Part shown: positions 1 through 64,000 of the stretch, piece by piece
Layout: each line of letters opens with the position of its first letter
How positions within the stretch are numbered: the first letter of the stretch is position 1
Assembly (NCBI GenBank): GCA_022565595.1
Contig: JAIUML010000003.1
Coordinates: 186,001 to 250,000 of the forward strand
DNA: 64,000 nt
Direction: 5' to 3'
Origin: Saccharospirillum sp.
GTDB lineage: Bacteria; Pseudomonadota; Gammaproteobacteria; Pseudomonadales; Natronospirillaceae
Position numbers and translations under genes: made by a program
The notes under the pieces: generated by a model
What the model saw: only the letters and a program-made list of their open reading frames with translations
Told to the model about the DNA's origin: nothing
Databases searched by the model: none

Positions 1-37
1 AAGACGCCTGAGTCCTTTTTAACAGGGTAATGGCCAA

Positions 38-70
38 CCCACTCGACGACCCCTCAGGGAGTCGAGTGGG
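38..70. terminator. Hairpin downstream of the TIGR02444 gene
   Basis: A perfect 10-bp inverted repeat (CCCACTCGAC at 38-47, GTCGAGTGGG at 61-70) lies just past the stop of the minus-strand gene at 79-513. No T-run follows on either strand, so it may be a 3' stabilising or Rho-assisted hairpin and not a classical intrinsic terminator. Confidence 0.45.
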
Positions 71-78
71 AATTGTGT

Positions 79-513
79 TCAGGTCGACAGGTCGCGCACC
101 AATGCTTCCATCTGGAGCCGTTCTTCGCTGGTCAGTCGTTCAGAGTGTGGCGGCCACTGGTGCTGCCATTTATCGGTAGGGTGAAGGCATTGCTCCAGCA
201 GGTGCAGGTCCCAGCGCTCTAACGTCAATTCCCATCCCAGTGCTGCTTCTCGAAGAGGCGATGTTTTCGACAACCCCAGTCGAATGCATCGCACTCGTTC
301 AAGTAATTTCCTGGTTCGTCCGCAGGCCAATGCTTCCCACTGTGTTTTATCCATGCTTAGCGAATAACGACAGGCGTAACTGAGCGTCAGTAAATCATTG
401 ACCGAAAGGCCCTTATCCTGAAAGGCGAGCAGTTCAGTTTTGTAGCCCGGATACTTTTGGCAGGCGTATGTCCACAGATCCGGTTTTTGAGTGTTGGAAA
501 GTGACGGTGACAT
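79..513 (-). CDS. TIGR02444-family (DUF2390) protein
   Basis: A 144-residue soluble protein recognised as the TIGR02444/DUF2390 type by its early Trp-Tyr-Ala-Cys segment (about residues 14-17), its Leu-Ser-Tyr-Ala motif (about 44-47) and its Trp- and Leu-rich helical C-terminal half. There is no signal peptide or membrane segment. The molecular function of the family is unknown. It sits divergently beside an ABC-F ATPase gene, a pairing I recall from pseudomonads. The ATG at 513 is preceded by a purine-rich AGAGGCAGG stretch. The family call is from memory of its pattern; role is not inferable. Confidence 0.75.
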   Translation of the reverse strand: MSPSLSNTQKPDLWTYACQKYPGYKTELLAFQDKGLSVNDLLTLSYACRYSLSMDKTQWEALACGRTRKLLERVRCIRLGLSKTSPLREAALGWELTLERWDLHLLEQCLHPTDKWQHQWPPHSERLTSEERLQMEALVRDLST

Positions 514-646
514 CCTGCCTCTGGAGCATCAGTATTGATCCTCTCTCATCTTAACCGGTTTTCGGTGTCAGTCGATAACCTTCGTCTGTTGATGCAGCAT
601 ACGGTTTCACAAGACACTGACTACGCCCATTGGTAAACTGCGCGCC

Positions 647-2542
647 ATGATTAAATTGACCAATGTCAGCCTGCAGCGAGGTGGCAAGCCGCTGCTTAAT
701 GAGGCATCAGCTACTCTTTATACCGGTGAAAAGGTTGCGGTTATCGGTGCCAATGGCAGCGGCAAGTCGACCCTGTTTCAGGTGTTACAAAGTGAAATGA
801 CCGTGGATGCGGGTTCAGTTTCCCTTCCGAGCCAATGGCGTATTGCCCACATGGCCCAGGAAATAGATGCGGTTGACCGGACCGCACTGGATTTTGTCCT
901 CGATGGTGATACCGATCTGCGCCAAATGGAACGAGAACTCGCTGAAGCCAGATCGGCCGGAGACGACCATCGGATGGCGGATGCTCTCGGCGCACTGGAT
1001 AGCCACAAGGCGTTTCAGAAAACCAGTGAAGCCGAACAACTGTTGATGGGGCTGGGTTTCGCTGTCACCGATTTTCAACGCCCTGTGTCGGCGTTTTCTG
1101 GCGGCTGGCGCGTTCGCTTGAACCTGGCGCGGGCGCTGATGTCACCGGCCGATCTGTTGTTGCTCGATGAGCCCACCAACCACCTTGACCTGCATACCTG
1201 CTATTGGTTGGAAGGCTGGCTCAGACGCTACCCTGGTACCTTGCTGTTTATCTCTCACGACCGCGATTTTATGGACGGCGTCGCCACTCAGGTACTGAGT
1301 CTGGAGCGTTGCGAACTGACTGTCTACAGAGGTAACTACAGCCAGTTTGAACGCCAACGCAGCGAGCGTATGCGTCAACAGCAGATCGATTACGAAAAGC
1401 AGCAGGAGAAGATCGCCCACATCCAATCCTTTGTCGACCGTTTCAAGGCTCAAGCCACGAAAGCCAAACAGGCGCAAAGCCGCATCAAGATGCTGGAAAA
1501 AATGACGCTGACCGCCCCAGCGCACATCGATAATGGCTATGATTTGCGAATCCCTTGTCATGACAAGGTATCCGACCCCTTGATCAGTCTCAGTGAGGTG
1601 CGCCTCGGCTACGGTGACACTACCATTATCAACAAGGTTAAACTCTCCCTGCATCCGGGCATGCGCGTTGGCTTGTTAGGGGTCAATGGTGCGGGCAAGT
1701 CGACTCTGGTCAAGGCATTGGCCGGTACGTTGCAGCCGCTGAGCGGTGAGATTCAGCAGGGGCAGCATTTACGCATTGGCTATTTCGCACAGCACCAACT
1801 CGAATCACTGGATCTCAATGCCAGCCCGATGGAGCACCTGAGACGCCTCGCTCCTGGCGAACGCGAGCAGACTCACCGTAACTTTATTGGTCGCTTCGGG
1901 TTTAACGGTGATCGTGCCGAAGAAGCCGTCCGCCAGTTCTCTGGAGGAGAAAAGGCACGCGTCGCTCTGGCATTGATCGCCTGGCTCAAACCCAACGTAC
2001 TGTTGCTCGATGAGCCAACCAACCATCTCGACCTGGAAGTGCGAGACTCGCTCAACTACGCCCTCCAGGATTACCAGGGTGCCGTGGTGCTGGTATCGCA
2101 CGACCGTTATCTGTTGAACAACACAGCCGACACCTTCTGGTGGGTCAACCAGGGTCGAGTCGACGAATTCGAAGGCGACCTGGATGATTACTTTCAGACA
2201 TTGTTGAAACAACCCGCCAAGGTCAACGCGACAGACAGGGCAACAGAGGCCCCAACGGTGGACAAGAAAGCCCTGCGCCAGCAGAAAGCTGCTGATCGAG
2301 AGCGTCTGAAGCCGCTGTTGAAGCAGCTTAAGCATATCGAAAAGCAGATGGAAACGGCGCAGCAAGCATTGGCCAAGGTTGAAAACCAGTTGGCGGATAC
2401 CGATCTATATCAGGAGTCACGCAAAGACGCGTTGCAAGCCGCTCTGGTTGAGCAGGGCCGATTGCGTGAATTGGTCGACGAACTGGAGCTGGAATGGCTA
2501 TCCTTGTCGGAGCAACTGGAGCAAGCAGACATACCCACATAA
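647..2542 (+). CDS. yheS: ABC-F ATPase, YheS-like
   Basis: A 631-residue protein with two ABC ATPase domains and no membrane segments, the ABC-F layout. Domain 1 has Walker A GANGSGKST near residue 34, signature SGGW and Walker B LLLLDEPTNHLD. Domain 2 has Walker A GVNGAGKST near 345, signature SGGEKARVALAL and a second LLLDEPTNHLD. A charged linker rich in Lys and Gln joins them, and a coiled-coil C-terminal tail follows. ABC-F proteins act on the ribosome and relieve stalled translation; YheS is the closest subgroup by length and tail. Uup is the main alternative. No strong ribosome-binding site precedes the ATG at 647. Confidence 0.9.
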   Translation: MIKLTNVSLQRGGKPLLNEASATLYTGEKVAVIGANGSGKSTLFQVLQSEMTVDAGSVSLPSQWRIAHMAQEIDAVDRTALDFVLDGDTDLRQMERELAEARSAGDDHRMADALGALDSHKAFQKTSEAEQLLMGLGFAVTDFQRPVSAFSGGWRVRLNLARALMSPADLLLLDEPTNHLDLHTCYWLEGWLRRYPGTLLFISHDRDFMDGVATQVLSLERCELTVYRGNYSQFERQRSERMRQQQIDYEKQQEKIAHIQSFVDRFKAQATKAKQAQSRIKMLEKMTLTAPAHIDNGYDLRIPCHDKVSDPLISLSEVRLGYGDTTIINKVKLSLHPGMRVGLLGVNGAGKSTLVKALAGTLQPLSGEIQQGQHLRIGYFAQHQLESLDLNASPMEHLRRLAPGEREQTHRNFIGRFGFNGDRAEEAVRQFSGGEKARVALALIAWLKPNVLLLDEPTNHLDLEVRDSLNYALQDYQGAVVLVSHDRYLLNNTADTFWWVNQGRVDEFEGDLDDYFQTLLKQPAKVNATDRATEAPTVDKKALRQQKAADRERLKPLLKQLKHIEKQMETAQQALAKVENQLADTDLYQESRKDALQAALVEQGRLRELVDELELEWLSLSEQLEQADIPT

Positions 2543-2544
2543 TC

Positions 2545-2565
2545 TGTGGATAAGTTGTTGGATAA
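2545..2565 (-). promoter_or_regulatory. Consensus DnaA box with a degenerate neighbour
   Basis: TGTGGATAA at 2545-2553 is the exact reverse complement of the consensus DnaA box TTATCCACA. A weaker copy, GTTGGATAA with two mismatches, follows at 2557-2565 in the same orientation. They lie three bases after the ABC-F stop codon. One perfect 9-mer can occur by chance; the tandem copy makes DnaA binding somewhat more plausible. Confidence 0.35.
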
Positions 2566-2798
2566 GCTCTGTGTACATCTCGCGAGACGGCATCACTAAC
2601 GCCAGACCGAATGTTGCTGTATTTTCACTCTCTTGCCTAAAACCCTTATATAACAATGGCTTGATGATTTTATTTGAAGTTTAAAGAGAACTTGGACGGC
2701 TAAACTGCAGTTCAGCCTCAATTGTGAATAATGCGAGTTGTCAAGTCGCATCTACCCGGTCAAGCGGCCGCTTGCCGACTGTCTTGAAGGAGACCATG

Positions 2799-3362
2799 AT
2801 GAAAGACGAACAAAATTTTGATCCGATCGGCGAACGCCTGATCAAAGGGCGCAAGGTACTGATTTGCGAAGAGATCAACCAGGCCATGGCCAAGAAGGTC
2901 ATCGGGCAGTTGTTGGCCCTCGCAGAAGAGTCCAGTGAGGACATCCACCTCTTCCTGAACAGTCAGGGTGGGCATGTCGAAGCCGGTGACACCATCCACG
3001 ACATGATTCAGTTTATCGAACCTCGGGTAAAGGTCATCGGTACCGGTTACGTTGCCAGTGCCGGCACGCACATCTTCCTGTCCGTCGACAAGGAGGATCG
3101 TTTTTGCCTGCCCAATACCCGTTTTCTGATTCACCAGCCTTCAGGCGGTGTCGGCGGCCAGGCCAGTGACATTGCCATTCAGGCTGAACAGATCATTCGC
3201 ATGCGTGAACGCCTGGCGCGAATCATCGCCGAGGCGACTGGCCAGGACATCGAACGAGTGCGCAAGGATATTGAGCGGGATCGCTGGATGACCACTGACG
3301 AAGCCATAGAGTACGGCATCGTCAGCAAGGTAATTCGCACTTCCAAAGAACTCGAAAACTGA
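2799..3362 (+). CDS. clpP: ClpP-type serine peptidase, solitary paralogue
   Basis: A 187-residue ClpP peptidase. The catalytic triad is visible: Ser87 in VASAGT, His112 in LIHQPSGG and Asp161 in ERDRW. The oxyanion region NSQGGHVEAG and the handle-helix segment GQASDIAIQAEQI also match ClpP. ClpP forms barrel-shaped tetradecamers that degrade substrates fed by ClpX or ClpA. No tig, clpX or lon lies nearby, so this is likely a second ClpP like ClpP2 of Pseudomonas aeruginosa. The start at 2799 is chosen because AAGGAGA (2787-2793) is well spaced from it; an ATG three bases earlier is too close. It converges on slmA with only 22 bases between stops. Confidence 0.88.
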   Translation: MKDEQNFDPIGERLIKGRKVLICEEINQAMAKKVIGQLLALAEESSEDIHLFLNSQGGHVEAGDTIHDMIQFIEPRVKVIGTGYVASAGTHIFLSVDKEDRFCLPNTRFLIHQPSGGVGGQASDIAIQAEQIIRMRERLARIIAEATGQDIERVRKDIERDRWMTTDEAIEYGIVSKVIRTSKELEN

Positions 3363-3384
3363 GTCTGTCGTTCTGCCGAGTCGC

Positions 3385-4985
<1,601 letters not shown>

Positions 4986-7556
4986 TTAAAAAGGAATCTG
5001 CAGCTGGCTGTCAACGGCCTGTAACTGACTGCGGAATGCCTCCTGAATGCGCTTCAGGGCAAGGTCTGTATCGGCTTCAAAGCGGCACACAAGTCTCGGT
5101 GACGTGTTTGATGCGCGTACCAAACCCCAGCCGTCCGGGTAGTCGACACGCAAGCCATCGATGTCGGTTATTCGACCACCATCAAAGGCTGCATTGCGCT
5201 GCAACTGCTCGATGATGCGGAACTTGCGATCGTCTGGCGCTGCGATGGCCAGTTCACTGGTGTTGACGTCTTCCGGAAAGGCGCTGAACAGGGTGTCCAG
5301 GCTATCGCTCTTGGTCGACAGTATCTCCAACAGGCGTGCCATGGTGTAGAGGGCGTCATCAAAGCCGTACCAGCGCTCCTTGTAATAGATGTGTCCACTC
5401 ATTTCGCCGGCCAGCAAGGCACCAGACTCACGCATCTTGCGCTTGATGTAAGGGTGCCCTGTTTTCCACATTAAGGGTTTGCCGCCGTAACCGACGATCA
5501 GACCGTGCAGGCGTCGACTGCATTTGACGTCGTAGAGCACGGTGGCACCAGGGTTGCGAGTGATCATGTCCTTGGCGAGCAGCATCAACAGACGGTCCGC
5601 ATGGATAACCTTACCACTGTTGCTGACTACGCCAATGCGATCACCGTCGCCATCGAAAGCGATGCCGATATCGGCTCGGGTTTCAACCACGGTGCGTGCC
5701 AGATCCTGGAGGTTTTTGCTGTCCGTCGGGTCGGGGTGGTGATTGGGGAAGTTGCCATCCACATCGCAATACAATGGCAGTACATGACAACCGAGAGACT
5801 TGACCAGCTTGGGTGCCAGGTTACCCGCGACGCCATTGCCGCAATCGATTACCACCTTCATGGGGCGAGAGACACGGACGTCTTCCACGATGCGGTTAAT
5901 GTAGTTGGCAGAAATGTCGTTGGTGCTCAGGCTGCCACTGCCAGTCGTGAAGTCTTCTCGCTCAATACGTTGGAAAAGTGCCTGTATTTCCGGGCCGTCC
6001 AAAGCACTGCCATCGAGCACCGTCTTGAAGCCATTGTGGTTACCGGGCAGGTGACTACCGGTGACCATGACACAGGAAGTGGCCCCGAGTGTTTGGGTGG
6101 CGTAGTAGGTCAATGGCGTCGGTACGACACCAATATCGATGACATCGCGACCGCTCTGGAGCAGGCCTGAAACCAGTGCCTTGGCCAGCTCTGGGCTGGA
6201 TAGACGTGCGTCTCGCCCAACGACGATGCTTTGCTGACCACGGGCATAGGCTTCGCTGCCGATCGCCAGACCGAGTGTGCGGGCAACCCCAGAGTCCAGT
6301 GTTTCACCCATGATGCCGCGGACATCATAGGAGCGAAAAATGCTGGCATTGACCGGTGGGCTGTATTGCATGGCGGCAGGGGTTGGCTGATCCATGCCCA
6401 GGATATCGCTGTCGCTGTCTATCATGCTGACATCGAAGTCACCCACTGCTTCTTCGACCGCTTCGGCTGCGGGAGGCATGATGGATGCATCGGTAGATGT
6501 TGGCGAGACAGGGCGGCGACCACCTGGGCCTTTACCCATGCGCATCCGGTTCATACTCTTCGCCATGGTATTGAAGATGGCCAGTGAGTAACCCTGATTC
6601 TCGATGGGCTGTCCCGAGAGCAGGCGTTGCATGTGGCGGGCAAACAGGTTGCCATCGTGACGCAATACATTCTGTAAGCGGCTGACGGAGAGCATTAATG
6701 TGATCAGGGCGACTGTCAGAATCAGGCCAAAGGCGCCCCAGGTCGGCCCGGGCACAATAACGGTTGATTGCGTCAAATCATCTGAAGGTTGGTAGGTCAG
6801 CCGCCAGTTCGGATTGCTGGAACGTAACGCGATAATAGGGTTGTCGGTTCTGGCGCCATAGGATACCAGAGTTTGTTGTGGGCCATTGGTAAACTGTTGC
6901 ACCACCACCACATTGCCGAGATTGGCATCGATGCCATCGAGAGATTCGCGTAAAAAGGCAATGTCCTGGCTGATGCTCATGGTGCCGATCAGTTGGCCCT
7001 CTCGGTTACGCACCGAGTTGACGCTGTGCAAATAGGGCAGCCCTTCGCTCTGATGTGCTTCAATCGGGACCGTCTGGCCTTGTTCGGTTCGCCGAATCAT
7101 GTCCATTCCGGCAAAACCCAGGGGCGGGACTCTATCAGAGCGAGTCTGGGCTTCGCCCGCCTGAAATAGATGCACCGTTAGAGCATAGGGCACCTGGCTA
7201 ATCAACCGCTGTTCCGCCGCCTGGAGGTCGGCCTGTTCGGCATTCTCCAGCAGGTTGATGATATCGTTACTGCGCGCCAGTTGTTCAAGCATGCGTTGAT
7301 GCTGGGCCAGAACATTATTGAAGTAGGCCTCATACTGGCTGGCGATCTGGTCTACCAGAATACCTTGATGCGTTTCGTTGACCGGAGCCACTGTCTGATC
7401 AATAACCCACCAGGCGGACACACCTACGGCCAGGGTGATGGCAACCATAGGAATCCAGAGGTAAGCGAAAACGCCCCTGTTCGCTGCCTGGGCTGGAGCG
7501 GGACTGGCCGATTTTTCAGCCGGCGTCTTGTTCTTTTTTGAGCCGAGTAACGCCAC
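4986..7556 (-). CDS. algC: Membrane-anchored phosphomannomutase/phosphoglucomutase (AlgC type)
   Basis: An 856-residue protein. The C-terminal ~450 residues are an alpha-D-phosphohexomutase: active-site serine in VMVTGSHLPGNHNGFK (Ser about 501), magnesium loop DGDGDR (about 635-640), sugar loop GEMSGH and phosphate loop RASNTSPR. It interconverts mannose or glucose 6- and 1-phosphates for LPS and exopolysaccharide precursors. The N-terminal part has two membrane segments (about 30-52 and 273-291) enclosing a ~220-residue periplasmic region with Cache-like features. The GTG start at 7556 is chosen for a strong AGGAAGGA (7561-7570 region) upstream; an earlier ATG at 7607 lacks this. Such long AlgC proteins are known in pseudomonad relatives. 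Confidence 0.9.
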   Translation of the reverse strand: MALLGSKKNKTPAEKSASPAPAQAANRGVFAYLWIPMVAITLAVGVSAWWVIDQTVAPVNETHQGILVDQIASQYEAYFNNVLAQHQRMLEQLARSNDIINLLENAEQADLQAAEQRLISQVPYALTVHLFQAGEAQTRSDRVPPLGFAGMDMIRRTEQGQTVPIEAHQSEGLPYLHSVNSVRNREGQLIGTMSISQDIAFLRESLDGIDANLGNVVVVQQFTNGPQQTLVSYGARTDNPIIALRSSNPNWRLTYQPSDDLTQSTVIVPGPTWGAFGLILTVALITLMLSVSRLQNVLRHDGNLFARHMQRLLSGQPIENQGYSLAIFNTMAKSMNRMRMGKGPGGRRPVSPTSTDASIMPPAAEAVEEAVGDFDVSMIDSDSDILGMDQPTPAAMQYSPPVNASIFRSYDVRGIMGETLDSGVARTLGLAIGSEAYARGQQSIVVGRDARLSSPELAKALVSGLLQSGRDVIDIGVVPTPLTYYATQTLGATSCVMVTGSHLPGNHNGFKTVLDGSALDGPEIQALFQRIEREDFTTGSGSLSTNDISANYINRIVEDVRVSRPMKVVIDCGNGVAGNLAPKLVKSLGCHVLPLYCDVDGNFPNHHPDPTDSKNLQDLARTVVETRADIGIAFDGDGDRIGVVSNSGKVIHADRLLMLLAKDMITRNPGATVLYDVKCSRRLHGLIVGYGGKPLMWKTGHPYIKRKMRESGALLAGEMSGHIYYKERWYGFDDALYTMARLLEILSTKSDSLDTLFSAFPEDVNTSELAIAAPDDRKFRIIEQLQRNAAFDGGRITDIDGLRVDYPDGWGLVRASNTSPRLVCRFEADTDLALKRIQEAFRSQLQAVDSQLQIPF

Positions 7557-7754
7557 GGACGTTTCCTTCCTGGTGAGTTGTATTAATAGTACCAAACCGG
7601 CTACCAATGAGGTCAGCAGGTTTATGCGGCATGTGGAACGGCCGCCGTGGCCAGTAGGCCTTCAGATAAAGAGCATCGACCTGTGTCGCCTCTACTTTAG
7701 CCGAAGCCAGGCATGGGGTTAAGACCCAACTGTAAATTACCTGACAGCGGTCGG

Positions 7755-8222
7755 CTAGTGCCGGCCTGTATGGCCGAAGCCACCGGCGCCACGGTCGGAT
7801 TCTTCAAAGCTTTCTACCCACTCAAATCGCGCCTGGACCACCGGTACCAGTACCAGTTGGGCAATGCGCTCGCCGGGTTCAATGGTGAAGGTGCTCTGAC
7901 CGCGATTCCAGCAGGAAATCATCAATTCACCCTGGTAGTCGGAGTCGATCAGCCCGACCAGGTTGCCAAGTACGATGCCGTGCTTATGGCCGAGACCGGA
8001 GCGAGGCAGAATCATGGCCGCGAGGCCAGGGTCGGCAATATGGATGGCCAGTCCTGTGCCAATAAGCTCAGTCTGACCGGGTTCCAGCACCAGGGTGTTA
8101 TCGAGACAGGCGCGCAGGTCGAGGCCAGCGGAACCTTCGGTGCCGTAGGCGGGCAGCGGCAGGCTGTCACCGAGGCGAGGGTCGAGTTTCTTGATCTTCA
8201 AGGGGTGTTTTGTGGCAGTCAA
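7755..8222 (-). CDS. dut: Deoxyuridine 5'-triphosphate nucleotidohydrolase
   Basis: A trimeric dUTPase of 155 residues that hydrolyses dUTP to dUMP and pyrophosphate, keeping uracil out of DNA and feeding thymidylate synthesis. The five family motifs are visible: [40 protein letters not shown] and the C-terminal GAGGFGHTG arm that closes over the active site. The start is a TTG at 8222 with AGGAG seven bases upstream. It lies between coaBC and algC, all on the minus strand, in the usual gammaproteobacterial order. Confidence 0.95.
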
Positions 8223-8276
8223 GTGGCACTCCTGATGCGTTGAGGTGAGGAGAACAGGAAAAATTGGAAGAGCGAA

Positions 8277-9488
8277 TCAGGCATGAAATGACGCACTCAA
8301 CTGTTCGATCAGCCAACGCGCTACCTGATGCTTGCTGGCCGGACCAAAGGGCCGTTCGCTGTCTTTACCAACCAGTACGACTTCGTTGTGGTCCTGGCCG
8401 AAACCGATGTCCTGGCGGGAGACATCGTTGGCGACCACCCAGTCTACCGCTTTTCGGTCCAGTTTACGGCGAGCGTACTCGAGCAGGTTTTGCGTCTCGG
8501 CGGCAAAGGCGACCACAGAGGTGGGCCGTTGCTCGGCTTTGGCGACGCTGGCGATGATGTCCGGGTTCTGCACCAGCGTCAGCGTCATCCCGGACTGGCC
8601 ATCCTGTTTCTTGAGCTTCTGGTCGGCCAGAGTGTCCGGTCGGAAATCCGCAACCGCTGCCGTGCCGATAAAGAGATCGACTGCGCCCAACTGAGCCATG
8701 GCTGCCTCGTGCATTTCCCTTGCGCTGACCACATCAAGGCGGTCAACCCGATCCGGTGTGGGCAGGTTTACCGGCCCGGCAATAAGAGTCACGGCTGCAC
8801 CGGCCTCAGCGGCAGCGGCGGCCAGGGCAAAGCCCATCTTGCCGCTGCTGTGGTTGCTCAAGTAGCGCACCGGGTCGATGGCTTCCCGGGTGGGGCCAGC
8901 GGTGATGACCACCTTGCGTCCGGTCAGCACATTCTGTTCAAAACAACTGGCCGCCAGTTGCGCCAGCCCAACAGGTTCCAGCATACGGCCAGGGCCGACA
9001 TCACCACAGGCCTGCTGACCGGCATCCGGCCCGAACCAGGCCAGATCGGGGAAGCGTTGCTGCAACTGCTGAACATTGGCCTGAGTGCTGGCGTTGAGCC
9101 ACATCTTCTCGTTCATCGCAGGTGCCAACGCCAGCTTTGCCTGGGTCGCCAGGAAGAGGGTGGTCAGCAGATCATTGCCCATACCTGCCGCCAGCCGAGC
9201 GATAAAGTCCGCCGAAGCCGGAGCCACCAACAGGAGATCGGCCCAGCGCGCCAGCTCGATGTGGCCCATGCCCATCTCGGCGGCTTCGTCCAACAGGGTA
9301 TGGTGTACCGGGTTGCCGCTGAGCGCCTGCAAGGTGAGTGGTGTAATGAACTCCTTTGCGGCGGGTGTCATCACTACCCGCACATCGGCACCGGCACGCA
9401 CCAGCTCACGCACCAGTTCAGCGGATTTATAGGCGGCAATGCCGCCGGTGATGCCCACCAGAATGCGTTTTCGGGTCAGGGTTTGCAT
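8277..9488 (-). CDS. coaBC: Bifunctional phosphopantothenoylcysteine decarboxylase / synthase
   Basis: A 403-residue two-domain enzyme making 4'-phosphopantetheine for coenzyme A. The N-terminal flavoprotein CoaC domain begins KRILVGITGGIAAYKSAEL, has the catalytic His in GMGHIELARWADL and the PAMNEKMW substrate motif. The C-terminal CoaB domain, from about residue 190, begins KVVITAGPTREAIDPVRY and has NHSSGKMG for the CTP-dependent cysteine ligation. Length is normal. In many relatives it is divergent from radC; here about 9 kb lies between them (9489-18580). No strong ribosome-binding site is visible before the ATG. Confidence 0.95.
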   Translation of the reverse strand: MQTLTRKRILVGITGGIAAYKSAELVRELVRAGADVRVVMTPAAKEFITPLTLQALSGNPVHHTLLDEAAEMGMGHIELARWADLLLVAPASADFIARLAAGMGNDLLTTLFLATQAKLALAPAMNEKMWLNASTQANVQQLQQRFPDLAWFGPDAGQQACGDVGPGRMLEPVGLAQLAASCFEQNVLTGRKVVITAGPTREAIDPVRYLSNHSSGKMGFALAAAAAEAGAAVTLIAGPVNLPTPDRVDRLDVVSAREMHEAAMAQLGAVDLFIGTAAVADFRPDTLADQKLKKQDGQSGMTLTLVQNPDIIASVAKAEQRPTSVVAFAAETQNLLEYARRKLDRKAVDWVVANDVSRQDIGFGQDHNEVVLVGKDSERPFGPASKHQVARWLIEQLSASFHA

Positions 9489-9671
9489 GCTTGAGGCTCG
9501 ATGTCGGGCTGTATTGTCAAGAATACCACAAGGTGGGGTTTGAAAAACGACCCTGGGCCAACCGACCCACCATTCAAGCCAGACTGGCTTGCCGACCCCT
9601 GCTGAAGTTTGATCACTACGAGGCGTTCGATTAACGATTTGAGCTGTAGATAGGGCTTTTCAGGGCTAACA

Positions 9672-9687
9672 TTAATCAACTGATTAA
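9672..9687. promoter_or_regulatory. Palindrome upstream of the TetR gene, candidate operator
   Basis: TTAATCA-AC-TGATTAA is a perfect inverted repeat with 7-base arms, 16 bases upstream of the TetR-family start codon. Its place and symmetry suit autoregulation by a dimeric TetR protein. Operator function is inferred. Confidence 0.45.
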
Positions 9688-9703
9688 AGCCGGTAACTGG
9701 ACG

Positions 9704-10288
9704 ATGGATGACAAACGTAATGCCCTGTTGAGTGCGGCTCGTGAACTCTTCTTGAGGAATACCTACGATCATATCTCGATCCGTCACATCGCTCGACGAG
9801 CCAGGGTCAACTCAGCGCTGATTGCCTACTACTTTGGTTCCAAGAATGGCCTCTTTCGGGAGATGGTGCGCAGCTACATGCAAACCCATATCGACCGCCT
9901 GAATGCCTCCATCGACTCGGCAGAACCTCTGGCGCTGGAAGCGTTTTATCTGAACTTCTATCAGAAGATGCCGCCGGAGATGGTTCAACTGATGATCCGT
10001 ACTCTATTGTTCGAGCGCAGCGAGACTCGGCAATGGTTGTTGGACGCCATGCTTCCATCGGCGTTGAAAACCTTCGATCTCTATTCCGAAGCCCTGATAA
10101 CTGGCAGCGGCAGAAAGGTAAACCCTCTGGCCGTTCGTGTTTTGATTCAAAGCCTGATGCTCTGCCCGAAGTTGATGCAACCCCTGCTCGAAGAGCTGCA
10201 CCCCGAAGCTGTGGATGACGCCTTTTTCACAGATCTGGCGCGCCTGAACGCCGAAGTTCTGTCGACCTATTTTGATAAGGAATCCTGA
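9704..10288 (+). CDS. TetR-family transcriptional regulator
   Basis: A 194-residue protein with an N-terminal TetR helix-turn-helix (about residues 8-50: AARELF, ISIRHIARRARVNSALIAYYFGSKNGLF) and a helical ligand-binding and dimerisation C-terminus. It is the first gene of a tight four-gene run: the RND permease starts three bases after its stop. It most likely represses its own operon in response to an amphiphilic or lipid-like ligand exported by that pump. The ligand cannot be named. Confidence 0.88.
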   Translation: MDDKRNALLSAARELFLRNTYDHISIRHIARRARVNSALIAYYFGSKNGLFREMVRSYMQTHIDRLNASIDSAEPLALEAFYLNFYQKMPPEMVQLMIRTLLFERSETRQWLLDAMLPSALKTFDLYSEALITGSGRKVNPLAVRVLIQSLMLCPKLMQPLLEELHPEAVDDAFFTDLARLNAEVLSTYFDKES

Positions 10289-10291
10289 CTG

Positions 10292-12730
10292 ATGGTAGCG
10301 AACTGGAAATCCACACTGGAAGGGTGGTTTGAGCAGTGGGCCGGCCTGATGATGCTCCGGCCCTGGTGGACCCTGGCCATAGTGCTTCTGGTGCTTGTTG
10401 CCATGGGGCAGAGCCTGCGCTTTATTGCGCTGGACTCTGATCTGGAGAACTTCATCGATGAAGATACCGAAGTACGCCAGACTTACCAGGCGGTACAGGC
10501 GTTGTTCGGCCGTAATGACCTGATCATGCTGGCGGTGCAGGGCGAGGTTCTCTCCGAGGGTTTTCTGACCGACCTCAAGGCCTTGCAGCAGGATCTGGAG
10601 CAAAGCCTGCCACATCTGGAGGAATTGACCTCGCTCTGGAACGCCTCCTACCTGGAAGGCGATGACGAGGCACTGCATGTCTCGGACCTGATCGAAGCCG
10701 TACCGCAAAGCGATGCAGAATGGGCCGCCTTGAGAGAACGCCTGGAGCGCAGCATGCTGGCAAGCCAGGTGTTGCTCAGCGCCGACGGCCGCATGACGCT
10801 GCTCATTATTGAACCCCACACCTACGATTATGCCACCCCGACCGAGACGACCGATCTCTTTGATGTCGTCTTTGATAACGACGCCTTCGACTGGGGTTCC
10901 CCCGAGACTGTTGAGGCTGAAGCGCCGCTGTTAAGCCACGCACAGCGGGCGCAATTGCTGGCGCAACTGGATAAGGTGCTGGTCGACTACGCTCACCTCA
11001 CACCAATGGTTGCCGGCATGCCGGCGCTGGACAGCGCCTTGCAGGAAACCATGAAAGCGGAAATGCAGACCTTCCTGAGGTGGACGGTGTTGTTGATCTT
11101 CGCCGTGCTGTTGCTTTTTTTCCGGCAGGTGCTGGCGGTAGTAGGCCCCCTGGTCACTGTGCTCAGCGCCCTGCTGTTGACCATGAGTGCTCTGGTATTG
11201 ACCGGCAACAAGATCAGCATGCCGCTGATCATGCTGCCCTCCCTGCTTTTGGCCATAACCATAGGGGATTCGGTTCATCTTTTGACGCACTTCGGTTTGC
11301 AGCGTCGTCAGGGCTTGAGCGTGGTGGCGGCCATGCGCATGGCGGTGCAGCGCACCTCCATTCCGTTGTTGTTGACTTCATTGACCACGGCCGGCGGGCT
11401 GTTGTCGCTGGTTTTTGCCGACATTGTGCCCTTGCGTCACCTTGGGGTATTTTCCGCACTGGGGGTGATGCTGGCTTTTATTCTGACCATTACGGTGTTA
11501 CCCGCTCTGGCGGTGATCATGCCCGGCAAGGTACCGGATGATCGGCAAAGCCACCCCTTGCTGAGCCGGTTGATGGCGCGTCTGGCGCAATTCAGTTGGC
11601 AACATGGCGGCAAGCTGGCTCTGCTCTGGTTGGTTCTGGTCGCACTGGCCTTCACTCAGATTGTGCAATTGCGCTTTTCGCACAACCCGATGAACTGGAT
11701 GCCGGAAAACCTGCCGATCGTGCAGGCGACCAATCTCATTGACGAGCGGTTAAGCGGCACCATGACGCTGGATCTGGTGTTCGATACGGGCCGTGAAAAC
11801 GGCGTTAAAGACCTTGCCTTTATCCAGGCACTGGCACAATGGCAGGACAGCCTGGCGCAACAGGCCGTGCGCGGTGTCGAAGTCGCTGCCAGCCAATCGA
11901 TCGTCGACCTGGTGCGGGACACCCATCGAGCGCTGCAGGGTGGAACCGATGATCAGTACCGTTTGCCAGACACCCAGGCCTTTATGAATGAAGCCCTCTT
12001 CCTGTTTGAAACCAGCGCGGCTGACCAACTGTACAGCCTGGTCGATAGCAACTACCGCACCACCCGTATGACGTTGATATTACCCTGGCAGGACATCCTG
12101 CATTACCAGGGTTTTATCGAGCAACTACAGGCCGATGGCGCGAACCGTTTTGATGGCCTGGCCGAGCTGCAGGTGTCGGGGTTGATTGCGTTGCTTGCCG
12201 GCACCTTGCAGGCCGTACTCACCACCACAGCGACCAGCTACGCTTTGGCGGCCGTGGTAATCAGCTTGATGATGATCGCCCTGCTGGGCTCGGTACGCCT
12301 GGGATTGTTGGCCATGCTGCCCAACCTGGCTCCGATTCTGGTGGTCATGGGCTTGATGCAACCCTTTGGCATCGCCCTGGACATGATCACCATGCTGGTC
12401 GCCACCATCGCCATCGGCATTACCGTCGACAACACCGTTCATTTTACACATCACTTCCAGTACGGCTTGTCGCGCGGTCTGACGGTACAGGAGGCATTGG
12501 ATTCTGCCTTTGCTGGTGCTGGCCAGGCCCTGTTGACGACAGCCATGGTGCTGACGGCCGGCTTCTATGTTTTTCTGTTCAGCGATGTCAGCAGCCTGTT
12601 CAACCTGGGCTTTCTGTCCGGCACCGCCTTTTTATTGGCGATGGCGTCCAACATGACGCTCACGCCCTTTCTGCTGCGCTGGTACGTGCAGCGCCTTCAC
12701 CCCATCCGAACCGAGGAAGCCAACCCATGA
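10292..12730 (+). CDS. MMPL-type RND transporter
   Basis: An 812-residue inner-membrane protein with the duplicated RND/MMPL fold: one membrane helix near residues 24-44, a periplasmic domain to about 250, a bundle of membrane helices, then the same pattern repeated (helix near 445-465, periplasmic domain, bundle to the end). The Gly- and Asp-containing helices (LLLAITIGDSVHLLTHF, IAIGITVDNTVHFTHHF) match the proton-relay region of the superfamily. It is shorter than AcrB and lacks a neighbouring adaptor, and resembles MMPL-like lipid or hopanoid transporters. Its stop overlaps the next start by 4 bp. The substrate is unknown. Confidence 0.88.
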   Translation: MVANWKSTLEGWFEQWAGLMMLRPWWTLAIVLLVLVAMGQSLRFIALDSDLENFIDEDTEVRQTYQAVQALFGRNDLIMLAVQGEVLSEGFLTDLKALQQDLEQSLPHLEELTSLWNASYLEGDDEALHVSDLIEAVPQSDAEWAALRERLERSMLASQVLLSADGRMTLLIIEPHTYDYATPTETTDLFDVVFDNDAFDWGSPETVEAEAPLLSHAQRAQLLAQLDKVLVDYAHLTPMVAGMPALDSALQETMKAEMQTFLRWTVLLIFAVLLLFFRQVLAVVGPLVTVLSALLLTMSALVLTGNKISMPLIMLPSLLLAITIGDSVHLLTHFGLQRRQGLSVVAAMRMAVQRTSIPLLLTSLTTAGGLLSLVFADIVPLRHLGVFSALGVMLAFILTITVLPALAVIMPGKVPDDRQSHPLLSRLMARLAQFSWQHGGKLALLWLVLVALAFTQIVQLRFSHNPMNWMPENLPIVQATNLIDERLSGTMTLDLVFDTGRENGVKDLAFIQALAQWQDSLAQQAVRGVEVAASQSIVDLVRDTHRALQGGTDDQYRLPDTQAFMNEALFLFETSAADQLYSLVDSNYRTTRMTLILPWQDILHYQGFIEQLQADGANRFDGLAELQVSGLIALLAGTLQAVLTTTATSYALAAVVISLMMIALLGSVRLGLLAMLPNLAPILVVMGLMQPFGIALDMITMLVATIAIGITVDNTVHFTHHFQYGLSRGLTVQEALDSAFAGAGQALLTTAMVLTAGFYVFLFSDVSSLFNLGFLSGTAFLLAMASNMTLTPFLLRWYVQRLHPIRTEEANP

Positions 12731-13515
12731 AGCGCTCTATTGTCACTCTTGTTGCGACCGTTCTGGCACTGCCCTTGGCCTGGGGGCAGAGTGCCGATGA
12801 CATCATGGCGCGAGTCGATGCCAACCCTGAACCTCAAAGCCAGCGATCGACCATGACCATGGTGCTGGTCGATCAACGTAACCAGCAACGTGTTCGCCAG
12901 ATACAAAGCCAACAAATGGAGACCGAGACCGCCAATCTGTCGTTGTTGTTTTTTCTGCAACCAGCGGACGTGCGCGGTACCGGTTTTCTGATGTTCGACT
13001 ACCATCAGCCCGATAGAGACACTGATCAATGGTTATGGTTGCCTTCCTTGGGTCGAGCGCGCCGCATCGCGGGCAGCGATCAGACCGGCAGTTTCATGGG
13101 GTCGGATTTAAGCTATGCCGATTTGTCCCGGCGTCACCTGGAAGACTGGCGCTATCAGTTGTTGCGCGAGGAGGAGGTTTCAGGGGAACCGGTCTGGTTG
13201 ATTGAAGCCACCGCCAGAGATCAGAGCGTTGTCGATCGCACGGGCTACCAGCGCTCCATTCTTTATGTGCGACAGGACATTTACCAACTAACACGCGCCG
13301 TGCATTACACGTCAACCGAAGGGCTGATCAAACTGATGAACATTCCGGCCTTCGAACAGCATGGCGACTATTGGCTGCCGGGAGAGATTCAAATGGTGAC
13401 TCAGCGGGGTGGACGCACCGAACACCGGACCTTGCTGCGCTTCAGTGAACGTGACGTGAATTACCCGGCGAACCCGAATGACTTCACATTGAATCGACTG
13501 GAACGAGGGTTGTAG
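12727..13515 (+). CDS. LolA-like outer membrane lipoprotein-sorting protein
   Basis: A 262-residue secreted protein. It has a signal peptide (MKRSIVTLVATVLALPLAWG, then QSADD) and no lipobox Cys. The mature part matches COG2834-type proteins, with the ADDIMARVD start and a DQWLWLPSLGRARRI segment. These have a LolA/LolB-like open beta-barrel that can hold acyl chains. Translation is coupled to the RND gene by a 4-bp overlap. It is likely a periplasmic carrier working between the pump and the following beta-barrel. It is not the housekeeping LolA, which is smaller. Confidence 0.82.
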   Translation: MKRSIVTLVATVLALPLAWGQSADDIMARVDANPEPQSQRSTMTMVLVDQRNQQRVRQIQSQQMETETANLSLLFFLQPADVRGTGFLMFDYHQPDRDTDQWLWLPSLGRARRIAGSDQTGSFMGSDLSYADLSRRHLEDWRYQLLREEEVSGEPVWLIEATARDQSVVDRTGYQRSILYVRQDIYQLTRAVHYTSTEGLIKLMNIPAFEQHGDYWLPGEIQMVTQRGGRTEHRTLLRFSERDVNYPANPNDFTLNRLERGL

Positions 13516-13516
13516 G

Positions 13517-14866
13517 ATGGCGCGATTCTGGCTGACATTATGGCTACTGATGGGGTTGACGGGTCTGGCCATTGCGGAGGACTTTGATGCCCTCTTCGAT
13601 GACGACGTCTTTGCGGATGTCGAGGTAAGAACCCAACCAACCGAAAGCCACTGGCATTGGCAAAACCGCCTGGACTGGCAGGCCATCTACAATACCCGTA
13701 GAGATGGTGCGTCGGATGAGGAGCGTGCCTACAGCGGCTGGAGTGCCAACCGTTTCTACTGGCAGCCGCGCCTGAGCTGGCAACCCGCAACAGGTGTTGG
13801 CTGGGCCGGTGAAGCGCGCCTCGGCTGGGACAGCATTTTCACCCTGCGTGACAACGCACCCTGGCACCCGGACGATCGCGATACCCGTGAATGGATGGCG
13901 GAACTGCGTGAGTTCCGTTTCTGGTTGCCGCTCGGGCCAGGCTCACTCTCCTATGGTGTGCAAACCGAAACCCTGGGCTTGCTGGATGGCCTCTCGGTGC
14001 TGAATGTGCTCAATGCACAGGACCGGACCGTACCAGGCCTGGCATCGCCGGACGATGCCGCCCTGCCCAATCGCAGTGCGATCTACTCGACAGCACTGGC
14101 GGACTATCGAGTGCGCACCGGCGTGGTTCAACTCTTCTACCCGGACCGCCTGCCACCGGCAGGAAGCGACTTCAACCCGGGCGGGCAAAGCCCACGTCTG
14201 GTCAAACCAGGAGAAGCAGACCTGGGGGCCTATCTGGCGATGTCACGTGCCAGCGGGCCCTGGGACTGGCAGTTCCTGATCGCCAGCAGCTTTGACAGCA
14301 GCGGTTATCTGACGGTGAACGAGGGCGAGCTGGAGCGTCGTTTCAGCCGGGTCAACCGGGCCGGGGCCGCCGTCAGTCGAGTCCAGGGCATTGCCATCTG
14401 GAAGGCCGAAACGGCCCTGGTGCATAACCTCGAAGCCGCAGCCCTGATGCCCGGCCCGCAGGGCCCTGTGCCACAGGGGGCACACCGCTATCATCAGTGG
14501 CAAAGTGCTCTCGGCGCTGAGTGGAACCTGGGCCAGGCCAACCTCGTGGCAGAAGTTCGTCACAACCAGACCTTTCAGCAAGACAGCGAACTGGAGCTGG
14601 CAGGCGTAACGGAAAGCAGTCAACAATGGTTGCTGGCGATGCGCAGCCGCCACTGGCGTGAACGCCTTGAAATGAACGCAAGGGTGTTTGGCCAGGGTTT
14701 TGATGCCGACAGCGGGGTCATTGCAGGGCTTGGCATTGCCTACGACTGGCGCGATGGCATGACCAGTGAGTTGAACTGGCTCACTTACCGAGAAGGCAAC
14801 TTGCCGCCATTGCAACAGGCTTCGGGGAACGATCGTCTGGTGCTGAGCAGTCGTTGGACCTGGTAA
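13517..14866 (+). CDS. Predicted outer-membrane beta-barrel protein of the RND cluster
   Basis: A 449-residue secreted protein with a signal peptide (cut near LAIAEDF). The mature sequence is rich in Trp, Tyr and alternating polar/hydrophobic stretches, and ends in an aromatic residue (SRWTW), as outer-membrane barrels do. An acidic stretch (EDFDALFDDDVFADVE) follows the signal peptide. It starts one base after the LolA-like gene. Barrels of this kind commonly accompany MMPL-type RND plus LolA-like pairs, so it is probably the outer-membrane end of the same export route. No named family is claimed. Confidence 0.7.
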   Translation: MARFWLTLWLLMGLTGLAIAEDFDALFDDDVFADVEVRTQPTESHWHWQNRLDWQAIYNTRRDGASDEERAYSGWSANRFYWQPRLSWQPATGVGWAGEARLGWDSIFTLRDNAPWHPDDRDTREWMAELREFRFWLPLGPGSLSYGVQTETLGLLDGLSVLNVLNAQDRTVPGLASPDDAALPNRSAIYSTALADYRVRTGVVQLFYPDRLPPAGSDFNPGGQSPRLVKPGEADLGAYLAMSRASGPWDWQFLIASSFDSSGYLTVNEGELERRFSRVNRAGAAVSRVQGIAIWKAETALVHNLEAAALMPGPQGPVPQGAHRYHQWQSALGAEWNLGQANLVAEVRHNQTFQQDSELELAGVTESSQQWLLAMRSRHWRERLEMNARVFGQGFDADSGVIAGLGIAYDWRDGMTSELNWLTYREGNLPPLQQASGNDRLVLSSRWTW

Positions 14867-14909
14867 TTGGTGAAATTCCTTCTCGACAATACAGCATTCG
14901 GGAGTCGTC

Positions 14910-15068
14910 CTCTTCTGCATGTCTGGTTGATAGCTTGGCAAAGGAGTCTATGCCAATTTCTTCGAATCGTTTCACAACGGTAGGCCCGGCACCCTTTACG
15001 CTTAAAAGGGCTTCTATTTCTGCATCTGTAAACGTTATGGCGATTCTCCCTGGGCCATTAATGGTCAT
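14910..15068 (-). pseudogene. Truncated helix-hairpin-helix protein remnant
   Basis: The minus strand reads an N-terminal helix-hairpin-helix segment, FTDAEIEALLSVKGAGPTVV then KRFEEIGIDSFAKL, typical of small proteins of the Cdd1/pathogenicity-locus type. Similarity stops after about residue 53 (HAEE). The frame then runs on as unrelated sequence antisense to the end of the barrel gene. The rest of the expected domain is missing, so this looks like the 5' part of a gene cut by a rearrangement. There is no clear ribosome-binding site. A recent short ORF with a new tail is the alternative. Confidence 0.5.
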
Positions 15069-15250
15069 AAAGCATGGAATCCAGGAGAGTTATTTTCTAC
15101 AGGCTAGTAGTTCATGACGCCTCTGAGACTACCAGAGCGTTGAAAACAGTACTTTGGTATCTTTTCACATCCAGAGTATGGGAATAAGCTTGAGACGCAG
15201 TTTAACAGAGTTACAATCACTCTCTATTCCCGCCCGCTATGCCTGTGAGC

Positions 15251-15802
15251 TTATTGGCCTATGGAACATCCATCGTCATTGCAGGATCCTATCGCATTAT
15301 CCTCTGATGATTCCTGAAAAGCGTCGGGATTAAAACTCAACAAGCTGCCCAGCCAATGCCCCACTTGTAGATCAGAGATAGCTCCGAAAGCCTCGACTCG
15401 AAGGTAACCGTAACGATCAATCAATAACAGAGAAGGCGTACCTTCCAATTGATATCGCTGCATGGTTTCGGGTATTGGGTTCTTTACTGCCGGCTTATCA
15501 ACGGCTATCGGAAAGCTCAGCCGATATTCACCTATAAAAGCCTCCAGTGCTTGATTATTCATCACCTGGTGGTGTTCGAAAACTGAATGCAACCCAAGGA
15601 TGCTGACATCTTCGTGAGAGAAGTATTGATGCAGCTTCTTTGCTTGAGGAAGGCTGTGGCTGATACAGCCCGGGCAAAGCATTTGAAAGCAGTAGATTGC
15701 CACTACTTTGCCGCGTAGTTGCTCCAGAGCAATAGGCTTTTTGCTGTTGTACCAGGCGCTTATAACCAATTCGGGTGCTTGTGTGAGAGGGCCAAGTGTC
15801 AT
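15251..15802 (-). CDS. Thioredoxin-fold redoxin with CPGC motif
   Basis: A 183-residue cytoplasmic thioredoxin-like protein of the TlpA/AhpC-TSA group. The redox motif is Cys43-Pro-Gly-Cys46 in QMLCPGCISH, and the cis-Pro segment is EGTPSLLLIDRYG. No signal peptide or lipobox is seen, unlike most TlpA proteins. The C-terminus carries another cysteine pair (Cys174 and Cys179 in SCNDDGCS), which could act as a resolving or metal-binding site. It is divergent from a MarR-family gene across a 138-bp region holding two palindromes, so it is probably that regulator's target. A role in thiol or peroxide defence is inferred. Confidence 0.8.
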   Translation of the reverse strand: MTLGPLTQAPELVISAWYNSKKPIALEQLRGKVVAIYCFQMLCPGCISHSLPQAKKLHQYFSHEDVSILGLHSVFEHHQVMNNQALEAFIGEYRLSFPIAVDKPAVKNPIPETMQRYQLEGTPSLLLIDRYGYLRVEAFGAISDLQVGHWLGSLLSFNPDAFQESSEDNAIGSCNDDGCSIGQ

Positions 15803-15861
15803 GGATCACTCCTTCAGCAGTGCAGAGGCAATATGTGTCGTTTCAAACTCTTTATTGTTAT

Positions 15862-15878
15862 GGTATCGACTCGATACC
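15862..15878. promoter_or_regulatory. Perfect 17-bp palindrome, candidate MarR operator 1
   Basis: GGTATCGA-C-TCGATACC is a perfect inverted repeat with 8-base arms in the middle of the divergent redoxin/MarR region. MarR dimers bind palindromes of this length. Its half-site recurs in the second palindrome at 15923-15946. Confidence 0.6.
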
Positions 15879-15922
15879 TGATGAGCATAAGGAGCAATTA
15901 CTCTCTTGTCAATATGGTTTTT

Positions 15923-15946
15923 AGTCGATACCATTTTGGTATGACT
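15923..15946. promoter_or_regulatory. Second palindrome overlapping the MarR start codon
   Basis: ATACCA-TTT-TGGTAT (15928-15942) is a perfect inverted repeat, extended by AGTC/GACT outer arms with a one-base bulge. It shares the TCGATACC half-site with the palindrome at 15862 and overlaps the predicted MarR ATG at 15941, a layout suited to autorepression. Confidence 0.5.
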
Positions 15947-16504
15947 ATTGAACGGATCGAACAACTCATAGAACGGCTCTCCGGGTTGCTGCGGGGCGAT
16001 GTTCGCGCACTATTGTCGGATGAAGGTTTGCAACCCGTCCAACTGGAAGCACTGGCTTACCTTGCCCGGGCCAATCGCTACTCCGATACACCTAAAGGAG
16101 TCACTGAGTACCTGGGGCAGACCAAGGGCACCGTGTCGCAAACACTTAAAGTGCTGGAGAGCCGCGAATTACTGGTAAAAGTGCCGGATATTGAGGATCG
16201 GCGAGTTACGCACCTGAGGCTTACAGATCGAGGCAGGGAGCTATTGGCCCGGGCCCGTCCAGCGCCATTGTTGCAGGCGGCGGCCGGGGAAATGTCTACA
16301 CAGGCGCTGTTGGAGCTGGGTGAGCAACTCACTGAATTATTGAAGGCGATGCAGAAAGCCAATCAATTTCGTTGCTTTGATCAGTGTTCCGGGTGCAAAT
16401 ACAATGCACCCATTGCAGGTGGGGAGTACTGGTGCAACCTGGCGGAGGAGCCGTTGTCTTCTGCGGAGGTGAAACTCATTTGTCGGGAGTTTTCAGCCCC
16501 ATAA
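15941..16504 (+). CDS. MarR-family regulator with C-terminal cysteine cluster
   Basis: A 187-residue winged-helix protein. The DNA-binding core spans about residues 30-100 (GVTEYLGQTKGTVSQTLKVL as recognition region, DRRVTHLRLTDRG as wing). The C-terminal tail carries five cysteines (145, 149, 152, 165, 181) in a CX3CX2C-X12-C-X15-C arrangement, which suggests a metal or iron-sulfur site or a thiol switch. It is divergent from a CPGC redoxin. The start at 15941 matches where family similarity begins, but it has no ribosome-binding site and lies inside a palindrome; in-frame ATGs at 15914 and 15881 are alternatives. Redox sensing is inferred. Confidence 0.8.
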   Translation: MTIERIEQLIERLSGLLRGDVRALLSDEGLQPVQLEALAYLARANRYSDTPKGVTEYLGQTKGTVSQTLKVLESRELLVKVPDIEDRRVTHLRLTDRGRELLARARPAPLLQAAAGEMSTQALLELGEQLTELLKAMQKANQFRCFDQCSGCKYNAPIAGGEYWCNLAEEPLSSAEVKLICREFSAP

Positions 16505-16527
16505 GAGTGGCTCGTCATCTGACATGG

Positions 16528-16725
16528 CCAGTCCAGTATCCTGCCATCGCCGCCACCGCCATGAACCAGAATGATTGTACCGATCGGAGTGCTATTCGGG
16601 AGCCATTCATCCATATGGACGCGATGGCCGAGCACGGTCGAATAAAACTCCCTGGTTGGCTCGTTCAATTCGAAATTGACTTGAGTAATCCTTGGTATCG
16701 ACTCCAGGACACCGAATTGAAATAG
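16528..16725 (-). pseudogene. Alpha/beta-hydrolase N-terminal remnant
   Basis: The minus strand encodes the beginning of an alpha/beta hydrolase: FYSTVLGHRVHMDEWLP, then the oxyanion-strand motif TIILVHGGGGDGRILDW. Similarity stops there, about 50 residues in, before any nucleophile elbow or catalytic His, and the frame drifts into sequence antisense to the MarR gene end. No ATG opens the frame (a TTG at 16668 is the only candidate). A truncated gene is the simplest reading. Confidence 0.5.
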
Positions 16726-16826
16726 TATTTCATCGGTAGTTTCCTATCCATAGCTGCACAGCTGATGCACAAATAGCATGGAACCCTTGATAGAAATTGG
16801 AAAGTCGAACACTTACCTGATGACTC

Positions 16827-16907
16827 TCAATACGAACAGATCCATTTTTGTGCCTGATCGCCGACCTGCTTCATCTTGTTGCGATCAGTAATGTCTTCAT
16901 GTTTCAT
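16827..16907 (-). other. Small ORF with ribosome-binding site, possible stub
   Basis: A 26-codon frame (starting MKHEDITDRNKMKQVGDQAQ) has GGAAG five bases before its ATG. It is hydrophilic and I do not recognise it. It may be a real small protein, the head of a truncated gene like its neighbours, or chance. Apart from the hydrolase remnant, it is all I can see in the 484-base gap 16505-16988. Confidence 0.2.
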
Positions 16908-16988
16908 ACTGCTTCCACAGTAAGCGCTCGGCTCAGACCCGAATTGATCAAGGCTAAGACTGGAGTACAATAACCAATACTGGCTGCG

Positions 16989-17531
16989 CTACTCCGCCGG
17001 CAAGTCTTTCAGAAGCCCGGCCATGTCCTCGGCGTGTTCTTCCTCCTGAGCCAGAATTTCCTCGAGTACTCGCCTGGAGGTTGGGTCCTCGCTGCCCAGA
17101 TATTTGGCGATTTCCCGGTAGCTGTCGATTGCGATGCGTTCTGCAATCAGATTTTCCTTGATCATTTCTCTCAGGCTTTCTCCCTCAACAAACTCGGCAT
17201 GCGATCGGGTTAATAGGCCTTCTGGAGAGAAGTTCGGCTTTCCTCCGAGTTGCACGATGCGTTCAGCCAACCAGTCTGCATGCTGCGCCTCTTGATCGGC
17301 GTGCTCAAGGAACTCTTGTGCCGCGACGCTGGCATTGATGCCATCGGCGCGAAAATAGTGGCTTTTATAGCGCAGATTACAAACGATCTCTGTGGCCAAA
17401 GCCTCATTAAGGATATTGATGACGTTTTCCCGGTCGGCTGTGTAGCCCTCAGTAACGGCGCCTTCTTCGATGTGCCTGCGCGCGCGTTCACGCAGCGTTT
17501 TAACATCAGTCAAAAATGGTTTATCTGTCAT
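16989..17531 (-). CDS. Ferritin-like (bacterioferritin-type) protein
   Basis: A 180-residue four-helix-bundle protein with ferritin-type iron-ligand patterns: ILNEALATEIVCNLRYKSHYF in helix A, EFLEHADQEAQHADWLAERI in helix B, ENLIAERIAIDSYREIAKYL in helix C, and ILAQEEEHAEDMAGLL in helix D. The spaced Glu and ExxH residues fit a di-iron ferroxidase centre. It lacks the haem-ligand Met context of classical Bfr, so it is best called a ferritin-like domain protein. The start at 17531 follows AAGGAGGA by 5 bases; an upstream in-frame ATG has no such site. Iron storage or oxidative-stress protection is inferred. Confidence 0.85.
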   Translation of the reverse strand: MTDKPFLTDVKTLRERARRHIEEGAVTEGYTADRENVINILNEALATEIVCNLRYKSHYFRADGINASVAAQEFLEHADQEAQHADWLAERIVQLGGKPNFSPEGLLTRSHAEFVEGESLREMIKENLIAERIAIDSYREIAKYLGSEDPTSRRVLEEILAQEEEHAEDMAGLLKDLPAE

Positions 17532-17712
17532 GATAGTCCTCCTTTTCAAGTTTCATATACGGGTGCAACTTCCAGGCCCGTTGGTCTTAACCATAGGGGG
17601 TAAAAGGAATATTTCCAGTTTGGCCGCGCTAACCTTGATTCCGCTTTGAAGTATCTATCGGCTTCGTATGGGTGTGTCAGGGTTATACACTCAGCATTTC
17701 TGATTCCTGGTA

Positions 17713-18099
17713 TCAGATAGCCTGTACAACTTTCGACAGCATATCCCGAACTTCGCTTGCTACTTCACTGAGCTTGGCATTTTCGATGGCAGACATGGAT
17801 GCCACGGGATCAACAGCGCTGACTTCGATACCTTCCGGAACTTCACGGAGAATGACATTGCAGGGCAACATGGCGCCGACTCTCGGCTCAATGCCGATGG
17901 CCTCCCAAGCCATTTTTGGGCTGCAGGCACCGAGAATTCGATAAGCGGGCATGTCTTTGTCCAGCTTCTTCTTCATGGTGGCCTTTACATCGATTTCCGT
18001 GAGTACGCCAAAGCCGTGATCGGCGAGAGCCTGTCGTGTACGTTGATCGACCTGATCGAAATCGGAGTCATTGATAGTTCGATTGATGGTATATGGCAT
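17713..18099 (-). CDS. DUF302-domain protein
   Basis: A 128-residue soluble protein with the DUF302 pattern: a HGFGVLTEIDVKATMKKKLD strand-helix region, YRILGACSP, and the MLPCNVILRE segment with its conserved Cys (Cys100). The function of DUF302 is unknown; members often sit near redox, metal or sulfur genes. AGGAGG precedes the ATG at 18099. It lies upstream of the ferritin-like gene on the same strand with a 181-base gap, so co-transcription is possible but not certain. Confidence 0.85.
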   Translation of the reverse strand: MPYTINRTINDSDFDQVDQRTRQALADHGFGVLTEIDVKATMKKKLDKDMPAYRILGACSPKMAWEAIGIEPRVGAMLPCNVILREVPEGIEVSAVDPVASMSAIENAKLSEVASEVRDMLSKVVQAI

Positions 18100-18426
18100 G
18101 AGGGCCTCCTGTGTGTTTCCCGATTCAAGGTAGTTCAGTAGAGGCTATTGATCCATGGTGTATTGGCTATGACAGCTGAAGCTGCAGAACTTTACAACAT
18201 GACGACCATTTAAAGGGAATTACAATTGGCTACCCAGGGAGTATCAGATTATTGAACGGGGACAAACAGTATTGACGCCTGGCTCTAAAGAGAATTATTG
18301 AAGTCCCGATTATTTTGAAATTCAAGGTTTAACTTCAAAGACATTCAAGAAGATGGTCCGATACTTCATCTTCAGAGTGCATGGGAAATGGATCTCGTCA
18401 TGGTACCAGGGCTGGTGAAATGTCGG

Positions 18427-18471
18427 TTATGCAAACCCCTCATCCGACCAGGCGAAAATTGTTCCCGTCAT
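18427..18471 (-). pseudogene. Possible cold-shock-domain N-terminal stub
   Basis: A 14-codon frame ([14 protein letters not shown], then stop) resembles the first residues of cold-shock-domain proteins, which typically read GTI-x-x-W-x-D-E-K-G-F-G-F-I. It is very short and the match could be chance. It is the only coding-like trace I see in the gap 18100-18580; I see no RNA gene or repeat there. Confidence 0.22.
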
Positions 18472-18580
18472 TCTGAGTAGCCCTTCACGACTATCACGCC
18501 CCGGGTCTGGAATCGGCCTTTCTATTTTGCTAGCTTATGTACCAGCAGCAAGGTCGCTGCGATTAAACAAGGAACCTATG

Positions 18581-19255
18581 ATGTCGATAAAGGATTGGCC
18601 TGTGGGGGAGCGCCCGCGGGAAAAACTGCTGGCACAAGGGGCCAGCGCCCTCTCCGATGCTGAACTTCTGGCTATTTTCTTGCGTACCGGCTTGCCTGGT
18701 TTGAGTGCTGTGGATCTGGCGCGCCAGTTGTTGGCGCACTATGGCGGCCTGACGGCGCTTTTTTCGGCCGATCAAGCCCGCTTTTGTGAAGCCAGGGGGC
18801 TGGGCGAAGCGAAATTCGTTCAGCTTCAGGCTGTGCTGGAAATGAGTCGGCGTTATTTGCTGGATGATTTGCAAAGTGGGCCTTCGTTGACCTCGCCAGG
18901 AGAGACTCGCCAGTTTCTTTTGGCGCAAATGCGTGGCCTGCAGCATGAGGTCTTTGCCTGCATCTGGCTCGATAATCAACACCGGGTGCTTAGTTATGAG
19001 CCGCTCTTTACCGGGACCATAGATGGCGCTGCCGTCTACCCTCGGGAGGTAGTGCGCACAGCACTCAAGCACAATGCGGCGGCGGTGATTCTGGCGCACA
19101 ACCACCCTTCGGGTGTGGCCGAGCCCAGCCAGGCGGATCGACAGATTACCGACCGTCTGGTGAACTCCTTGAGTACCATCGATGTGCGCGTGCTTGATCA
19201 CATGGTGGTTGGCTCGGGCATGGTGGTCAGCTTCGCCGAGCGGGGTTGGCTTTAA
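18581..19255 (+). CDS. radC: RadC-family JAB-domain protein
   Basis: A 224-residue RadC protein. The N-terminal helix-hairpin-helix-like region ([20 protein letters not shown]) precedes a JAB/MPN metalloprotease-like domain with the metal motif [14 protein letters not shown] and the upstream Glu in the YPREVV segment. The original link to recombination repair was withdrawn, so its function is not settled. AAGGAA (18569-18574) is best spaced for the second of two adjacent ATGs, at 18581. In many relatives it adjoins coaBC; here the two are 9 kb apart. Confidence 0.92.
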
Positions 19256-19264
19256 CAACAGCCA

Positions 19265-20371
19265 TTAACCATTGTGCACTCGCGCGTAGCCACCGGGCTG
19301 GTGTTCAATCCAGCCCGCCAATTCCAGTTCCAACAGGGGCTCCAGCAACTGGTGTGAGGCGCAGCCCAAGTGGTCGCTGAGTACGTCGAGCGGTTGCGGA
19401 TCGAGTGACAACAGTCCGAGCAATTGGCGTTGAGTATCAGGCAGGCTAGCGGGTACGGCGGTGATTGGCGTCCGCTCTGGCAGTTCGTAACCCGGCTGTA
19501 TGGATTGCAGCAGATCTCTGGCTTCGGTCAGCAGGTAGGCACCCTGTTGAATGAGCTGGTGACAGCCTTTGGCATTCGGGTTGTTGACGTCACCGGGCAG
19601 GGCGTAAACATCACGCCCCTGTTCCATGGCATGGTCAGCGGTAATCAATGAGCCACTGCGTTCAGCGGCTTCTACCACTATGACAGCGTGACTCAGACCG
19701 CTGATAATGCGATTGCGTCGTGGAAAGTGGCCGGCCTTGGGCTGTGTGCCCAATGGGTATTCGGAGACCAGAGCACCGCCCTGTTTGGCAATGTCCCGGA
19801 ACAAGGTTCTATTGGCCTTCGGGTAGACCACATCCACACCACAGCCCAGTATGGCAAGGGTATGGCCGCCCGCATCCAGCGCTCCCTGATGGGCGCAGCT
19901 GTCTATGCCGGCTGCACCACCACTGGTGACCACGAGATCAGTGGTGGTGATGCTTGCGGCCAGGTCGGCGGCTGTGCGGCGGGCACTCAGGGTGGCGTTG
20001 CGGCTGCCCACCATGGCGACCTGCGGCTGGCTCAGCAGTTCTGGGTCGCCATCTACCCAGAGCATCAAGGGTGCTTCGTCGATCTGCGCCAGCAGAGGTG
20101 GGTAGGCATCGCAGCGAAAGCTGACCAGGTGATGCCCGGGCTCCCTGGTCCATTCGAGTTGAGCGCAGGCCTGACGATGCACCGGGTGCTGTTCTCCCAG
20201 GTGATGAATTTCGCGCAGACGCTGCTTCAGTGCGTCAGGCAGGGGCCACTTCTGAGGTTGGGTGAAGAGGTCGTTCGGAGAGTCGACCAGGTTGAGCAGT
20301 GTTTGGCAGCGTCTTGTCCCAAGACCGGGGGTGAGTACCCACTTAAGCCATAGCAAGCGTTCGTCGTGCAC
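19265..20371 (-). CDS. dprA: DNA-processing protein DprA
   Basis: A 368-residue DprA/Smf protein that binds incoming single-stranded DNA and loads RecA during natural transformation. The Rossmann-like core shows VAMVGSRNATLSARR, VVTSGGAAGIDSCAHQGAL and LAILGCGVDVVYPKANRTLF, with a small winged-helix domain at the C-terminus. The start is GTG at 20371, six bases after AAGGAGG. It lies downstream of the LysM gene on the same strand and divergent from def, the order also seen in Pseudomonas. It converges on radC with a 9-base gap. Confidence 0.94.
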   Translation of the reverse strand: MHDERLLWLKWVLTPGLGTRRCQTLLNLVDSPNDLFTQPQKWPLPDALKQRLREIHHLGEQHPVHRQACAQLEWTREPGHHLVSFRCDAYPPLLAQIDEAPLMLWVDGDPELLSQPQVAMVGSRNATLSARRTAADLAASITTTDLVVTSGGAAGIDSCAHQGALDAGGHTLAILGCGVDVVYPKANRTLFRDIAKQGGALVSEYPLGTQPKAGHFPRRNRIISGLSHAVIVVEAAERSGSLITADHAMEQGRDVYALPGDVNNPNAKGCHQLIQQGAYLLTEARDLLQSIQPGYELPERTPITAVPASLPDTQRQLLGLLSLDPQPLDVLSDHLGCASHQLLEPLLELELAGWIEHQPGGYARVHNG

Positions 20372-20463
20372 GCAGGCCTCCTTGTCGTGAGGGTCGGCGG
20401 AATCCTTGCCGAGCCCTGGTGGTTGGTCAGTTTGTTAACGGCAATCCATCCGATTGCCGTTTA

Positions 20464-21537
20464 TTAAAACCCGGGAGACGACACCTGGTCACCCACAGAC
20501 ATGGGGCGGTCGGCTTCCAGAATAAGACCGTACGAAACCTTGTCGAACGTCCGAAACACCATCATCAGGCCCGCTCGAGCATCCGGTAGGCGCACTCGTT
20601 CATTGGTTTCAGGGTCGCGAATGATGCTGCCTGCTACAGATACCCGGAAGATGTTACCCGGCTCGATACCTTCGCGTTCGCCGCGGTTGATGATGACCAC
20701 ATCGAACTGGCCAATGCTGCGCACGCCACGGGCAACACGCAATATTTCACCCGTTACGCCATCAGGTGGCTCACTGGGGTAGAACACAGCTTCGAGCAGG
20801 GCTTCATCGGACGGCAGTAGGCGGTCCCGTAGTGCAATCTGCTGGTTGGAGCGCTGCAGGTTCAGCGTGGCGATTTCATTCTGATAAGCCGACAGGCGGG
20901 CCTGGCCTAATTCAATGGCTTCAAAGCCCAGGTTTTCGCGGGTGTCCGGGTCTATCAGGCGTTCGCCCTGACGGTAAACTTGAAAAGCGCGATTGTCGCC
21001 ATTGAAGTCACCGCGAGCGAAGATGGTATCGCCCGCGCCCATCAGCAAGCGGCCTTCGTCGCCACTGATGATGTAGGGGGCATTGCGTAGCATGGCCTCG
21101 TCAACGATGCGGTTGCCAGACAGGAAGCCATCGACGTATTCACGTGGAATGGCCGGTATGGCGCCCAGGATAGGGGTAACCCTGACGCTGGGTTGCAAGC
21201 GAACGAGGCCGCCTTCCATGTCGTCCGGAGAGACGCGAATGGTGCGTGCGTCTTCACCGCGCGAGATGGTGGTCAGGCGCTGTTCGCCGTCAATAAAGAC
21301 CAGCGCGATGATGTCGCCCGGGTAGATAAGGTGGGGGTTTTCGATCTGTGTGTTGATGTACCAGATGTCCTGCCAGCGCCAGGGGTCAGCCAGAAACATG
21401 TCGGCGATGTCCCACAGCGTATCGCCACGCTGCACAACGTAACGTTCAGGTACATCTTCGTTCAGGACAACTTCATCCGCCAAGGCGGATAGGCTGCCGA
21501 CACAGAGGAGGACGAGGGCTGCGATGAACTTCCTCAT
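20464..21537 (-). CDS. LysM-domain envelope protein
   Basis: A 357-residue secreted protein. Signal peptide about residues 1-18 (MRKFIAALVLLCVGSLSALA), then a LysM peptidoglycan-binding domain (about 30-85: YVVQRGDTLWDIADMFL to HLIYPGDIIAL). The rest is a beta-rich region of unknown function without a recognised catalytic motif. Its position between dprA and def is conserved in Pseudomonas-like genomes. The ATG at 21537 opens the signal peptide; a longer frame to 21624 adds an unlikely prefix. A 25-bp palindrome lies 64 bases upstream. Cell-wall attachment is supported; the precise role is not known. Confidence 0.87.
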   Translation of the reverse strand: MRKFIAALVLLCVGSLSALADEVVLNEDVPERYVVQRGDTLWDIADMFLADPWRWQDIWYINTQIENPHLIYPGDIIALVFIDGEQRLTTISRGEDARTIRVSPDDMEGGLVRLQPSVRVTPILGAIPAIPREYVDGFLSGNRIVDEAMLRNAPYIISGDEGRLLMGAGDTIFARGDFNGDNRAFQVYRQGERLIDPDTRENLGFEAIELGQARLSAYQNEIATLNLQRSNQQIALRDRLLPSDEALLEAVFYPSEPPDGVTGEILRVARGVRSIGQFDVVIINRGEREGIEPGNIFRVSVAGSIIRDPETNERVRLPDARAGLMMVFRTFDKVSYGLILEADRPMSVGDQVSSPGF

Positions 21538-21600
21538 GGCCTGATTCCCTATTCGAGTTCGAGTCAGCGACACCAAATGGATCGCTCGGTTAAATTCGGG

Positions 21601-21625
21601 AGTGTATTCTGTGACAGAATACACT
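21601..21625. promoter_or_regulatory. 25-bp palindrome upstream of the LysM gene
   Basis: AGTGTATTCTG-TGA-CAGAATACACT has perfect 11-base arms around 3 bases. It lies in the lysM/def divergent region, 64 bases before the LysM start. A regulator-binding site is the best guess; it does not match LexA or Fur consensus sites. A TGTATTCT half-site recurs near 21698. Confidence 0.45.
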
Positions 21626-21815
21626 TATGTCTAGAGTGACGACTTTTAGTTTAGCAGTCAATCGCTTGGCGGCACATCTTAAAGCCCACTCTTAGCTGTA
21701 TTCTACTGACTGACACCTCAAAAATGAGAGTGAGTTCACAAATACTGAGCCACTTTTGCACTGGCTGTTCAGCCAATTTGCCAATTTATGGACTTTATAC
21801 ACAGAGTTCATGGTC

Positions 21816-21846
21816 TTGAGAGAGGCTTATCCCGCTCCAATATAGT
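21816..21846 (+). promoter_or_regulatory. Possible promoter for def-fmt-rsmB
   Basis: TTGAGA (21816-21821) and TATAGT (21841-21846) resemble -35 and -10 boxes, but the 19-base spacer is longer than ideal. The position is right for the def transcript. Confidence 0.35.
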
Positions 21847-21889
21847 AGAATATGGCTAATATGGCAGTGAAGAAAGGCTAGCGCACACC

Positions 21890-22396
21890 ATGGCACAACT
21901 CGAAATACTGGAATTTCCGGACACTCGTTTACGCACCGTCGCCAAACCGGTGACTGAGGTAGACGATCGCATTCGCACCCTGGCTGCAGACATGCTCGAA
22001 ACCATGTACGCAGCACCCGGCATTGGCCTGGCGGCGAGCCAGGTGGATGTTCATGAGCGTGTCATCGTTGTCGATGTCTCTGAAGATCAGGATGATCCTC
22101 ATGTATTTATCAATCCTGAATACGAAAAGCTCGGTGAGCCGATTGAGTATCAGGAGGGCTGCCTGTCAGTGCCCGGCTTTTACGAGGTGGTTACCCGCTC
22201 AGACAAGATAAAGGTCTCAGCGCTCAACACCAAAGGCGAAACCTTCGAACTGGTCGCCGAGGGCCTGTTGGCGATCTGCATTCAGCATGAGATTGACCAC
22301 CTCGACGGCAAACTCTTCGTCGATTATCTCTCAAATCTCAAGCGCACCCGCATCCGCAAGAAGCTGGAAAAACAGCACAAGATGGCGGTGTCCTGA
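21890..22396 (+). CDS. def: Peptide deformylase
   Basis: A 168-residue metalloenzyme that removes the formyl group from nascent N-terminal Met. The three motifs are visible: GIGLAASQV (motif I, near residue 44), EGCLSVPG (motif II, metal-binding Cys) and QHEIDHLDG (motif III, two His ligands and catalytic Glu). Motif I has Ser where most deformylases have Pro (GLAAPQ), a modest oddity. It starts a tight run with fmt (3-base gap) and rsmB, the usual order. Confidence 0.96.
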
Positions 22397-22399
22397 GGC

Positions 22400-23365
22400 A
22401 TGGCGCTGAAGGTTATTTTTGCCGGAACGCCGGAATTTGCCGCTCGCCATCTTCAAGCCCTGATCGACAGCCAACACCACCAGGTGGTCGCCGTTTACAG
22501 CCAGCCGGATCGTCCCGCCGGTCGCGGCCGCAAGCTGACGGCTTCGCCAGTCAAGGCGGTAGCACTTGAGGCGGGGCTGCCAGTCTACCAACCCACCTCC
22601 TTCAAGGAACCCGGCGCGCTGGAGCAACTGGCTGCGCTGGAAGCGGACATCATGGTCGTCGTGGCTTATGGGTTGCTGCTGCCGCAATCCGTTCTGGATA
22701 CTCCCCGCCTCGGTTGCATCAACGTCCATGCTTCGCTGTTGCCACGCTGGCGCGGCGCAGCACCCATTCATCGCGCTTTGCTCGCAGGTGATGAACGCAC
22801 CGGTGTCACCATCATGCAGATGGACAAAGGCCTCGATACCGGCGACATGCTGCTCAAGGCCGAATGCACCATCGAACAAAGTGACACCAGTGCCAGCTTG
22901 CACGACAAGTTGATCGAGCTCGGTTGCCCGGCCCTGGTTGAAGCACTCAACGGCCTTGAAGTAGGCACCTTGAAGCCGGAACGGCAGGACGATGCACTCG
23001 CTACCTACGCCCATAAACTGGTGAAAACCGAAGGCGAGATAGACTGGCAGCAGAGCGCCACAGCCATCCATCGACAGATTCGCGGCCTCACACCCTGGCC
23101 AGGCGCCTACACAGAATGGCAAGGTCAGACCGTGCGCATTCACCAGGCAAAAGCCCTGGCTGCAACCAGCCCGAAAACACCAGGCAGCCTGGTAGCGCTC
23201 AAGCCCGAAGGCATCGAAGTCGCCACCGGCGACGGCCTGCTGAGCATCGAACAACTGCAACTGCCCGGCAAAAAAGCCATGCCTGCCGCCGATGTGCTCA
23301 ACGCCCGCCGTCAGGCCTTTGAACAGGCGCCCTCTTTCGGCCCCGCCCCCACAGGAAACTCATGA
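22400..23365 (+). CDS. fmt: Methionyl-tRNA formyltransferase
   Basis: A 321-residue enzyme that formylates the initiator Met-tRNA using 10-formyltetrahydrofolate. The N-terminal Rossmann domain begins [17 protein letters not shown]; the catalytic region has the Asn-His-Asp set around [20 protein letters not shown] and the following [17 protein letters not shown]. The C-terminal OB-like domain (from about 205) binds tRNA. The stop overlaps the rsmB start by 4 bp. Confidence 0.96.
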
Positions 23366-24651
23366 ACAACCCACGCACGCTCGCCGCCTATACACTGATG
23401 CAGGTGGCTGATTCTGGTCGCTCGCTGAACGACCTGCTGCCGCATTACCGCGAGCAGCTCGATGAAGCCGATCGCGGCCTCTATCAGCAACTGGTGTATG
23501 GCAGCGTGCGATATTACCTGTCGCTCGATGAACTCAGTCGCAAGCTGCTCGAGAAACCCATCAAGCGCAAAGAACGCATCGTACAAATGCTGCTGATGAT
23601 TGGCCTCTACCAGCTCTGGCAGCTCGACATCCCCGAACACGCCATCATCAACGAAACCGTCGACGCCACCAAACCACTAAAAAAGCCCTGGGCCAAAGGC
23701 CTGCTTAATGCCGCCATGCGCCGCTTTCAGCGCGAGCGTGAGATCCTGCTGCCCAAATTACAGAACCAGGCCGGCTTTCCCGGCTGGCTGACGCGCAGCC
23801 TGAGGCAGGACTACCCGGACCACTGGCAGGCCATCATGGCCGAATGCAACCAGCAAGGCCCGATGACGCTCAGAGTCAACCTGGCCCGCCAGAGCCGCAA
23901 TGCCTGGCTCGCCAGGGCCGATGCCGCCGGCCTCGAAGTCACCCCGAGCGACGTGACCCCAACCGCCGTCACCCTCGCCCAGGCGACAGGTGTGTTGATG
24001 ATTCCAGGCTTCAGCGAAGGCGAAGTCAGCGTCCAGGACGAAGCCGCGCAACAATGCGCCCTATTACTCGCACCGCAAAAAGGCGAACGCCTGCTCGATG
24101 CCTGCGCCGCCCCCGGAGGCAAAACCGGCCACCTGCTCGAAGCGGCGGACATCGACCTCACCGCCCTCGACATCGACGCCAAACGCCTCGAACGCGTCCA
24201 GGAAAACCTCGACCGCCTGCAACTCAAGGCCACCCTGAAAGCGGCCGACGCCAGCGATCTCAGCGATTGGTGGGACAAGACCCCGTACGACGCCATCCTG
24301 CTCGACGCCCCCTGCTCTGGCACCGGCGTCATCCGCCGTCACCCCGACATCAAGCTGCTGCGCCGCCCGAAAGACATCGACTTCCTCGCCGAAGTCCAGG
24401 CCACCATGCTTAAACAGCTTTGGCGCGCACTCAAACCCGGCGGACGCCTGCTCTACGCCACCTGCTCCATTCTGCAAAAAGAAAACAGCCAGCAGATCGA
24501 ACGCTTCATGGCTCAAAACCCCGATGCGGAGCTGCAAAGCCTGCCAATCACAGGTGACGCTGAGGTCCCATTCGGGGTACAGTGGCTGCCAAAATCAGGC
24601 GGCCATGACGGGTTTTATTTTGCTTTGTTGCACAAGGCAACCACCGCATAA
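23362..24651 (+). CDS. rsmB: 16S rRNA (cytosine 967-C5)-methyltransferase
   Basis: A 429-residue enzyme of the Sun/RsmB family. The N-terminal NusB-like helical domain (about 1-140) is followed by a SAM-dependent Rossmann domain: [16 protein letters not shown] (SAM loop), [16 protein letters not shown] with one catalytic Cys, and [13 protein letters not shown] with the nucleophile Cys. It methylates C967 of 16S rRNA. It is coupled to fmt by a 4-bp overlap. Confidence 0.95.
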
Positions 24652-24819
24652 ACCAGGTAGGCTTTTATAGGGCTGGCCCGCAGCATCCTTGCTACGGACT
24701 CCCTTGATGGGTACATCAGGATCAGTCGCTCAAATTGCTGCAACTCCAAAACTTGAGTTAGTAAATTGTTTTTTTGATGGCATATTGTTGGCGGTGTTGA
24801 AGAATTAGCCTTGGATGCT

Positions 24820-24908
24820 GGGTAGGCTCATCCGGGGTAGCCTGCAGCATGGATGCTGCAGCCTAGGCCCCATGGACGGGTGCACGCCGACCCCGGAGGA
24901 GCCTACCC
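24820..24908. repeat. Nested inverted-repeat element, REP-like
   Basis: Nineteen-base arms (24820-24838 and 24890-24908) pair with a single mismatch and enclose a second perfect inverted repeat (CTGCAGCAT at 24842-24850, ATGCTGCAG at 24853-24861). The element fills much of the 316-base rsmB-trkA gap. It resembles intergenic palindromic repeats or a miniature mobile element. A diverged piece of similar sequence is near 24680-24720. I saw no second full copy in the window. Confidence 0.55.
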
Positions 24909-24967
24909 GGTAGCCAAGGCGGACCACTGCCAGAGTATTCAGACCAATCAGCGTCAAAGGAAACTGC

Positions 24968-26344
24968 GTGAAAATCATTCTGTTGGGAGCAGGTCAGGTG
25001 GGCACCAGCCTGGCGGAAAACCTGGCCAGTGAGAACAACGACATCACCATGGTCGACACCAATGCCGACCGCCTGCGTGATCTTCAGGATCGGCTGGACA
25101 TTCGAACCGTCCATGGTGTCGCCTCCTGGCCCCCCGTCCTGGAACAGGCCGGAGTTGAAGACGCCGATTTGTTGATTGCTGTCACCAACAGTGATGAAGT
25201 CAACATGATCGCCTGTCAGATCGCCTACAGCCTGTACCGCACGCCGACCAAAATAGCCCGCATCCGAGCCACTCAGTACATCGATCACAAAGAGAGACTG
25301 TTCAAACCCGACAACGTGCCCGTGGATGTATTAATCAGCCCGGAACAGCTGGTGACGGACTATGTGCAGCGCCTGGTGGAGACACCCGGCGCACTTCAGG
25401 TGCTGGATTTCGCCGACAAGAAACTGCAATTGGTCGCAGTGAAGGCCTATCACGGAGGGCCTCTGGTCGGGCAGGAACTGCGTTTTTTGAAGCAACACAT
25501 GCCTTCAGTGAAAACGCGAGTGGCCGCCATTTTCCGCAAGGATCGACCCATTACCCCCCAGGGCTCAACCGTCATTGAAGCCGAAGACGAAGTGTTCTTT
25601 ATTGCCGGTCGAAACGACATTCGCGCGGTGATGAGCGAGTTGCGACGCAAGGAGAAGAATTACAAACGCGTCATCATTGCTGGCGGCGGTAACATCGGCT
25701 ATCGGCTGGCAAAAAGCCTGGAAAGAAATTACTCGGTCAAGATCATCGAACACAACGAAAATCGCTGTCGCCTGCTCAGTGAAAGTCTGAGCCGTACCGT
25801 CGTGTTGCGCGGCGATGCATCGGATCAGGATTTATTGCTCGACGAGAACATCGAAGACACCGATATCTTCCTGGCACTGACCAACGACGACGAAGCCAAT
25901 ATCATGGCTTCCTTGTTGGCCAAACGCCTCGGCGCGCGCAAGGTGATGACGTTGATCAACAACTCGGCCTATGTGGACCTGGTACAAGGCGGTGAGATCG
26001 ATGTCGCCATTTCGCCCTCGCAGACCACCATTGGCAGTCTGCTGACCCATGTTCGCCGAGGCGATATCGTGAACGTGCACTCATTGCGCCGGGGTGCTGC
26101 CGAGGCGATTGAAGCGATCGCCCACGGTGACCGAAAATCGTCAAAAGTGGTTGGCCGGGCAATTGAGGATATTGACCTGCCAGAGGGCTGCACCATCGGC
26201 GCCATTGTTCGCAACGAGGAAGTCCTGATGGCCAATGATGATCTGGTCATAGAACCGGATGATCACGTCATCCTGTTTTTGATCGACAAGCGACGCATCA
26301 AGGACGTTGAACGTCTGTTCCAGGTCGGCCTGACCTTTTTCTAA
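24968..26344 (+). CDS. trkA: Trk potassium uptake regulatory subunit TrkA
   Basis: A 458-residue cytoplasmic protein with two RCK modules. Each has a Rossmann NAD-binding domain ([17 protein letters not shown] at the start, [17 protein letters not shown] near residue 235) followed by a TrkA_C domain. It gates the TrkH channel in response to nucleotides. The start is GTG, preceded by AAAGGAAA. trkH follows after 17 bases. The rsmB-trkA neighbourhood is conserved. Confidence 0.95.
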
Positions 26345-26361
26345 CGGAGTAGCCAGACGCC

Positions 26362-27810
26362 ATGCATTACAGTATCACCATCAAGGTTCTGGGCTTGCTG
26401 TTGATGGTGTTCAGCCTGTCGATGTTGCCAGCCGTGGTGGTCTCCTTCATTTACGAAGACGGCATTCACAACGCCTTTATCTACGGCTTTATCATTGTTC
26501 TGGCGATTGGTTTTCTGGTCTGGTTGCCGGTGCGCCATCGCAAGCGAGAAATGCGCACGCGCGAAGGCTTTATCATTGTTGTAATGTTCTGGGTGGTGCT
26601 GGGCTTTGCCGGCGCCGTGCCCATTCACCTGGCGCCAACGGCCACTACCACCTTTACCGACGCCTTTTTCGAGAGTTTTTCCGGCCTGACCACCACCGGC
26701 GCAACGGTGCTCTATGGTCTGGATGATTTGCCCAAAAGCATTCTGTTCTACCGTCAGCAACTGCAATGGATGGGCGGTATGGGCATCATCGTATTGGCAG
26801 TGGCGGTATTGCCCATGCTCGGCATTGGTGGCATGCAGTTGTACCGGGCAGAAACGCCAGGGCCCATGAAAGACAACAAGCTCACCCCGCGCATCGCCGA
26901 GACGGCCAAAGCGCTGTGGTACATCTACCTCGGCCTGACCTCCGCCTGCGCCCTGGCATACTGGTTGGCGGGCATGACGCCCTTTGATGCCATAGCACAC
27001 TCCTTTTCGACCGTCGCAATCGGCGGCTATTCCACCTATGACGCCAGCATTGGCCACTTCGATAGTGTGGCCGTCGAGTTGATCTGTGTGTTCTTTATGT
27101 TGTTGTCGGCGGCGAACTTCGGGCTGCATTTTGTGGTGTTCCGTAGCCGCAATTTCAAACCCTACCTCAAGGATCCGGAATACCTCTTTTTCCTTGGTAT
27201 AACCCTGCTGTTGGTCATGATGGTAGTGTCCGTACTCTGGGTGACACAGACTTACAGTGCCTTTGATGGCCTGCGCTACGGCCTGTTCATGTCGGTGTCG
27301 GTGTTGACCACCACCGGCTTCGGTAATGCGGATTTTGCCTCCTGGCCATTGTTTCTACCCTTCATGCTGATCATGGCCGCTTTTATGGGCGGCTGTGCCG
27401 GCTCCACAGCTGGTGGCATAAAGGCGATTCGGGCCATGCTGCTGATCAAGCAGGGTGCGCGCGAGATCAAACGTCTGATTCACCCGACGGGCGTTTTCCC
27501 GGTCAAGGTGGGGCGCCGGCCGATCAGCAATCGCGTAATCGATGCCGTGTGGGGCTTTTTCAGCGCCTACATCGTGGCTTATGGTCTATTGATGTTTGCC
27601 CTGCTGGCGACCGGGCTGGACTTCATCACCAGCTGGTCTGCCGTTGGTGCCAGTTTGAACAACCTCGGCCCCGGCCTCGGCGACGTCGCCGCCAACTATG
27701 CCAGCATTCCGGATCCGGCCAAGTGGCTGCTGTGTTTCGCCATGTTGCTGGGGCGCCTGGAAGTGTTTACCTTGCTGGTGTTGTTTTCACCCCATTTTTG
27801 GCGGCGGTGA
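26362..27810 (+). CDS. trkH: Trk potassium transporter TrkH
   Basis: A 482-residue inner-membrane channel protein with four helix-pore-helix repeats. Selectivity-filter-like segments include SGLTTTGATVL, VAIGGYSTYDAS, SVSVLTTTGFGNADF and VGASLNNLGPGLGDV. It forms a dimer gated by the TrkA ring and takes up potassium. Length is normal. It directly follows trkA in the same operon. Confidence 0.95.
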   Translation: MHYSITIKVLGLLLMVFSLSMLPAVVVSFIYEDGIHNAFIYGFIIVLAIGFLVWLPVRHRKREMRTREGFIIVVMFWVVLGFAGAVPIHLAPTATTTFTDAFFESFSGLTTTGATVLYGLDDLPKSILFYRQQLQWMGGMGIIVLAVAVLPMLGIGGMQLYRAETPGPMKDNKLTPRIAETAKALWYIYLGLTSACALAYWLAGMTPFDAIAHSFSTVAIGGYSTYDASIGHFDSVAVELICVFFMLLSAANFGLHFVVFRSRNFKPYLKDPEYLFFLGITLLLVMMVVSVLWVTQTYSAFDGLRYGLFMSVSVLTTTGFGNADFASWPLFLPFMLIMAAFMGGCAGSTAGGIKAIRAMLLIKQGAREIKRLIHPTGVFPVKVGRRPISNRVIDAVWGFFSAYIVAYGLLMFALLATGLDFITSWSAVGASLNNLGPGLGDVAANYASIPDPAKWLLCFAMLLGRLEVFTLLVLFSPHFWRR

Positions 27811-27825
27811 AAGCCCAACCCCCAA

Positions 27826-27854
27826 GTGACCCCACCAGCCACCCTATGTATAAT
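27826..27854 (+). promoter_or_regulatory. Predicted promoter for glyQS
   Basis: GTGACC (27826-27831) and a consensus TATAAT (27849-27854) are separated by 17 bases. They lie between the trkH stop and the glyQ start, 44 bases before the GTG. Confidence 0.6.
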
Positions 27855-27897
27855 GCGCCGTTCCGAATTCGACCACATCACGATCAGGATGCGCACC

Positions 27898-28853
27898 GTG
27901 ACCGAACAGACTTCACCGAATCCACAGACCTTTCAGGGCCTGATTTTGACCCTGCAGCAGTACTGGGCCGATCAGGGCTGTGTGATACTGCAGCCACTCG
28001 ATATGGAAGTGGGCGCGGGAACCAGCCATCCGGCCACCTTCCTGCGCGCCATTGGCCCGGAAACCTGGAACGTGGCTTACGTTCAGCCCTCACGCCGCCC
28101 GACCGATGGCCGCTACGGTGAAAACCCGAACCGCCTGCAGCACTACTACCAGTATCAGGTCATCCTGAAGCCGAACCCGAGCAACTTTCAGGAGCTTTAC
28201 CTGGGCTCGCTCAAGGCCATTGGCATTGACCCCCTGGTGCACGACATCCGCTTTGTGGAAGACAACTGGGAAAACCCGACCCTGGGTGCCTGGGGCCTTG
28301 GCTGGGAAATCTGGCTCAATGGCATGGAGGTGACTCAGTTCACCTACTTCCAGCAGGTGGGTGGCATTGAATGTTACCCGGTCTCCGGTGAACTGACCTA
28401 TGGCCTCGAACGCCTGGCCATGTACATCCAGGACGTCGACAACGTCTACGACCTGGTTTGGACCATCGGCCCGGATGGCACCAAGGTGACCTATGGTGAT
28501 GTCTATCTGCAAAACGAGATTGAACAATCGACCTACAACTTTGAGTACGCCGATGTGGAGCAACTGTTCCGTCAGTTTGCCTATCATGAAGCAGAGGCCA
28601 GAAAGCTGATCGACGCCAACCTGCCTTTGCCTGCCTATGAACAGATTCTCAAGGCTGGCCACACCTTCAACCTGCTTGACGCACGTCACGCCATTTCGGT
28701 CACCGAGCGTCAGCGTTACATCCTGCAAATCCGCACCCTGTCTCGCGCCGTTGCCCAGGCCTACTACGAGGCGCGCAAAGCGCTCGGCTTCCCGATGGCC
28801 CCGCCCGAATTGCGAGACGAGATCCTCAGTGCCGACAGCAAGGAACAGAGCGA

Positions 28854-28857
<4 letters not shown>
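27898..28857 (+). CDS. glyQ: Glycyl-tRNA synthetase alpha subunit
   Basis: A 319-residue catalytic subunit of the alpha2-beta2 class II glycyl-tRNA synthetase. It begins with the family stretch [18 protein letters not shown] and has [20 protein letters not shown] (motif 1/2 region) and [19 protein letters not shown]. The GTG start at 27898 has AGGA eight bases upstream and matches the usual N-terminal length. An ATG at 27889 is possible but has its AGG directly against it. It overlaps glyS by 4 bp. Confidence 0.95.
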
Positions 28858-31641
<2,784 letters not shown>

Positions 31642-31651
31642 CGTTTAGACG

Positions 31652-31695
31652 GCCTTTCAATGCCAGGACCACTTGTGGTAATGGCAATGAAAGGC
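31652..31695. terminator. Nested inverted repeat between convergent gmk and hisC
   Basis: GCCTTTCAATGCCA (31652-31665) and TGGCAATGAAAGGC (31682-31695) pair with one mismatch and enclose CCAC-TT-GTGG. Its place between convergent stops suggests a bidirectional terminator, though no long T-run is present. Confidence 0.5.
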
Positions 31696-31704
31696 AATAA
31701 CCAA

Positions 31705-32769
31705 TTACCCCAAATACCCCTTCAACAACCCCAACAAAACCCCCATCTCCTCATCCGTCCCCACCGACACCCGCACAAACCCATCAATCCGTGGCTTGTT
31801 GAAATACCGAATCAGCACCCTGTCCTGCCGCAACCGCTCCGCCAGTTCAGCGGCCGGCAACGAAGCCGGTGGCCGTGCAAAAAGGAAGTTGGTCGCAGAC
31901 GGCAGCACCTCGAACCCCATCGCCATCAATGCCTCCCGGGTGCGCTCGCGAGTAGCCATAATGCGCTGACAGCACTGTACAAAATAAGCACCATCCAGAA
32001 CCGCTTCACGACCCGCCGCTTCGGCGATGCGATCAAGCGGATAGGGGTTGAACGAATTCTTCACCCGGTTGATCCCTTCAATCAACTCAATAGAGCCCAT
32101 TGCAAAACCCAGGCGCATACCGGCCAACGAACGGGACTTGGAGAAGGTCTGCACCACCAGCAGGTTGGGGTAGCGATCGATCAGAGCACGAGCCGACTGG
32201 GCACCAAAATCGACATAGGCTTCGTCCACCACCACAACGGAATCGGTATTGCGTTGCAGCAGTGCTTCAATTCTGTCGAGCCCCAACGCCAGGCCGGTGG
32301 GCGCATTGGGGTTGGCGAAAATGATGCCGCCGTTGTCGGCCGGGTAATGATCCAGGTTCAACGAGAAATCTTCCGCCAGTGGCACAGTCTTGTAGTCAAT
32401 GCCGAACAACTGGCAATAGACCGGGTAGAAACTGTAGGTGATGTCCGGAAACAACAGCGGCTGGCTGTTCTTGAACAAAGCCATAAAGACCATCGCCAGC
32501 ACATCATCAGACCCATTCCCGACAAAGACCTGGCCCGGCTGCAGGCCATAATGCTCGGTCAACGCATCTTTTAGCGACTGCGAATTCGGGTCCGGGTAAA
32601 GCCGCAAACGCTCAATCGTCTGCGGCTGGCGCAGCAGCTCAGCAACTCCTGGCGCAGGTGGGTAAGGGTTCTCGTTGGTGTTCAGCTTGATCAGACCCTC
32701 AACCCGTGGCTGCTCGCCGGGGACGTAAGGATCCAGGTCATGGACCAGGGGGCTCCAGAAACGCGACAT
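31705..32769 (-). CDS. hisC: Histidinol-phosphate aminotransferase
   Basis: A 354-residue fold-type I PLP enzyme. It has [14 protein letters not shown] at the N-terminus, [10 protein letters not shown] for cofactor and substrate contacts, VVDEAYVDF, and the PLP lysine in [18 protein letters not shown]. It transaminates imidazole-acetol phosphate in histidine synthesis; aromatic aminotransferase activity is common in the family. The ATG at 32769 has GAGGTC six bases upstream. No other his gene is near, so it may be a second HisC. Confidence 0.9.
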
Positions 32770-33036
32770 TGAAGACCTCAGTATCAGGGCAAGTAAAGGA
32801 TGCAGGGAGGATACCAGAAGCATTGTCTGGAGAAAGCGGATTTAGCGAGCGATCAAAGTGGAGCGTCGATATCATCATCGATGTAGCCGGCGCAAGCCGG
32901 CCAGGGGTATTTGTGGGGTTCAACTGAAAATTGACAAACCAATGGAGTGTTCTTGAGCGCGCATCAGCTTCATGGCAAAGCCTGCTGTAGCGGGCTATGA
33001 TGGGGGCTATTTCACCCCTGTAAACATGGATAGAAA

Positions 33037-33450
33037 ATGACCAATAGACCCAACATCATCATCTCTTCTCTGGATGCCGACCGACTGGACGCGCTGCTGG
33101 AGTCACTGCCCAAAGGCGCCTTTCCCGGCAAGACAGAGCTGGAGGAAGAGTTGGCCCGCGCCGACATTGTTGATCCAAAGCAGGTACCCCCCACAGTGGT
33201 GACCATGAACTCAACCGTCCGCTTTCGCGTGGCTTCTTCAAAAGAGGAGTTTTCATTGACCCTGGTCTACCCGAAGGACCACGATGCCAGCGGCGACAAG
33301 ATCTCCATTCTGGCGCCGGTGGGCAGTGCGCTGCTGGGCTTGTCCCAGGGGGATGACATCGAGTGGCCCAAGCCTGGTGGTGGCACACTGAAAGTGCATA
33401 TTGAAGAGGTGGTGTATCAACCTGAACGCGCAGGCGAGTACCACCGTTAA
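33037..33450 (+). CDS. rnk: Nucleoside diphosphate kinase regulator Rnk
   Basis: A 137-residue GreA/GreB-related protein with the Rnk layout: a short N-terminal helical segment (LDALLESLP) and a C-terminal FKBP-like domain with VTMNSTVRFRV, SLTLVYPKD and ILAPVGSALLGLSQGDDIEW. It lacks the long GreA coiled coil, so it is unlikely to enter the RNA polymerase channel as GreA does. Rnk affects nucleoside diphosphate kinase levels in enterics and pseudomonads; the mechanism is unclear. Confidence 0.87.
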   Translation: MTNRPNIIISSLDADRLDALLESLPKGAFPGKTELEEELARADIVDPKQVPPTVVTMNSTVRFRVASSKEEFSLTLVYPKDHDASGDKISILAPVGSALLGLSQGDDIEWPKPGGGTLKVHIEEVVYQPERAGEYHR

Positions 33451-33495
33451 CCAGCGACTGTGCAGAGGCTTTGTAACCGAAGAAGTGGCGGAGAC

Positions 33496-34545
33496 ATGAC
33501 CATAGGGCTTCAACAATTGCTGGGCATCGAGTTGCCGATCATCCAGGCACCCATGGCTGGCGTTCAAGGCAGTGCCTTGGCGGTGGCGGTGACCAATGCC
33601 GGTGGGCTGGGTTCTTTGCCCTGTGCCATGTTGAGCCTTGAAGACCTGGCCAAAGAGCTTGCGGTAATCAGGGAGCAAACGGACAAGCCCTACAATGTGA
33701 ATTTTTTCTGCCACAAAACGCCGCAGCCTGATCTTGCACGAGAGTCGCAATGGCGTGCCACTCTGACACCCTACTACGAAGAACTTGGCATTGATGCAAG
33801 CCGCATTCAGGCCGGACCAGGGCGCGAGCCCTTCGGTCCAGAAGTTCTTGAGGTGCTGGAAGCATTCAAGCCGCCAGTGGTCAGCTTTCATTTCGGTTTG
33901 CCCAGCCCTGAGCTGTTGGCTCCTGTAAAGGCCTGGGGAGCGAAGGTACTGTCTTCTGCTACCACCCCAGAAGAAGCGCTGTGGCTCGAGGCTCAAGGGG
34001 TGGATGCCATTATCGCTCAGGGGTATGAAGCCGGCGGACACCGTGGCATGTTTCTAACAAACGACTTGAGTGCCCAGATGGGAACCTTTGCTTTGCTGCC
34101 TCAAGTCGTTCAGGCCGTATCGGTGCCGGTGATCGTCGCCGGTGGTATTGCCAGCGCGCAGGGTGTGGCAGCCGCCATGGCGCTGGGCGCTGCGGGTGTT
34201 CAGGTCGGTACGGCCTATTTGTTGTGCTCTGAAGCGAACACCAGTGCAGTGCATCGGGCAGCCCTGAAGAGCGAGGCTGCGCACCACACGGCCTTGACCA
34301 ATGTGTTTACCGGCCGGCCAGCGCGCAGCATCGTCAATCGTTCAGTCAAGGAGTTGGGGCCGATCAACTCGAACGCGCCGGAATTCCCACTCGCCGTAGC
34401 AGCCATGGCACCCTTGAGAACCGCTTTTGAAAACAAGGGCAAGGGCGATTTCAGCCCGCTATGGGCTGGTCAGAATGTATCGGGTTGCCGGGAAATACCG
34501 GCGGCTGAGCTGACCAGGTCACTGGTGGCCAGGCAGACTTACTAG
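33496..34545 (+). CDS. Nitronate monooxygenase family protein
   Basis: A 349-residue FMN-dependent TIM-barrel enzyme of the nitronate monooxygenase (2-nitropropane dioxygenase) family. Visible are the N-terminal PIIQAPMAGVQGSALAVAV, AIIAQGYEAGGHRG with the active-site His, and the phosphate-binding VIVAGGIASAQGVAAAMALG and GVQVGTAYLLC. It may detoxify nitronates such as propionate 3-nitronate. The start at 33496 aligns with the family and has GGCGGAG upstream. It follows rnk by 45 bases on the same strand. Confidence 0.88.
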   Translation: MTIGLQQLLGIELPIIQAPMAGVQGSALAVAVTNAGGLGSLPCAMLSLEDLAKELAVIREQTDKPYNVNFFCHKTPQPDLARESQWRATLTPYYEELGIDASRIQAGPGREPFGPEVLEVLEAFKPPVVSFHFGLPSPELLAPVKAWGAKVLSSATTPEEALWLEAQGVDAIIAQGYEAGGHRGMFLTNDLSAQMGTFALLPQVVQAVSVPVIVAGGIASAQGVAAAMALGAAGVQVGTAYLLCSEANTSAVHRAALKSEAAHHTALTNVFTGRPARSIVNRSVKELGPINSNAPEFPLAVAAMAPLRTAFENKGKGDFSPLWAGQNVSGCREIPAAELTRSLVARQTY

Positions 34546-34587
34546 TAGTCCTGGCTTGGACCACTGGCCGTTACAGGAGACAAAGCC

Positions 34588-34938
34588 ATGAAAAAACACC
34601 CCATTTTCACCATGGCCTTTTCAAAGGTCTACCCCATGTACGTGCAAAAGGCGGAACGCAAAAACCGTACTCAGGCCGAAGTGGACCAGATCATTTGCTG
34701 GTTAACGGGGTACGACGTTGAGGGGCTGCGCCAGCAAATTGAACAGGAGACTGATTTTGAAGCCTTCTTTGCTCAGGCCCCGGCATTGAACCCCAATGTT
34801 TCACTGATCAAGGGAGTGGTCTGCGGGGTGCGTGTGGAAACATTGGAAGACCCTCTGATGCAGAAAATACGTTTTATGGACAAGCTCATTGACGAACTGG
34901 CCAAGGGCAAGGCCATGGAAAAAATACTGCGCCAGTAG
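34588..34938 (+). CDS. DUF2200-domain protein
   Basis: A 116-residue protein of the DUF2200 family, recognised by [19 protein letters not shown] and the [12 protein letters not shown] segment. Other members are similarly short and are single-domain. Function is unknown. CAGGAG precedes the ATG. It lies 42 bases after the nitronate monooxygenase gene and could share its transcript. Confidence 0.85.
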
Positions 34939-34952
34939 CCAGCCCTTCTGAA

Positions 34953-35231
34953 TTAACCGCCACTCAGAGCCTGAAAGATAAAGAGGGTGTCCCCTTCTTT
35001 CACTCTATCGCTGAGCGCTTTGCGATCGATAACAATGGTGTCGTTGATACACAGCTTCACATGGCGGCGCATGGCGCCGCATTCATCCAGCACATAGTCG
35101 GTAAAGCCGGGAGCCAATTCATTGATGCCGTCCAGAACCTCGGCCACCGAACCCGATGGCAGCCTGATGTCCTGATCTTTCAATTGCGGAAAGAAGCGGT
35201 AGAGGTGCGAGGTCATTTTAACCGTCGGCAT
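34953..35231 (-). CDS. MoaD/ThiS-like ubiquitin-fold protein
   Basis: A 92-residue beta-grasp protein ending in the activated Gly-Gly tail (FIFQALSGG) typical of sulfur-carrier and ubiquitin-like proteins. The core has LPSGSVAEVLDGINEL, VKLCINDTIVI and KEGDTLFIF. No MoeB/ThiF-type activating enzyme, MoaE or thiazole gene is nearby, so molybdopterin or thiamine roles are not supported by context. The start at 35231 lies 4 bases after the beta-propeller gene on the same strand. The tight pairing suggests joint function. Confidence 0.8.
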   Translation of the reverse strand: MPTVKMTSHLYRFFPQLKDQDIRLPSGSVAEVLDGINELAPGFTDYVLDECGAMRRHVKLCINDTIVIDRKALSDRVKEGDTLFIFQALSGG

Positions 35232-35235
35232 GGCA

Positions 35236-36420
35236 TCACCCGAAACGTACGGAGTAGATTGGTGGGAAGTTGTTGCCAAGGCATAGCCAGGTATCGCCAC
35301 GATCTTCCGAAAGGTAGGCATTGCCGGTGGTGCTGCCGAAACAGAGGCGGTCCCCGGAGACATCCAGTGCATGACGAAGCACAATGTCGTGCGCATGTTG
35401 CTGCGGCAGCCCAGTACGTAACGCCTGCCAGCTGTCGCCGCCATCGGTGGTGCGGGCAACGAAGAGGCCGCCATCCAGGGTCATTCGCACAGCATCTGCA
35501 CGTGCGGGCACAACCCAGGCGGTGCGGCCATCCTGTTCATCGACAGCGATCGGGAAGCCGAAGTGCACGCCAGCCTCGGGTACACTGACTTTCTTCCAGT
35601 GTTTGGCACCATCGCTGCTGTAAAAGACACCACAGTGGTTCTGCTGCCAAAGGTGCTCCGGCTGGCCGGGGCATTGGGTGATGTAGTGTGGGTCGTGCCC
35701 CCAGTCGGCGGCGGGGTTGGGCAGGTAATCCATCAGCATGCCCTGATTGCGTCCGGCCCAGGTTTCACCGCCATCGGTCGATTCGAGCACACCGGCGGAA
35801 GACACAGCCACATGAAGGTGATTCGGATCACGCGGGTCGACCAGGATCGAATGGATGCCGGGTTCGAACACGCCGTAATCAACGCTCGCCGGAGTGCCGC
35901 CCCAGTGGTTTTCGCTGGTAGCATCGCCCGCGAAGAGGTCGCCACCTCGGCTTTCGTGATTCCACAAAGGGCGGTTGAGTGTCCAGCTTTCGCCGCCGTC
36001 ATTGCTGACAAAGAGGCCACCGGGAATGGTGCCTGCGTAAAGGCGCCGGGGCTGATTCGGGCCACCGAAGGCCAGATACCATATCTTGTACACTGCTGCG
36101 TTGGCGTAGTCCGGTTCACCGGTCGGAGCGTCCGCCTCGAAATCTGGGGTGGGGAGGTACTGTACGATGTGGCGCGCGCCTCCCGGATATTTCAGCGTGC
36201 TCAGATCTTCCCAGGTCTCGCCACCATCGCGTGAGCGGGACAGTTTCGGCCCCCAATGGCCGTGGTCCAGAGACGCCCAGAGAGTGCCATCGCGTGGGTC
36301 GCGAGTTGCATAGCAGACGGGAATACCGGCATGGAGGATGGGGCGTGCTTGCCAACCAGAGGCAGTTCGGTCAAGAATGACAGTGCCCTTGCGGGTGCCA
36401 AGTATCAGAGTGTCAGACAT
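35236..36420 (-). CDS. BNR-repeat (sialidase-like) beta-propeller protein
   Basis: A 394-residue cytoplasmic protein (no signal peptide) with several Asp-box/BNR motifs of form S-x-D-G-G-x-T/S-W: SRDGGETW, SNDGGESW, STDGGETW, SSDGAKHW, TTDGGDSW and SEDRGDTW. These make a 6- or 7-bladed propeller. It begins LILGTRKGTVIL, as in the WD40/YVTN/BNR-like family. Sialidase catalytic residues (the Arg triad and Tyr-Glu pair) were not evident, so an enzyme role is unproven. It is directly upstream of the MoaD-like gene, a pairing that I recall from other genomes. Confidence 0.85.
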   Translation of the reverse strand: MSDTLILGTRKGTVILDRTASGWQARPILHAGIPVCYATRDPRDGTLWASLDHGHWGPKLSRSRDGGETWEDLSTLKYPGGARHIVQYLPTPDFEADAPTGEPDYANAAVYKIWYLAFGGPNQPRRLYAGTIPGGLFVSNDGGESWTLNRPLWNHESRGGDLFAGDATSENHWGGTPASVDYGVFEPGIHSILVDPRDPNHLHVAVSSAGVLESTDGGETWAGRNQGMLMDYLPNPAADWGHDPHYITQCPGQPEHLWQQNHCGVFYSSDGAKHWKKVSVPEAGVHFGFPIAVDEQDGRTAWVVPARADAVRMTLDGGLFVARTTDGGDSWQALRTGLPQQHAHDIVLRHALDVSGDRLCFGSTTGNAYLSEDRGDTWLCLGNNFPPIYSVRFG

Positions 36421-36630
36421 GGTATAGCCCTCAAACTGTTCTTGTATTCTGCGCAGTCTCGGTCGAACAGTGCGCCCTTTGGGAGCCGACTCAACCCGGG
36501 TTCGACTGGCTACTTGACTACTGGTCGAATGGGATTCCTCAATTTAGACAGAGAGGCAAAGAAAAACAAATTTAATGCAGGTTGAACACCTATAACTGAG
36601 GGCTTCATTCATTCCAGGGGAGGCAAGCCT

Positions 36631-36999
36631 ATGACCTACGATGAATTCAATGATTTTTGCACGGCGCTGCCGGCGACGAGCCATGTTATTCAATGGGGCG
36701 GTGCTCATGTCTGGAAGGTAGGCGGTAAGGTGTTCGCCATTGGCGGTTGGGGGCCAGATGACGAGCCCGCCTTTACCTTCAAGACCTCAGACCTGGATTT
36801 TGACGTTCTGCATAACCAACCCGGCTTTCGGCCAGCACCTTACCTTGCCTCTCGTGGCATGAAGTGGATACAACAAATCGACCTGTCAGGCCCCTCTGCC
36901 GAAGAACTCAAATACTATATAAGGGAATCGCATCGACTGGTCTCCCTGGGGTTGCCCAAAAAACGACAGAAAGAGCTTGGCCTGAACCAGGTGAGCTGA
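36631..36999 (+). CDS. MmcQ/YjbR-family protein
   Basis: A 122-residue protein of the MmcQ/YjbR (DUF419) family: MTYDEFNDFCTALPATSHVIQ at the N-terminus and the WKVGGKVFAIGG, FKTSDLDFDVL and PGFRPAPYLASRGMKWIQQI segments. Members have a CyaY-like fold; the function is unknown and DNA binding has been suggested. A GGGGAGG site precedes the ATG. It converges on the KAP ATPase gene. Confidence 0.88.
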   Translation: MTYDEFNDFCTALPATSHVIQWGGAHVWKVGGKVFAIGGWGPDDEPAFTFKTSDLDFDVLHNQPGFRPAPYLASRGMKWIQQIDLSGPSAEELKYYIRESHRLVSLGLPKKRQKELGLNQVS

Positions 37000-37077
37000 C
37001 CAGCCAAGGCGTAAAATCCAGAACTGCCAGGCTGGGTACCTCTGCAGATGCAGAGAGTGTGGTGATCCGCTGTGTGT

Positions 37078-39705
37078 TCAGCGAACGCCGGCGTCGGCCT
37101 CGGCCAGTTCTGTACCGACGATGCGGCGTATCTGTTCGGGTGTCAGGGGGGCGTCGTCCTGCCCGGTGTGGCGCCCCTGGACGACGGCCAACACTTCCGG
37201 GCTCCTGAACAGGTCGTGCAGATTGGCTGGCACTTGCGCCAGTGGGATGTCCTGGCCGATGGCGGTCAGCGTATCGGGGTGACGGGCGAGGGTGTCGGCC
37301 AGCAGCGGCCAGCGCATCTGAATCAGGGTCCAGAGCACCAGTGGATGTTGCGGCACGTCGCGCTCGGAGAGCCAGTTCACCGCCTGCTGAAAGCCGAAGG
37401 CGTTGACCAGGCGCTTCATTGCTCTGGGGTTGGGTTCGAGCAGGTTGGCGTAGGGTTGCAGGGCATGCTCGGTGTGGCGTTTTACCTCCGGTGTGAGCAT
37501 GCGTTTCGCAGCGGCCACTCGCATGGCTCTTTGGCGCAAGGGGTCGTGGCGCGCCTGCTGGATGCGTTCACTGAATTCGGCTTCACTGATGGTTTCCTGG
37601 AGTTCGGCTTCGGCCTGGTGCTCGGCCTGGCGTTCCCGTTCTACTACGGCACTCTCCGGTTCGCTTTCGCCCATGGCCAGCAGGGTGGACAGGTAGCGGG
37701 TCTGTGCATGGGCCGACAAACGTGGTAAGCCAACCGATACCTGAAAGACTTTCTCAAGGAACAAGTAACCCAGAGGGCGGCCCGGTTCGCCGATGGTATT
37801 GCCAAAATCCCTGTGGTGCTTTTCGTAGCAACTGCGCAACCAGTCGCGGTCGGCGGCGACCACATAGCTGACATTACTGTGCCGGAACAAGGTCTGGATA
37901 CCACCGAGTAGAGAGATGACGTAGTCGCAATCGCAACGGTCAAGATCATCGATGAAAATGGCAATGGGTCTTCCGGTCGACTGCACCAGACGCTGGTAGT
38001 AGTCGAGAATGGGCTGCATGGGGTCGCGGCTGAGTTCGGTGTAGAGTTTTGCACTCTGGGCGGAGCCCAGAAAAAGAGTGCGGAAGCCACCCAACAGAGT
38101 ACCGCTGACGCCCAGAATCACGGCTGCCACTTCCAGCAAGCGTCTCACAGCCCCGGCAATGTCCGACCCTGACTGACCCAGAGCCAAAGACAACCCCCAA
38201 AGCGCCAGGGCACCGGTTAGCACCAGGGGGCCGAGGCGAGTACGAAACCGCCAACGCCAGTCGAGCCAGCGCAGGCGTCGGGCCGCTTTCTTGTCCAGTT
38301 GTTGCAATTGTATCTGCCCCTGGCCGTAAAGTGTATTGATCAGAGCCCACCAGGGCGGGCCCAGGTGTTGATGCCGCCAGGCATTAAAGGAGATCACCAG
38401 CCAGGCCGGGTTTTCGGGGGTGTCGGGTTCGGTCAAGGCTTCTCGCAGAAAGTTCAGCACCGAACTTTTGCCCGCACCCCACTGGCCGTGCAGATGCACC
38501 ATATAGGCATCACCTTCAGGTTCGGCATCGAGCTGGTTTCTACCTTTGATCGCTTTGCTATGCTGGTCCATTTGCCGGAAGGCCTGACGCATGCTGACGG
38601 CGATCACTTCGGCAAAGGGGCGACGGTTCAAGCGGTCCAGATCGGCCGGTTGATCCAGGTGGGTGGGTACGGATTGGTAAGCGGATGATGCGGTTTCGGG
38701 GCGTTCATTACTGGCGGTTTTCTGGGTATGGTCCTGTTCGATGGCCGCTTCCATATCGGCCGCTTTCAGCTCAATGGTGGCCCTCTGCTGAACGGCTTCC
38801 AAACCAAGGTAGGCGCGTGCTCGTGCATCGGAATTCTCGATACCGGTGACGATATGCTCCAGCTCTGATATTGCTTTGGCGGGCAGTGCTTCGGCTAACC
38901 TGACCAGCTCATCGGCTTTTTCAAAGTTGTCACTAATGTTGCTCAAAGCCCTGAACGCAAGAGCAATGGCTTCACCTGCCAGGTTCTCATCCAACCAGGG
39001 CAACAGTTCAGAAATCAGCCAGGTGCGATTGGCTGCTTGACTCTCCTGCTGCAGGCTATGCCATGCTTCCTGGGTGACTTCTTCTTGCAGGTGCCCATTG
39101 AGCACCGGTATCAGTGCAATCAGTGAAATGACCTTATCCAGGGGCTGGCTTTGCGAACGGGCCAGGCTCAGCGCTTCATCCAGGGTGGCGTGACGCAATC
39201 TGATTTCCAGTACAGGGGCCAGAGCCGCCAGTGCCTGCACTCGCGTGGGCTCATCGCTACTCTGGCGCAAGGAGTCAATTGCGCGCAGATGTAGTTCCGT
39301 CGGTATATAGGGCGCGATTTGTGTTACTACTTCAATTAGATCGGGCCCAGAAAGCAAGCCACCAAAGTCTGCAATCAGCCGATTACAAAGCTCAGGGCGC
39401 TCCGCTTCCGGCAACAGTGGTACTGCCATGGCAAGAATGGGAAGTTGTTCATTAAGCGGCTGGCTGGACAAAGCATTCAGATGGCGAGGCAAGTCGTCCT
39501 TGTTTATCAGTGGCAGTACCCATCGATAGGCATCCCGGCGCAAATTCCCATCGCTGATCAGCCATAGCTGTTCCAGTAGCCAGTCAGCTGCCAATGGTCC
39601 CAGGGAATCGAGGTGGGTTTGCAACCACTGAACACGTTCGTCATCTGAACTGGCTTCAGCAAAGCCAGAGAGTACCGGGTCTGGATAAATCTTGCTCGTT
39701 TCCAT
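37078..39705 (-). CDS. KAP-family P-loop ATPase with helical-repeat N-terminus
   Basis: An 875-residue protein. Residues 1-300 are helical, Leu/Ala-rich repeats of HEAT/ARM type. Then comes a KAP NTPase: Walker A GQWGAGKSS (407-415), two membrane segments (about 491-510 and 522-541) inserted between Walker A and B, and Walker B AIFIDDLDRCD (582-592). The C-terminal part has a YVVAADRDWL segment and long charged helices. KAP ATPases include phage-exclusion factor PifA and eukaryotic membrane receptors. AAGGAGG precedes the ATG by six bases. It stands alone, flanked by unrelated genes. An antiphage or membrane-signalling role is a hypothesis. Confidence 0.85.
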   Translation of the reverse strand: METSKIYPDPVLSGFAEASSDDERVQWLQTHLDSLGPLAADWLLEQLWLISDGNLRRDAYRWVLPLINKDDLPRHLNALSSQPLNEQLPILAMAVPLLPEAERPELCNRLIADFGGLLSGPDLIEVVTQIAPYIPTELHLRAIDSLRQSSDEPTRVQALAALAPVLEIRLRHATLDEALSLARSQSQPLDKVISLIALIPVLNGHLQEEVTQEAWHSLQQESQAANRTWLISELLPWLDENLAGEAIALAFRALSNISDNFEKADELVRLAEALPAKAISELEHIVTGIENSDARARAYLGLEAVQQRATIELKAADMEAAIEQDHTQKTASNERPETASSAYQSVPTHLDQPADLDRLNRRPFAEVIAVSMRQAFRQMDQHSKAIKGRNQLDAEPEGDAYMVHLHGQWGAGKSSVLNFLREALTEPDTPENPAWLVISFNAWRHQHLGPPWWALINTLYGQGQIQLQQLDKKAARRLRWLDWRWRFRTRLGPLVLTGALALWGLSLALGQSGSDIAGAVRRLLEVAAVILGVSGTLLGGFRTLFLGSAQSAKLYTELSRDPMQPILDYYQRLVQSTGRPIAIFIDDLDRCDCDYVISLLGGIQTLFRHSNVSYVVAADRDWLRSCYEKHHRDFGNTIGEPGRPLGYLFLEKVFQVSVGLPRLSAHAQTRYLSTLLAMGESEPESAVVERERQAEHQAEAELQETISEAEFSERIQQARHDPLRQRAMRVAAAKRMLTPEVKRHTEHALQPYANLLEPNPRAMKRLVNAFGFQQAVNWLSERDVPQHPLVLWTLIQMRWPLLADTLARHPDTLTAIGQDIPLAQVPANLHDLFRSPEVLAVVQGRHTGQDDAPLTPEQIRRIVGTELAEADAGVR

Positions 39706-39889
39706 GGCAGCCTCCTTGCGACGGTCCGCATGACTTTGGATTGTAGACTGCTTTGGTCAAACTGTATCAAAGACCTTCAAATTCGATACACTGTAATTTT
39801 TCAGGAACAAGAAAGCGTTGTATGAACCAAAAAAAAGACGTTACACAGTCGCCTCAACCGCGTTCTATGTTTAATGAAGTGGAGATATC

Positions 39890-40726
39890 ATGAGCTACAC
39901 ACCGCCCAGAGTCTGGAAGTGGGAAGCTGAAAGCGGAGGCCAGTTTGCCAGCATCAATCGTCCGATCGCCGGTGCCACCCATGAAAAAGATTTACCCTTA
40001 GGCCAGCACCCCATGCAACTCTATTCGCTGGCCACGCCCAATGGCATCAAGGTAACGGTGATGTTTGAGGAATTATTGGCGCTCGGCCACAAGGGCGCTG
40101 AATACGATGCCTGGCTGATTCGCATAACCGAAGGCGATCAATTTGGCAGCGGCTTTGTCGCAGCCAACCCCAACAGCAAGATCCCGGCCCTGGTGGATCA
40201 CAGTGGTGAGCAACCGACACGGGTATTCGAATCCGGTTCTATACTGCTGTACTTGGCGGAGAAGTTCGGTGCGTTTTTACCGACAGAGCATCAACAACGT
40301 ACCGAAGCCCTGAACTGGCTGTTCTGGCAGATGGGCAGCGCCCCCTACCTGGGCGGTGGGTTTGGCCATTTCTATGCCTATGCCCCAACCAAGCAGCAAT
40401 ACCCCATTGACCGCTTTACCATGGAAGTGAAACGCCAGCTGGATGTGCTGGACCGTCACCTTGCAGAGCAACCCTATATGGCTGGTGAAGCCTACAGCAT
40501 AGCCGATATCGCCATCTGGCCATGGTATGGACGTCTGGCGCAAGGGCATCAGTACAATGCGGGTGAGTTTCTGGAGGTGGAGACTTACCGGCATCTAATC
40601 GATTGGGCCAATCGCATCGGCGAGCGCCCTGCCGTGAAGCGCGGGCAGGTGGTCAATGCCACCTGGGGGGAGTGCCAGTTGCCCGAACGTCATTCGGCTG
40701 AAGATCTGGACAAACTGGGGCTCTAA
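39890..40726 (+). CDS. yghU: Glutathione S-transferase family protein, YghU-like
   Basis: A 278-residue GST-fold protein of the Nu-class/YghU type. It has the long N-terminal lead (VWKWEAESGGQFASINRP), a thioredoxin-like domain with ANPNSKIPALVD and FESGSILLYLAEKFG, and the helical C-terminal domain with SIADIAIWPWYG. E. coli YghU binds two glutathiones and reduces disulfides and peroxides. GGAG precedes the ATG. It converges on the EamA gene. Confidence 0.92.
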   Translation: MSYTPPRVWKWEAESGGQFASINRPIAGATHEKDLPLGQHPMQLYSLATPNGIKVTVMFEELLALGHKGAEYDAWLIRITEGDQFGSGFVAANPNSKIPALVDHSGEQPTRVFESGSILLYLAEKFGAFLPTEHQQRTEALNWLFWQMGSAPYLGGGFGHFYAYAPTKQQYPIDRFTMEVKRQLDVLDRHLAEQPYMAGEAYSIADIAIWPWYGRLAQGHQYNAGEFLEVETYRHLIDWANRIGERPAVKRGQVVNATWGECQLPERHSAEDLDKLGL

Positions 40727-40732
40727 GGGGCT

Positions 40733-41680
40733 TCAGTTTGGGTCCGCTTCTACGGTCAATTCTGGATGCGGGCTCTCTTTTGGGGTCGCCCGCTGAGCCA
40801 GCCAAGCCCCTGTTACGACAATAACGGCACCGCCTATTTGTACCGTATTGAGTGATTCACTGAGTAGAATCCAGGCAAGGATAATGGCCGTTACTACTTC
40901 AAGATAAGCCACCCCGCTGGCGACAGATGCGGAAAGTCGTCGTATTGCCGCGACACCGCTCAAGTAGGCCAGGGCAGTAGCGACCAGACCCAACCACAGC
41001 ACCGATACCATGGCCGACGTCTCTATACCGGCTATTTCAATCGTCCCTGCCAGTACCGACCAGGGCAGTGTCCAGGGCTGGGCGATCAGGCTAATGGCCA
41101 GAAAACCGGCCATGCCACCCAGGGCAATAAGCGGCAGGGGCTCGACGTCATCCTGGGCTGCATCAGACATCAAAAAGAAGGCTGCCTGTCCGATTGCAGC
41201 GCCACCGGCCAACAACAACCCAATCGGATTCAACACAACCCCTTGCCAGACTTCGAGCAGAACACCAAGCCCGATAATCGCCAACAGTACACCCAGTGCT
41301 GCAGATCGGGCTACGGGTTGATGGCGCACGAAAGCTACCCAGAGTAGAACCAGCACCGGGCCAGTGAACTCGATCAACAGAGCGATACCGACCGGTATGA
41401 GTGCGACCGAGGCAAAGTAGAATGCCTGCACGCCTGCCATGGGAAAGACACCGTAGGCAAGCAACAGCTTCCAGTGGCTGCGCAGCAGATGACGGTAGCT
41501 CCAGGCAACGGGTGACAGTACCAGAGCCATGCCAAGCAAACGTAGCCAGGTCACCTGGAGGGGCGCTATACCGGCTTCCATCAAGGGTTTGGCAAAGGGG
41601 CCAGAGCCGCCAAAGGCAAGCGCAGACAAGAGCGCAAAGCCAAGGCCTGATAATTTTTTCGAGTCGGTCTTTAGAAGCAT
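40733..41680 (-). CDS. EamA (DMT-superfamily) transporter
   Basis: A 315-residue inner-membrane protein with about ten hydrophobic helices arranged as two EamA repeats. The first starts GLGFALLSALAFGGSGPFAK; the second includes ALAYLSGVAAIRRLSASVAS and the Glu in LEVVTAIILAWILL. These are the hallmark positions of RhtA/RhaT-like metabolite exporters. The substrate cannot be inferred. The short gap to yghU (converging) says nothing about function. Confidence 0.88.
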   Translation of the reverse strand: MLLKTDSKKLSGLGFALLSALAFGGSGPFAKPLMEAGIAPLQVTWLRLLGMALVLSPVAWSYRHLLRSHWKLLLAYGVFPMAGVQAFYFASVALIPVGIALLIEFTGPVLVLLWVAFVRHQPVARSAALGVLLAIIGLGVLLEVWQGVVLNPIGLLLAGGAAIGQAAFFLMSDAAQDDVEPLPLIALGGMAGFLAISLIAQPWTLPWSVLAGTIEIAGIETSAMVSVLWLGLVATALAYLSGVAAIRRLSASVASGVAYLEVVTAIILAWILLSESLNTVQIGGAVIVVTGAWLAQRATPKESPHPELTVEADPN

Positions 41681-41796
41681 GGGAATAGGGCGAACGGTGG
41701 ATTGAAGTCGCGCAGTCTACGCACCTTCTGCCAGAACGTCATGGAGATTATTGTGTTGATACAAAGCGGCGGATGAATACCAGTGCCGCCCCGTTT

Positions 41797-43764
41797 TTAT
41801 TCTGCTGTTTTGGTCTGCGCTGTGGCTGTAGGGAAGTTGTGAACACAGTCGCGGCCACTTTGCTTGGCTTTATAGAGTGCGGTATCCCCCCAGAAAATCA
41901 GCGTTTCAAGGTCGCTCTTGCCATCCCAGTTTGAGACGCCAAAGCTGGCCGTTATTCGAATGGTTTTGTCCTTGCAAGGTATCTCTAATGAGCGAATTTT
42001 ACAGCGTATGCGTTCTGCTATTTCAGTTGCAGTTTGCCCGTCGATACCCGGCAGTAAAATCAAGAACTCTTCACCGCCAATACGCCCAAACAGATCCATG
42101 GGCCGTATCATTTCTTTGGTGGGTGCTATAATGGAGCGTAACACTTCATCCCCACCTTCATGGCCGTAGCGGTCATTCACCTCCTTGAAATGATCCAGAT
42201 CAAAAATAATCAGCGATACCGTTCCGCGCTCACCTTTTTGCCGCTTGAGTTCACGTCGTGCTGTTTCAAAAAAATGTCGACGATTGGCGATGCCGGTCAA
42301 ATAGTCCTGCGAGGCCAGGGTCGTCAGTTTCTTGTTGGCTGCTTGCAAGGCCTCGTTGGATGTCTGCAGTGAATGGGTTCGCTCCAGTACTTTGGCTTCC
42401 AGGATTTCGTTCTGCTGCTCAAGCACGTGACGTGTTTTCCGAAGTGCTTCTTCCTGGGCTTTTTCTTCAGTAAGGTCATGCTGTATACCGACGTAATGAG
42501 TTACCTTACCAGAGCGATTGTGGACTGGAGCAAGGGAGAGTTGTATCCAAAGCGGCCGGCCATCGCGACGATAGTTGCGTACCGTAACTGCACATGCTTT
42601 GCGTTGTTGTAATGCTGCTCTGATGGTTTTAACGGCATCCTGATCCTTGTCGTCACCTTGCAGAAAACGGCAATTGCGGCCGATGACTTCCTCTGCCGAG
42701 TAACCGAACAAGGATTCGAACTTCGGGTTGACCCATACCAGAGGCATGTCCTCCTTGCTGGCATCAGCAATGGCTATAGCATCGTTGCTGTCCTGCATGG
42801 CGCGATACTGCAAATGCAGTGTATTTCGCTGCTGGCGATTCTCGTGTAAAAAAATGGCCAGGCCGACCGAGAGCATCGAGACGATGGTGAGGTATTCCTG
42901 CATTTGCCAGACGGCGAAGTGAGGGGCCGACTCGGCATAGGGGTGTGGGCCATGAACCAGGTAATTGACGGCCAGTAATGAGATAACTAAGACGGTAGAG
43001 GCCGCCCCCAGCACACCAAAGCGAAAAGCCGCCCAAAGGCCCAAAGGAATCATCATGGCCGGTGTCAGGTGGAATACCTCCAGGGTGTGTTCAACAGCAA
43101 CGAATACCCAGGTACCGAGCAGAAACACGGTGCTCCAGAGTGCTGCAAACTCCAGAAGTCTGGGCCAGCTCCAACCCGGCCCGGAAAAACCATTCATTGA
43201 CTCTCGGCCGAGTCGGACCAGTAATGGGGTCAGTAACAGCAGCCCGAGTGCGTCACCAAACCACCAGAGCCGCCAAAGTGATGGGAAAGTCGAACCTGAA
43301 CGGTCGAGAAAGAGATATACAGTGGCACCAAAGACCGCTGCGATGGCGGCTGCCAGAATGGGTCCGAACAGCAAAAAACGGCTGGCCCTTCTGAGGTTGG
43401 TAAAATCAAAGGGCTCATTCAAGCCACGGCGGATCAGTGTCGCCGCCAGCAAGGTTTCAAAGGCATTGATCAATCCGAAACTGATGGTTGCCCAGAGTGG
43501 AAAGCTGGGTAAGCCGGCAATAATTTCCGCTGTAAAGGCAGCAGTCAGAATGTATGGCCAGAGTTTTGGTGTGGAGAGCAAAAGAGCCGAGAGCAGAATG
43601 GCGTTCGGTGGCCACAGAATGGCGATGCCTTCGTTGGCGATGGTTTGGCTAATACCAAACCAGGCGCTAATGTAGTAGGCAAACCCGACGGTCACCATCA
43701 GGACAAAGCGATGTGTTACTATTTTTGCCTGTTGTCGGTAAGCACTTTCAGAGTATTCGGCCAT
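41797..43764 (-). CDS. MASE1-LOV-GGDEF diguanylate cyclase
   Basis: A 655-residue membrane sensor. Residues ~15-305 form a MASE1 domain of about eight helices. Residues ~325-432 are a PAS domain of LOV type: GRNCRFLQG with the flavin-adduct Cys365, NYRRDG with Asn397 and the flipping Gln428 in YVGIQHD. A second FMN-contact Asn after the Trp (expected FWN) is Ile407 here. The GGEEF active site is at 563-567, preceded by an RPMD product-inhibition site at 554-557. It should make cyclic di-GMP, perhaps in response to blue light. The start at 43764 is the second in-frame ATG; one at 43815 is possible. Confidence 0.88.
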   Translation of the reverse strand: MAEYSESAYRQQAKIVTHRFVLMVTVGFAYYISAWFGISQTIANEGIAILWPPNAILLSALLLSTPKLWPYILTAAFTAEIIAGLPSFPLWATISFGLINAFETLLAATLIRRGLNEPFDFTNLRRASRFLLFGPILAAAIAAVFGATVYLFLDRSGSTFPSLWRLWWFGDALGLLLLTPLLVRLGRESMNGFSGPGWSWPRLLEFAALWSTVFLLGTWVFVAVEHTLEVFHLTPAMMIPLGLWAAFRFGVLGAASTVLVISLLAVNYLVHGPHPYAESAPHFAVWQMQEYLTIVSMLSVGLAIFLHENRQQRNTLHLQYRAMQDSNDAIAIADASKEDMPLVWVNPKFESLFGYSAEEVIGRNCRFLQGDDKDQDAVKTIRAALQQRKACAVTVRNYRRDGRPLWIQLSLAPVHNRSGKVTHYVGIQHDLTEEKAQEEALRKTRHVLEQQNEILEAKVLERTHSLQTSNEALQAANKKLTTLASQDYLTGIANRRHFFETARRELKRQKGERGTVSLIIFDLDHFKEVNDRYGHEGGDEVLRSIIAPTKEMIRPMDLFGRIGGEEFLILLPGIDGQTATEIAERIRCKIRSLEIPCKDKTIRITASFGVSNWDGKSDLETLIFWGDTALYKAKQSGRDCVHNFPTATAQTKTAE

Positions 43765-44055
43765 AGGCGATTCTCTGTTAGGTCGGAGTAAACCGACAGG
43801 TAACAAGATGAGCATTTTGCTCTTGTAGAATAGTCGCCGACCGGGAGTGCTCCATGCGCAAAAATAACAGTGACAGAGCTTTATATTTGGCCCACCAACT
43901 GAAAGCGGCTATTGTTATTATGTCTCTTGAGCCTCAGTGGGCCCGCAATTCAGTAGAGCACCTTAGCTTATGAGTTTGAAGGAGTAACTTCTACCAAACT
44001 ACGAATTATTTTTTTCTTCCGGGGTAAACCGATATCGAAGTAGATTTATCCCGGC

Positions 44056-44061
44056 TATAAT
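44056..44061 (+). promoter_or_regulatory. Consensus -10 box before the barrel-SppA gene
   Basis: TATAAT lies 44 bases upstream of the start. No good -35 is visible (TATCGA in the right place). The rest of the 340-base gap 43765-44104 holds only a short GAGCA-TTT-TGCTC palindrome near 43811 and no gene I can support. Confidence 0.4.
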
Positions 44062-44104
44062 ACGGTTTTATTGACACCAGCTCGCCTATAAAGGAATAAC
44101 CGTT

Positions 44105-46543
44105 ATGCGATTTTTCGTCATCTTTTTTTTCATGCTGACTGCAACAATTGCAGCGCTGGCTGATGGGCAGGGTTTCAAGCGATATTATGAGCAAAACGAG
44201 TTTTTGTTGACATCGCCGGGCGCACTCAAGTTTGGGCTATACGGTTACGATAATCCAGCCGGTCTGCATCATGTTCAGCAGGTCGATGCATTGCTTTACT
44301 GGACCAGTGATCACTTCTGGTATGATCAACAGCGTTGGCAAGGGAGTCTAGCTGTTCCCGGGTTCAGCTTTAGCCTCGGCCGAGATCAACGTGGAGGCCA
44401 GGATATTCGAGATTACAACCTGGCTTTTGGCGGTGGTACTGATGCATTTTCCAGTGGCTTTTCAGTTGGCTGGTATCGTGGTGATACAGAGCAGGCTGAC
44501 CTTCAAACGCACTTTACTCTGGGGTTATTGAGTCGGCCCAATAAATACCTATCTGTTGGTTTTACTGGCACAGTTGCCAGAGACACTGCCTATCATGAAG
44601 CGGTGCTCGATGTCGCCTTGCGCCCTCTGGGTGGCGCCGGGCTGACGCTCTTTGCCGACTATGCTCTTGGCAATGACGAGTCCTGGACTGAGGGGCGGTG
44701 GTCTGTGGGTGCTGCATCCGAAGTGGTTTCTGGTTTACGGTTGACCGGGCGCTATTTCGACGATGGACTGGTCACCGCCGGTCTGCAGTTGAGTTTTGGG
44801 CACAGTGGCTTCAGTGCGCAGCGTCATGGCGGTGGTGAGTCAGATGCGGACTATCAATCCTACAGTGTTCGTGTGGGCGCCTGGGATAGGCCACTCTTTG
44901 GCGGTTTCGAAAGCAGCCAGGAGCAGTTCATGTTGCTGGAGCTTGATCAGGAAATGGCCTATCAAAGGGTCGCAATGTTGGACCGACGCCAGTCATTGCT
45001 GGATACCCTGCGTGCCATCAACGCGGCACAGCAGGATCCCACCATTGGCGGTGTTGTGGTGAATACTGCGCAAATGCAAATACCCCCGTCATTGGTCTGG
45101 GAAATCAAATCTGAACTGGACGGTTTGCGCGCCAGTGGCAAAACGGTGGTGGTCTATGTGGAAAACGGTGGCATGTCTGAATTGCTGTTGACCTCGGCTG
45201 CAGATTGGGTGGTGATGGACCCGGCGGGTACCTTGCTGATGCCTGGCTTTGTCTCGGGCAGTACCTACCTGGCCGACTTCCTTGACCATTGGGGCATCGG
45301 CGTCGAGGAGTTCCGCAATCTCGAATTCAAGACCGCTTTTGAAAGCTTATCGCGCGATCGCATGTCGGAGCCGGACAGACAGCAACGTCAGGCCATGATC
45401 GACAGCTTTTACGATTTGTGGCAAAGCGCCCTGCAGCAGGGGCGCGGTGTGTCACCAACCACCTTTGGCCAACTGATTGATCGCGGTATTACCTTGACAC
45501 CAGAAGACCTGGTGGCCGCAGGCATCGTAAATGACTTGGCTCGCTTTAATGAGCTTGATGATGCACTCGAGCGACAGCTTGGCTTTGTTCCGGACCAGGT
45601 ATCGCCAGACTCCTTGCGCGTGCTGCGAACGCCGCGTGACGACCATTGGGGCCCGACTCAGACTATCGCGGTTATTTACGCGACCGGGATGACCGCCACC
45701 GATACAGGCATGCGCACGCGCCAGCTCGCCGACATAGTGGAGCAGATGCGAGACGACCCTGACATCAAGGCGGTAGTGCTGCGCGTCGACTCCCCTGGCG
45801 GTGGTATTCTGGCTTCCGACCTCCTGGCTCAGGAAATTCGTAAAACCCAGGCGGAGAAACCGGTCGTGGTGTCCATGGGCAGCCTGGCCACTTCCGGTGG
45901 CTACTGGGTGTCCATGCACGCCGGGACTCTGGTTGCCGCGCCAAACAGCGTCACCGGCAGCATTGGTGTTATCGGCGTACGACTCTGGGACGATGGACTG
46001 GGCGAGCGATTGCGCGTCAACAGCGATTTCGTCAAGCGCGGTGAGTCGGCCGACATCGGTTTTGGTATAGGGCTGCCAGTGGCTGGTGGGTCATTACCTC
46101 ATCGCGCCTTGACCGATGGTGAACTGCAACGCATACAGCAGCGCCTCGATGGCTGGTATGACGACTTTGTCTCCCAGGCGGCGCAAGCACGGGGTATTCC
46201 TGAGGTGGAGTTGCGTGAATTGGCAGCAGGCCGCGTCTATAGCGGGCTCGATGCGGTGCAGCTTGGTCTGGTGGATGAGTTGGGCAGCCTGACCCTGGCC
46301 ATTGATATGGCCGCAGCCCAGGCGGGCCTGACCGCAGCAGACAAGATTCGCGTGGTAGAAAGCCCTCGGCCGAGCCTGTCTTCCTGGCGCGATCTACGCT
46401 ATCTGATCGATCTCGAAGGCAGTGCGTCCGGTCTGTTTGACCCACGGCTGTATCGGCAGGACTACCTGGAGTTTCTGGTGAATCAGCGAGGGCAGCCGAT
46501 GGTTCTGCTGCCCTTTGAGTACTTCGAGGGCACTCTACAGTAA
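44105..46543 (+). CDS. Predicted beta-barrel fused to SppA-type S49 peptidase
   Basis: An 812-residue secreted protein. After a signal peptide (about 1-19), residues ~25-260 are a run of amphipathic strands rich in Gly, Tyr and Phe, as in outer-membrane barrels. Residues ~270-800 are a tandem SppA (S49) peptidase with the catalytic Lys409 in NLEFKTAFESL and nucleophile Ser597 in MGSLATSGGYW; RVDSPGGGILASD precedes it. E. coli SppA, which cuts leftover signal peptides, has a membrane helix where the barrel is here. AAGGAAT precedes the ATG. The barrel is a prediction, but the peptidase call is firm. Confidence 0.85.
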   Translation: MRFFVIFFFMLTATIAALADGQGFKRYYEQNEFLLTSPGALKFGLYGYDNPAGLHHVQQVDALLYWTSDHFWYDQQRWQGSLAVPGFSFSLGRDQRGGQDIRDYNLAFGGGTDAFSSGFSVGWYRGDTEQADLQTHFTLGLLSRPNKYLSVGFTGTVARDTAYHEAVLDVALRPLGGAGLTLFADYALGNDESWTEGRWSVGAASEVVSGLRLTGRYFDDGLVTAGLQLSFGHSGFSAQRHGGGESDADYQSYSVRVGAWDRPLFGGFESSQEQFMLLELDQEMAYQRVAMLDRRQSLLDTLRAINAAQQDPTIGGVVVNTAQMQIPPSLVWEIKSELDGLRASGKTVVVYVENGGMSELLLTSAADWVVMDPAGTLLMPGFVSGSTYLADFLDHWGIGVEEFRNLEFKTAFESLSRDRMSEPDRQQRQAMIDSFYDLWQSALQQGRGVSPTTFGQLIDRGITLTPEDLVAAGIVNDLARFNELDDALERQLGFVPDQVSPDSLRVLRTPRDDHWGPTQTIAVIYATGMTATDTGMRTRQLADIVEQMRDDPDIKAVVLRVDSPGGGILASDLLAQEIRKTQAEKPVVVSMGSLATSGGYWVSMHAGTLVAAPNSVTGSIGVIGVRLWDDGLGERLRVNSDFVKRGESADIGFGIGLPVAGGSLPHRALTDGELQRIQQRLDGWYDDFVSQAAQARGIPEVELRELAAGRVYSGLDAVQLGLVDELGSLTLAIDMAAAQAGLTAADKIRVVESPRPSLSSWRDLRYLIDLEGSASGLFDPRLYRQDYLEFLVNQRGQPMVLLPFEYFEGTLQ

Positions 46544-46553
46544 CTGATATGAC

Positions 46554-49500
46554 TCATGAGCCGGATTGTTCGGCCTTCTGATCGGATTTCCGCCCCAACA
46601 ACCAGCCGAAGAAGCGATGGCTGTTATCGCCCATGCTTTGGACGTAGCTGAGCACACAAGGCACGATCAGCAACACCAGAACAGAACCATAGGCCAACCC
46701 GAACGCCAGGGAGGTAGCCATACTGCGCACCAGTTGGGCCTGGACGGAGCTTTCCAACAGAATGGGTACCAGGCCCGCAACGGTGGTCATGGTGGTCAGT
46801 ACTACAGGCCGGAAGCGTTGGCAGCACGCTTCAACAATGGCCTCGTGGCGCTCGTAGCCTTCATCCAGCATTTCCCGGTATCGAACAATCAGCACGATAG
46901 ATCCATTGATCACGATACCGGCCAGGCCAAACAGGCCGAAAATGGACAGGAAGGTAAAATCCAGCCCCATGATCCAGTGGCCGGTAATGGCGCCGGTCAT
47001 CGCCAGCGGAATGGACAGCATGACCGCCAGCGGCCAGGAGTAGGACTGGAATATCCAGGCGAGAATCAGAAAGATCAGCGCAGCAGCAATCCAGCCGGCG
47101 AAGATCAAGTTTTCGAGCAACTCGCCTGCATCCTGGCCGGTTTCGTACTCAGCCACCAGACCATAGTGTGACAAAAGGGCCGGCATGATGGTGCTTTGAA
47201 TGTCGGACTGAATGGCCTGGCTGTTGGCATCCTCACTGATCGGATCGGCTGTTACTGTGACCGATTGTTGCCCGTTGACCCGATAGATGGTGCTCAATTC
47301 CTCGCGTTCCTCAAAGGTGGCCAGGTCCTGAAGGGGTACCTGCTGACCATTGGGTAGATTGATCGGCCACCAACGAACCAGATCCAGGCGGTTGCGGCTG
47401 GTTTCATCGAGACGCAAGCGCACATCCACTTCCTCGCCAAAGCGCGTAAATGACTGCACCAGAACACCATCGACGGCGGTACTCAACTGATACGCCAACT
47501 CGCGTTCCGAGACACCCAGGCTGCGCGCTGCGGGGGTCAGGCTAAGCACCAGTTGACGGTTGGTGTCAGGCAAGCTGTCATCGATGTTGCGCAAGTCACC
47601 GCGTTGCTCCAGAGCGTCCTTGAGGGCGAGGGTAGCGGCCTGGAGGCGGTCACCGTCGTCGCCCACCAGGCGCAAGTTGAGTTGGCTTGCGCTGGAGCCT
47701 CCGCCACTTTCACTCTGAATGCGTAAACGCTCTACGGTCATTGGCCGCTCTACCAGAGACTCCCAATAGCTGAGAAACTCCGTATTGGAAAACGCTCGAT
47801 CGTCGCGTGCCGGCAATCGCGCCATGAAGAACGCATATCGGCTATTGAGATCATATTCGTAGTAGAGGTCGAGTAGCACCTGGCTGCCGTGATCCTGACT
47901 GAAGTGTGTATCGGTCAGTGCCAACTGGTCTTTGAGGTGATTCACAAAGGCCAGAATGTCGGCTTCGGAGGTGCCTTCGATGAACCTTGCTTCGGCCTGA
48001 ACCCGGTCGTCTTCAACTTCCAGATCCTCTGAAAAGGTCACGATGTCACTGGTGACCAGGCCAATGGCCAGGATGAACAAGGCAATGGCCGTCATCAGGG
48101 TGAACAGGCGCTGTCGAATCAGCACCTTGATCAGAGGGCGATAAATGCCCTCGCGCACCCAGGTCAGGCGTTGGTCAATGGCCTGACGCACACGACTCGG
48201 CTTCTGCTCGCGCCGACGCGCCAGGCTGTGGTGCAAGTGGCCCGGTAGAATCAAAAAACATTCGATCAACGACGCCACGATCACCGAGATAATCACGACC
48301 GGTATGGGTCGCAGTAATTCACCAAAAATGCCCGGCACAAACAACAGCGGTGAAAAGGCCGCTATGGTGGTCAGAGAAGAGGCCAATACGGGCGGGAACA
48401 TGTGGGTGGCAGCGATGCCAGCCGCCTTGTCGTGCGGCACGCCTTGTTCGACCAGGGTCTGGCTTTCTTCGCCGACAACAATAGCGTCGTCGACGATGAT
48501 GCCGAGCGCCATCAACATGGCAAAGATGGAAAAGAAATTCAGGCTACCACCGGTAAAGTACAGCAGCGTCATGGTGCCGAAAATAGCCACCGGTATGCCC
48601 ATGGCTGTCCAGAAGGCTACCCGCAAGTTCAGAAAGACGAACAGCATGACCAGCACAAATACCAGACCAAAGAGGCCGTTACTGATCAGCAGGTTGAGGT
48701 TGTCACGGACAAACTCGGACGTATCGTAAAAGACTTCCACACCCAGGCTTTCCGGCAGCGTTGGTACGACCTCTTCCTGCCAGGCCTTGAACAGATCGGA
48801 AGTGGCCAAAGAGTCCAGCGATGCCGAGCGCGACAACTGCAACATGATGGCTGGCTTGCCGTCGAAGAACAGCCGCAGGTTGGGGTCATCCCCAGCACTG
48901 CGTATGTGCACCACATCACCCAAGCGAAGGTTGTCTGCGATGGGCAATTGAGCGAGCTCTGCCGCAGAGATAACCTGCTCCCCAGTGGTCAGGTTGCGTC
49001 GCTGGCTTTGCTCCCCGGTACTGCCGGCGGCGTACCGGTCATTCACTGAGCGGATGCGTTGTGCCAGGGCGTCGAGTGTCCACTGATGATGAGCCAGTTT
49101 TTCAGGTGTCACTTCCAGATAAAGCGCCTGCTCGGCCAGGCCGTAAAGGGTGATTTCTGGAATACCGCGCCGTTTCAGATCGCGCTCCAGTTCGTACGCC
49201 AGGGGGCGTAAATCCTCCAGCAGGCCATCGTAGGTCAGCACCAGAAAGACCACCGGCTCGGAGAAGCTGTATTCCCGAATAACCGGTTCATCCGCCTCGG
49301 CCGGCAGGCTGACACCGTCGACGGTTTTGCGCAGATCAGTCATGGCTCGGTCGAAGTCAGCTCCAGCTCGAAAATAGACGCTGATGCCAGTGCCGCCATC
49401 GCGACTGTTCGAGGTGATTCGATCAACCACGTCGAGATCCAGAATGGCGGTTTCCAGTGGGTTGGTCAGGCGGTCGAGCACGGCCTCTGCACCGGCGGCC

Positions 49501-49694
49501 TGCCAACTGACCGATACCCCGGCGGCCCCCGGGTTGACGTCTGGAAAGATTTGAGTGTTGAGCCGACCCATGGACAGCACACCCAAAAGGATGACAAACA
49601 CCATCATCAGGTTGGCGGCGACTCGGTGTCGAGCAAAGTAGGCGAGCAGCGCATAGGCCCTGGCCGGCTGACGAAAAGTGGTGGTGTCGTTCAT
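46554..49694 (-). CDS. RND efflux permease, AcrB-like
   Basis: A 1046-residue inner-membrane HAE-type RND pump with twelve predicted helices and two large periplasmic loops. The helix-4 acidic pair appears as MALGIIVDDAIVVGEE, and the conserved FLFGLAGIVINGSIVLIV lies in the second half. The N-terminus has the family PDVNPG motif (TQIFPDVNPGAAGVSVSW). It begins 4 bp inside the adaptor gene, so the two are co-translated. No outer-membrane TolC-type gene adjoins. Substrate unknown; many such pumps move antibiotics, dyes or bile-like compounds. Confidence 0.92.
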   Translation of the reverse strand: MNDTTTFRQPARAYALLAYFARHRVAANLMMVFVILLGVLSMGRLNTQIFPDVNPGAAGVSVSWQAAGAEAVLDRLTNPLETAILDLDVVDRITSNSRDGGTGISVYFRAGADFDRAMTDLRKTVDGVSLPAEADEPVIREYSFSEPVVFLVLTYDGLLEDLRPLAYELERDLKRRGIPEITLYGLAEQALYLEVTPEKLAHHQWTLDALAQRIRSVNDRYAAGSTGEQSQRRNLTTGEQVISAAELAQLPIADNLRLGDVVHIRSAGDDPNLRLFFDGKPAIMLQLSRSASLDSLATSDLFKAWQEEVVPTLPESLGVEVFYDTSEFVRDNLNLLISNGLFGLVFVLVMLFVFLNLRVAFWTAMGIPVAIFGTMTLLYFTGGSLNFFSIFAMLMALGIIVDDAIVVGEESQTLVEQGVPHDKAAGIAATHMFPPVLASSLTTIAAFSPLLFVPGIFGELLRPIPVVIISVIVASLIECFLILPGHLHHSLARRREQKPSRVRQAIDQRLTWVREGIYRPLIKVLIRQRLFTLMTAIALFILAIGLVTSDIVTFSEDLEVEDDRVQAEARFIEGTSEADILAFVNHLKDQLALTDTHFSQDHGSQVLLDLYYEYDLNSRYAFFMARLPARDDRAFSNTEFLSYWESLVERPMTVERLRIQSESGGGSSASQLNLRLVGDDGDRLQAATLALKDALEQRGDLRNIDDSLPDTNRQLVLSLTPAARSLGVSERELAYQLSTAVDGVLVQSFTRFGEEVDVRLRLDETSRNRLDLVRWWPINLPNGQQVPLQDLATFEEREELSTIYRVNGQQSVTVTADPISEDANSQAIQSDIQSTIMPALLSHYGLVAEYETGQDAGELLENLIFAGWIAAALIFLILAWIFQSYSWPLAVMLSIPLAMTGAITGHWIMGLDFTFLSIFGLFGLAGIVINGSIVLIVRYREMLDEGYERHEAIVEACCQRFRPVVLTTMTTVAGLVPILLESSVQAQLVRSMATSLAFGLAYGSVLVLLIVPCVLSYVQSMGDNSHRFFGWLLGRKSDQKAEQSGS

Positions 49695-50938
49695 TCGCTA
49701 TCGACTCCCTCAATCGGGCTGGCCGCATCATGATTGGTCACGACAGAAACCTGCATGCCAGGCAGTATGTTGGCGAGGCGAGTAATCAGAATACGGCCTT
49801 CGCTTGGCAAGGCTCGGCTATCGATCAGCCACTGCTCCTCGCCCTGGTGTTCCACCACACCCACAACATCCACCACCACCGAGCCCAGGCGTTGCTCGTC
49901 ATCGACCAGAAAGAGGCGATTACCGGAATACAAGGCCTCCCTGGGAATGGGCTGCACACCCGACCGCTCTGGCCAGACAACACGACTGCTGCGGGTTTCG
50001 CCAGGAGACCAGTTGGCATCGACTGGTATCTGGAACCAGGCATAGCGCCCGCTCTGACCTTCTTCAATCTGGTCGGCGCGTTCAACCATGGGCCGCAGTT
50101 GGCCACCAATGTCGGCCATCAGGCCGTCCGGTGCATCTGTTGGCATAACCACGCGCCAGGTCAGGCTCTCAGGCTGGTACAGGCTGACCAGTGGCTGGCC
50201 GGCCTGAGCGGTCTCGCCATTGACCACGGCGATACGGCCAATGCGACCGGCAAAAGGCGCGACCGGTTCGGCTCGCGCCAATGCATCCTGCTGGCGTGCC
50301 AGCGCAATGTTAAGTCGATCACGCTGAGCTTCCAGGCTGGTCAGGGTCGCCGGATGGTTGTCGATGGCCAGGCGTCGCTGACGCACCGCTTGCCTTGCCT
50401 GGGTGACACTGGCTCGAGCCTGTTCTACGGCCTCTTCTGTCGTAACGCCTCGTTGCAGCAGGCCCAGTTGGCGTTCGAGAGAAGCCTCCGACTGTTGCAG
50501 TAAAGCGGTTTCCAGTGCGAGCATGTCTTCATCGGCACGCTGCTGATTGCGCGTCATACCTATGTTGGCATCGAATTCCGCCAGGTCCGCCTCGGTGCGC
50601 TCCAGATCCCAGCGCAAGCTCTGAGTGTCGAGGCGAATCAAGACGTCGCCCTGGGCTACGCTTTGCCCCTCGCGCACGGGAATGTCGATGACATCCGTGG
50701 TCACTGGTGCGGTCAGTGTCACCTGGCGACGCGCCACGACACGCCCGGTCCATTGCGCAATGGGCTGATATTGGCCCGGATTGACAGCGATTACCTCGAC
50801 CGGCAAGCGGCGATCTGGTGTTTCGGCGATCTCGTCACCGTTGTTGGCCTGATTCATTATCATCACCAGACCAATGGCGGCGGCGGGTATGGACAGAGCA
50901 AGCAAGAGACGTAAACAGGCTTTGAAAAAGGTTTTCAC
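49691..50938 (-). CDS. RND efflux periplasmic adaptor subunit
   Basis: A 415-residue membrane-fusion protein. It has an N-terminal membrane anchor (LLLALSIPAAAIGLVMIM), a split lipoyl domain (VREGQSVAQGDVLIRLD and RIAVVNGETAQAGQPLVSLYQP) around a long helical hairpin (about residues 110-230), then beta-barrel and membrane-proximal parts. It bridges the RND pump to an outer-membrane channel. The start is GTG at 50938 with AAGGAT five bases upstream. It is the first gene of the pair. Confidence 0.92.
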   Translation of the reverse strand: MKTFFKACLRLLLALSIPAAAIGLVMIMNQANNGDEIAETPDRRLPVEVIAVNPGQYQPIAQWTGRVVARRQVTLTAPVTTDVIDIPVREGQSVAQGDVLIRLDTQSLRWDLERTEADLAEFDANIGMTRNQQRADEDMLALETALLQQSEASLERQLGLLQRGVTTEEAVEQARASVTQARQAVRQRRLAIDNHPATLTSLEAQRDRLNIALARQQDALARAEPVAPFAGRIGRIAVVNGETAQAGQPLVSLYQPESLTWRVVMPTDAPDGLMADIGGQLRPMVERADQIEEGQSGRYAWFQIPVDANWSPGETRSSRVVWPERSGVQPIPREALYSGNRLFLVDDEQRLGSVVVDVVGVVEHQGEEQWLIDSRALPSEGRILITRLANILPGMQVSVVTNHDAASPIEGVDSE

Positions 50939-51093
50939 ACGCTATCCTTGACGTTCATGTAGAGATTAAGACCGCCGTTTTACGCCCCCAAGGCGAGTGT
51001 CAACAGTGACCTTGGGTTTGAATACAAAACCTTTACAAAAAAGGGAGCCAAAGGTACGACAGGAATCAACTGCATGCCCAGGAAGAGGCGGGC

Positions 51094-51121
51094 TTGAGCT
51101 TTTGCTCAATCTCCGTACAAT
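51094..51121 (+). promoter_or_regulatory. Predicted rpoZ-spoT promoter with palindromic -35 region
   Basis: TTGAGC (51094-51099) and TACAAT (51116-51121) are 16 bases apart. The -35 box is half of a perfect palindrome TTGAGC-TTTT-GCTCAA (51094-51109), so a regulator could block it. Confidence 0.55.
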
Positions 51122-51179
51122 GCGTGCCCCCGAGAGGATTTGCCTCAACGACTTGCTTAGACCCATTCAGGAGACCATG

Positions 51180-51389
51180 ATGGCTCGTGTCACCGTAGAA
51201 GATTGTCTTGAAAATGTGGCCAACCGCTTCGAATTGATCATGGTTGCCAGTAAACGTGCGCGTCAAATCGCCAATGACGGTGCCGATCCGCTGGTACCGG
51301 AAGACAATGACAAGCCAACCGTTATAGCGTTGCGTGAAGTGGCCGAAAAGAAAATCGGCCCGTCCATTCTGGACGATATCGAAGAGTAA
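51180..51389 (+). CDS. rpoZ: RNA polymerase omega subunit
   Basis: A 69-residue omega subunit. It begins [20 protein letters not shown], the family signature, and includes [13 protein letters not shown] and [13 protein letters not shown]. It helps fold beta-prime and forms part of a ppGpp site. AGGAG (51169-51173) fits the second of two adjacent ATGs, at 51180. It is shorter than the 91-residue E. coli omega, which is normal for many groups. A terminator follows, before spoT. Confidence 0.96.
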
Positions 51390-51430
51390 CAGGGTCGGGT
51401 TCGAGCCCGCCGAAAGCAGTGTTTTCGAAA

Positions 51431-51457
51431 AAAAACCGGGGAATCCCGGTTTTTTTA
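51431..51457. terminator. Intrinsic terminator after rpoZ
   Basis: AAAAACCGGG and CCCGGTTTTT pair around GAAT, followed by TTTTTA on the plus strand. It is a strong intrinsic terminator and may also work in reverse because of the A-run before it. It lies between rpoZ and spoT, so part of spoT transcription may start downstream or by read-through. Confidence 0.8.
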
Positions 51458-51517
51458 TTGCTGCGCGACCGGCATTTAATACACTAGACTAAAGTAACCT
51501 AGCTGGAAGACGCCATC

Positions 51518-53629
51518 TTGCCCACCGTCGATGCCCTTGCCAAGCGGCTCGAATCCTACCTGGAGCCTGAAAAGGTACGCCGGGTTAAACGCGCTTATTT
51601 CTATGCAGAACAAGCCCACGACGGACAGATGCGTCGCAGTGGCGAGCAATATATTACCCACCCACTGGCAGTAGCCAACATTCTGTCGCAGATGCATATG
51701 GACCATCAGAGCCTGATGGCGGCCATGCTGCACGATGTCATTGAAGACACTGCGGTGTCCAAGGAGGCTCTGGCTGAGCAGTTTGGCCCGGGTGTTGCGG
51801 AACTGGTCGATGGCGTCTCCAAGCTGACGCACCTGGAGTTTGAAACCAAGAAAGAAGAACAGGCCGAGAACTTCCAGAAAATGGTGCTGGCGATGTCCAA
51901 GGACATTCGCGTTATCCTTGTCAAGCTGGCGGATCGTTTACACAACATGCGCACGCTTGGCGCCATGCCGCCGGAGAAGAAGCGTCGCAAGGCGCGAGAA
52001 ACGCTCGATATCTATGCACCCATTGCCTTGCGCCTGGGCATCAACGACTTGCGTATCGAGCTGGAAAATCTCGCTTTTGAAGCGCTGTATCCGCTGCGTT
52101 CAAAGCGCATCGCCTCGGCGATCAAGAAGAGCCGTGGCCATCGCAAGGAACTGGTGGCGCAAATACAGCAGGCGCTGACCGAGCGGCTACGCCAGGAAGA
52201 CATTGACGTTCAGATCTTTGGCCGGGAAAAGCATCTGTTCTCCATTTACAACAAGATGAAAGATCAGAAAAAGACGCTTCAGGAAATTCTGGATGTCTAT
52301 GGCTTCCGTATTATCACTCAATCGGTCGATGCCTGTTATCGCGTGCTGGGTGTGGTGCACAATTTCTACAAACCGGTGCCGAATCGGTTCAAGGACTACA
52401 TCGCCATACCCAAGGCCAACGGTTACCAGAGCCTGCACACCACCCTGATTGGCATGAACGGCGTGCCCATCGAGATTCAAATTCGTACCCAGGAAATGGA
52501 AGACATGGCCAACCAGGGGATTGCCGCCCACTGGTTGTATAAGCAGGACGATTCATCCCATAACAGCCCCACCCATGCCCGTGCCAGACGTTGGGTTAAA
52601 GGGTTGCTGGAGATTCAGGAACGAGCCGGCAACCCGCTTGAGTTTATTGAAAACGTCAAGATCGATCTCTTCCCGGACGAGATCTATGTGTTCACGCCCA
52701 AGGGCAAGATTCTGGAAATGCCCAAGGGGGCGACAGCGGTCGACTTTGCCTACGCCGTGCACACCGACGTGGGCAATACCTGTGTTGGCTGCCTGATCAA
52801 CCGACAAATTGCGCCACTGAGCCAGCCGCTGGAGAGTGGTGATACCATCAAGATCATTACCGCCCCCGGCACCCAGCCCAACCCGGCCTGGCTGAACTTT
52901 GTTATTACCGCCAAGGCCAGGTCGAACATACGGCATTTCCTGAAGAACCTGAAGAAGAAGGATTCGGTCGAGCTGGGCCGCAAACTGCTCAACAACTCAT
53001 TGAGAAACTTCGATGCCGAGCTGGACAAGTTGTCCGAGCCGACGCTGAAGGCGCTGCTGCAGGAATACAACTTGCCGAGCCTGGACGACCTGCTAGAGGA
53101 CATAGGCCTCGGTAACAGAGTCGCCTATGTGGTTGCGCGTCGCTTGTTGAGTGAAGGCGAAGCGGAGAATGAGGCCGAGACCGAGAAATCGATGACGGTT
53201 CAGGGCACCGAAGGTATGCTGGTCACTTATGCCAAGTGTTGCCGACCGATACCCGGCGACCCCATTGTCGGTTTGATTTCCAAAGGCAAGGGCATGGTCA
53301 TTCACGTCGAGCACTGTCGCAACATCGTCGACAAACGCAAGGACCCGGACCGCTGCGTGCACCTGCGCTGGGATAAACACATGCAGGGCGAGTTTGTGGT
53401 GGACTTGCGCATAGAGATGCACAACACCCGTGGTGTCCTGGCCAGCGTCGCCAACGCCGTCTCTCAGGCCGACGCCAACATAGAAAGCATCGAGATGCAG
53501 GAGCGCGACGCCACCATCAGCCGACTCAACCTGACGGTGTCGGTACACAGCCGGCAGCATCTGGCGCGGGTGATTCGTCGTTTGCATAATCTGAAGCCGG
53601 TCAGCAAGATTGAGCGGGCCAGTAGTTGA
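51518..53629 (+). CDS. spoT: Bifunctional (p)ppGpp synthetase/hydrolase SpoT
   Basis: A 703-residue RelA/SpoT-homologue. The HD hydrolase domain is intact (THPLAVANIL, MLHDVIEDT, LADRLHNMRTL). A synthetase domain follows (GREKHLFSIYNKMKDQKKT, DVYGFRIIT, KDYIAIPKANGYQSLHT), then TGS (about 390-450: YVFTPKGKILEMPKGATAVD) and a C-terminal ACT domain. It balances the alarmone during stress. The start is TTG at 51518 with GGAAGA about eight bases upstream. Together with rpoZ it matches the standard gammaproteobacterial order. Confidence 0.96.
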   Translation: MPTVDALAKRLESYLEPEKVRRVKRAYFYAEQAHDGQMRRSGEQYITHPLAVANILSQMHMDHQSLMAAMLHDVIEDTAVSKEALAEQFGPGVAELVDGVSKLTHLEFETKKEEQAENFQKMVLAMSKDIRVILVKLADRLHNMRTLGAMPPEKKRRKARETLDIYAPIALRLGINDLRIELENLAFEALYPLRSKRIASAIKKSRGHRKELVAQIQQALTERLRQEDIDVQIFGREKHLFSIYNKMKDQKKTLQEILDVYGFRIITQSVDACYRVLGVVHNFYKPVPNRFKDYIAIPKANGYQSLHTTLIGMNGVPIEIQIRTQEMEDMANQGIAAHWLYKQDDSSHNSPTHARARRWVKGLLEIQERAGNPLEFIENVKIDLFPDEIYVFTPKGKILEMPKGATAVDFAYAVHTDVGNTCVGCLINRQIAPLSQPLESGDTIKIITAPGTQPNPAWLNFVITAKARSNIRHFLKNLKKKDSVELGRKLLNNSLRNFDAELDKLSEPTLKALLQEYNLPSLDDLLEDIGLGNRVAYVVARRLLSEGEAENEAETEKSMTVQGTEGMLVTYAKCCRPIPGDPIVGLISKGKGMVIHVEHCRNIVDKRKDPDRCVHLRWDKHMQGEFVVDLRIEMHNTRGVLASVANAVSQADANIESIEMQERDATISRLNLTVSVHSRQHLARVIRRLHNLKPVSKIERASS

Positions 53630-53751
53630 GGGGCTGGGGTGAGGGGAGAACTGGGCAGAGAAATCCCCACTAAAGACACCCCCAACCCACCTTGCTACAA
53701 TCCCTTCCAGCAACCCCCAACCACCGGCCACGGAACCACCGGAATCTGCAG

Positions 53752-54387
53752 ATGACGTCTAAAACCATTTTTATCGGTATTGCCGGTGCCTCAGCCTCGG
53801 GTAAAACCTTGCTGGCGGAAACCATTTTCCACGAGTTGCAGACCGAGCTGGGAGCTTCCGCACTGGCCATCATCAAGGAAGACAGTTACTACAACGAGCA
53901 GGGACACCTCAGTCTTGAAGAGCGCGCTTCGGTCAATTACGATCACCCCAACGCCTTTGATCACGAATTGTTGATAGAGCATCTGGATCATCTGGATCAG
54001 GGCAAGGCCGTCCAGGTGCCCATATACGATTATGCCGTGCACAACCGCTCCGAAAAATCCTTTGAGTTGAAGCCCGTGCGGGTGGTGCTGATCGAGGGCA
54101 TACTGCTGTTGCACGATAAGGCCATTCGTAAACGCCTCGATGCCAAGGTGTTCATGGATACACCACTGGATATCTGCCTGTTGAGGCGGCTGCAGCGAGA
54201 CATTCAGGAGCGTGGTCGAACGGTAGAGTCTGTTATCGAACAGTACAAACGCAACGTACGTCCCATGTTTCTTGAGTTTATTGAACCGTCCAAGCAATTT
54301 GCCGACATCATTGTTCCCAGGGGCGGCCGCAACCGGGTGGCTATAGAAATGATCAAGGCGCGTATTCTGCAAATGCTGGCCTGCTGA
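53752..54387 (+). CDS. udk: Uridine kinase
   Basis: A 211-residue P-loop enzyme that phosphorylates uridine and cytidine in nucleoside salvage. Walker A is GASASGKT near residue 12; substrate-binding includes EDSYYNEQGHLSLEER, VNYDHPNAFD and the RDIQERGRTVESVIEQY lid. Length matches E. coli Udk. GGAA sits eight bases before the ATG. It follows spoT by 122 bases. Confidence 0.93.
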   Translation: MTSKTIFIGIAGASASGKTLLAETIFHELQTELGASALAIIKEDSYYNEQGHLSLEERASVNYDHPNAFDHELLIEHLDHLDQGKAVQVPIYDYAVHNRSEKSFELKPVRVVLIEGILLLHDKAIRKRLDAKVFMDTPLDICLLRRLQRDIQERGRTVESVIEQYKRNVRPMFLEFIEPSKQFADIIVPRGGRNRVAIEMIKARILQMLAC

Positions 54388-54535
54388 TCTCGCCGTTTTA
54401 CCTCTGTGCAGATGCTATCTGCCAGGCCAGAGGTGCTGGAATGGGGTACTGCCTCACATTTTTTTCTTCTGCTGCTTGGGCCAGGCTTCGTCAGGGCATA
54501 AACTGGCACCACTCACGATTCAAGGAAAAGTCGCC

Positions 54536-55810
54536 ATGGCGACCAGGCATTACCATCTCGTCTGTCAGGGTTTTCGCGACAATCAGGTCAACAAAACCGA
54601 ACTCAGTCTAACGCTGAAGTCGAAAATGAAGTTGAGCGATGCTCAGGTGGCCGATCTGATGGCCTCGCGTCGTTTTATTCTGGCGAGAAATTTACCCGCC
54701 GAAAAAGCCCAGACGCTGGGCAAAAAGCTGGTGAAAGCCGGTTTGAACATCAAGGCCGAGAGCGCTGATGCCAATCAGAAGCTCTCCGCCGATGAGTTGC
54801 GCCAACACTTGCTTGATGGCGGGCTGAGTCACTATTTTGCTGGTCGCTATCGGCACCCGAGCGATGAGCTTGAAACGCGTTTGAGTCTGGTGGTTCTCGG
54901 TGCCGTGCCGGTGTTCGCTTTTGTCTTGTTGCCGCTGATTGGTCTGTCGCTGTTGCGTCCTTTGTTGTCCCTCTCTATCTGGAGTGGGCAGTTTATCGCC
55001 GCCTTGAGCCAACTGCTGTTGTCCCTGTTGCTCTTTGTGCCTGCCATTGCGCTTTGGCCTGCCAGGCCCACTCAGAGGTCATCTGGCATAGAGCTGGATG
55101 AAGAAAACGAACTTCTGTTGTACGCCATAGTCGAAGAAGTCAGCCAGTATCTCGATGGCCCCCGCATCAAGACCCTGGTGTTGATGGAAGGGCCTGTGGT
55201 CCGTTTACGACAAAGCCCGCTGCAATGGCTGCGCCGAGAGGCCGATCTGGAAATGGGTCTGGCGCACCTGCAGTCAATGAATCTGCAACAGTTTGTCGGC
55301 AGTCTGGTTTACCAGGTGACACCCCATGCTCCAGCCTTCTATTACTGGTCATGGTCGCTCTACCTACTCTGGTCAAACAGTCTGGAGAGACGTTTTCCTG
55401 CGGCTTTTGAGCGCTTGCTGCAATGGCTGCATCCCATGCATGATCATCAGCGCCAACGCCAGTCCAGTAGCGCCCAGGCATTGATCGGCCCGCGCGAAGC
55501 CATGCGCTTGAATGCTCTGTACAAGCAACTTGAGCAGATTCAGCAGCATTGGGATGCATTCAGCCAATACTGCAAAGAGCAGCAAAAGTCGCCGACGGAT
55601 TGGGCCGACTGGCTGAAGCTACCGGCGAGCGAAGCAGAAGCGCCTGAAGGCGTTGAAGGCCAGTTCCGCATGAATGCCCCTGCCGAATGGGCGCTTTCCA
55701 ATAGTGGAGGCTACGCCAGAGCCCTGGCTCGCCAGCACGATCAGGCCGAGCAGTCAGAAGCAGCCCGAACGCTCTGGCAGGCTTTTCGGAAACAGAAGAC
55801 CACAGCCTGA
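54536..55810 (+). CDS. Membrane protein with degenerate M48-like domain
   Basis: A 424-residue protein. The first ~75 residues (LVCQGFRDNQVNKTELSLTL, then RNLPAEKAQTLGKKLVKAGL) resemble a small regulator-like domain seen before membrane domains in other proteobacteria. Two membrane helices follow (about 115-140, 150-175). The region ~190-275 recalls M48 metallopeptidases (LEMGLAHLQSMNLQQFVGSL), but the zinc motif HExxH is absent: VYQVT stands in its place. It is probably catalytically dead or a scaffold. AAGGAAAAG precedes the ATG. Family assignment is tentative. Confidence 0.6.
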   Translation: MATRHYHLVCQGFRDNQVNKTELSLTLKSKMKLSDAQVADLMASRRFILARNLPAEKAQTLGKKLVKAGLNIKAESADANQKLSADELRQHLLDGGLSHYFAGRYRHPSDELETRLSLVVLGAVPVFAFVLLPLIGLSLLRPLLSLSIWSGQFIAALSQLLLSLLLFVPAIALWPARPTQRSSGIELDEENELLLYAIVEEVSQYLDGPRIKTLVLMEGPVVRLRQSPLQWLRREADLEMGLAHLQSMNLQQFVGSLVYQVTPHAPAFYYWSWSLYLLWSNSLERRFPAAFERLLQWLHPMHDHQRQRQSSSAQALIGPREAMRLNALYKQLEQIQQHWDAFSQYCKEQQKSPTDWADWLKLPASEAEAPEGVEGQFRMNAPAEWALSNSGGYARALARQHDQAEQSEAARTLWQAFRKQKTTA

Positions 55811-55916
55811 ACGTTGCAGCGTCAATGCGTCGCAAAAGCGGTGCCCACTGGGCGTTGTCCTTGCTACACTTCGGTGTAAATACAAGATGCCGCCTCAGGT
55901 GGCAGAGAGGAGCAAG

Positions 55917-56510
55917 TTGAAGCCGTGGCAAACTGTTCTCGATTTCTGGTTTGGTGATCAGGAGCCGCCGGAAGCCGCTTATCAAAAGCGGTGGTTTACC
56001 GGTGGCGAGGAACTCGATCGGATTATCTGCGAGCGTTTCAAGACTCAGCACCAGCGCGCTGTTGAGGGTGAACTCCAGGCCTGGTTGTCGCACCCACAGG
56101 GCCGGCTGGCAAAGATCATCCTTGTCGATCAGTTCAGCCGCAATATCTACCGTGGTGAGGCCGCAGCCTTTGCCTGGGACAGTCTGGCCTGCCAGTGGTC
56201 TGAAGATGCCCTGAAAAATGGCCACCTGGACGCCTTGAGCGCCAGCGGCCGCATGTTCTGCTTGATGCCTTTGATGCATTCCGAGCATGAGGATCACCAT
56301 CATCTGTTGGACCGGGAGGCTCAGCAACTGCTAAAGAGGTTTCCGGATCAAGAGGCGTTTCTGGAAAGCTTTGTGCAAGCGGCCCAGCAACATCGTGAGA
56401 TTATTGTCCGCTTTGGGCGTTACCCACATCGCAATGCGGTATTGGGGCGTGAATCAACAGCGGAGGAGGCCGACTATCTGGCCGGTGACGCAGCACGTTT
56501 TGGGCAGTGA
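55917..56510 (+). CDS. DUF924-family protein
   Basis: A 197-residue soluble helical protein of the DUF924 family: VLDFWFGDQ at the N-terminus, KRWFTGGEELDRIICERF, LAKIILVDQFSRNIYRG and MPLMHSEHEDHHHLL. It has TPR-like helices; function unknown. The TTG start at 55917 has AGAGGAG (55906-55912) just upstream. An ATG at 55887 is possible but lacks a site. A TACAC-TTCG-GTGTA hairpin lies just upstream at 55865-55878. Confidence 0.85.
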   Translation: MKPWQTVLDFWFGDQEPPEAAYQKRWFTGGEELDRIICERFKTQHQRAVEGELQAWLSHPQGRLAKIILVDQFSRNIYRGEAAAFAWDSLACQWSEDALKNGHLDALSASGRMFCLMPLMHSEHEDHHHLLDREAQQLLKRFPDQEAFLESFVQAAQQHREIIVRFGRYPHRNAVLGRESTAEEADYLAGDAARFGQ

Positions 56511-56603
56511 ATCGGCTGACCCGCCGAGCTTACCTTGAAGGTGCTGAACTTTATTGATTAAGCGGAGTCATTTTAACTCCGTCCTGACTGCATTGGAGAT
56601 GTT

Positions 56604-57344
56604 ATGCAAATTACGAAACGCTGGTTGTTGATCGCACTCATGGTTCCCGTTCTGGCGATCACAGCCCTGTTGGCGCGCGCTGACAGTCTGTCCGAAGAGG
56701 ACGTTAACCGTCTGGTACGCAGTTATATCCTGGAAAACCCGGAGATCATCGTCGAAGCCATCACCATTTTACAGCAACGTGAACAGGCTCAACAGCAGGC
56801 GGGTGAAGGTGAAATGCTGTCCAGGCTGCAGGATGACCTCATTGCCAATCCTGGCGACCCGGTGTTGGGTAACCCCAATGGCAGCGTCACCCTGGTCGAA
56901 TTTTCTGACTACAACTGCGGTTTCTGCAAGCGAGCCCATGACACTGTAGAGGCTCTGATCGAGTCCAACCCTGACTTGCGGGTTGTGTTGAAGGAATTTC
57001 CTATTTTGTCGGAAACTTCCATGACGGCCGCCAGAGCTGCTCTGGCCGTCAACGACCTTTACCCTGAGCAATATGCCGAATTCCACGGCCGCTTGATGGC
57101 GCATCGTGGGTCATTGCAGAATGACAATGCTGTCTGGTCCATTGTCCGGGCGCTGAGAGTTGATGTCGGTGCGGTGCAGGAGCGCAGTCGGTCGGCCGAT
57201 ATAGAAGCCGCTGTAGCCCGTAACCATGAGCTAGCACGGCAATTGAACATCACCGGCACGCCGACCTTTATAGTTGGTAACAGTGTTCTGCGCGGGGCTC
57301 TTCCCAAGGCAGACATCCAGCGTGCCATAGACGACGCTAGCTGA
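56604..57344 (+). CDS. DsbA-family thiol oxidoreductase, ScsC/Com1-like
   Basis: A 246-residue periplasmic protein. A signal or anchor sequence (about 1-27) is followed by a helical N-terminal segment (DVNRLVRSYILENPEIIVEA), as in trimeric ScsC-type proteins. The thioredoxin fold contains a CGFC motif (Cys in YNCGFCKRAHDTVE) and the cis-Pro in NITGTPTFIVGN. CGFC is unlike the CPHC of classical DsbA and suggests an isomerase-like redox potential. It may refold or reshuffle disulfides in envelope proteins. Confidence 0.88.
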   Translation: MQITKRWLLIALMVPVLAITALLARADSLSEEDVNRLVRSYILENPEIIVEAITILQQREQAQQQAGEGEMLSRLQDDLIANPGDPVLGNPNGSVTLVEFSDYNCGFCKRAHDTVEALIESNPDLRVVLKEFPILSETSMTAARAALAVNDLYPEQYAEFHGRLMAHRGSLQNDNAVWSIVRALRVDVGAVQERSRSADIEAAVARNHELARQLNITGTPTFIVGNSVLRGALPKADIQRAIDDAS

Positions 57345-57385
57345 GTAGCTCGGTTACGCCAGGCGCAACCATTTGGTTTAAAAAT

Positions 57386-57416
57386 GGCCGGGCCTCAAGG
57401 AGGGTTCGGCTTTTTT
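57386..57416 (+). terminator. Probable terminator after the DsbA-family gene
   Basis: GCCG...CCTC-AAG-GAGG...CGGC forms an interrupted stem followed by TTTTTT. It separates the DsbA-family gene from pgk. Confidence 0.6.
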
Positions 57417-57504
57417 GTAATAAAATTACGTAAATCGTGATTCTGAACCCTTCAGGGTCTACACTATGAGCCCTGAATTCATCACCCCCCTGGAAGGAAC
57501 TGCC

Positions 57505-58668
57505 ATGTCTGTGATCAAAATGTCTGACCTTGATCTGGCCGGAAAACGCGTCCTGATCCGTCAGGACTTGAATGTCCCCCTGAGCAAGTCTGGTGAAGTC
57601 ACCTCCGATCAACGCATTACGGCCTCCCTGCCAACCATCGAACTGGCCCTGAAGCAGGGTGCCAAAGTCATGATCATGTCGCACCTCGGCCGCCCGACTG
57701 AAGGCGAATACGAAGAGAAATACTCTCTAGCACCAGTCGCCAGGCATATGGGTCAATTGCTGGGTCAGGACATCCCCCTGGTCAAGGACTGGGTCGATGG
57801 TTTTGAAACGGACGCCCAGGTCGTGATGCTGGAAAACGTTCGCTTCAACCCGGGCGAGAAAAAGAACGACGATGCCCTGTCGCAAAAAATGGCCAAACTC
57901 TGTGATGTCTATGTCATGGATGCCTTTGGCACGGCGCATCGCGCTCAGGCCTCCACCCACGGTGTGGCCAAGTACGCGCCCGTTGCCTGTGCTGGCCCCT
58001 TGCTGGCGGGTGAGCTGGATGCGCTGGGCAAGGCGATGGATAACCCGGCCCGCCCCATGGTGGCCATTGTTGGCGGCGCCAAGGTGTCCACCAAATTGAC
58101 CGTTCTGGAAAGCCTGTCCAAAGTCTGTGACCAGTTGATTGTTGGCGGCGGTATTTCCAACACCTTTGTTGCCGCTCGTGGCTACAACGTCGGTAACTCG
58201 CTGCACGAGAAAGACCTGATCCCTCAGGCCAAAGCCCTGATGGACCGTCTCGACATTCCCGAGCCTGTCGATGTGCGAACCGGCACCGAATTCAGCGCCG
58301 ATGCTGTGGCGACGGTCAAGCCGGTGGATCAGGTGCAGGACAACGAAGAAATTATGGACCTCGGCCCGGAAACAGCGGCCAGGTTTGCCGAGGTGATCAA
58401 GGGTGCCAAAACCATTCTGTGGAATGGCCCTTGCGGTGTGTTCGAGTTTGACAACTTTGCCCAGGGCACCAGAGACATCGCCGAAGCCATTGCCGACAGC
58501 GGCGCCTTCAGCGTGCTGGGCGGTGGCGATGTGATTGCCGCAGTACAGAAGTTTGGCATGGAGGATCGCTTCTCCTACATTTCTACTGGCGGTGGTGCTT
58601 TTCTGGAATTTGTCGAGGGCAAGACTTTGCCTGCTGTCGACATACTGGAAAAGCGCGCTAAAGGTTAA
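57505..58668 (+). CDS. pgk: Phosphoglycerate kinase
   Basis: A 387-residue glycolytic kinase transferring phosphate from 1,3-bisphosphoglycerate to ADP. Visible are [53 protein letters not shown] and the nucleotide-site segment [10 protein letters not shown], with GGGDVIAAV near the end. GGAAGGA precedes the ATG at 57505; an upstream in-frame start has none. fba follows, as is usual. Confidence 0.97.
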
Positions 58669-58720
58669 AGTCCTGGGCAGGTGACTCCCTATCGCCCGCC
58701 CCATTACAGGAGACAAAAAG

Positions 58721-59800
58721 ATGTCACAGAAAATTCTGGATGTCGTCAAACCCGGTGTTGTCACCGGCGACGATGTGCAAAAGATATTCGAAATTGCCAA
58801 GGCAGAGAAGTTTGCCTTGCCTGCCGTGAATTGCATCAACACCGATACCGTGAACTCTGTGTTGGAAACGGCGGCTCGGGTGAAATCGCCGGTGATCATT
58901 CAGTTTTCCAACGGTGGTGCGGGCTTTTTTGCTGGCAAAGGCCTCAAGTTGGACGGTCAGGGTTGTCAGATTCTCGGTGGAATAGCAGGCGCCAAATACG
59001 TCCACGCGGTCGCCGAAACCTATGGTGTACCGGTCATTCTTCACACGGATCACGCTGCCCGCAAGTTACTGCCCTGGATCGACGGCCTGCTTGATGCCGG
59101 TGAAAAACACTTCGCCGAGACGGGTCGCCCGTTGTTCTCGTCGCACATGATCGATCTGTCCGAAGACAGCCTGGAAGAAAACATCGCAACTTGCGCTGAA
59201 TACCTGGCGCGGATGTCGAAACTGGACATGACGCTCGAGATTGAACTGGGGGTCACCGGTGGCGAAGAAGACGGCGTCGACAACAGTGGTGTTGATGCAG
59301 CCAGCCTCTACACCCAGCCAGAAGACGTCGCCTACGCCTATGAGAAGTTAAAGGCCATCAGCCCACGCTTCACCATTGCCGCCTCCTTCGGCAATGTTCA
59401 TGGCGTCTACAAGCCTGGCAACGTCAAATTGACGCCGACCATTCTGCGTGACTCGCAGAAACACTGCTCCGAGAAATTCGGTTTGCCCGAAAACGCTCTG
59501 GATTTTGTGTTCCATGGCGGCTCCGGTTCTACCGAAGCCGAGATTGAAGAGTCGATCAGCTACGGTGTTATCAAGATGAACATCGACACCGATACTCAGT
59601 GGGCCAACTGGAACGGCATTCGCGAGTACTACCAGGCTAACGAAGGCTACTTGCAGGCTCAAATCGGCAACCCGGAAGGGGACGACAAGCCGAACAAGAA
59701 GTACTACGACCCGCGTGTCTGGCTGCGTAAGGCACAGGAAAGCATGAGTGCTCGCCTGGAGAAGACCTTTGCGGATTTGAATGCGGTTGGGCGTAATTGA
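58721..59800 (+). CDS. fba: Fructose-bisphosphate aldolase, class II
   Basis: A 359-residue zinc aldolase of the FbaA type. Zinc ligands lie in VILHTDHAARK and the later FHGGSGST; the catalytic Glu/Asp region appears as LEIELGVTGGEEDGVDNSG. The length and ETGRPLFSSHMIDLSEDS loop fit the class IIA group (E. coli FbaA). AGGAGACAAAAAG precedes the ATG. It shares an operon with pgk (52-base gap). Confidence 0.97.
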   Translation: MSQKILDVVKPGVVTGDDVQKIFEIAKAEKFALPAVNCINTDTVNSVLETAARVKSPVIIQFSNGGAGFFAGKGLKLDGQGCQILGGIAGAKYVHAVAETYGVPVILHTDHAARKLLPWIDGLLDAGEKHFAETGRPLFSSHMIDLSEDSLEENIATCAEYLARMSKLDMTLEIELGVTGGEEDGVDNSGVDAASLYTQPEDVAYAYEKLKAISPRFTIAASFGNVHGVYKPGNVKLTPTILRDSQKHCSEKFGLPENALDFVFHGGSGSTEAEIEESISYGVIKMNIDTDTQWANWNGIREYYQANEGYLQAQIGNPEGDDKPNKKYYDPRVWLRKAQESMSARLEKTFADLNAVGRN

Positions 59801-59811
59801 TAGCTGCTGTA

Positions 59812-59833
59812 TAGGGGGAGTAGCCTCCCCCTA
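59812..59833. terminator. Hairpin between convergent fba and the 97-residue gene
   Basis: TAGGGGGAG and CTCCCCCTA pair perfectly around TAGC. It follows the fba stop and overlaps the stop codon of the minus-strand gene. No T-run, so its efficiency is uncertain. Confidence 0.45.
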
Positions 59834-60124
59834 CAACCAACTAGCCTCCAACCTCAACCCCTGCCCCTCCAGATTCAACTCCATCCACTCCTCCAGCAGC
59901 CGTGCTTCCTTTTCAATTTGCCCTCTGTCCTGGCCAATGAGCACCAGCGCCGCCTCGCCTCGATCGGTATCGGCAAAAGGCGCCAGGGTGAGCGCCAGGT
60001 CAGTCCGGGTTTTGCAGTAGCGCCGCAAGGGGCCAAAAGCACGATGCAGATCTGACTGGTTGTTGACCTTTGGTAAATATCTTTCTATTTCGATAAGCCG
60101 AATGAATAAACTCATGGTCGCCAT
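59831..60124 (-). CDS. Small hypothetical protein
   Basis: A 97-residue soluble protein that I do not recognise with confidence. It has an N-terminal LFIRLIEIERYLP strand, a central LALTLAPFADTDRGEAALVL stretch and a helical EKEARLLEEWMEL end. The layout loosely recalls DUF503/YlxP proteins, but the match is weak. No ribosome-binding site is clear; an ATG at 60115 is an alternative start. Function unknown. Confidence 0.55.
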   Translation of the reverse strand: MATMSLFIRLIEIERYLPKVNNQSDLHRAFGPLRRYCKTRTDLALTLAPFADTDRGEAALVLIGQDRGQIEKEARLLEEWMELNLEGQGLRLEASWL

Positions 60125-60188
60125 CTGAATTGCGTGGATAATAGGGTTCTCAGGAGGACCCCCTCACAAGGCAAGGAGTCTCAATATC

Positions 60189-60683
60189 GTGAAATGGTTA
60201 GCCACTATCTTAGCGTCTACGGCCCTCTGTTGGCCAGTTGCCATGGCGCATGCGGAAGACACCTGGAAAGTCCGTATGGATCCACTCCTCGCATTGGCCA
60301 ACTTTCCCAATCTGGAAGTTGATCGAGCCATTTCACCCAACCTGTCTGTGGGGGCCATGATCTGGCATTTTGACGGTGACTGGTACGACTCCGAACAGAT
60401 GACCTCCATCGGGATGCGACTGGACTGGTTTGAGCGTGGTGTGTTTTCCAGCGGCTGGCACACCAACCTCATTCTGAAAGGTGACTTTGTCGAGACTCAG
60501 TTGGAGCGAACTCGCATCAAGGGAACGCAAACCTATCAGTGGAGCCGGAATCGGTTTCACATCAATGCGGGCATTGGCCTGCAATTTTTGCTCGGTGGTT
60601 TCAGTGACGCCGACGATGACGTCTATGTCTATGACAGTTGGGTCTACCCTGCCTGGGAGTTGTCCATAGGTCGGTCTTTTTAA
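60189..60683 (+). CDS. Small predicted outer-membrane beta-barrel protein 1
   Basis: A 164-residue secreted protein with a signal peptide (cut near AMAHAED). The mature part has alternating strands and ends in an aromatic residue (IGRSF), like 8-stranded barrels. It begins with KVRMDPLLALANFPNLEVD, similar to the DPLxAL/NPFMVFGSFVNLELD start of the next gene, so the two are paralogues. The start is GTG with AAGGAG ten bases upstream. DUF3575-like is a guess. Function unknown. Confidence 0.7.
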   Translation: MKWLATILASTALCWPVAMAHAEDTWKVRMDPLLALANFPNLEVDRAISPNLSVGAMIWHFDGDWYDSEQMTSIGMRLDWFERGVFSSGWHTNLILKGDFVETQLERTRIKGTQTYQWSRNRFHINAGIGLQFLLGGFSDADDDVYVYDSWVYPAWELSIGRSF

Positions 60684-60693
60684 GGAGAGTCGC

Positions 60694-61185
60694 ATGTCCC
60701 ACCGTCTAGTCATCGCCGCTTTTGCTCTGACCCTGGTCAGCGCGGCAGCCAGTGCCGATACCCTGAATATCCGCACCAATCCTTTTATGGTATTTGGCAG
60801 TTTCGTGAATCTGGAACTGGACGTACGCGCCGGTAACCAGCAATCAATCGGCCCCATGTTGAGAGCCAGTGTCGTTGACCCAGAATTCGAAGCGGGTTTG
60901 CGTTATACCTACTATGAGCAGGGCGTTTTTCAGCCCGGCTGGATGTTGTCTGTTTATGCCGTTGGCGGTCAGGAAGTGGCTGGTCGTGTATACGACCCTG
61001 TCACCTTTGAAGAGAGCGACGAACTCGACTGGCTCGCTCGGGTTGGCGTGAACCAGGGCTATATGTGGCGTTGGGATACCTTCAATCTGGGTGTTGGACT
61101 CGGAGCCGCCCTGGGTTACTACAACAGCGATGAGCGCCTGGCGGTGCAGTCGGATTTGCATTTCAGTATTGGTTGGGTGCGCTGA
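60694..61185 (+). CDS. Small predicted outer-membrane beta-barrel protein 2
   Basis: A 163-residue secreted paralogue of the preceding protein: signal peptide (cut near SAAASADT), a NIRTNPFMVFGSFVNLELDV start, a YYEQGVFQPGWMLSVYAVGG hairpin that parallels FERGVFSSGWHTNLILKG in its neighbour, and a GLGAALGYYN strand. It ends SIGWVR. AAGGAGAG precedes the ATG 10 bases after the neighbour's stop, so the two form an operon. Function unknown. Confidence 0.7.
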   Translation: MSHRLVIAAFALTLVSAAASADTLNIRTNPFMVFGSFVNLELDVRAGNQQSIGPMLRASVVDPEFEAGLRYTYYEQGVFQPGWMLSVYAVGGQEVAGRVYDPVTFEESDELDWLARVGVNQGYMWRWDTFNLGVGLGAALGYYNSDERLAVQSDLHFSIGWVR

Positions 61186-61321
61186 GCATCACTGTATCTG
61201 CCGAATTACAACAGGGGCCCATGTCGTGCCTTATGGAAGAGCGACACTCGGGTTGCAACGTTGCGGCTCTGGTCTAAGCTAGACACTTTATATCAGAACT
61301 GTCTTACATTAAGGAAAGCTC

Positions 61322-61699
61322 ATGTACGAACATCTCAGTGCCATTGGTGTGACCGACACCGACAATATCGAAAAATACACCCTCCGTACCGAAGGTCATT
61401 ACGACATTCTTAAGGTGTATTATAAACGCGCCAAAGGCGATATCTTTGCGCGCAGCGAAAAATTCAAATACCCACGTCAGCACAAGCGACTCAAGGCCGA
61501 CAGCGGCACCGGTCGTTACGTCGACACGACCGAGATTTCACCAACCTTGCGTTATGTGGTCGAAGAGCTCGACCAAATCGCCAAGCGTGAAGTGAAAGAA
61601 GTCGATTTGAAGAAGAAGATCCTCGGCGATCTGCGTCATTTGGAGAAGGTGGTGCAGAGCAAGATCGAAGAGATCGAGGAAGATCTCAAGAAGCTGTAA
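61322..61699 (+). CDS. DUF3461-family protein
   Basis: A 125-residue soluble, charged protein of the DUF3461 family: MYEHLSAIGVTDTDNIEKYT, then a helix-strand part (HYDILKVYYKRAKGDIFARS) and a Lys/Glu-rich C-terminal coiled coil (VEELDQIAKREVKEVDLKKK). Function unknown; found mostly in gammaproteobacteria. AAGGAAAG precedes the ATG. Confidence 0.88.
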   Translation: MYEHLSAIGVTDTDNIEKYTLRTEGHYDILKVYYKRAKGDIFARSEKFKYPRQHKRLKADSGTGRYVDTTEISPTLRYVVEELDQIAKREVKEVDLKKKILGDLRHLEKVVQSKIEEIEEDLKKL

Positions 61700-61719
61700 G
61701 GCTTCTGGAGGTCGAGACT

Positions 61720-61740
61720 GCGGGCGCGAAGCCCGCTTTG
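61720..61740 (+). terminator. Hairpin after DUF3461
   Basis: GCGGGC-GCGAA-GCCCGC forms a 6-bp GC stem followed by only TTT. A weak intrinsic terminator is plausible. The gap 61700-61910 shows no gene that I can support. Confidence 0.45.
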
Positions 61741-61910
61741 ACTTCAGTCGGTTGGCGCCGACAATGTTGATGATGATATCGACGCTGCAAAGATTGCACT
61801 GGAGCGCCGATTGGTAATCGACATCCCAATGGTCCTGGCAACTCTGCTTGCGTTCCCGGCCAATTCTCCGACAATAGCGACGCCCTTACCCTGCTGTTGT
61901 TGGAGCCTTC

Positions 61911-62861
61911 ATGTTTGAACTCTTGTTGTTTTCTCTGGAAGTCACCGGGCCCATTGCTCTGGTCGTAGTTCTGGGTGTGCTGTTTCGGCGTTGGGAGTGG
62001 ATCAACGAAGCCTTTGTGCAGGGCGGTTCAAGATTGGTGTTCAATGTTGGCTTACCCAGCCTGCTGTTCTTGAACATTGTCACGGCACGGCCGGACCGGA
62101 TACCGGGTGGGGGCATCATCCTCTTTGCTGCCGGTTTTACTCTGGTGATCTTCATACTGTTGTTCTGGCTGGCGCCGCGCCTGGTGCCTCATCAGGATGA
62201 GCGTGGTGTCTTTGTTCAGGGCGGCATGCGCGGAAATATGGGTATCATCGGTCTGGCGTTCTGCCTGAATGCCTTTGGCGATGAAGCCGCAGTACTGGCC
62301 TCGGTCTATCTGGCCATTATCACCCTGATGTTCAATGTGCTGGCCGTCATCGCACTCAGCCATTGGTCTCCGCGCAAAACGTCCGGTCATCCAGCCCTGG
62401 CAGCGGCGAAGGACATCGCTCGTAATCCCTTGATCATTGGTATATTGCTGGCGGCCCTGGTCGTGGTGTTGAAAATACCGATGCCGGACTGGCTAATGGA
62501 GACGGGTGATTACTTTGCACGCATGACCTTACCGTTAGCGTTACTCTGTGTTGGCGCAAGTCTGTCTTGGTCGGGTTTTGTTGAGGGGGGGCGGGTAAAC
62601 CTGATCACCACCTCGCTCAAGTTGGTCATTCTGCCCTGGCTCGGTGTGATGGTTGCCTGGTGGCTGGGGTTTGGTGGAATCGAGCTGGGGGTTTTCTTTC
62701 TGATGGCCGCCTCACCCACTGCCGCAGCCAGTTACGTTATGGTGCGGGCCATGGGTGGCAATGCCACATTGGCGGCGTCGATCATCGCCACGTCGACGGT
62801 GGCCAGCCTGGTGACCACCAGCCTTGGTCTGGTTATTCTGCGCCTGCTTGACTGGGTATAA
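61911..62861 (+). CDS. AEC-family (auxin efflux carrier-like) transporter
   Basis: A 316-residue inner-membrane protein with about ten helices of the AEC type. It begins with a hydrophobic helix ([17 protein letters not shown]) and has the conserved [12 protein letters not shown] stretch, [11 protein letters not shown] and [18 protein letters not shown]. Family members export small organic acids; the substrate is unknown. GGAG precedes the ATG. Its 3' end overlaps the 3' end of mtnA on the other strand by 29 bases. Confidence 0.9.
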
Positions 62862-63852
62862 AGCGCTCCAGCATGACGCCGGTATCCAGTACCCAGCCGC
62901 TGATCAGTCGTGCCGGTGTCACATCGAAAGCCGGGTTATAAACCTCGGCCTGTTCCGGGCTCCAGATCAGGCTGCGCTCCGGCAGACTGACGCCTCGTAC
63001 CTCTTCGGCGGCGCGTTGTTCTATTGGGATGGTATCGCCGCTCGGGCAATTGAGATCAACGGTGGTAACCGGTGCAACAACGTAAAAAGGGATGTCGTGA
63101 GCCCTTGCCAGTACCGCCAGGCTGTAGGTGCCGACCTTGTTGGCGAAGTCGCCATTGCGGGCAATGCGGTCAGCGCCGACCATGATCAGATCGACTTCGC
63201 CTTTGGCCATCAGACTCGCCGCCATGTTGTCGCAGATCAGCCGGTAAGGCACCTCGGCCTGAGCCAGTTCCCAGGTGGTCAGCCGCCCGCCCTGTAGCAG
63301 CGGGCGGGTTTCATCTACCCAGACAGAGATGCCTTTGCCACGACGGTGAGCCTCGGTTATGGCCCCCAGGGCAGTGCCGATGCCGGCTGTGGCCAGGCTT
63401 CCGGTATTGCAATGGGTCAGAATGCGGGCGCCAGATGGTATCAATGTCTGGGCATGGTCGGCCATGCGCTGGCACAGGTCCCGGTCTTCTTCAAAGAGTT
63501 GCACAGCCAGTTGCTCAATCTGCTCGGCTGACGCACCACTGTGAATCGATGCGCTGAGCCGGTCGAGATAGTTCATCAGGTTGACGGCTGTCGGCCGTGA
63601 AGCCCGCAAGGCTTCCAGTTCGGCCAGCAAGGCTGCGCCCTGAATGCCCTGACGGGCACGCCACGCCACCATCAAAGCGGCCGCCAACCCAATCAGTGGT
63701 GCGCCGCGTACGGCCAGGCTGTGTATATGACCAATCAATTGGTTGGCTGTGGTGCAGCGATGCCAGACCAGTTCGCTCGGCAGCAATCGCTGGTCAAGTA
63801 TCGACAGCCCATCGACGTCGTAACGCAGGCTGGTGGCGGAGAGGTTGCTCAC
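62833..63852 (-). CDS. mtnA: Methylthioribose-1-phosphate isomerase
   Basis: A 339-residue eIF2B-related enzyme of the methionine salvage pathway that isomerises 5-methylthioribose 1-phosphate to the ribulose form. Visible are [15 protein letters not shown], the catalytic Cys in [20 protein letters not shown], the Asp in [20 protein letters not shown] and [12 protein letters not shown]. The GTG start at 63852 gives the usual N-terminus, but GAAGG abuts the codon. It lies downstream of mtnD on the same strand. Confidence 0.94.
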
Positions 63853-63855
63853 CCT

Positions 63856-64000
63856 TCAGTTCTCTAGCCGTGGAAACTGGTCGGCGATGGGCTCACCAGT
63901 AAAGTTGGCGACCCAGCCTTCAGGATTGTTGAACAGGCGAATTGCCGTGAATTCAGGGTTGGGGCCCATGTCGAACCAATGGCGTGTGCCGGCGGGCACA
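63856..64000 (-). CDS. mtnD: Acireductone dioxygenase, C-terminal end (cut by window edge)
   Basis: The last 47 codons of a minus-strand gene running off the window. The residues [20 protein letters not shown], then [20 protein letters not shown], match the C-terminus of acireductone dioxygenase, including the metal-ligand His of the GTRHWFDMG segment. Its stop is 3 bases from the mtnA GTG, so the two methionine-salvage genes are an operon. The N-terminal part with the other metal ligands lies outside the window. Confidence 0.88.

Follow-up and report, generated by a model that had tools for sequence, protein, structure and literature searches.

A SppA-type protease fused to a predicted, probably FadL-like outer-membrane barrel in Saccharospirillum

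The fusion gene, its surroundings and its export signal

The window, i.e. the whole stretch of 64,000 nucleotides analyzed, carries on its + strand an open reading frame at 44105-46543 that starts with ATG and comprises 812 codons, at exactly the coordinates of the original prediction. From the frame itself and its Pfam and TIGR00705 matches, the entire 812-amino-acid product reads as a barrel-SppA fusion, and all its parts lie on the + strand. A predicted Sec signal peptide (residues 1-19, 44105-44161) is followed by an N-terminal plug or tail ahead of strand 1 (residues 20-60, 44162-44284; delimited by the model and by conservation), which contains a FadL-type NPA motif (N50-P51-A52, 44252-44260). 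Fourteen predicted transmembrane β-strands (residues 61-258, 44285-44878; from the full-length and the domain model) and a low-confidence linker (residues 259-287, 44879-44965; from the full-length model and the alignment) lead to the SppA part. This part consists of two S49 halves, the N-terminal one contributing the lysine (residues 288-515, 44966-45649; Lys409 codon at 45329-45331) and the C-terminal one the nucleophile (residues 516-750, 45650-46354; Ser597 codon, within SGGYW, at 45893-45895). The protein closes with a C-tail (residues 755-812, 46367-46540) whose end motif, read by eye, is P-[LM]-x-x-[LM]-P, here QPMVLLPFEY. The motif was seen by eye in all seven fusions with a full C-terminus printed (the window's, L065-L069 and L071), and a pattern search found a similar string in one of 59 ordinary SppA proteins.

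The upstream neighbor is a MASE1-PAS-GGDEF gene (41797-43815, - strand), divergent from the fusion gene, and the downstream neighbor is an RND pump gene (46554-49694, - strand), convergent with it. Since both adjoining genes are on the - strand, the fusion gene stands alone. Within it, third-position GC was 0.50 in codons 1-260 (barrel) and 0.66 in codons 285-760 (SppA), a split which could reflect selection on the barrel codons or a mosaic history.

A signal peptide and a barrel had been proposed to replace the usual SppA anchor, and hydropathy agreed with this proposal. Residues ~1-19 resemble a Sec signal peptide, with an ALA|DG cleavage site read by eye and a maximal 19-residue hydropathy of 2.1. 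When ten fusion rows were read by eye, an AxA preceded the conserved tail in four of the five same-family rows, that of the window included. The window protein has no cysteine and therefore no lipobox. After residue 25, its 19-residue hydropathy never exceeded 1.36; in place of the N-terminal transmembrane anchor that characterizes SppA_67K, hydropathy revealed a signal-peptide-like segment only. Later 19-residue stretches stayed at or below 1.74 in all 32 of the 36 fusions that were scored, the other four having no match to the NPA pattern. For 59 ordinary SppA proteins, the mean hydropathy within the first 140 residues was 2.70, but the lowest value was 0.85, so that the contrast with the fusions is a tendency and not an absolute rule.

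The N-terminal barrel domain

The claim of a barrel was borne out by structure prediction of the N-terminal region, which gave a fold matching outer-membrane barrels. Predicted alone, the domain (~240 residues) formed a 14-strand meander with a pLDDT of 75.6 and a pTM of 0.76, whereas the full-length model was weak (pLDDT 58.3, pTM 0.43) and the placement of the SppA bowl relative to the barrel is not readable from it; each prediction was made for a monomer and fed by 8 sequences only. We compared the models with known structures using VIA-align, which re-ranks Foldseek's list and is thus not an independent search. The full-length model matched FadL over residues 29-260 (Z 19.6). With the domain model, chains of the FadL family came first, with Z of 19-23 and rmsd of 2.3-2.8 over 219-229 residues: TodX at 23.1 (rmsd 2.3, 226 residues), CymD at 22.8, TbuX at 22.4 and FadL at up to 22.4. 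Two chains of the type 9 secretion system (6h3i_F and 8gl6_F) reached 20.9 each, and BAM chains reached 20.4 (9n2d_B, F. johnsoniae), 19.6 (9hjm_F, P. gingivalis) and 17.9 (9hiv_F, B. thetaiotaomicron). From the entry titles and the corresponding papers, we infer that the former are PorV and the latter BamG. OmpG reached at most 17.8.

Foldseek E-values, by contrast, placed OmpG at the top, followed directly by the invasin and intimin barrels, and the TM-scores to FadL chains were near 0.5. We gave preference to VIA-align because in its list the matches of FadL-type chains take in the plug region as well, beginning at model residues 1-13 against 37-39 for OmpG. This choice is a judgement and, given the Foldseek E-values in favor of OmpG and the FadL TM-scores near 0.5, the family of the barrel is less sure than its nature as an outer-membrane barrel. 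The N-terminal barrel is probably FadL-like.

Two features of the FadL family, a 14-strand outer-membrane barrel (here a predicted one) and an NPA motif in an N-terminal plug, were found. In the aligned fusions, the asparagine was conserved in 34/35, the proline in 35/35 and the alanine in 33/35, and the motif was complete in all four divergent barrel-SppA proteins of the alignment. PDB titles in the structure-match list name N33A, P34A and delta-NPA mutants of FadL; by these titles the motif stands at a like position in the mature protein, ~31 in the fusion and 33 in FadL. For the window's barrel domain, no Pfam or NCBIfam family was returned up to E 10, nine barrel-domain members yielded two chance-level names per library, and the barrel profile matched no sequence in the PDB.

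The reading that we prefer takes this barrel as an anchor that would hold the protease at the outer membrane, on the periplasmic side. The conservation of the domain, however, exceeds what an inert anchor needs. The mean share of the commonest residue was 0.63 in the tail (residues 20-60), its best conserved part, 0.56 in the strands and 0.41 in the loops, and R144, R173, E206, R216 and R256 were invariant in 36 sequences. Together with the FadL-family transporters at the top of the VIA-align list, this conservation would suit a barrel that binds hydrophobic or amphipathic peptides or lipids in FadL manner, via a lateral opening or the lumen, and hands them to the SppA chamber, the whole being a coupled uptake-and-cut device. 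As the domain spans ~240 residues against 360-444 in the FadL and TodX chains, the long loops of the transporters are missing, and we consider such a device possible but rather unlikely.

The order of the two parts raises the question of surface display. In inverse autotransporters of the intimin/invasin type the barrel comes first and the passenger second, which is the order found in the fusion, and barrels of this type rank second and third by Foldseek E-value. Nevertheless, these matches had TM-scores of 0.36-0.40 with rmsd of 10-11, and an even set of 14 strands, with a conserved tail that should fill the lumen as in FadL, leaves no path for a folded part of 550 residues. A protease displayed as a passenger is therefore improbable.

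The weakness of the full-length model and the 8 sequences behind each fold would also be compatible with a soluble or misassigned β-domain, the enzyme then being a free periplasmic SppA. The pTM of the domain, Z values of up to 23 and the NPA motif argue against this, as does the pattern of the strands. Across 36 fusions, strand residues alternated between hydrophobic and polar with a mean difference of 2.38, compared to 1.26 (sd 0.26) for shuffled strands and 1.44 for the SppA-core strands, and none of 2000 shuffles was as strong; since the strand borders came from models and the hydrophobicity scale had raised Trp and Tyr values, this test is not fully independent. We regard a free periplasmic enzyme as slightly less probable still than a displayed one. 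The outer-membrane anchor thus remains our preferred reading of the barrel.

The SppA core and the distribution of the fusion

A SppA-type peptidase core that keeps Lys409 and Ser597 had been predicted from the window, and both points were confirmed. PF01343 scored 170.2 bits against a gathering score of 24.9, in two matched stretches, which places the protein among the S49 peptidases. TIGR00705 (SppA_67K) matched residues 292-750 at 254.5 bits, below its equivalog cut-off of 311.45, and E. coli SppA (3bez) aligned to residues 295-740 with an E-value of 9.1e-45. According to these two matches, the S49 domains stand in tandem with the lysine in the first and the serine in the second, as in SppA_67K. 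Lys409 and Ser597 align with the YKSA and ASGGYW stretches of the E. coli enzyme, which presumably contain its Lys209 and Ser409. In addition, the SppA part of the full-length model matched SppA in VIA-align with a Z of 25.6 over 393 residues at 30% identity.

To examine the catalytic residues, we aligned 35 fusions besides the window's with 4 divergent barrel-SppA and 59 ordinary SppA proteins, without same-gene duplicates (L006, L077-L083, L085) and without the later loci L120-L128 and L156-L165. The lysine and the serine were each invariant in 35/35, 4/4 and 59/59 of these sequences, and in the fusion alignment no compared region was better conserved than the catalytic half (0.655). Such conservation makes it very unlikely that the protein is an inactive relative serving as a scaffold, a reading for which nothing speaks except the TIGR00705 score below cut-off.

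Besides the fusion, the window's genome encodes SohB (423 bits, above cut-off) and a short protein with an SppA domain (142 bits, slightly below cut-off). The Balneolales genomes G871 and G872 likewise contain, apart from the fusion, SppA frames that are 602 and 598 aa long. The fusion is thus expected to have an added role and not to replace these enzymes. G872 contains several more S49 frames, one of them of 545 aa with two S49 matches.

Homologues of the same architecture were found both near and far. The N-terminal domain was 61% identical in a same-family genome, and a scan of genome contigs with this domain recovered seven loci, 37-49% identical, in MAGs titled Balneolales, Ignavibacteriae, Ignavibacterium or Bacteroidetes. 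At all seven loci the barrel domain and SppA lie on one ORF, that of L070 being truncated where its contig ends. Of 296 genomes from the phylum to which the Ignavibacterium genome G877 belongs, 26 had the fusion, G877 included, with frames of 803-919 aa; three of the 26 matches were weak (E 1e-6 to 1e-10). In its class, 32 of 100 genomes had the fusion (19 at E 4e-49 or better, 13 weak at 1e-6 to 2e-18), and four further long SppA frames with an N-terminal NPA stretch were missed by the profile. Eight of 100 genomes were positive in the class represented by the Balneolales genome G871. For the family of the window itself the count was 8/22, the window's genome included and one match being weak (E 9.6e-13); within the genus, three other genomes have the fusion and two lack it. 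A single-sequence query matched 2 of 145 genomes in the window's order, the window's own included. In the window's class (369 genomes, E 1e-20) and phylum (398 genomes, E 1e-30), none of the matches listed besides the window's own reached the barrel, in searches whose two-sequence profile could miss divergent barrels. A chance or frame artefact was rejected, since the two-part ORF recurs in 35 aligned relatives. The fusion is real, conserved and recurring and not a one-off; its architecture occurs commonly in the Ignavibacterium class and is found in Balneolales too.

Seven further SppA frames of ~790-890 aa (L107, L108, L109 and L166-L169) have a much diverged N-terminal domain. They keep a signal-peptide-like start and the N-P-A stretch, with similarity to the barrel profile that is weak at most, which points to either fast evolution of the barrel or several origins of the fusion. 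Four other frames, L033 (724 aa), L170 (784 aa), L171 (768 aa) and L172 (845 aa), were not counted as fusions; by eye, a hydrophobic anchor-like stretch precedes their SppA part and nothing barrel-like lies upstream. In viral contigs, 15 stretches matched a pattern and none was a relative. On plasmids, 1421 records matched, none at 80% query coverage among the best 15 of the 1421; the top match, a Nonomuraea sequence, aligns from query residue 243 onward and has no barrel.

We built a tree of the SppA part from 39 rows, with L068 and L070 omitted as near-copies and two Balneolales ordinary SppA proteins as outgroup. The window's family formed a clade of eight including L117 (100/99), which adjoined the Balneolales protein L065 (100/96), and both fell inside a clade of 14 with other rows of the Balneolales class (100/98). 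Against this placement, the letter-composition check was failed by the window's row and several others of its family, and the branches of L117, L108 and L109 are long. In a quick 44-row tree, 31 fusion rows made up a single clade (100) and the neighborhood was unchanged, but the link to L065 had only 86, and the three divergent barrel-SppA rows fell on the side of the 10 ordinary SppA. In a quick tree of the barrel, the window's family again stood next to L065, the root being distorted by the long L117 branch. The nesting of the window's family beside L065 suggests horizontal transfer. The simplest reading would be that the fusion moved once, as a whole, and probably out of a Balneolales-like donor. 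L117 itself, from a same-family genome, is a strongly diverged barrel-SppA (branch of 1.57 on the SppA tree) that has kept the NPA motif, the lysine and the serine.

Gene order was read by eye in 12 stretches, from the first 45 residues per ORF, and no neighbors common across phyla were seen. Three genomes of the window's genus have a glutathione-transferase-like gene near the fusion (window 39890-40726; L129, 4538-5380; L131, 7544-8473, the last by sequence start only), which suggests an old locus in this genus and not a recent insertion. In two Ignavibacterium-type genomes, the fusion is directly preceded by an ABC ATPase gene of opposite orientation (L071, 5067-5804; L135, 2645-3376), whose opening residues appear similar to those of MlaF. 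The genomes G005 and G1176, of the same family and other genera, share a gene pair near the fusion (L118, 2840-4621; L132, 10584-12337; by eye, from sequence starts).

Proposed role and comparison with known systems

Architecture, fold match, conservation and phylogeny are supported by computation. Extending them to location, orientation, activity and substrates, we consider it fairly likely that the fusion is an outer-membrane-anchored, periplasm-facing Ser/Lys protease. Sec would export the protein and its signal peptide would be removed. The BAM machinery would then insert residues 20-258 as a 14-strand barrel of FadL type whose N-terminal plug bears the NPA motif. Such barrels start on the periplasmic side and have an even number of strands, so that a domain following strand 14 should lie in the periplasm; the C-terminal part of the fusion would accordingly stay there. 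Residues 288-750 would form the SppA bowl, which would hang from the outer membrane rather than stand on the inner one, probably as an oligomer like that of E. coli, with Ser597 activated by Lys409. Moving the anchor to the other membrane would keep the compartment the same and change the material that the bowl meets first.

According to PMC9360617, SppA forms a tetramer in the inner membrane and has its Ser-Lys dyad in the periplasm. In B. subtilis, SppA protects against antimicrobial peptides, i.e. lantibiotics and cationic peptides, and its C-terminal domain is self-cleaved (PMC7568657). In F. columnare, deletion of SppA increased outer-membrane vesicles 3.8-fold and stopped gliding (PMC13236525). 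These findings on the B. subtilis and F. columnare enzymes suggest for the fusion a role in clearing peptides and unfolded proteins at the inner face of the outer membrane. Its substrates may be peptides and unfolded segments there, with released signal peptides, failed outer-membrane proteins and incoming amphipathic antimicrobial peptides as candidates, and it would complement the other S49 enzymes of the cell. The C-tail motif could act like the self-cleaved domain of B. subtilis SppA.

A bolder version is speculative. The barrel might be a docking module resembling BamG or PorV, and the fusion a resident protease of the Bacteroidota outer-membrane assembly or export machinery, with the C-tail as a self-cleaved safety catch and the whole unit borrowed by one proteobacterial family; we would give this version a small chance.

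To our knowledge, few proteases are tethered at the periplasmic face of the outer membrane. Among the matches listed in open-licence literature, which omits most subscription journals, there was no description of a barrel-fused SppA. A conserved SppA with its own barrel and intact catalytic residues occurs in many genomes of the Ignavibacterium class, in some Balneolales and in one proteobacterial family. If our reading is true, proteolysis would be placed at the periplasmic face of the outer membrane, whereas SppA is presented as an inner-membrane enzyme (PMC9360617), and FadL-type barrels would gain a use as modules rather than transporters, alongside PorV and BamG.

The fusion is a variant of the S49 proteases and not a new kind. 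Like SppA 67K (protease IV, S49; E. coli 3bez/3bf0), it has two fused S49 domains with the lysine in the first half and the serine in the second, but it lacks the N-terminal transmembrane helix, for which a signal peptide and a barrel stand in; it also carries an extra C-tail motif and misses the TIGR00705 cut-off. The SppA of Flavobacterium columnare (589 aa) is a Bacteroidota SppA, but of the ordinary form. With the FadL family (FadL, TodX, TbuX, CymD), the barrel shares 14 strands (predicted here), an N-terminal plug and the NPA motif, at Z 19-23. In contrast to these proteins, it is shorter (~240 vs 360-444 residues), only 9-17% identical, has no Pfam or NCBIfam match and is attached to a protease. 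FadL-family barrels are reported to thread a long N-terminal tail through the pore (PMC12611786), and PorV, of type 9 secretion, and BamG, of the Bacteroidota BAM, are FadL-family barrels acting as partner proteins (PMC12611786, PMC12578637). Their likeness to the barrel of the fusion is one of fold alone (Z 17.9-20.9), and PorV and BamG are stand-alone subunits without a protease.
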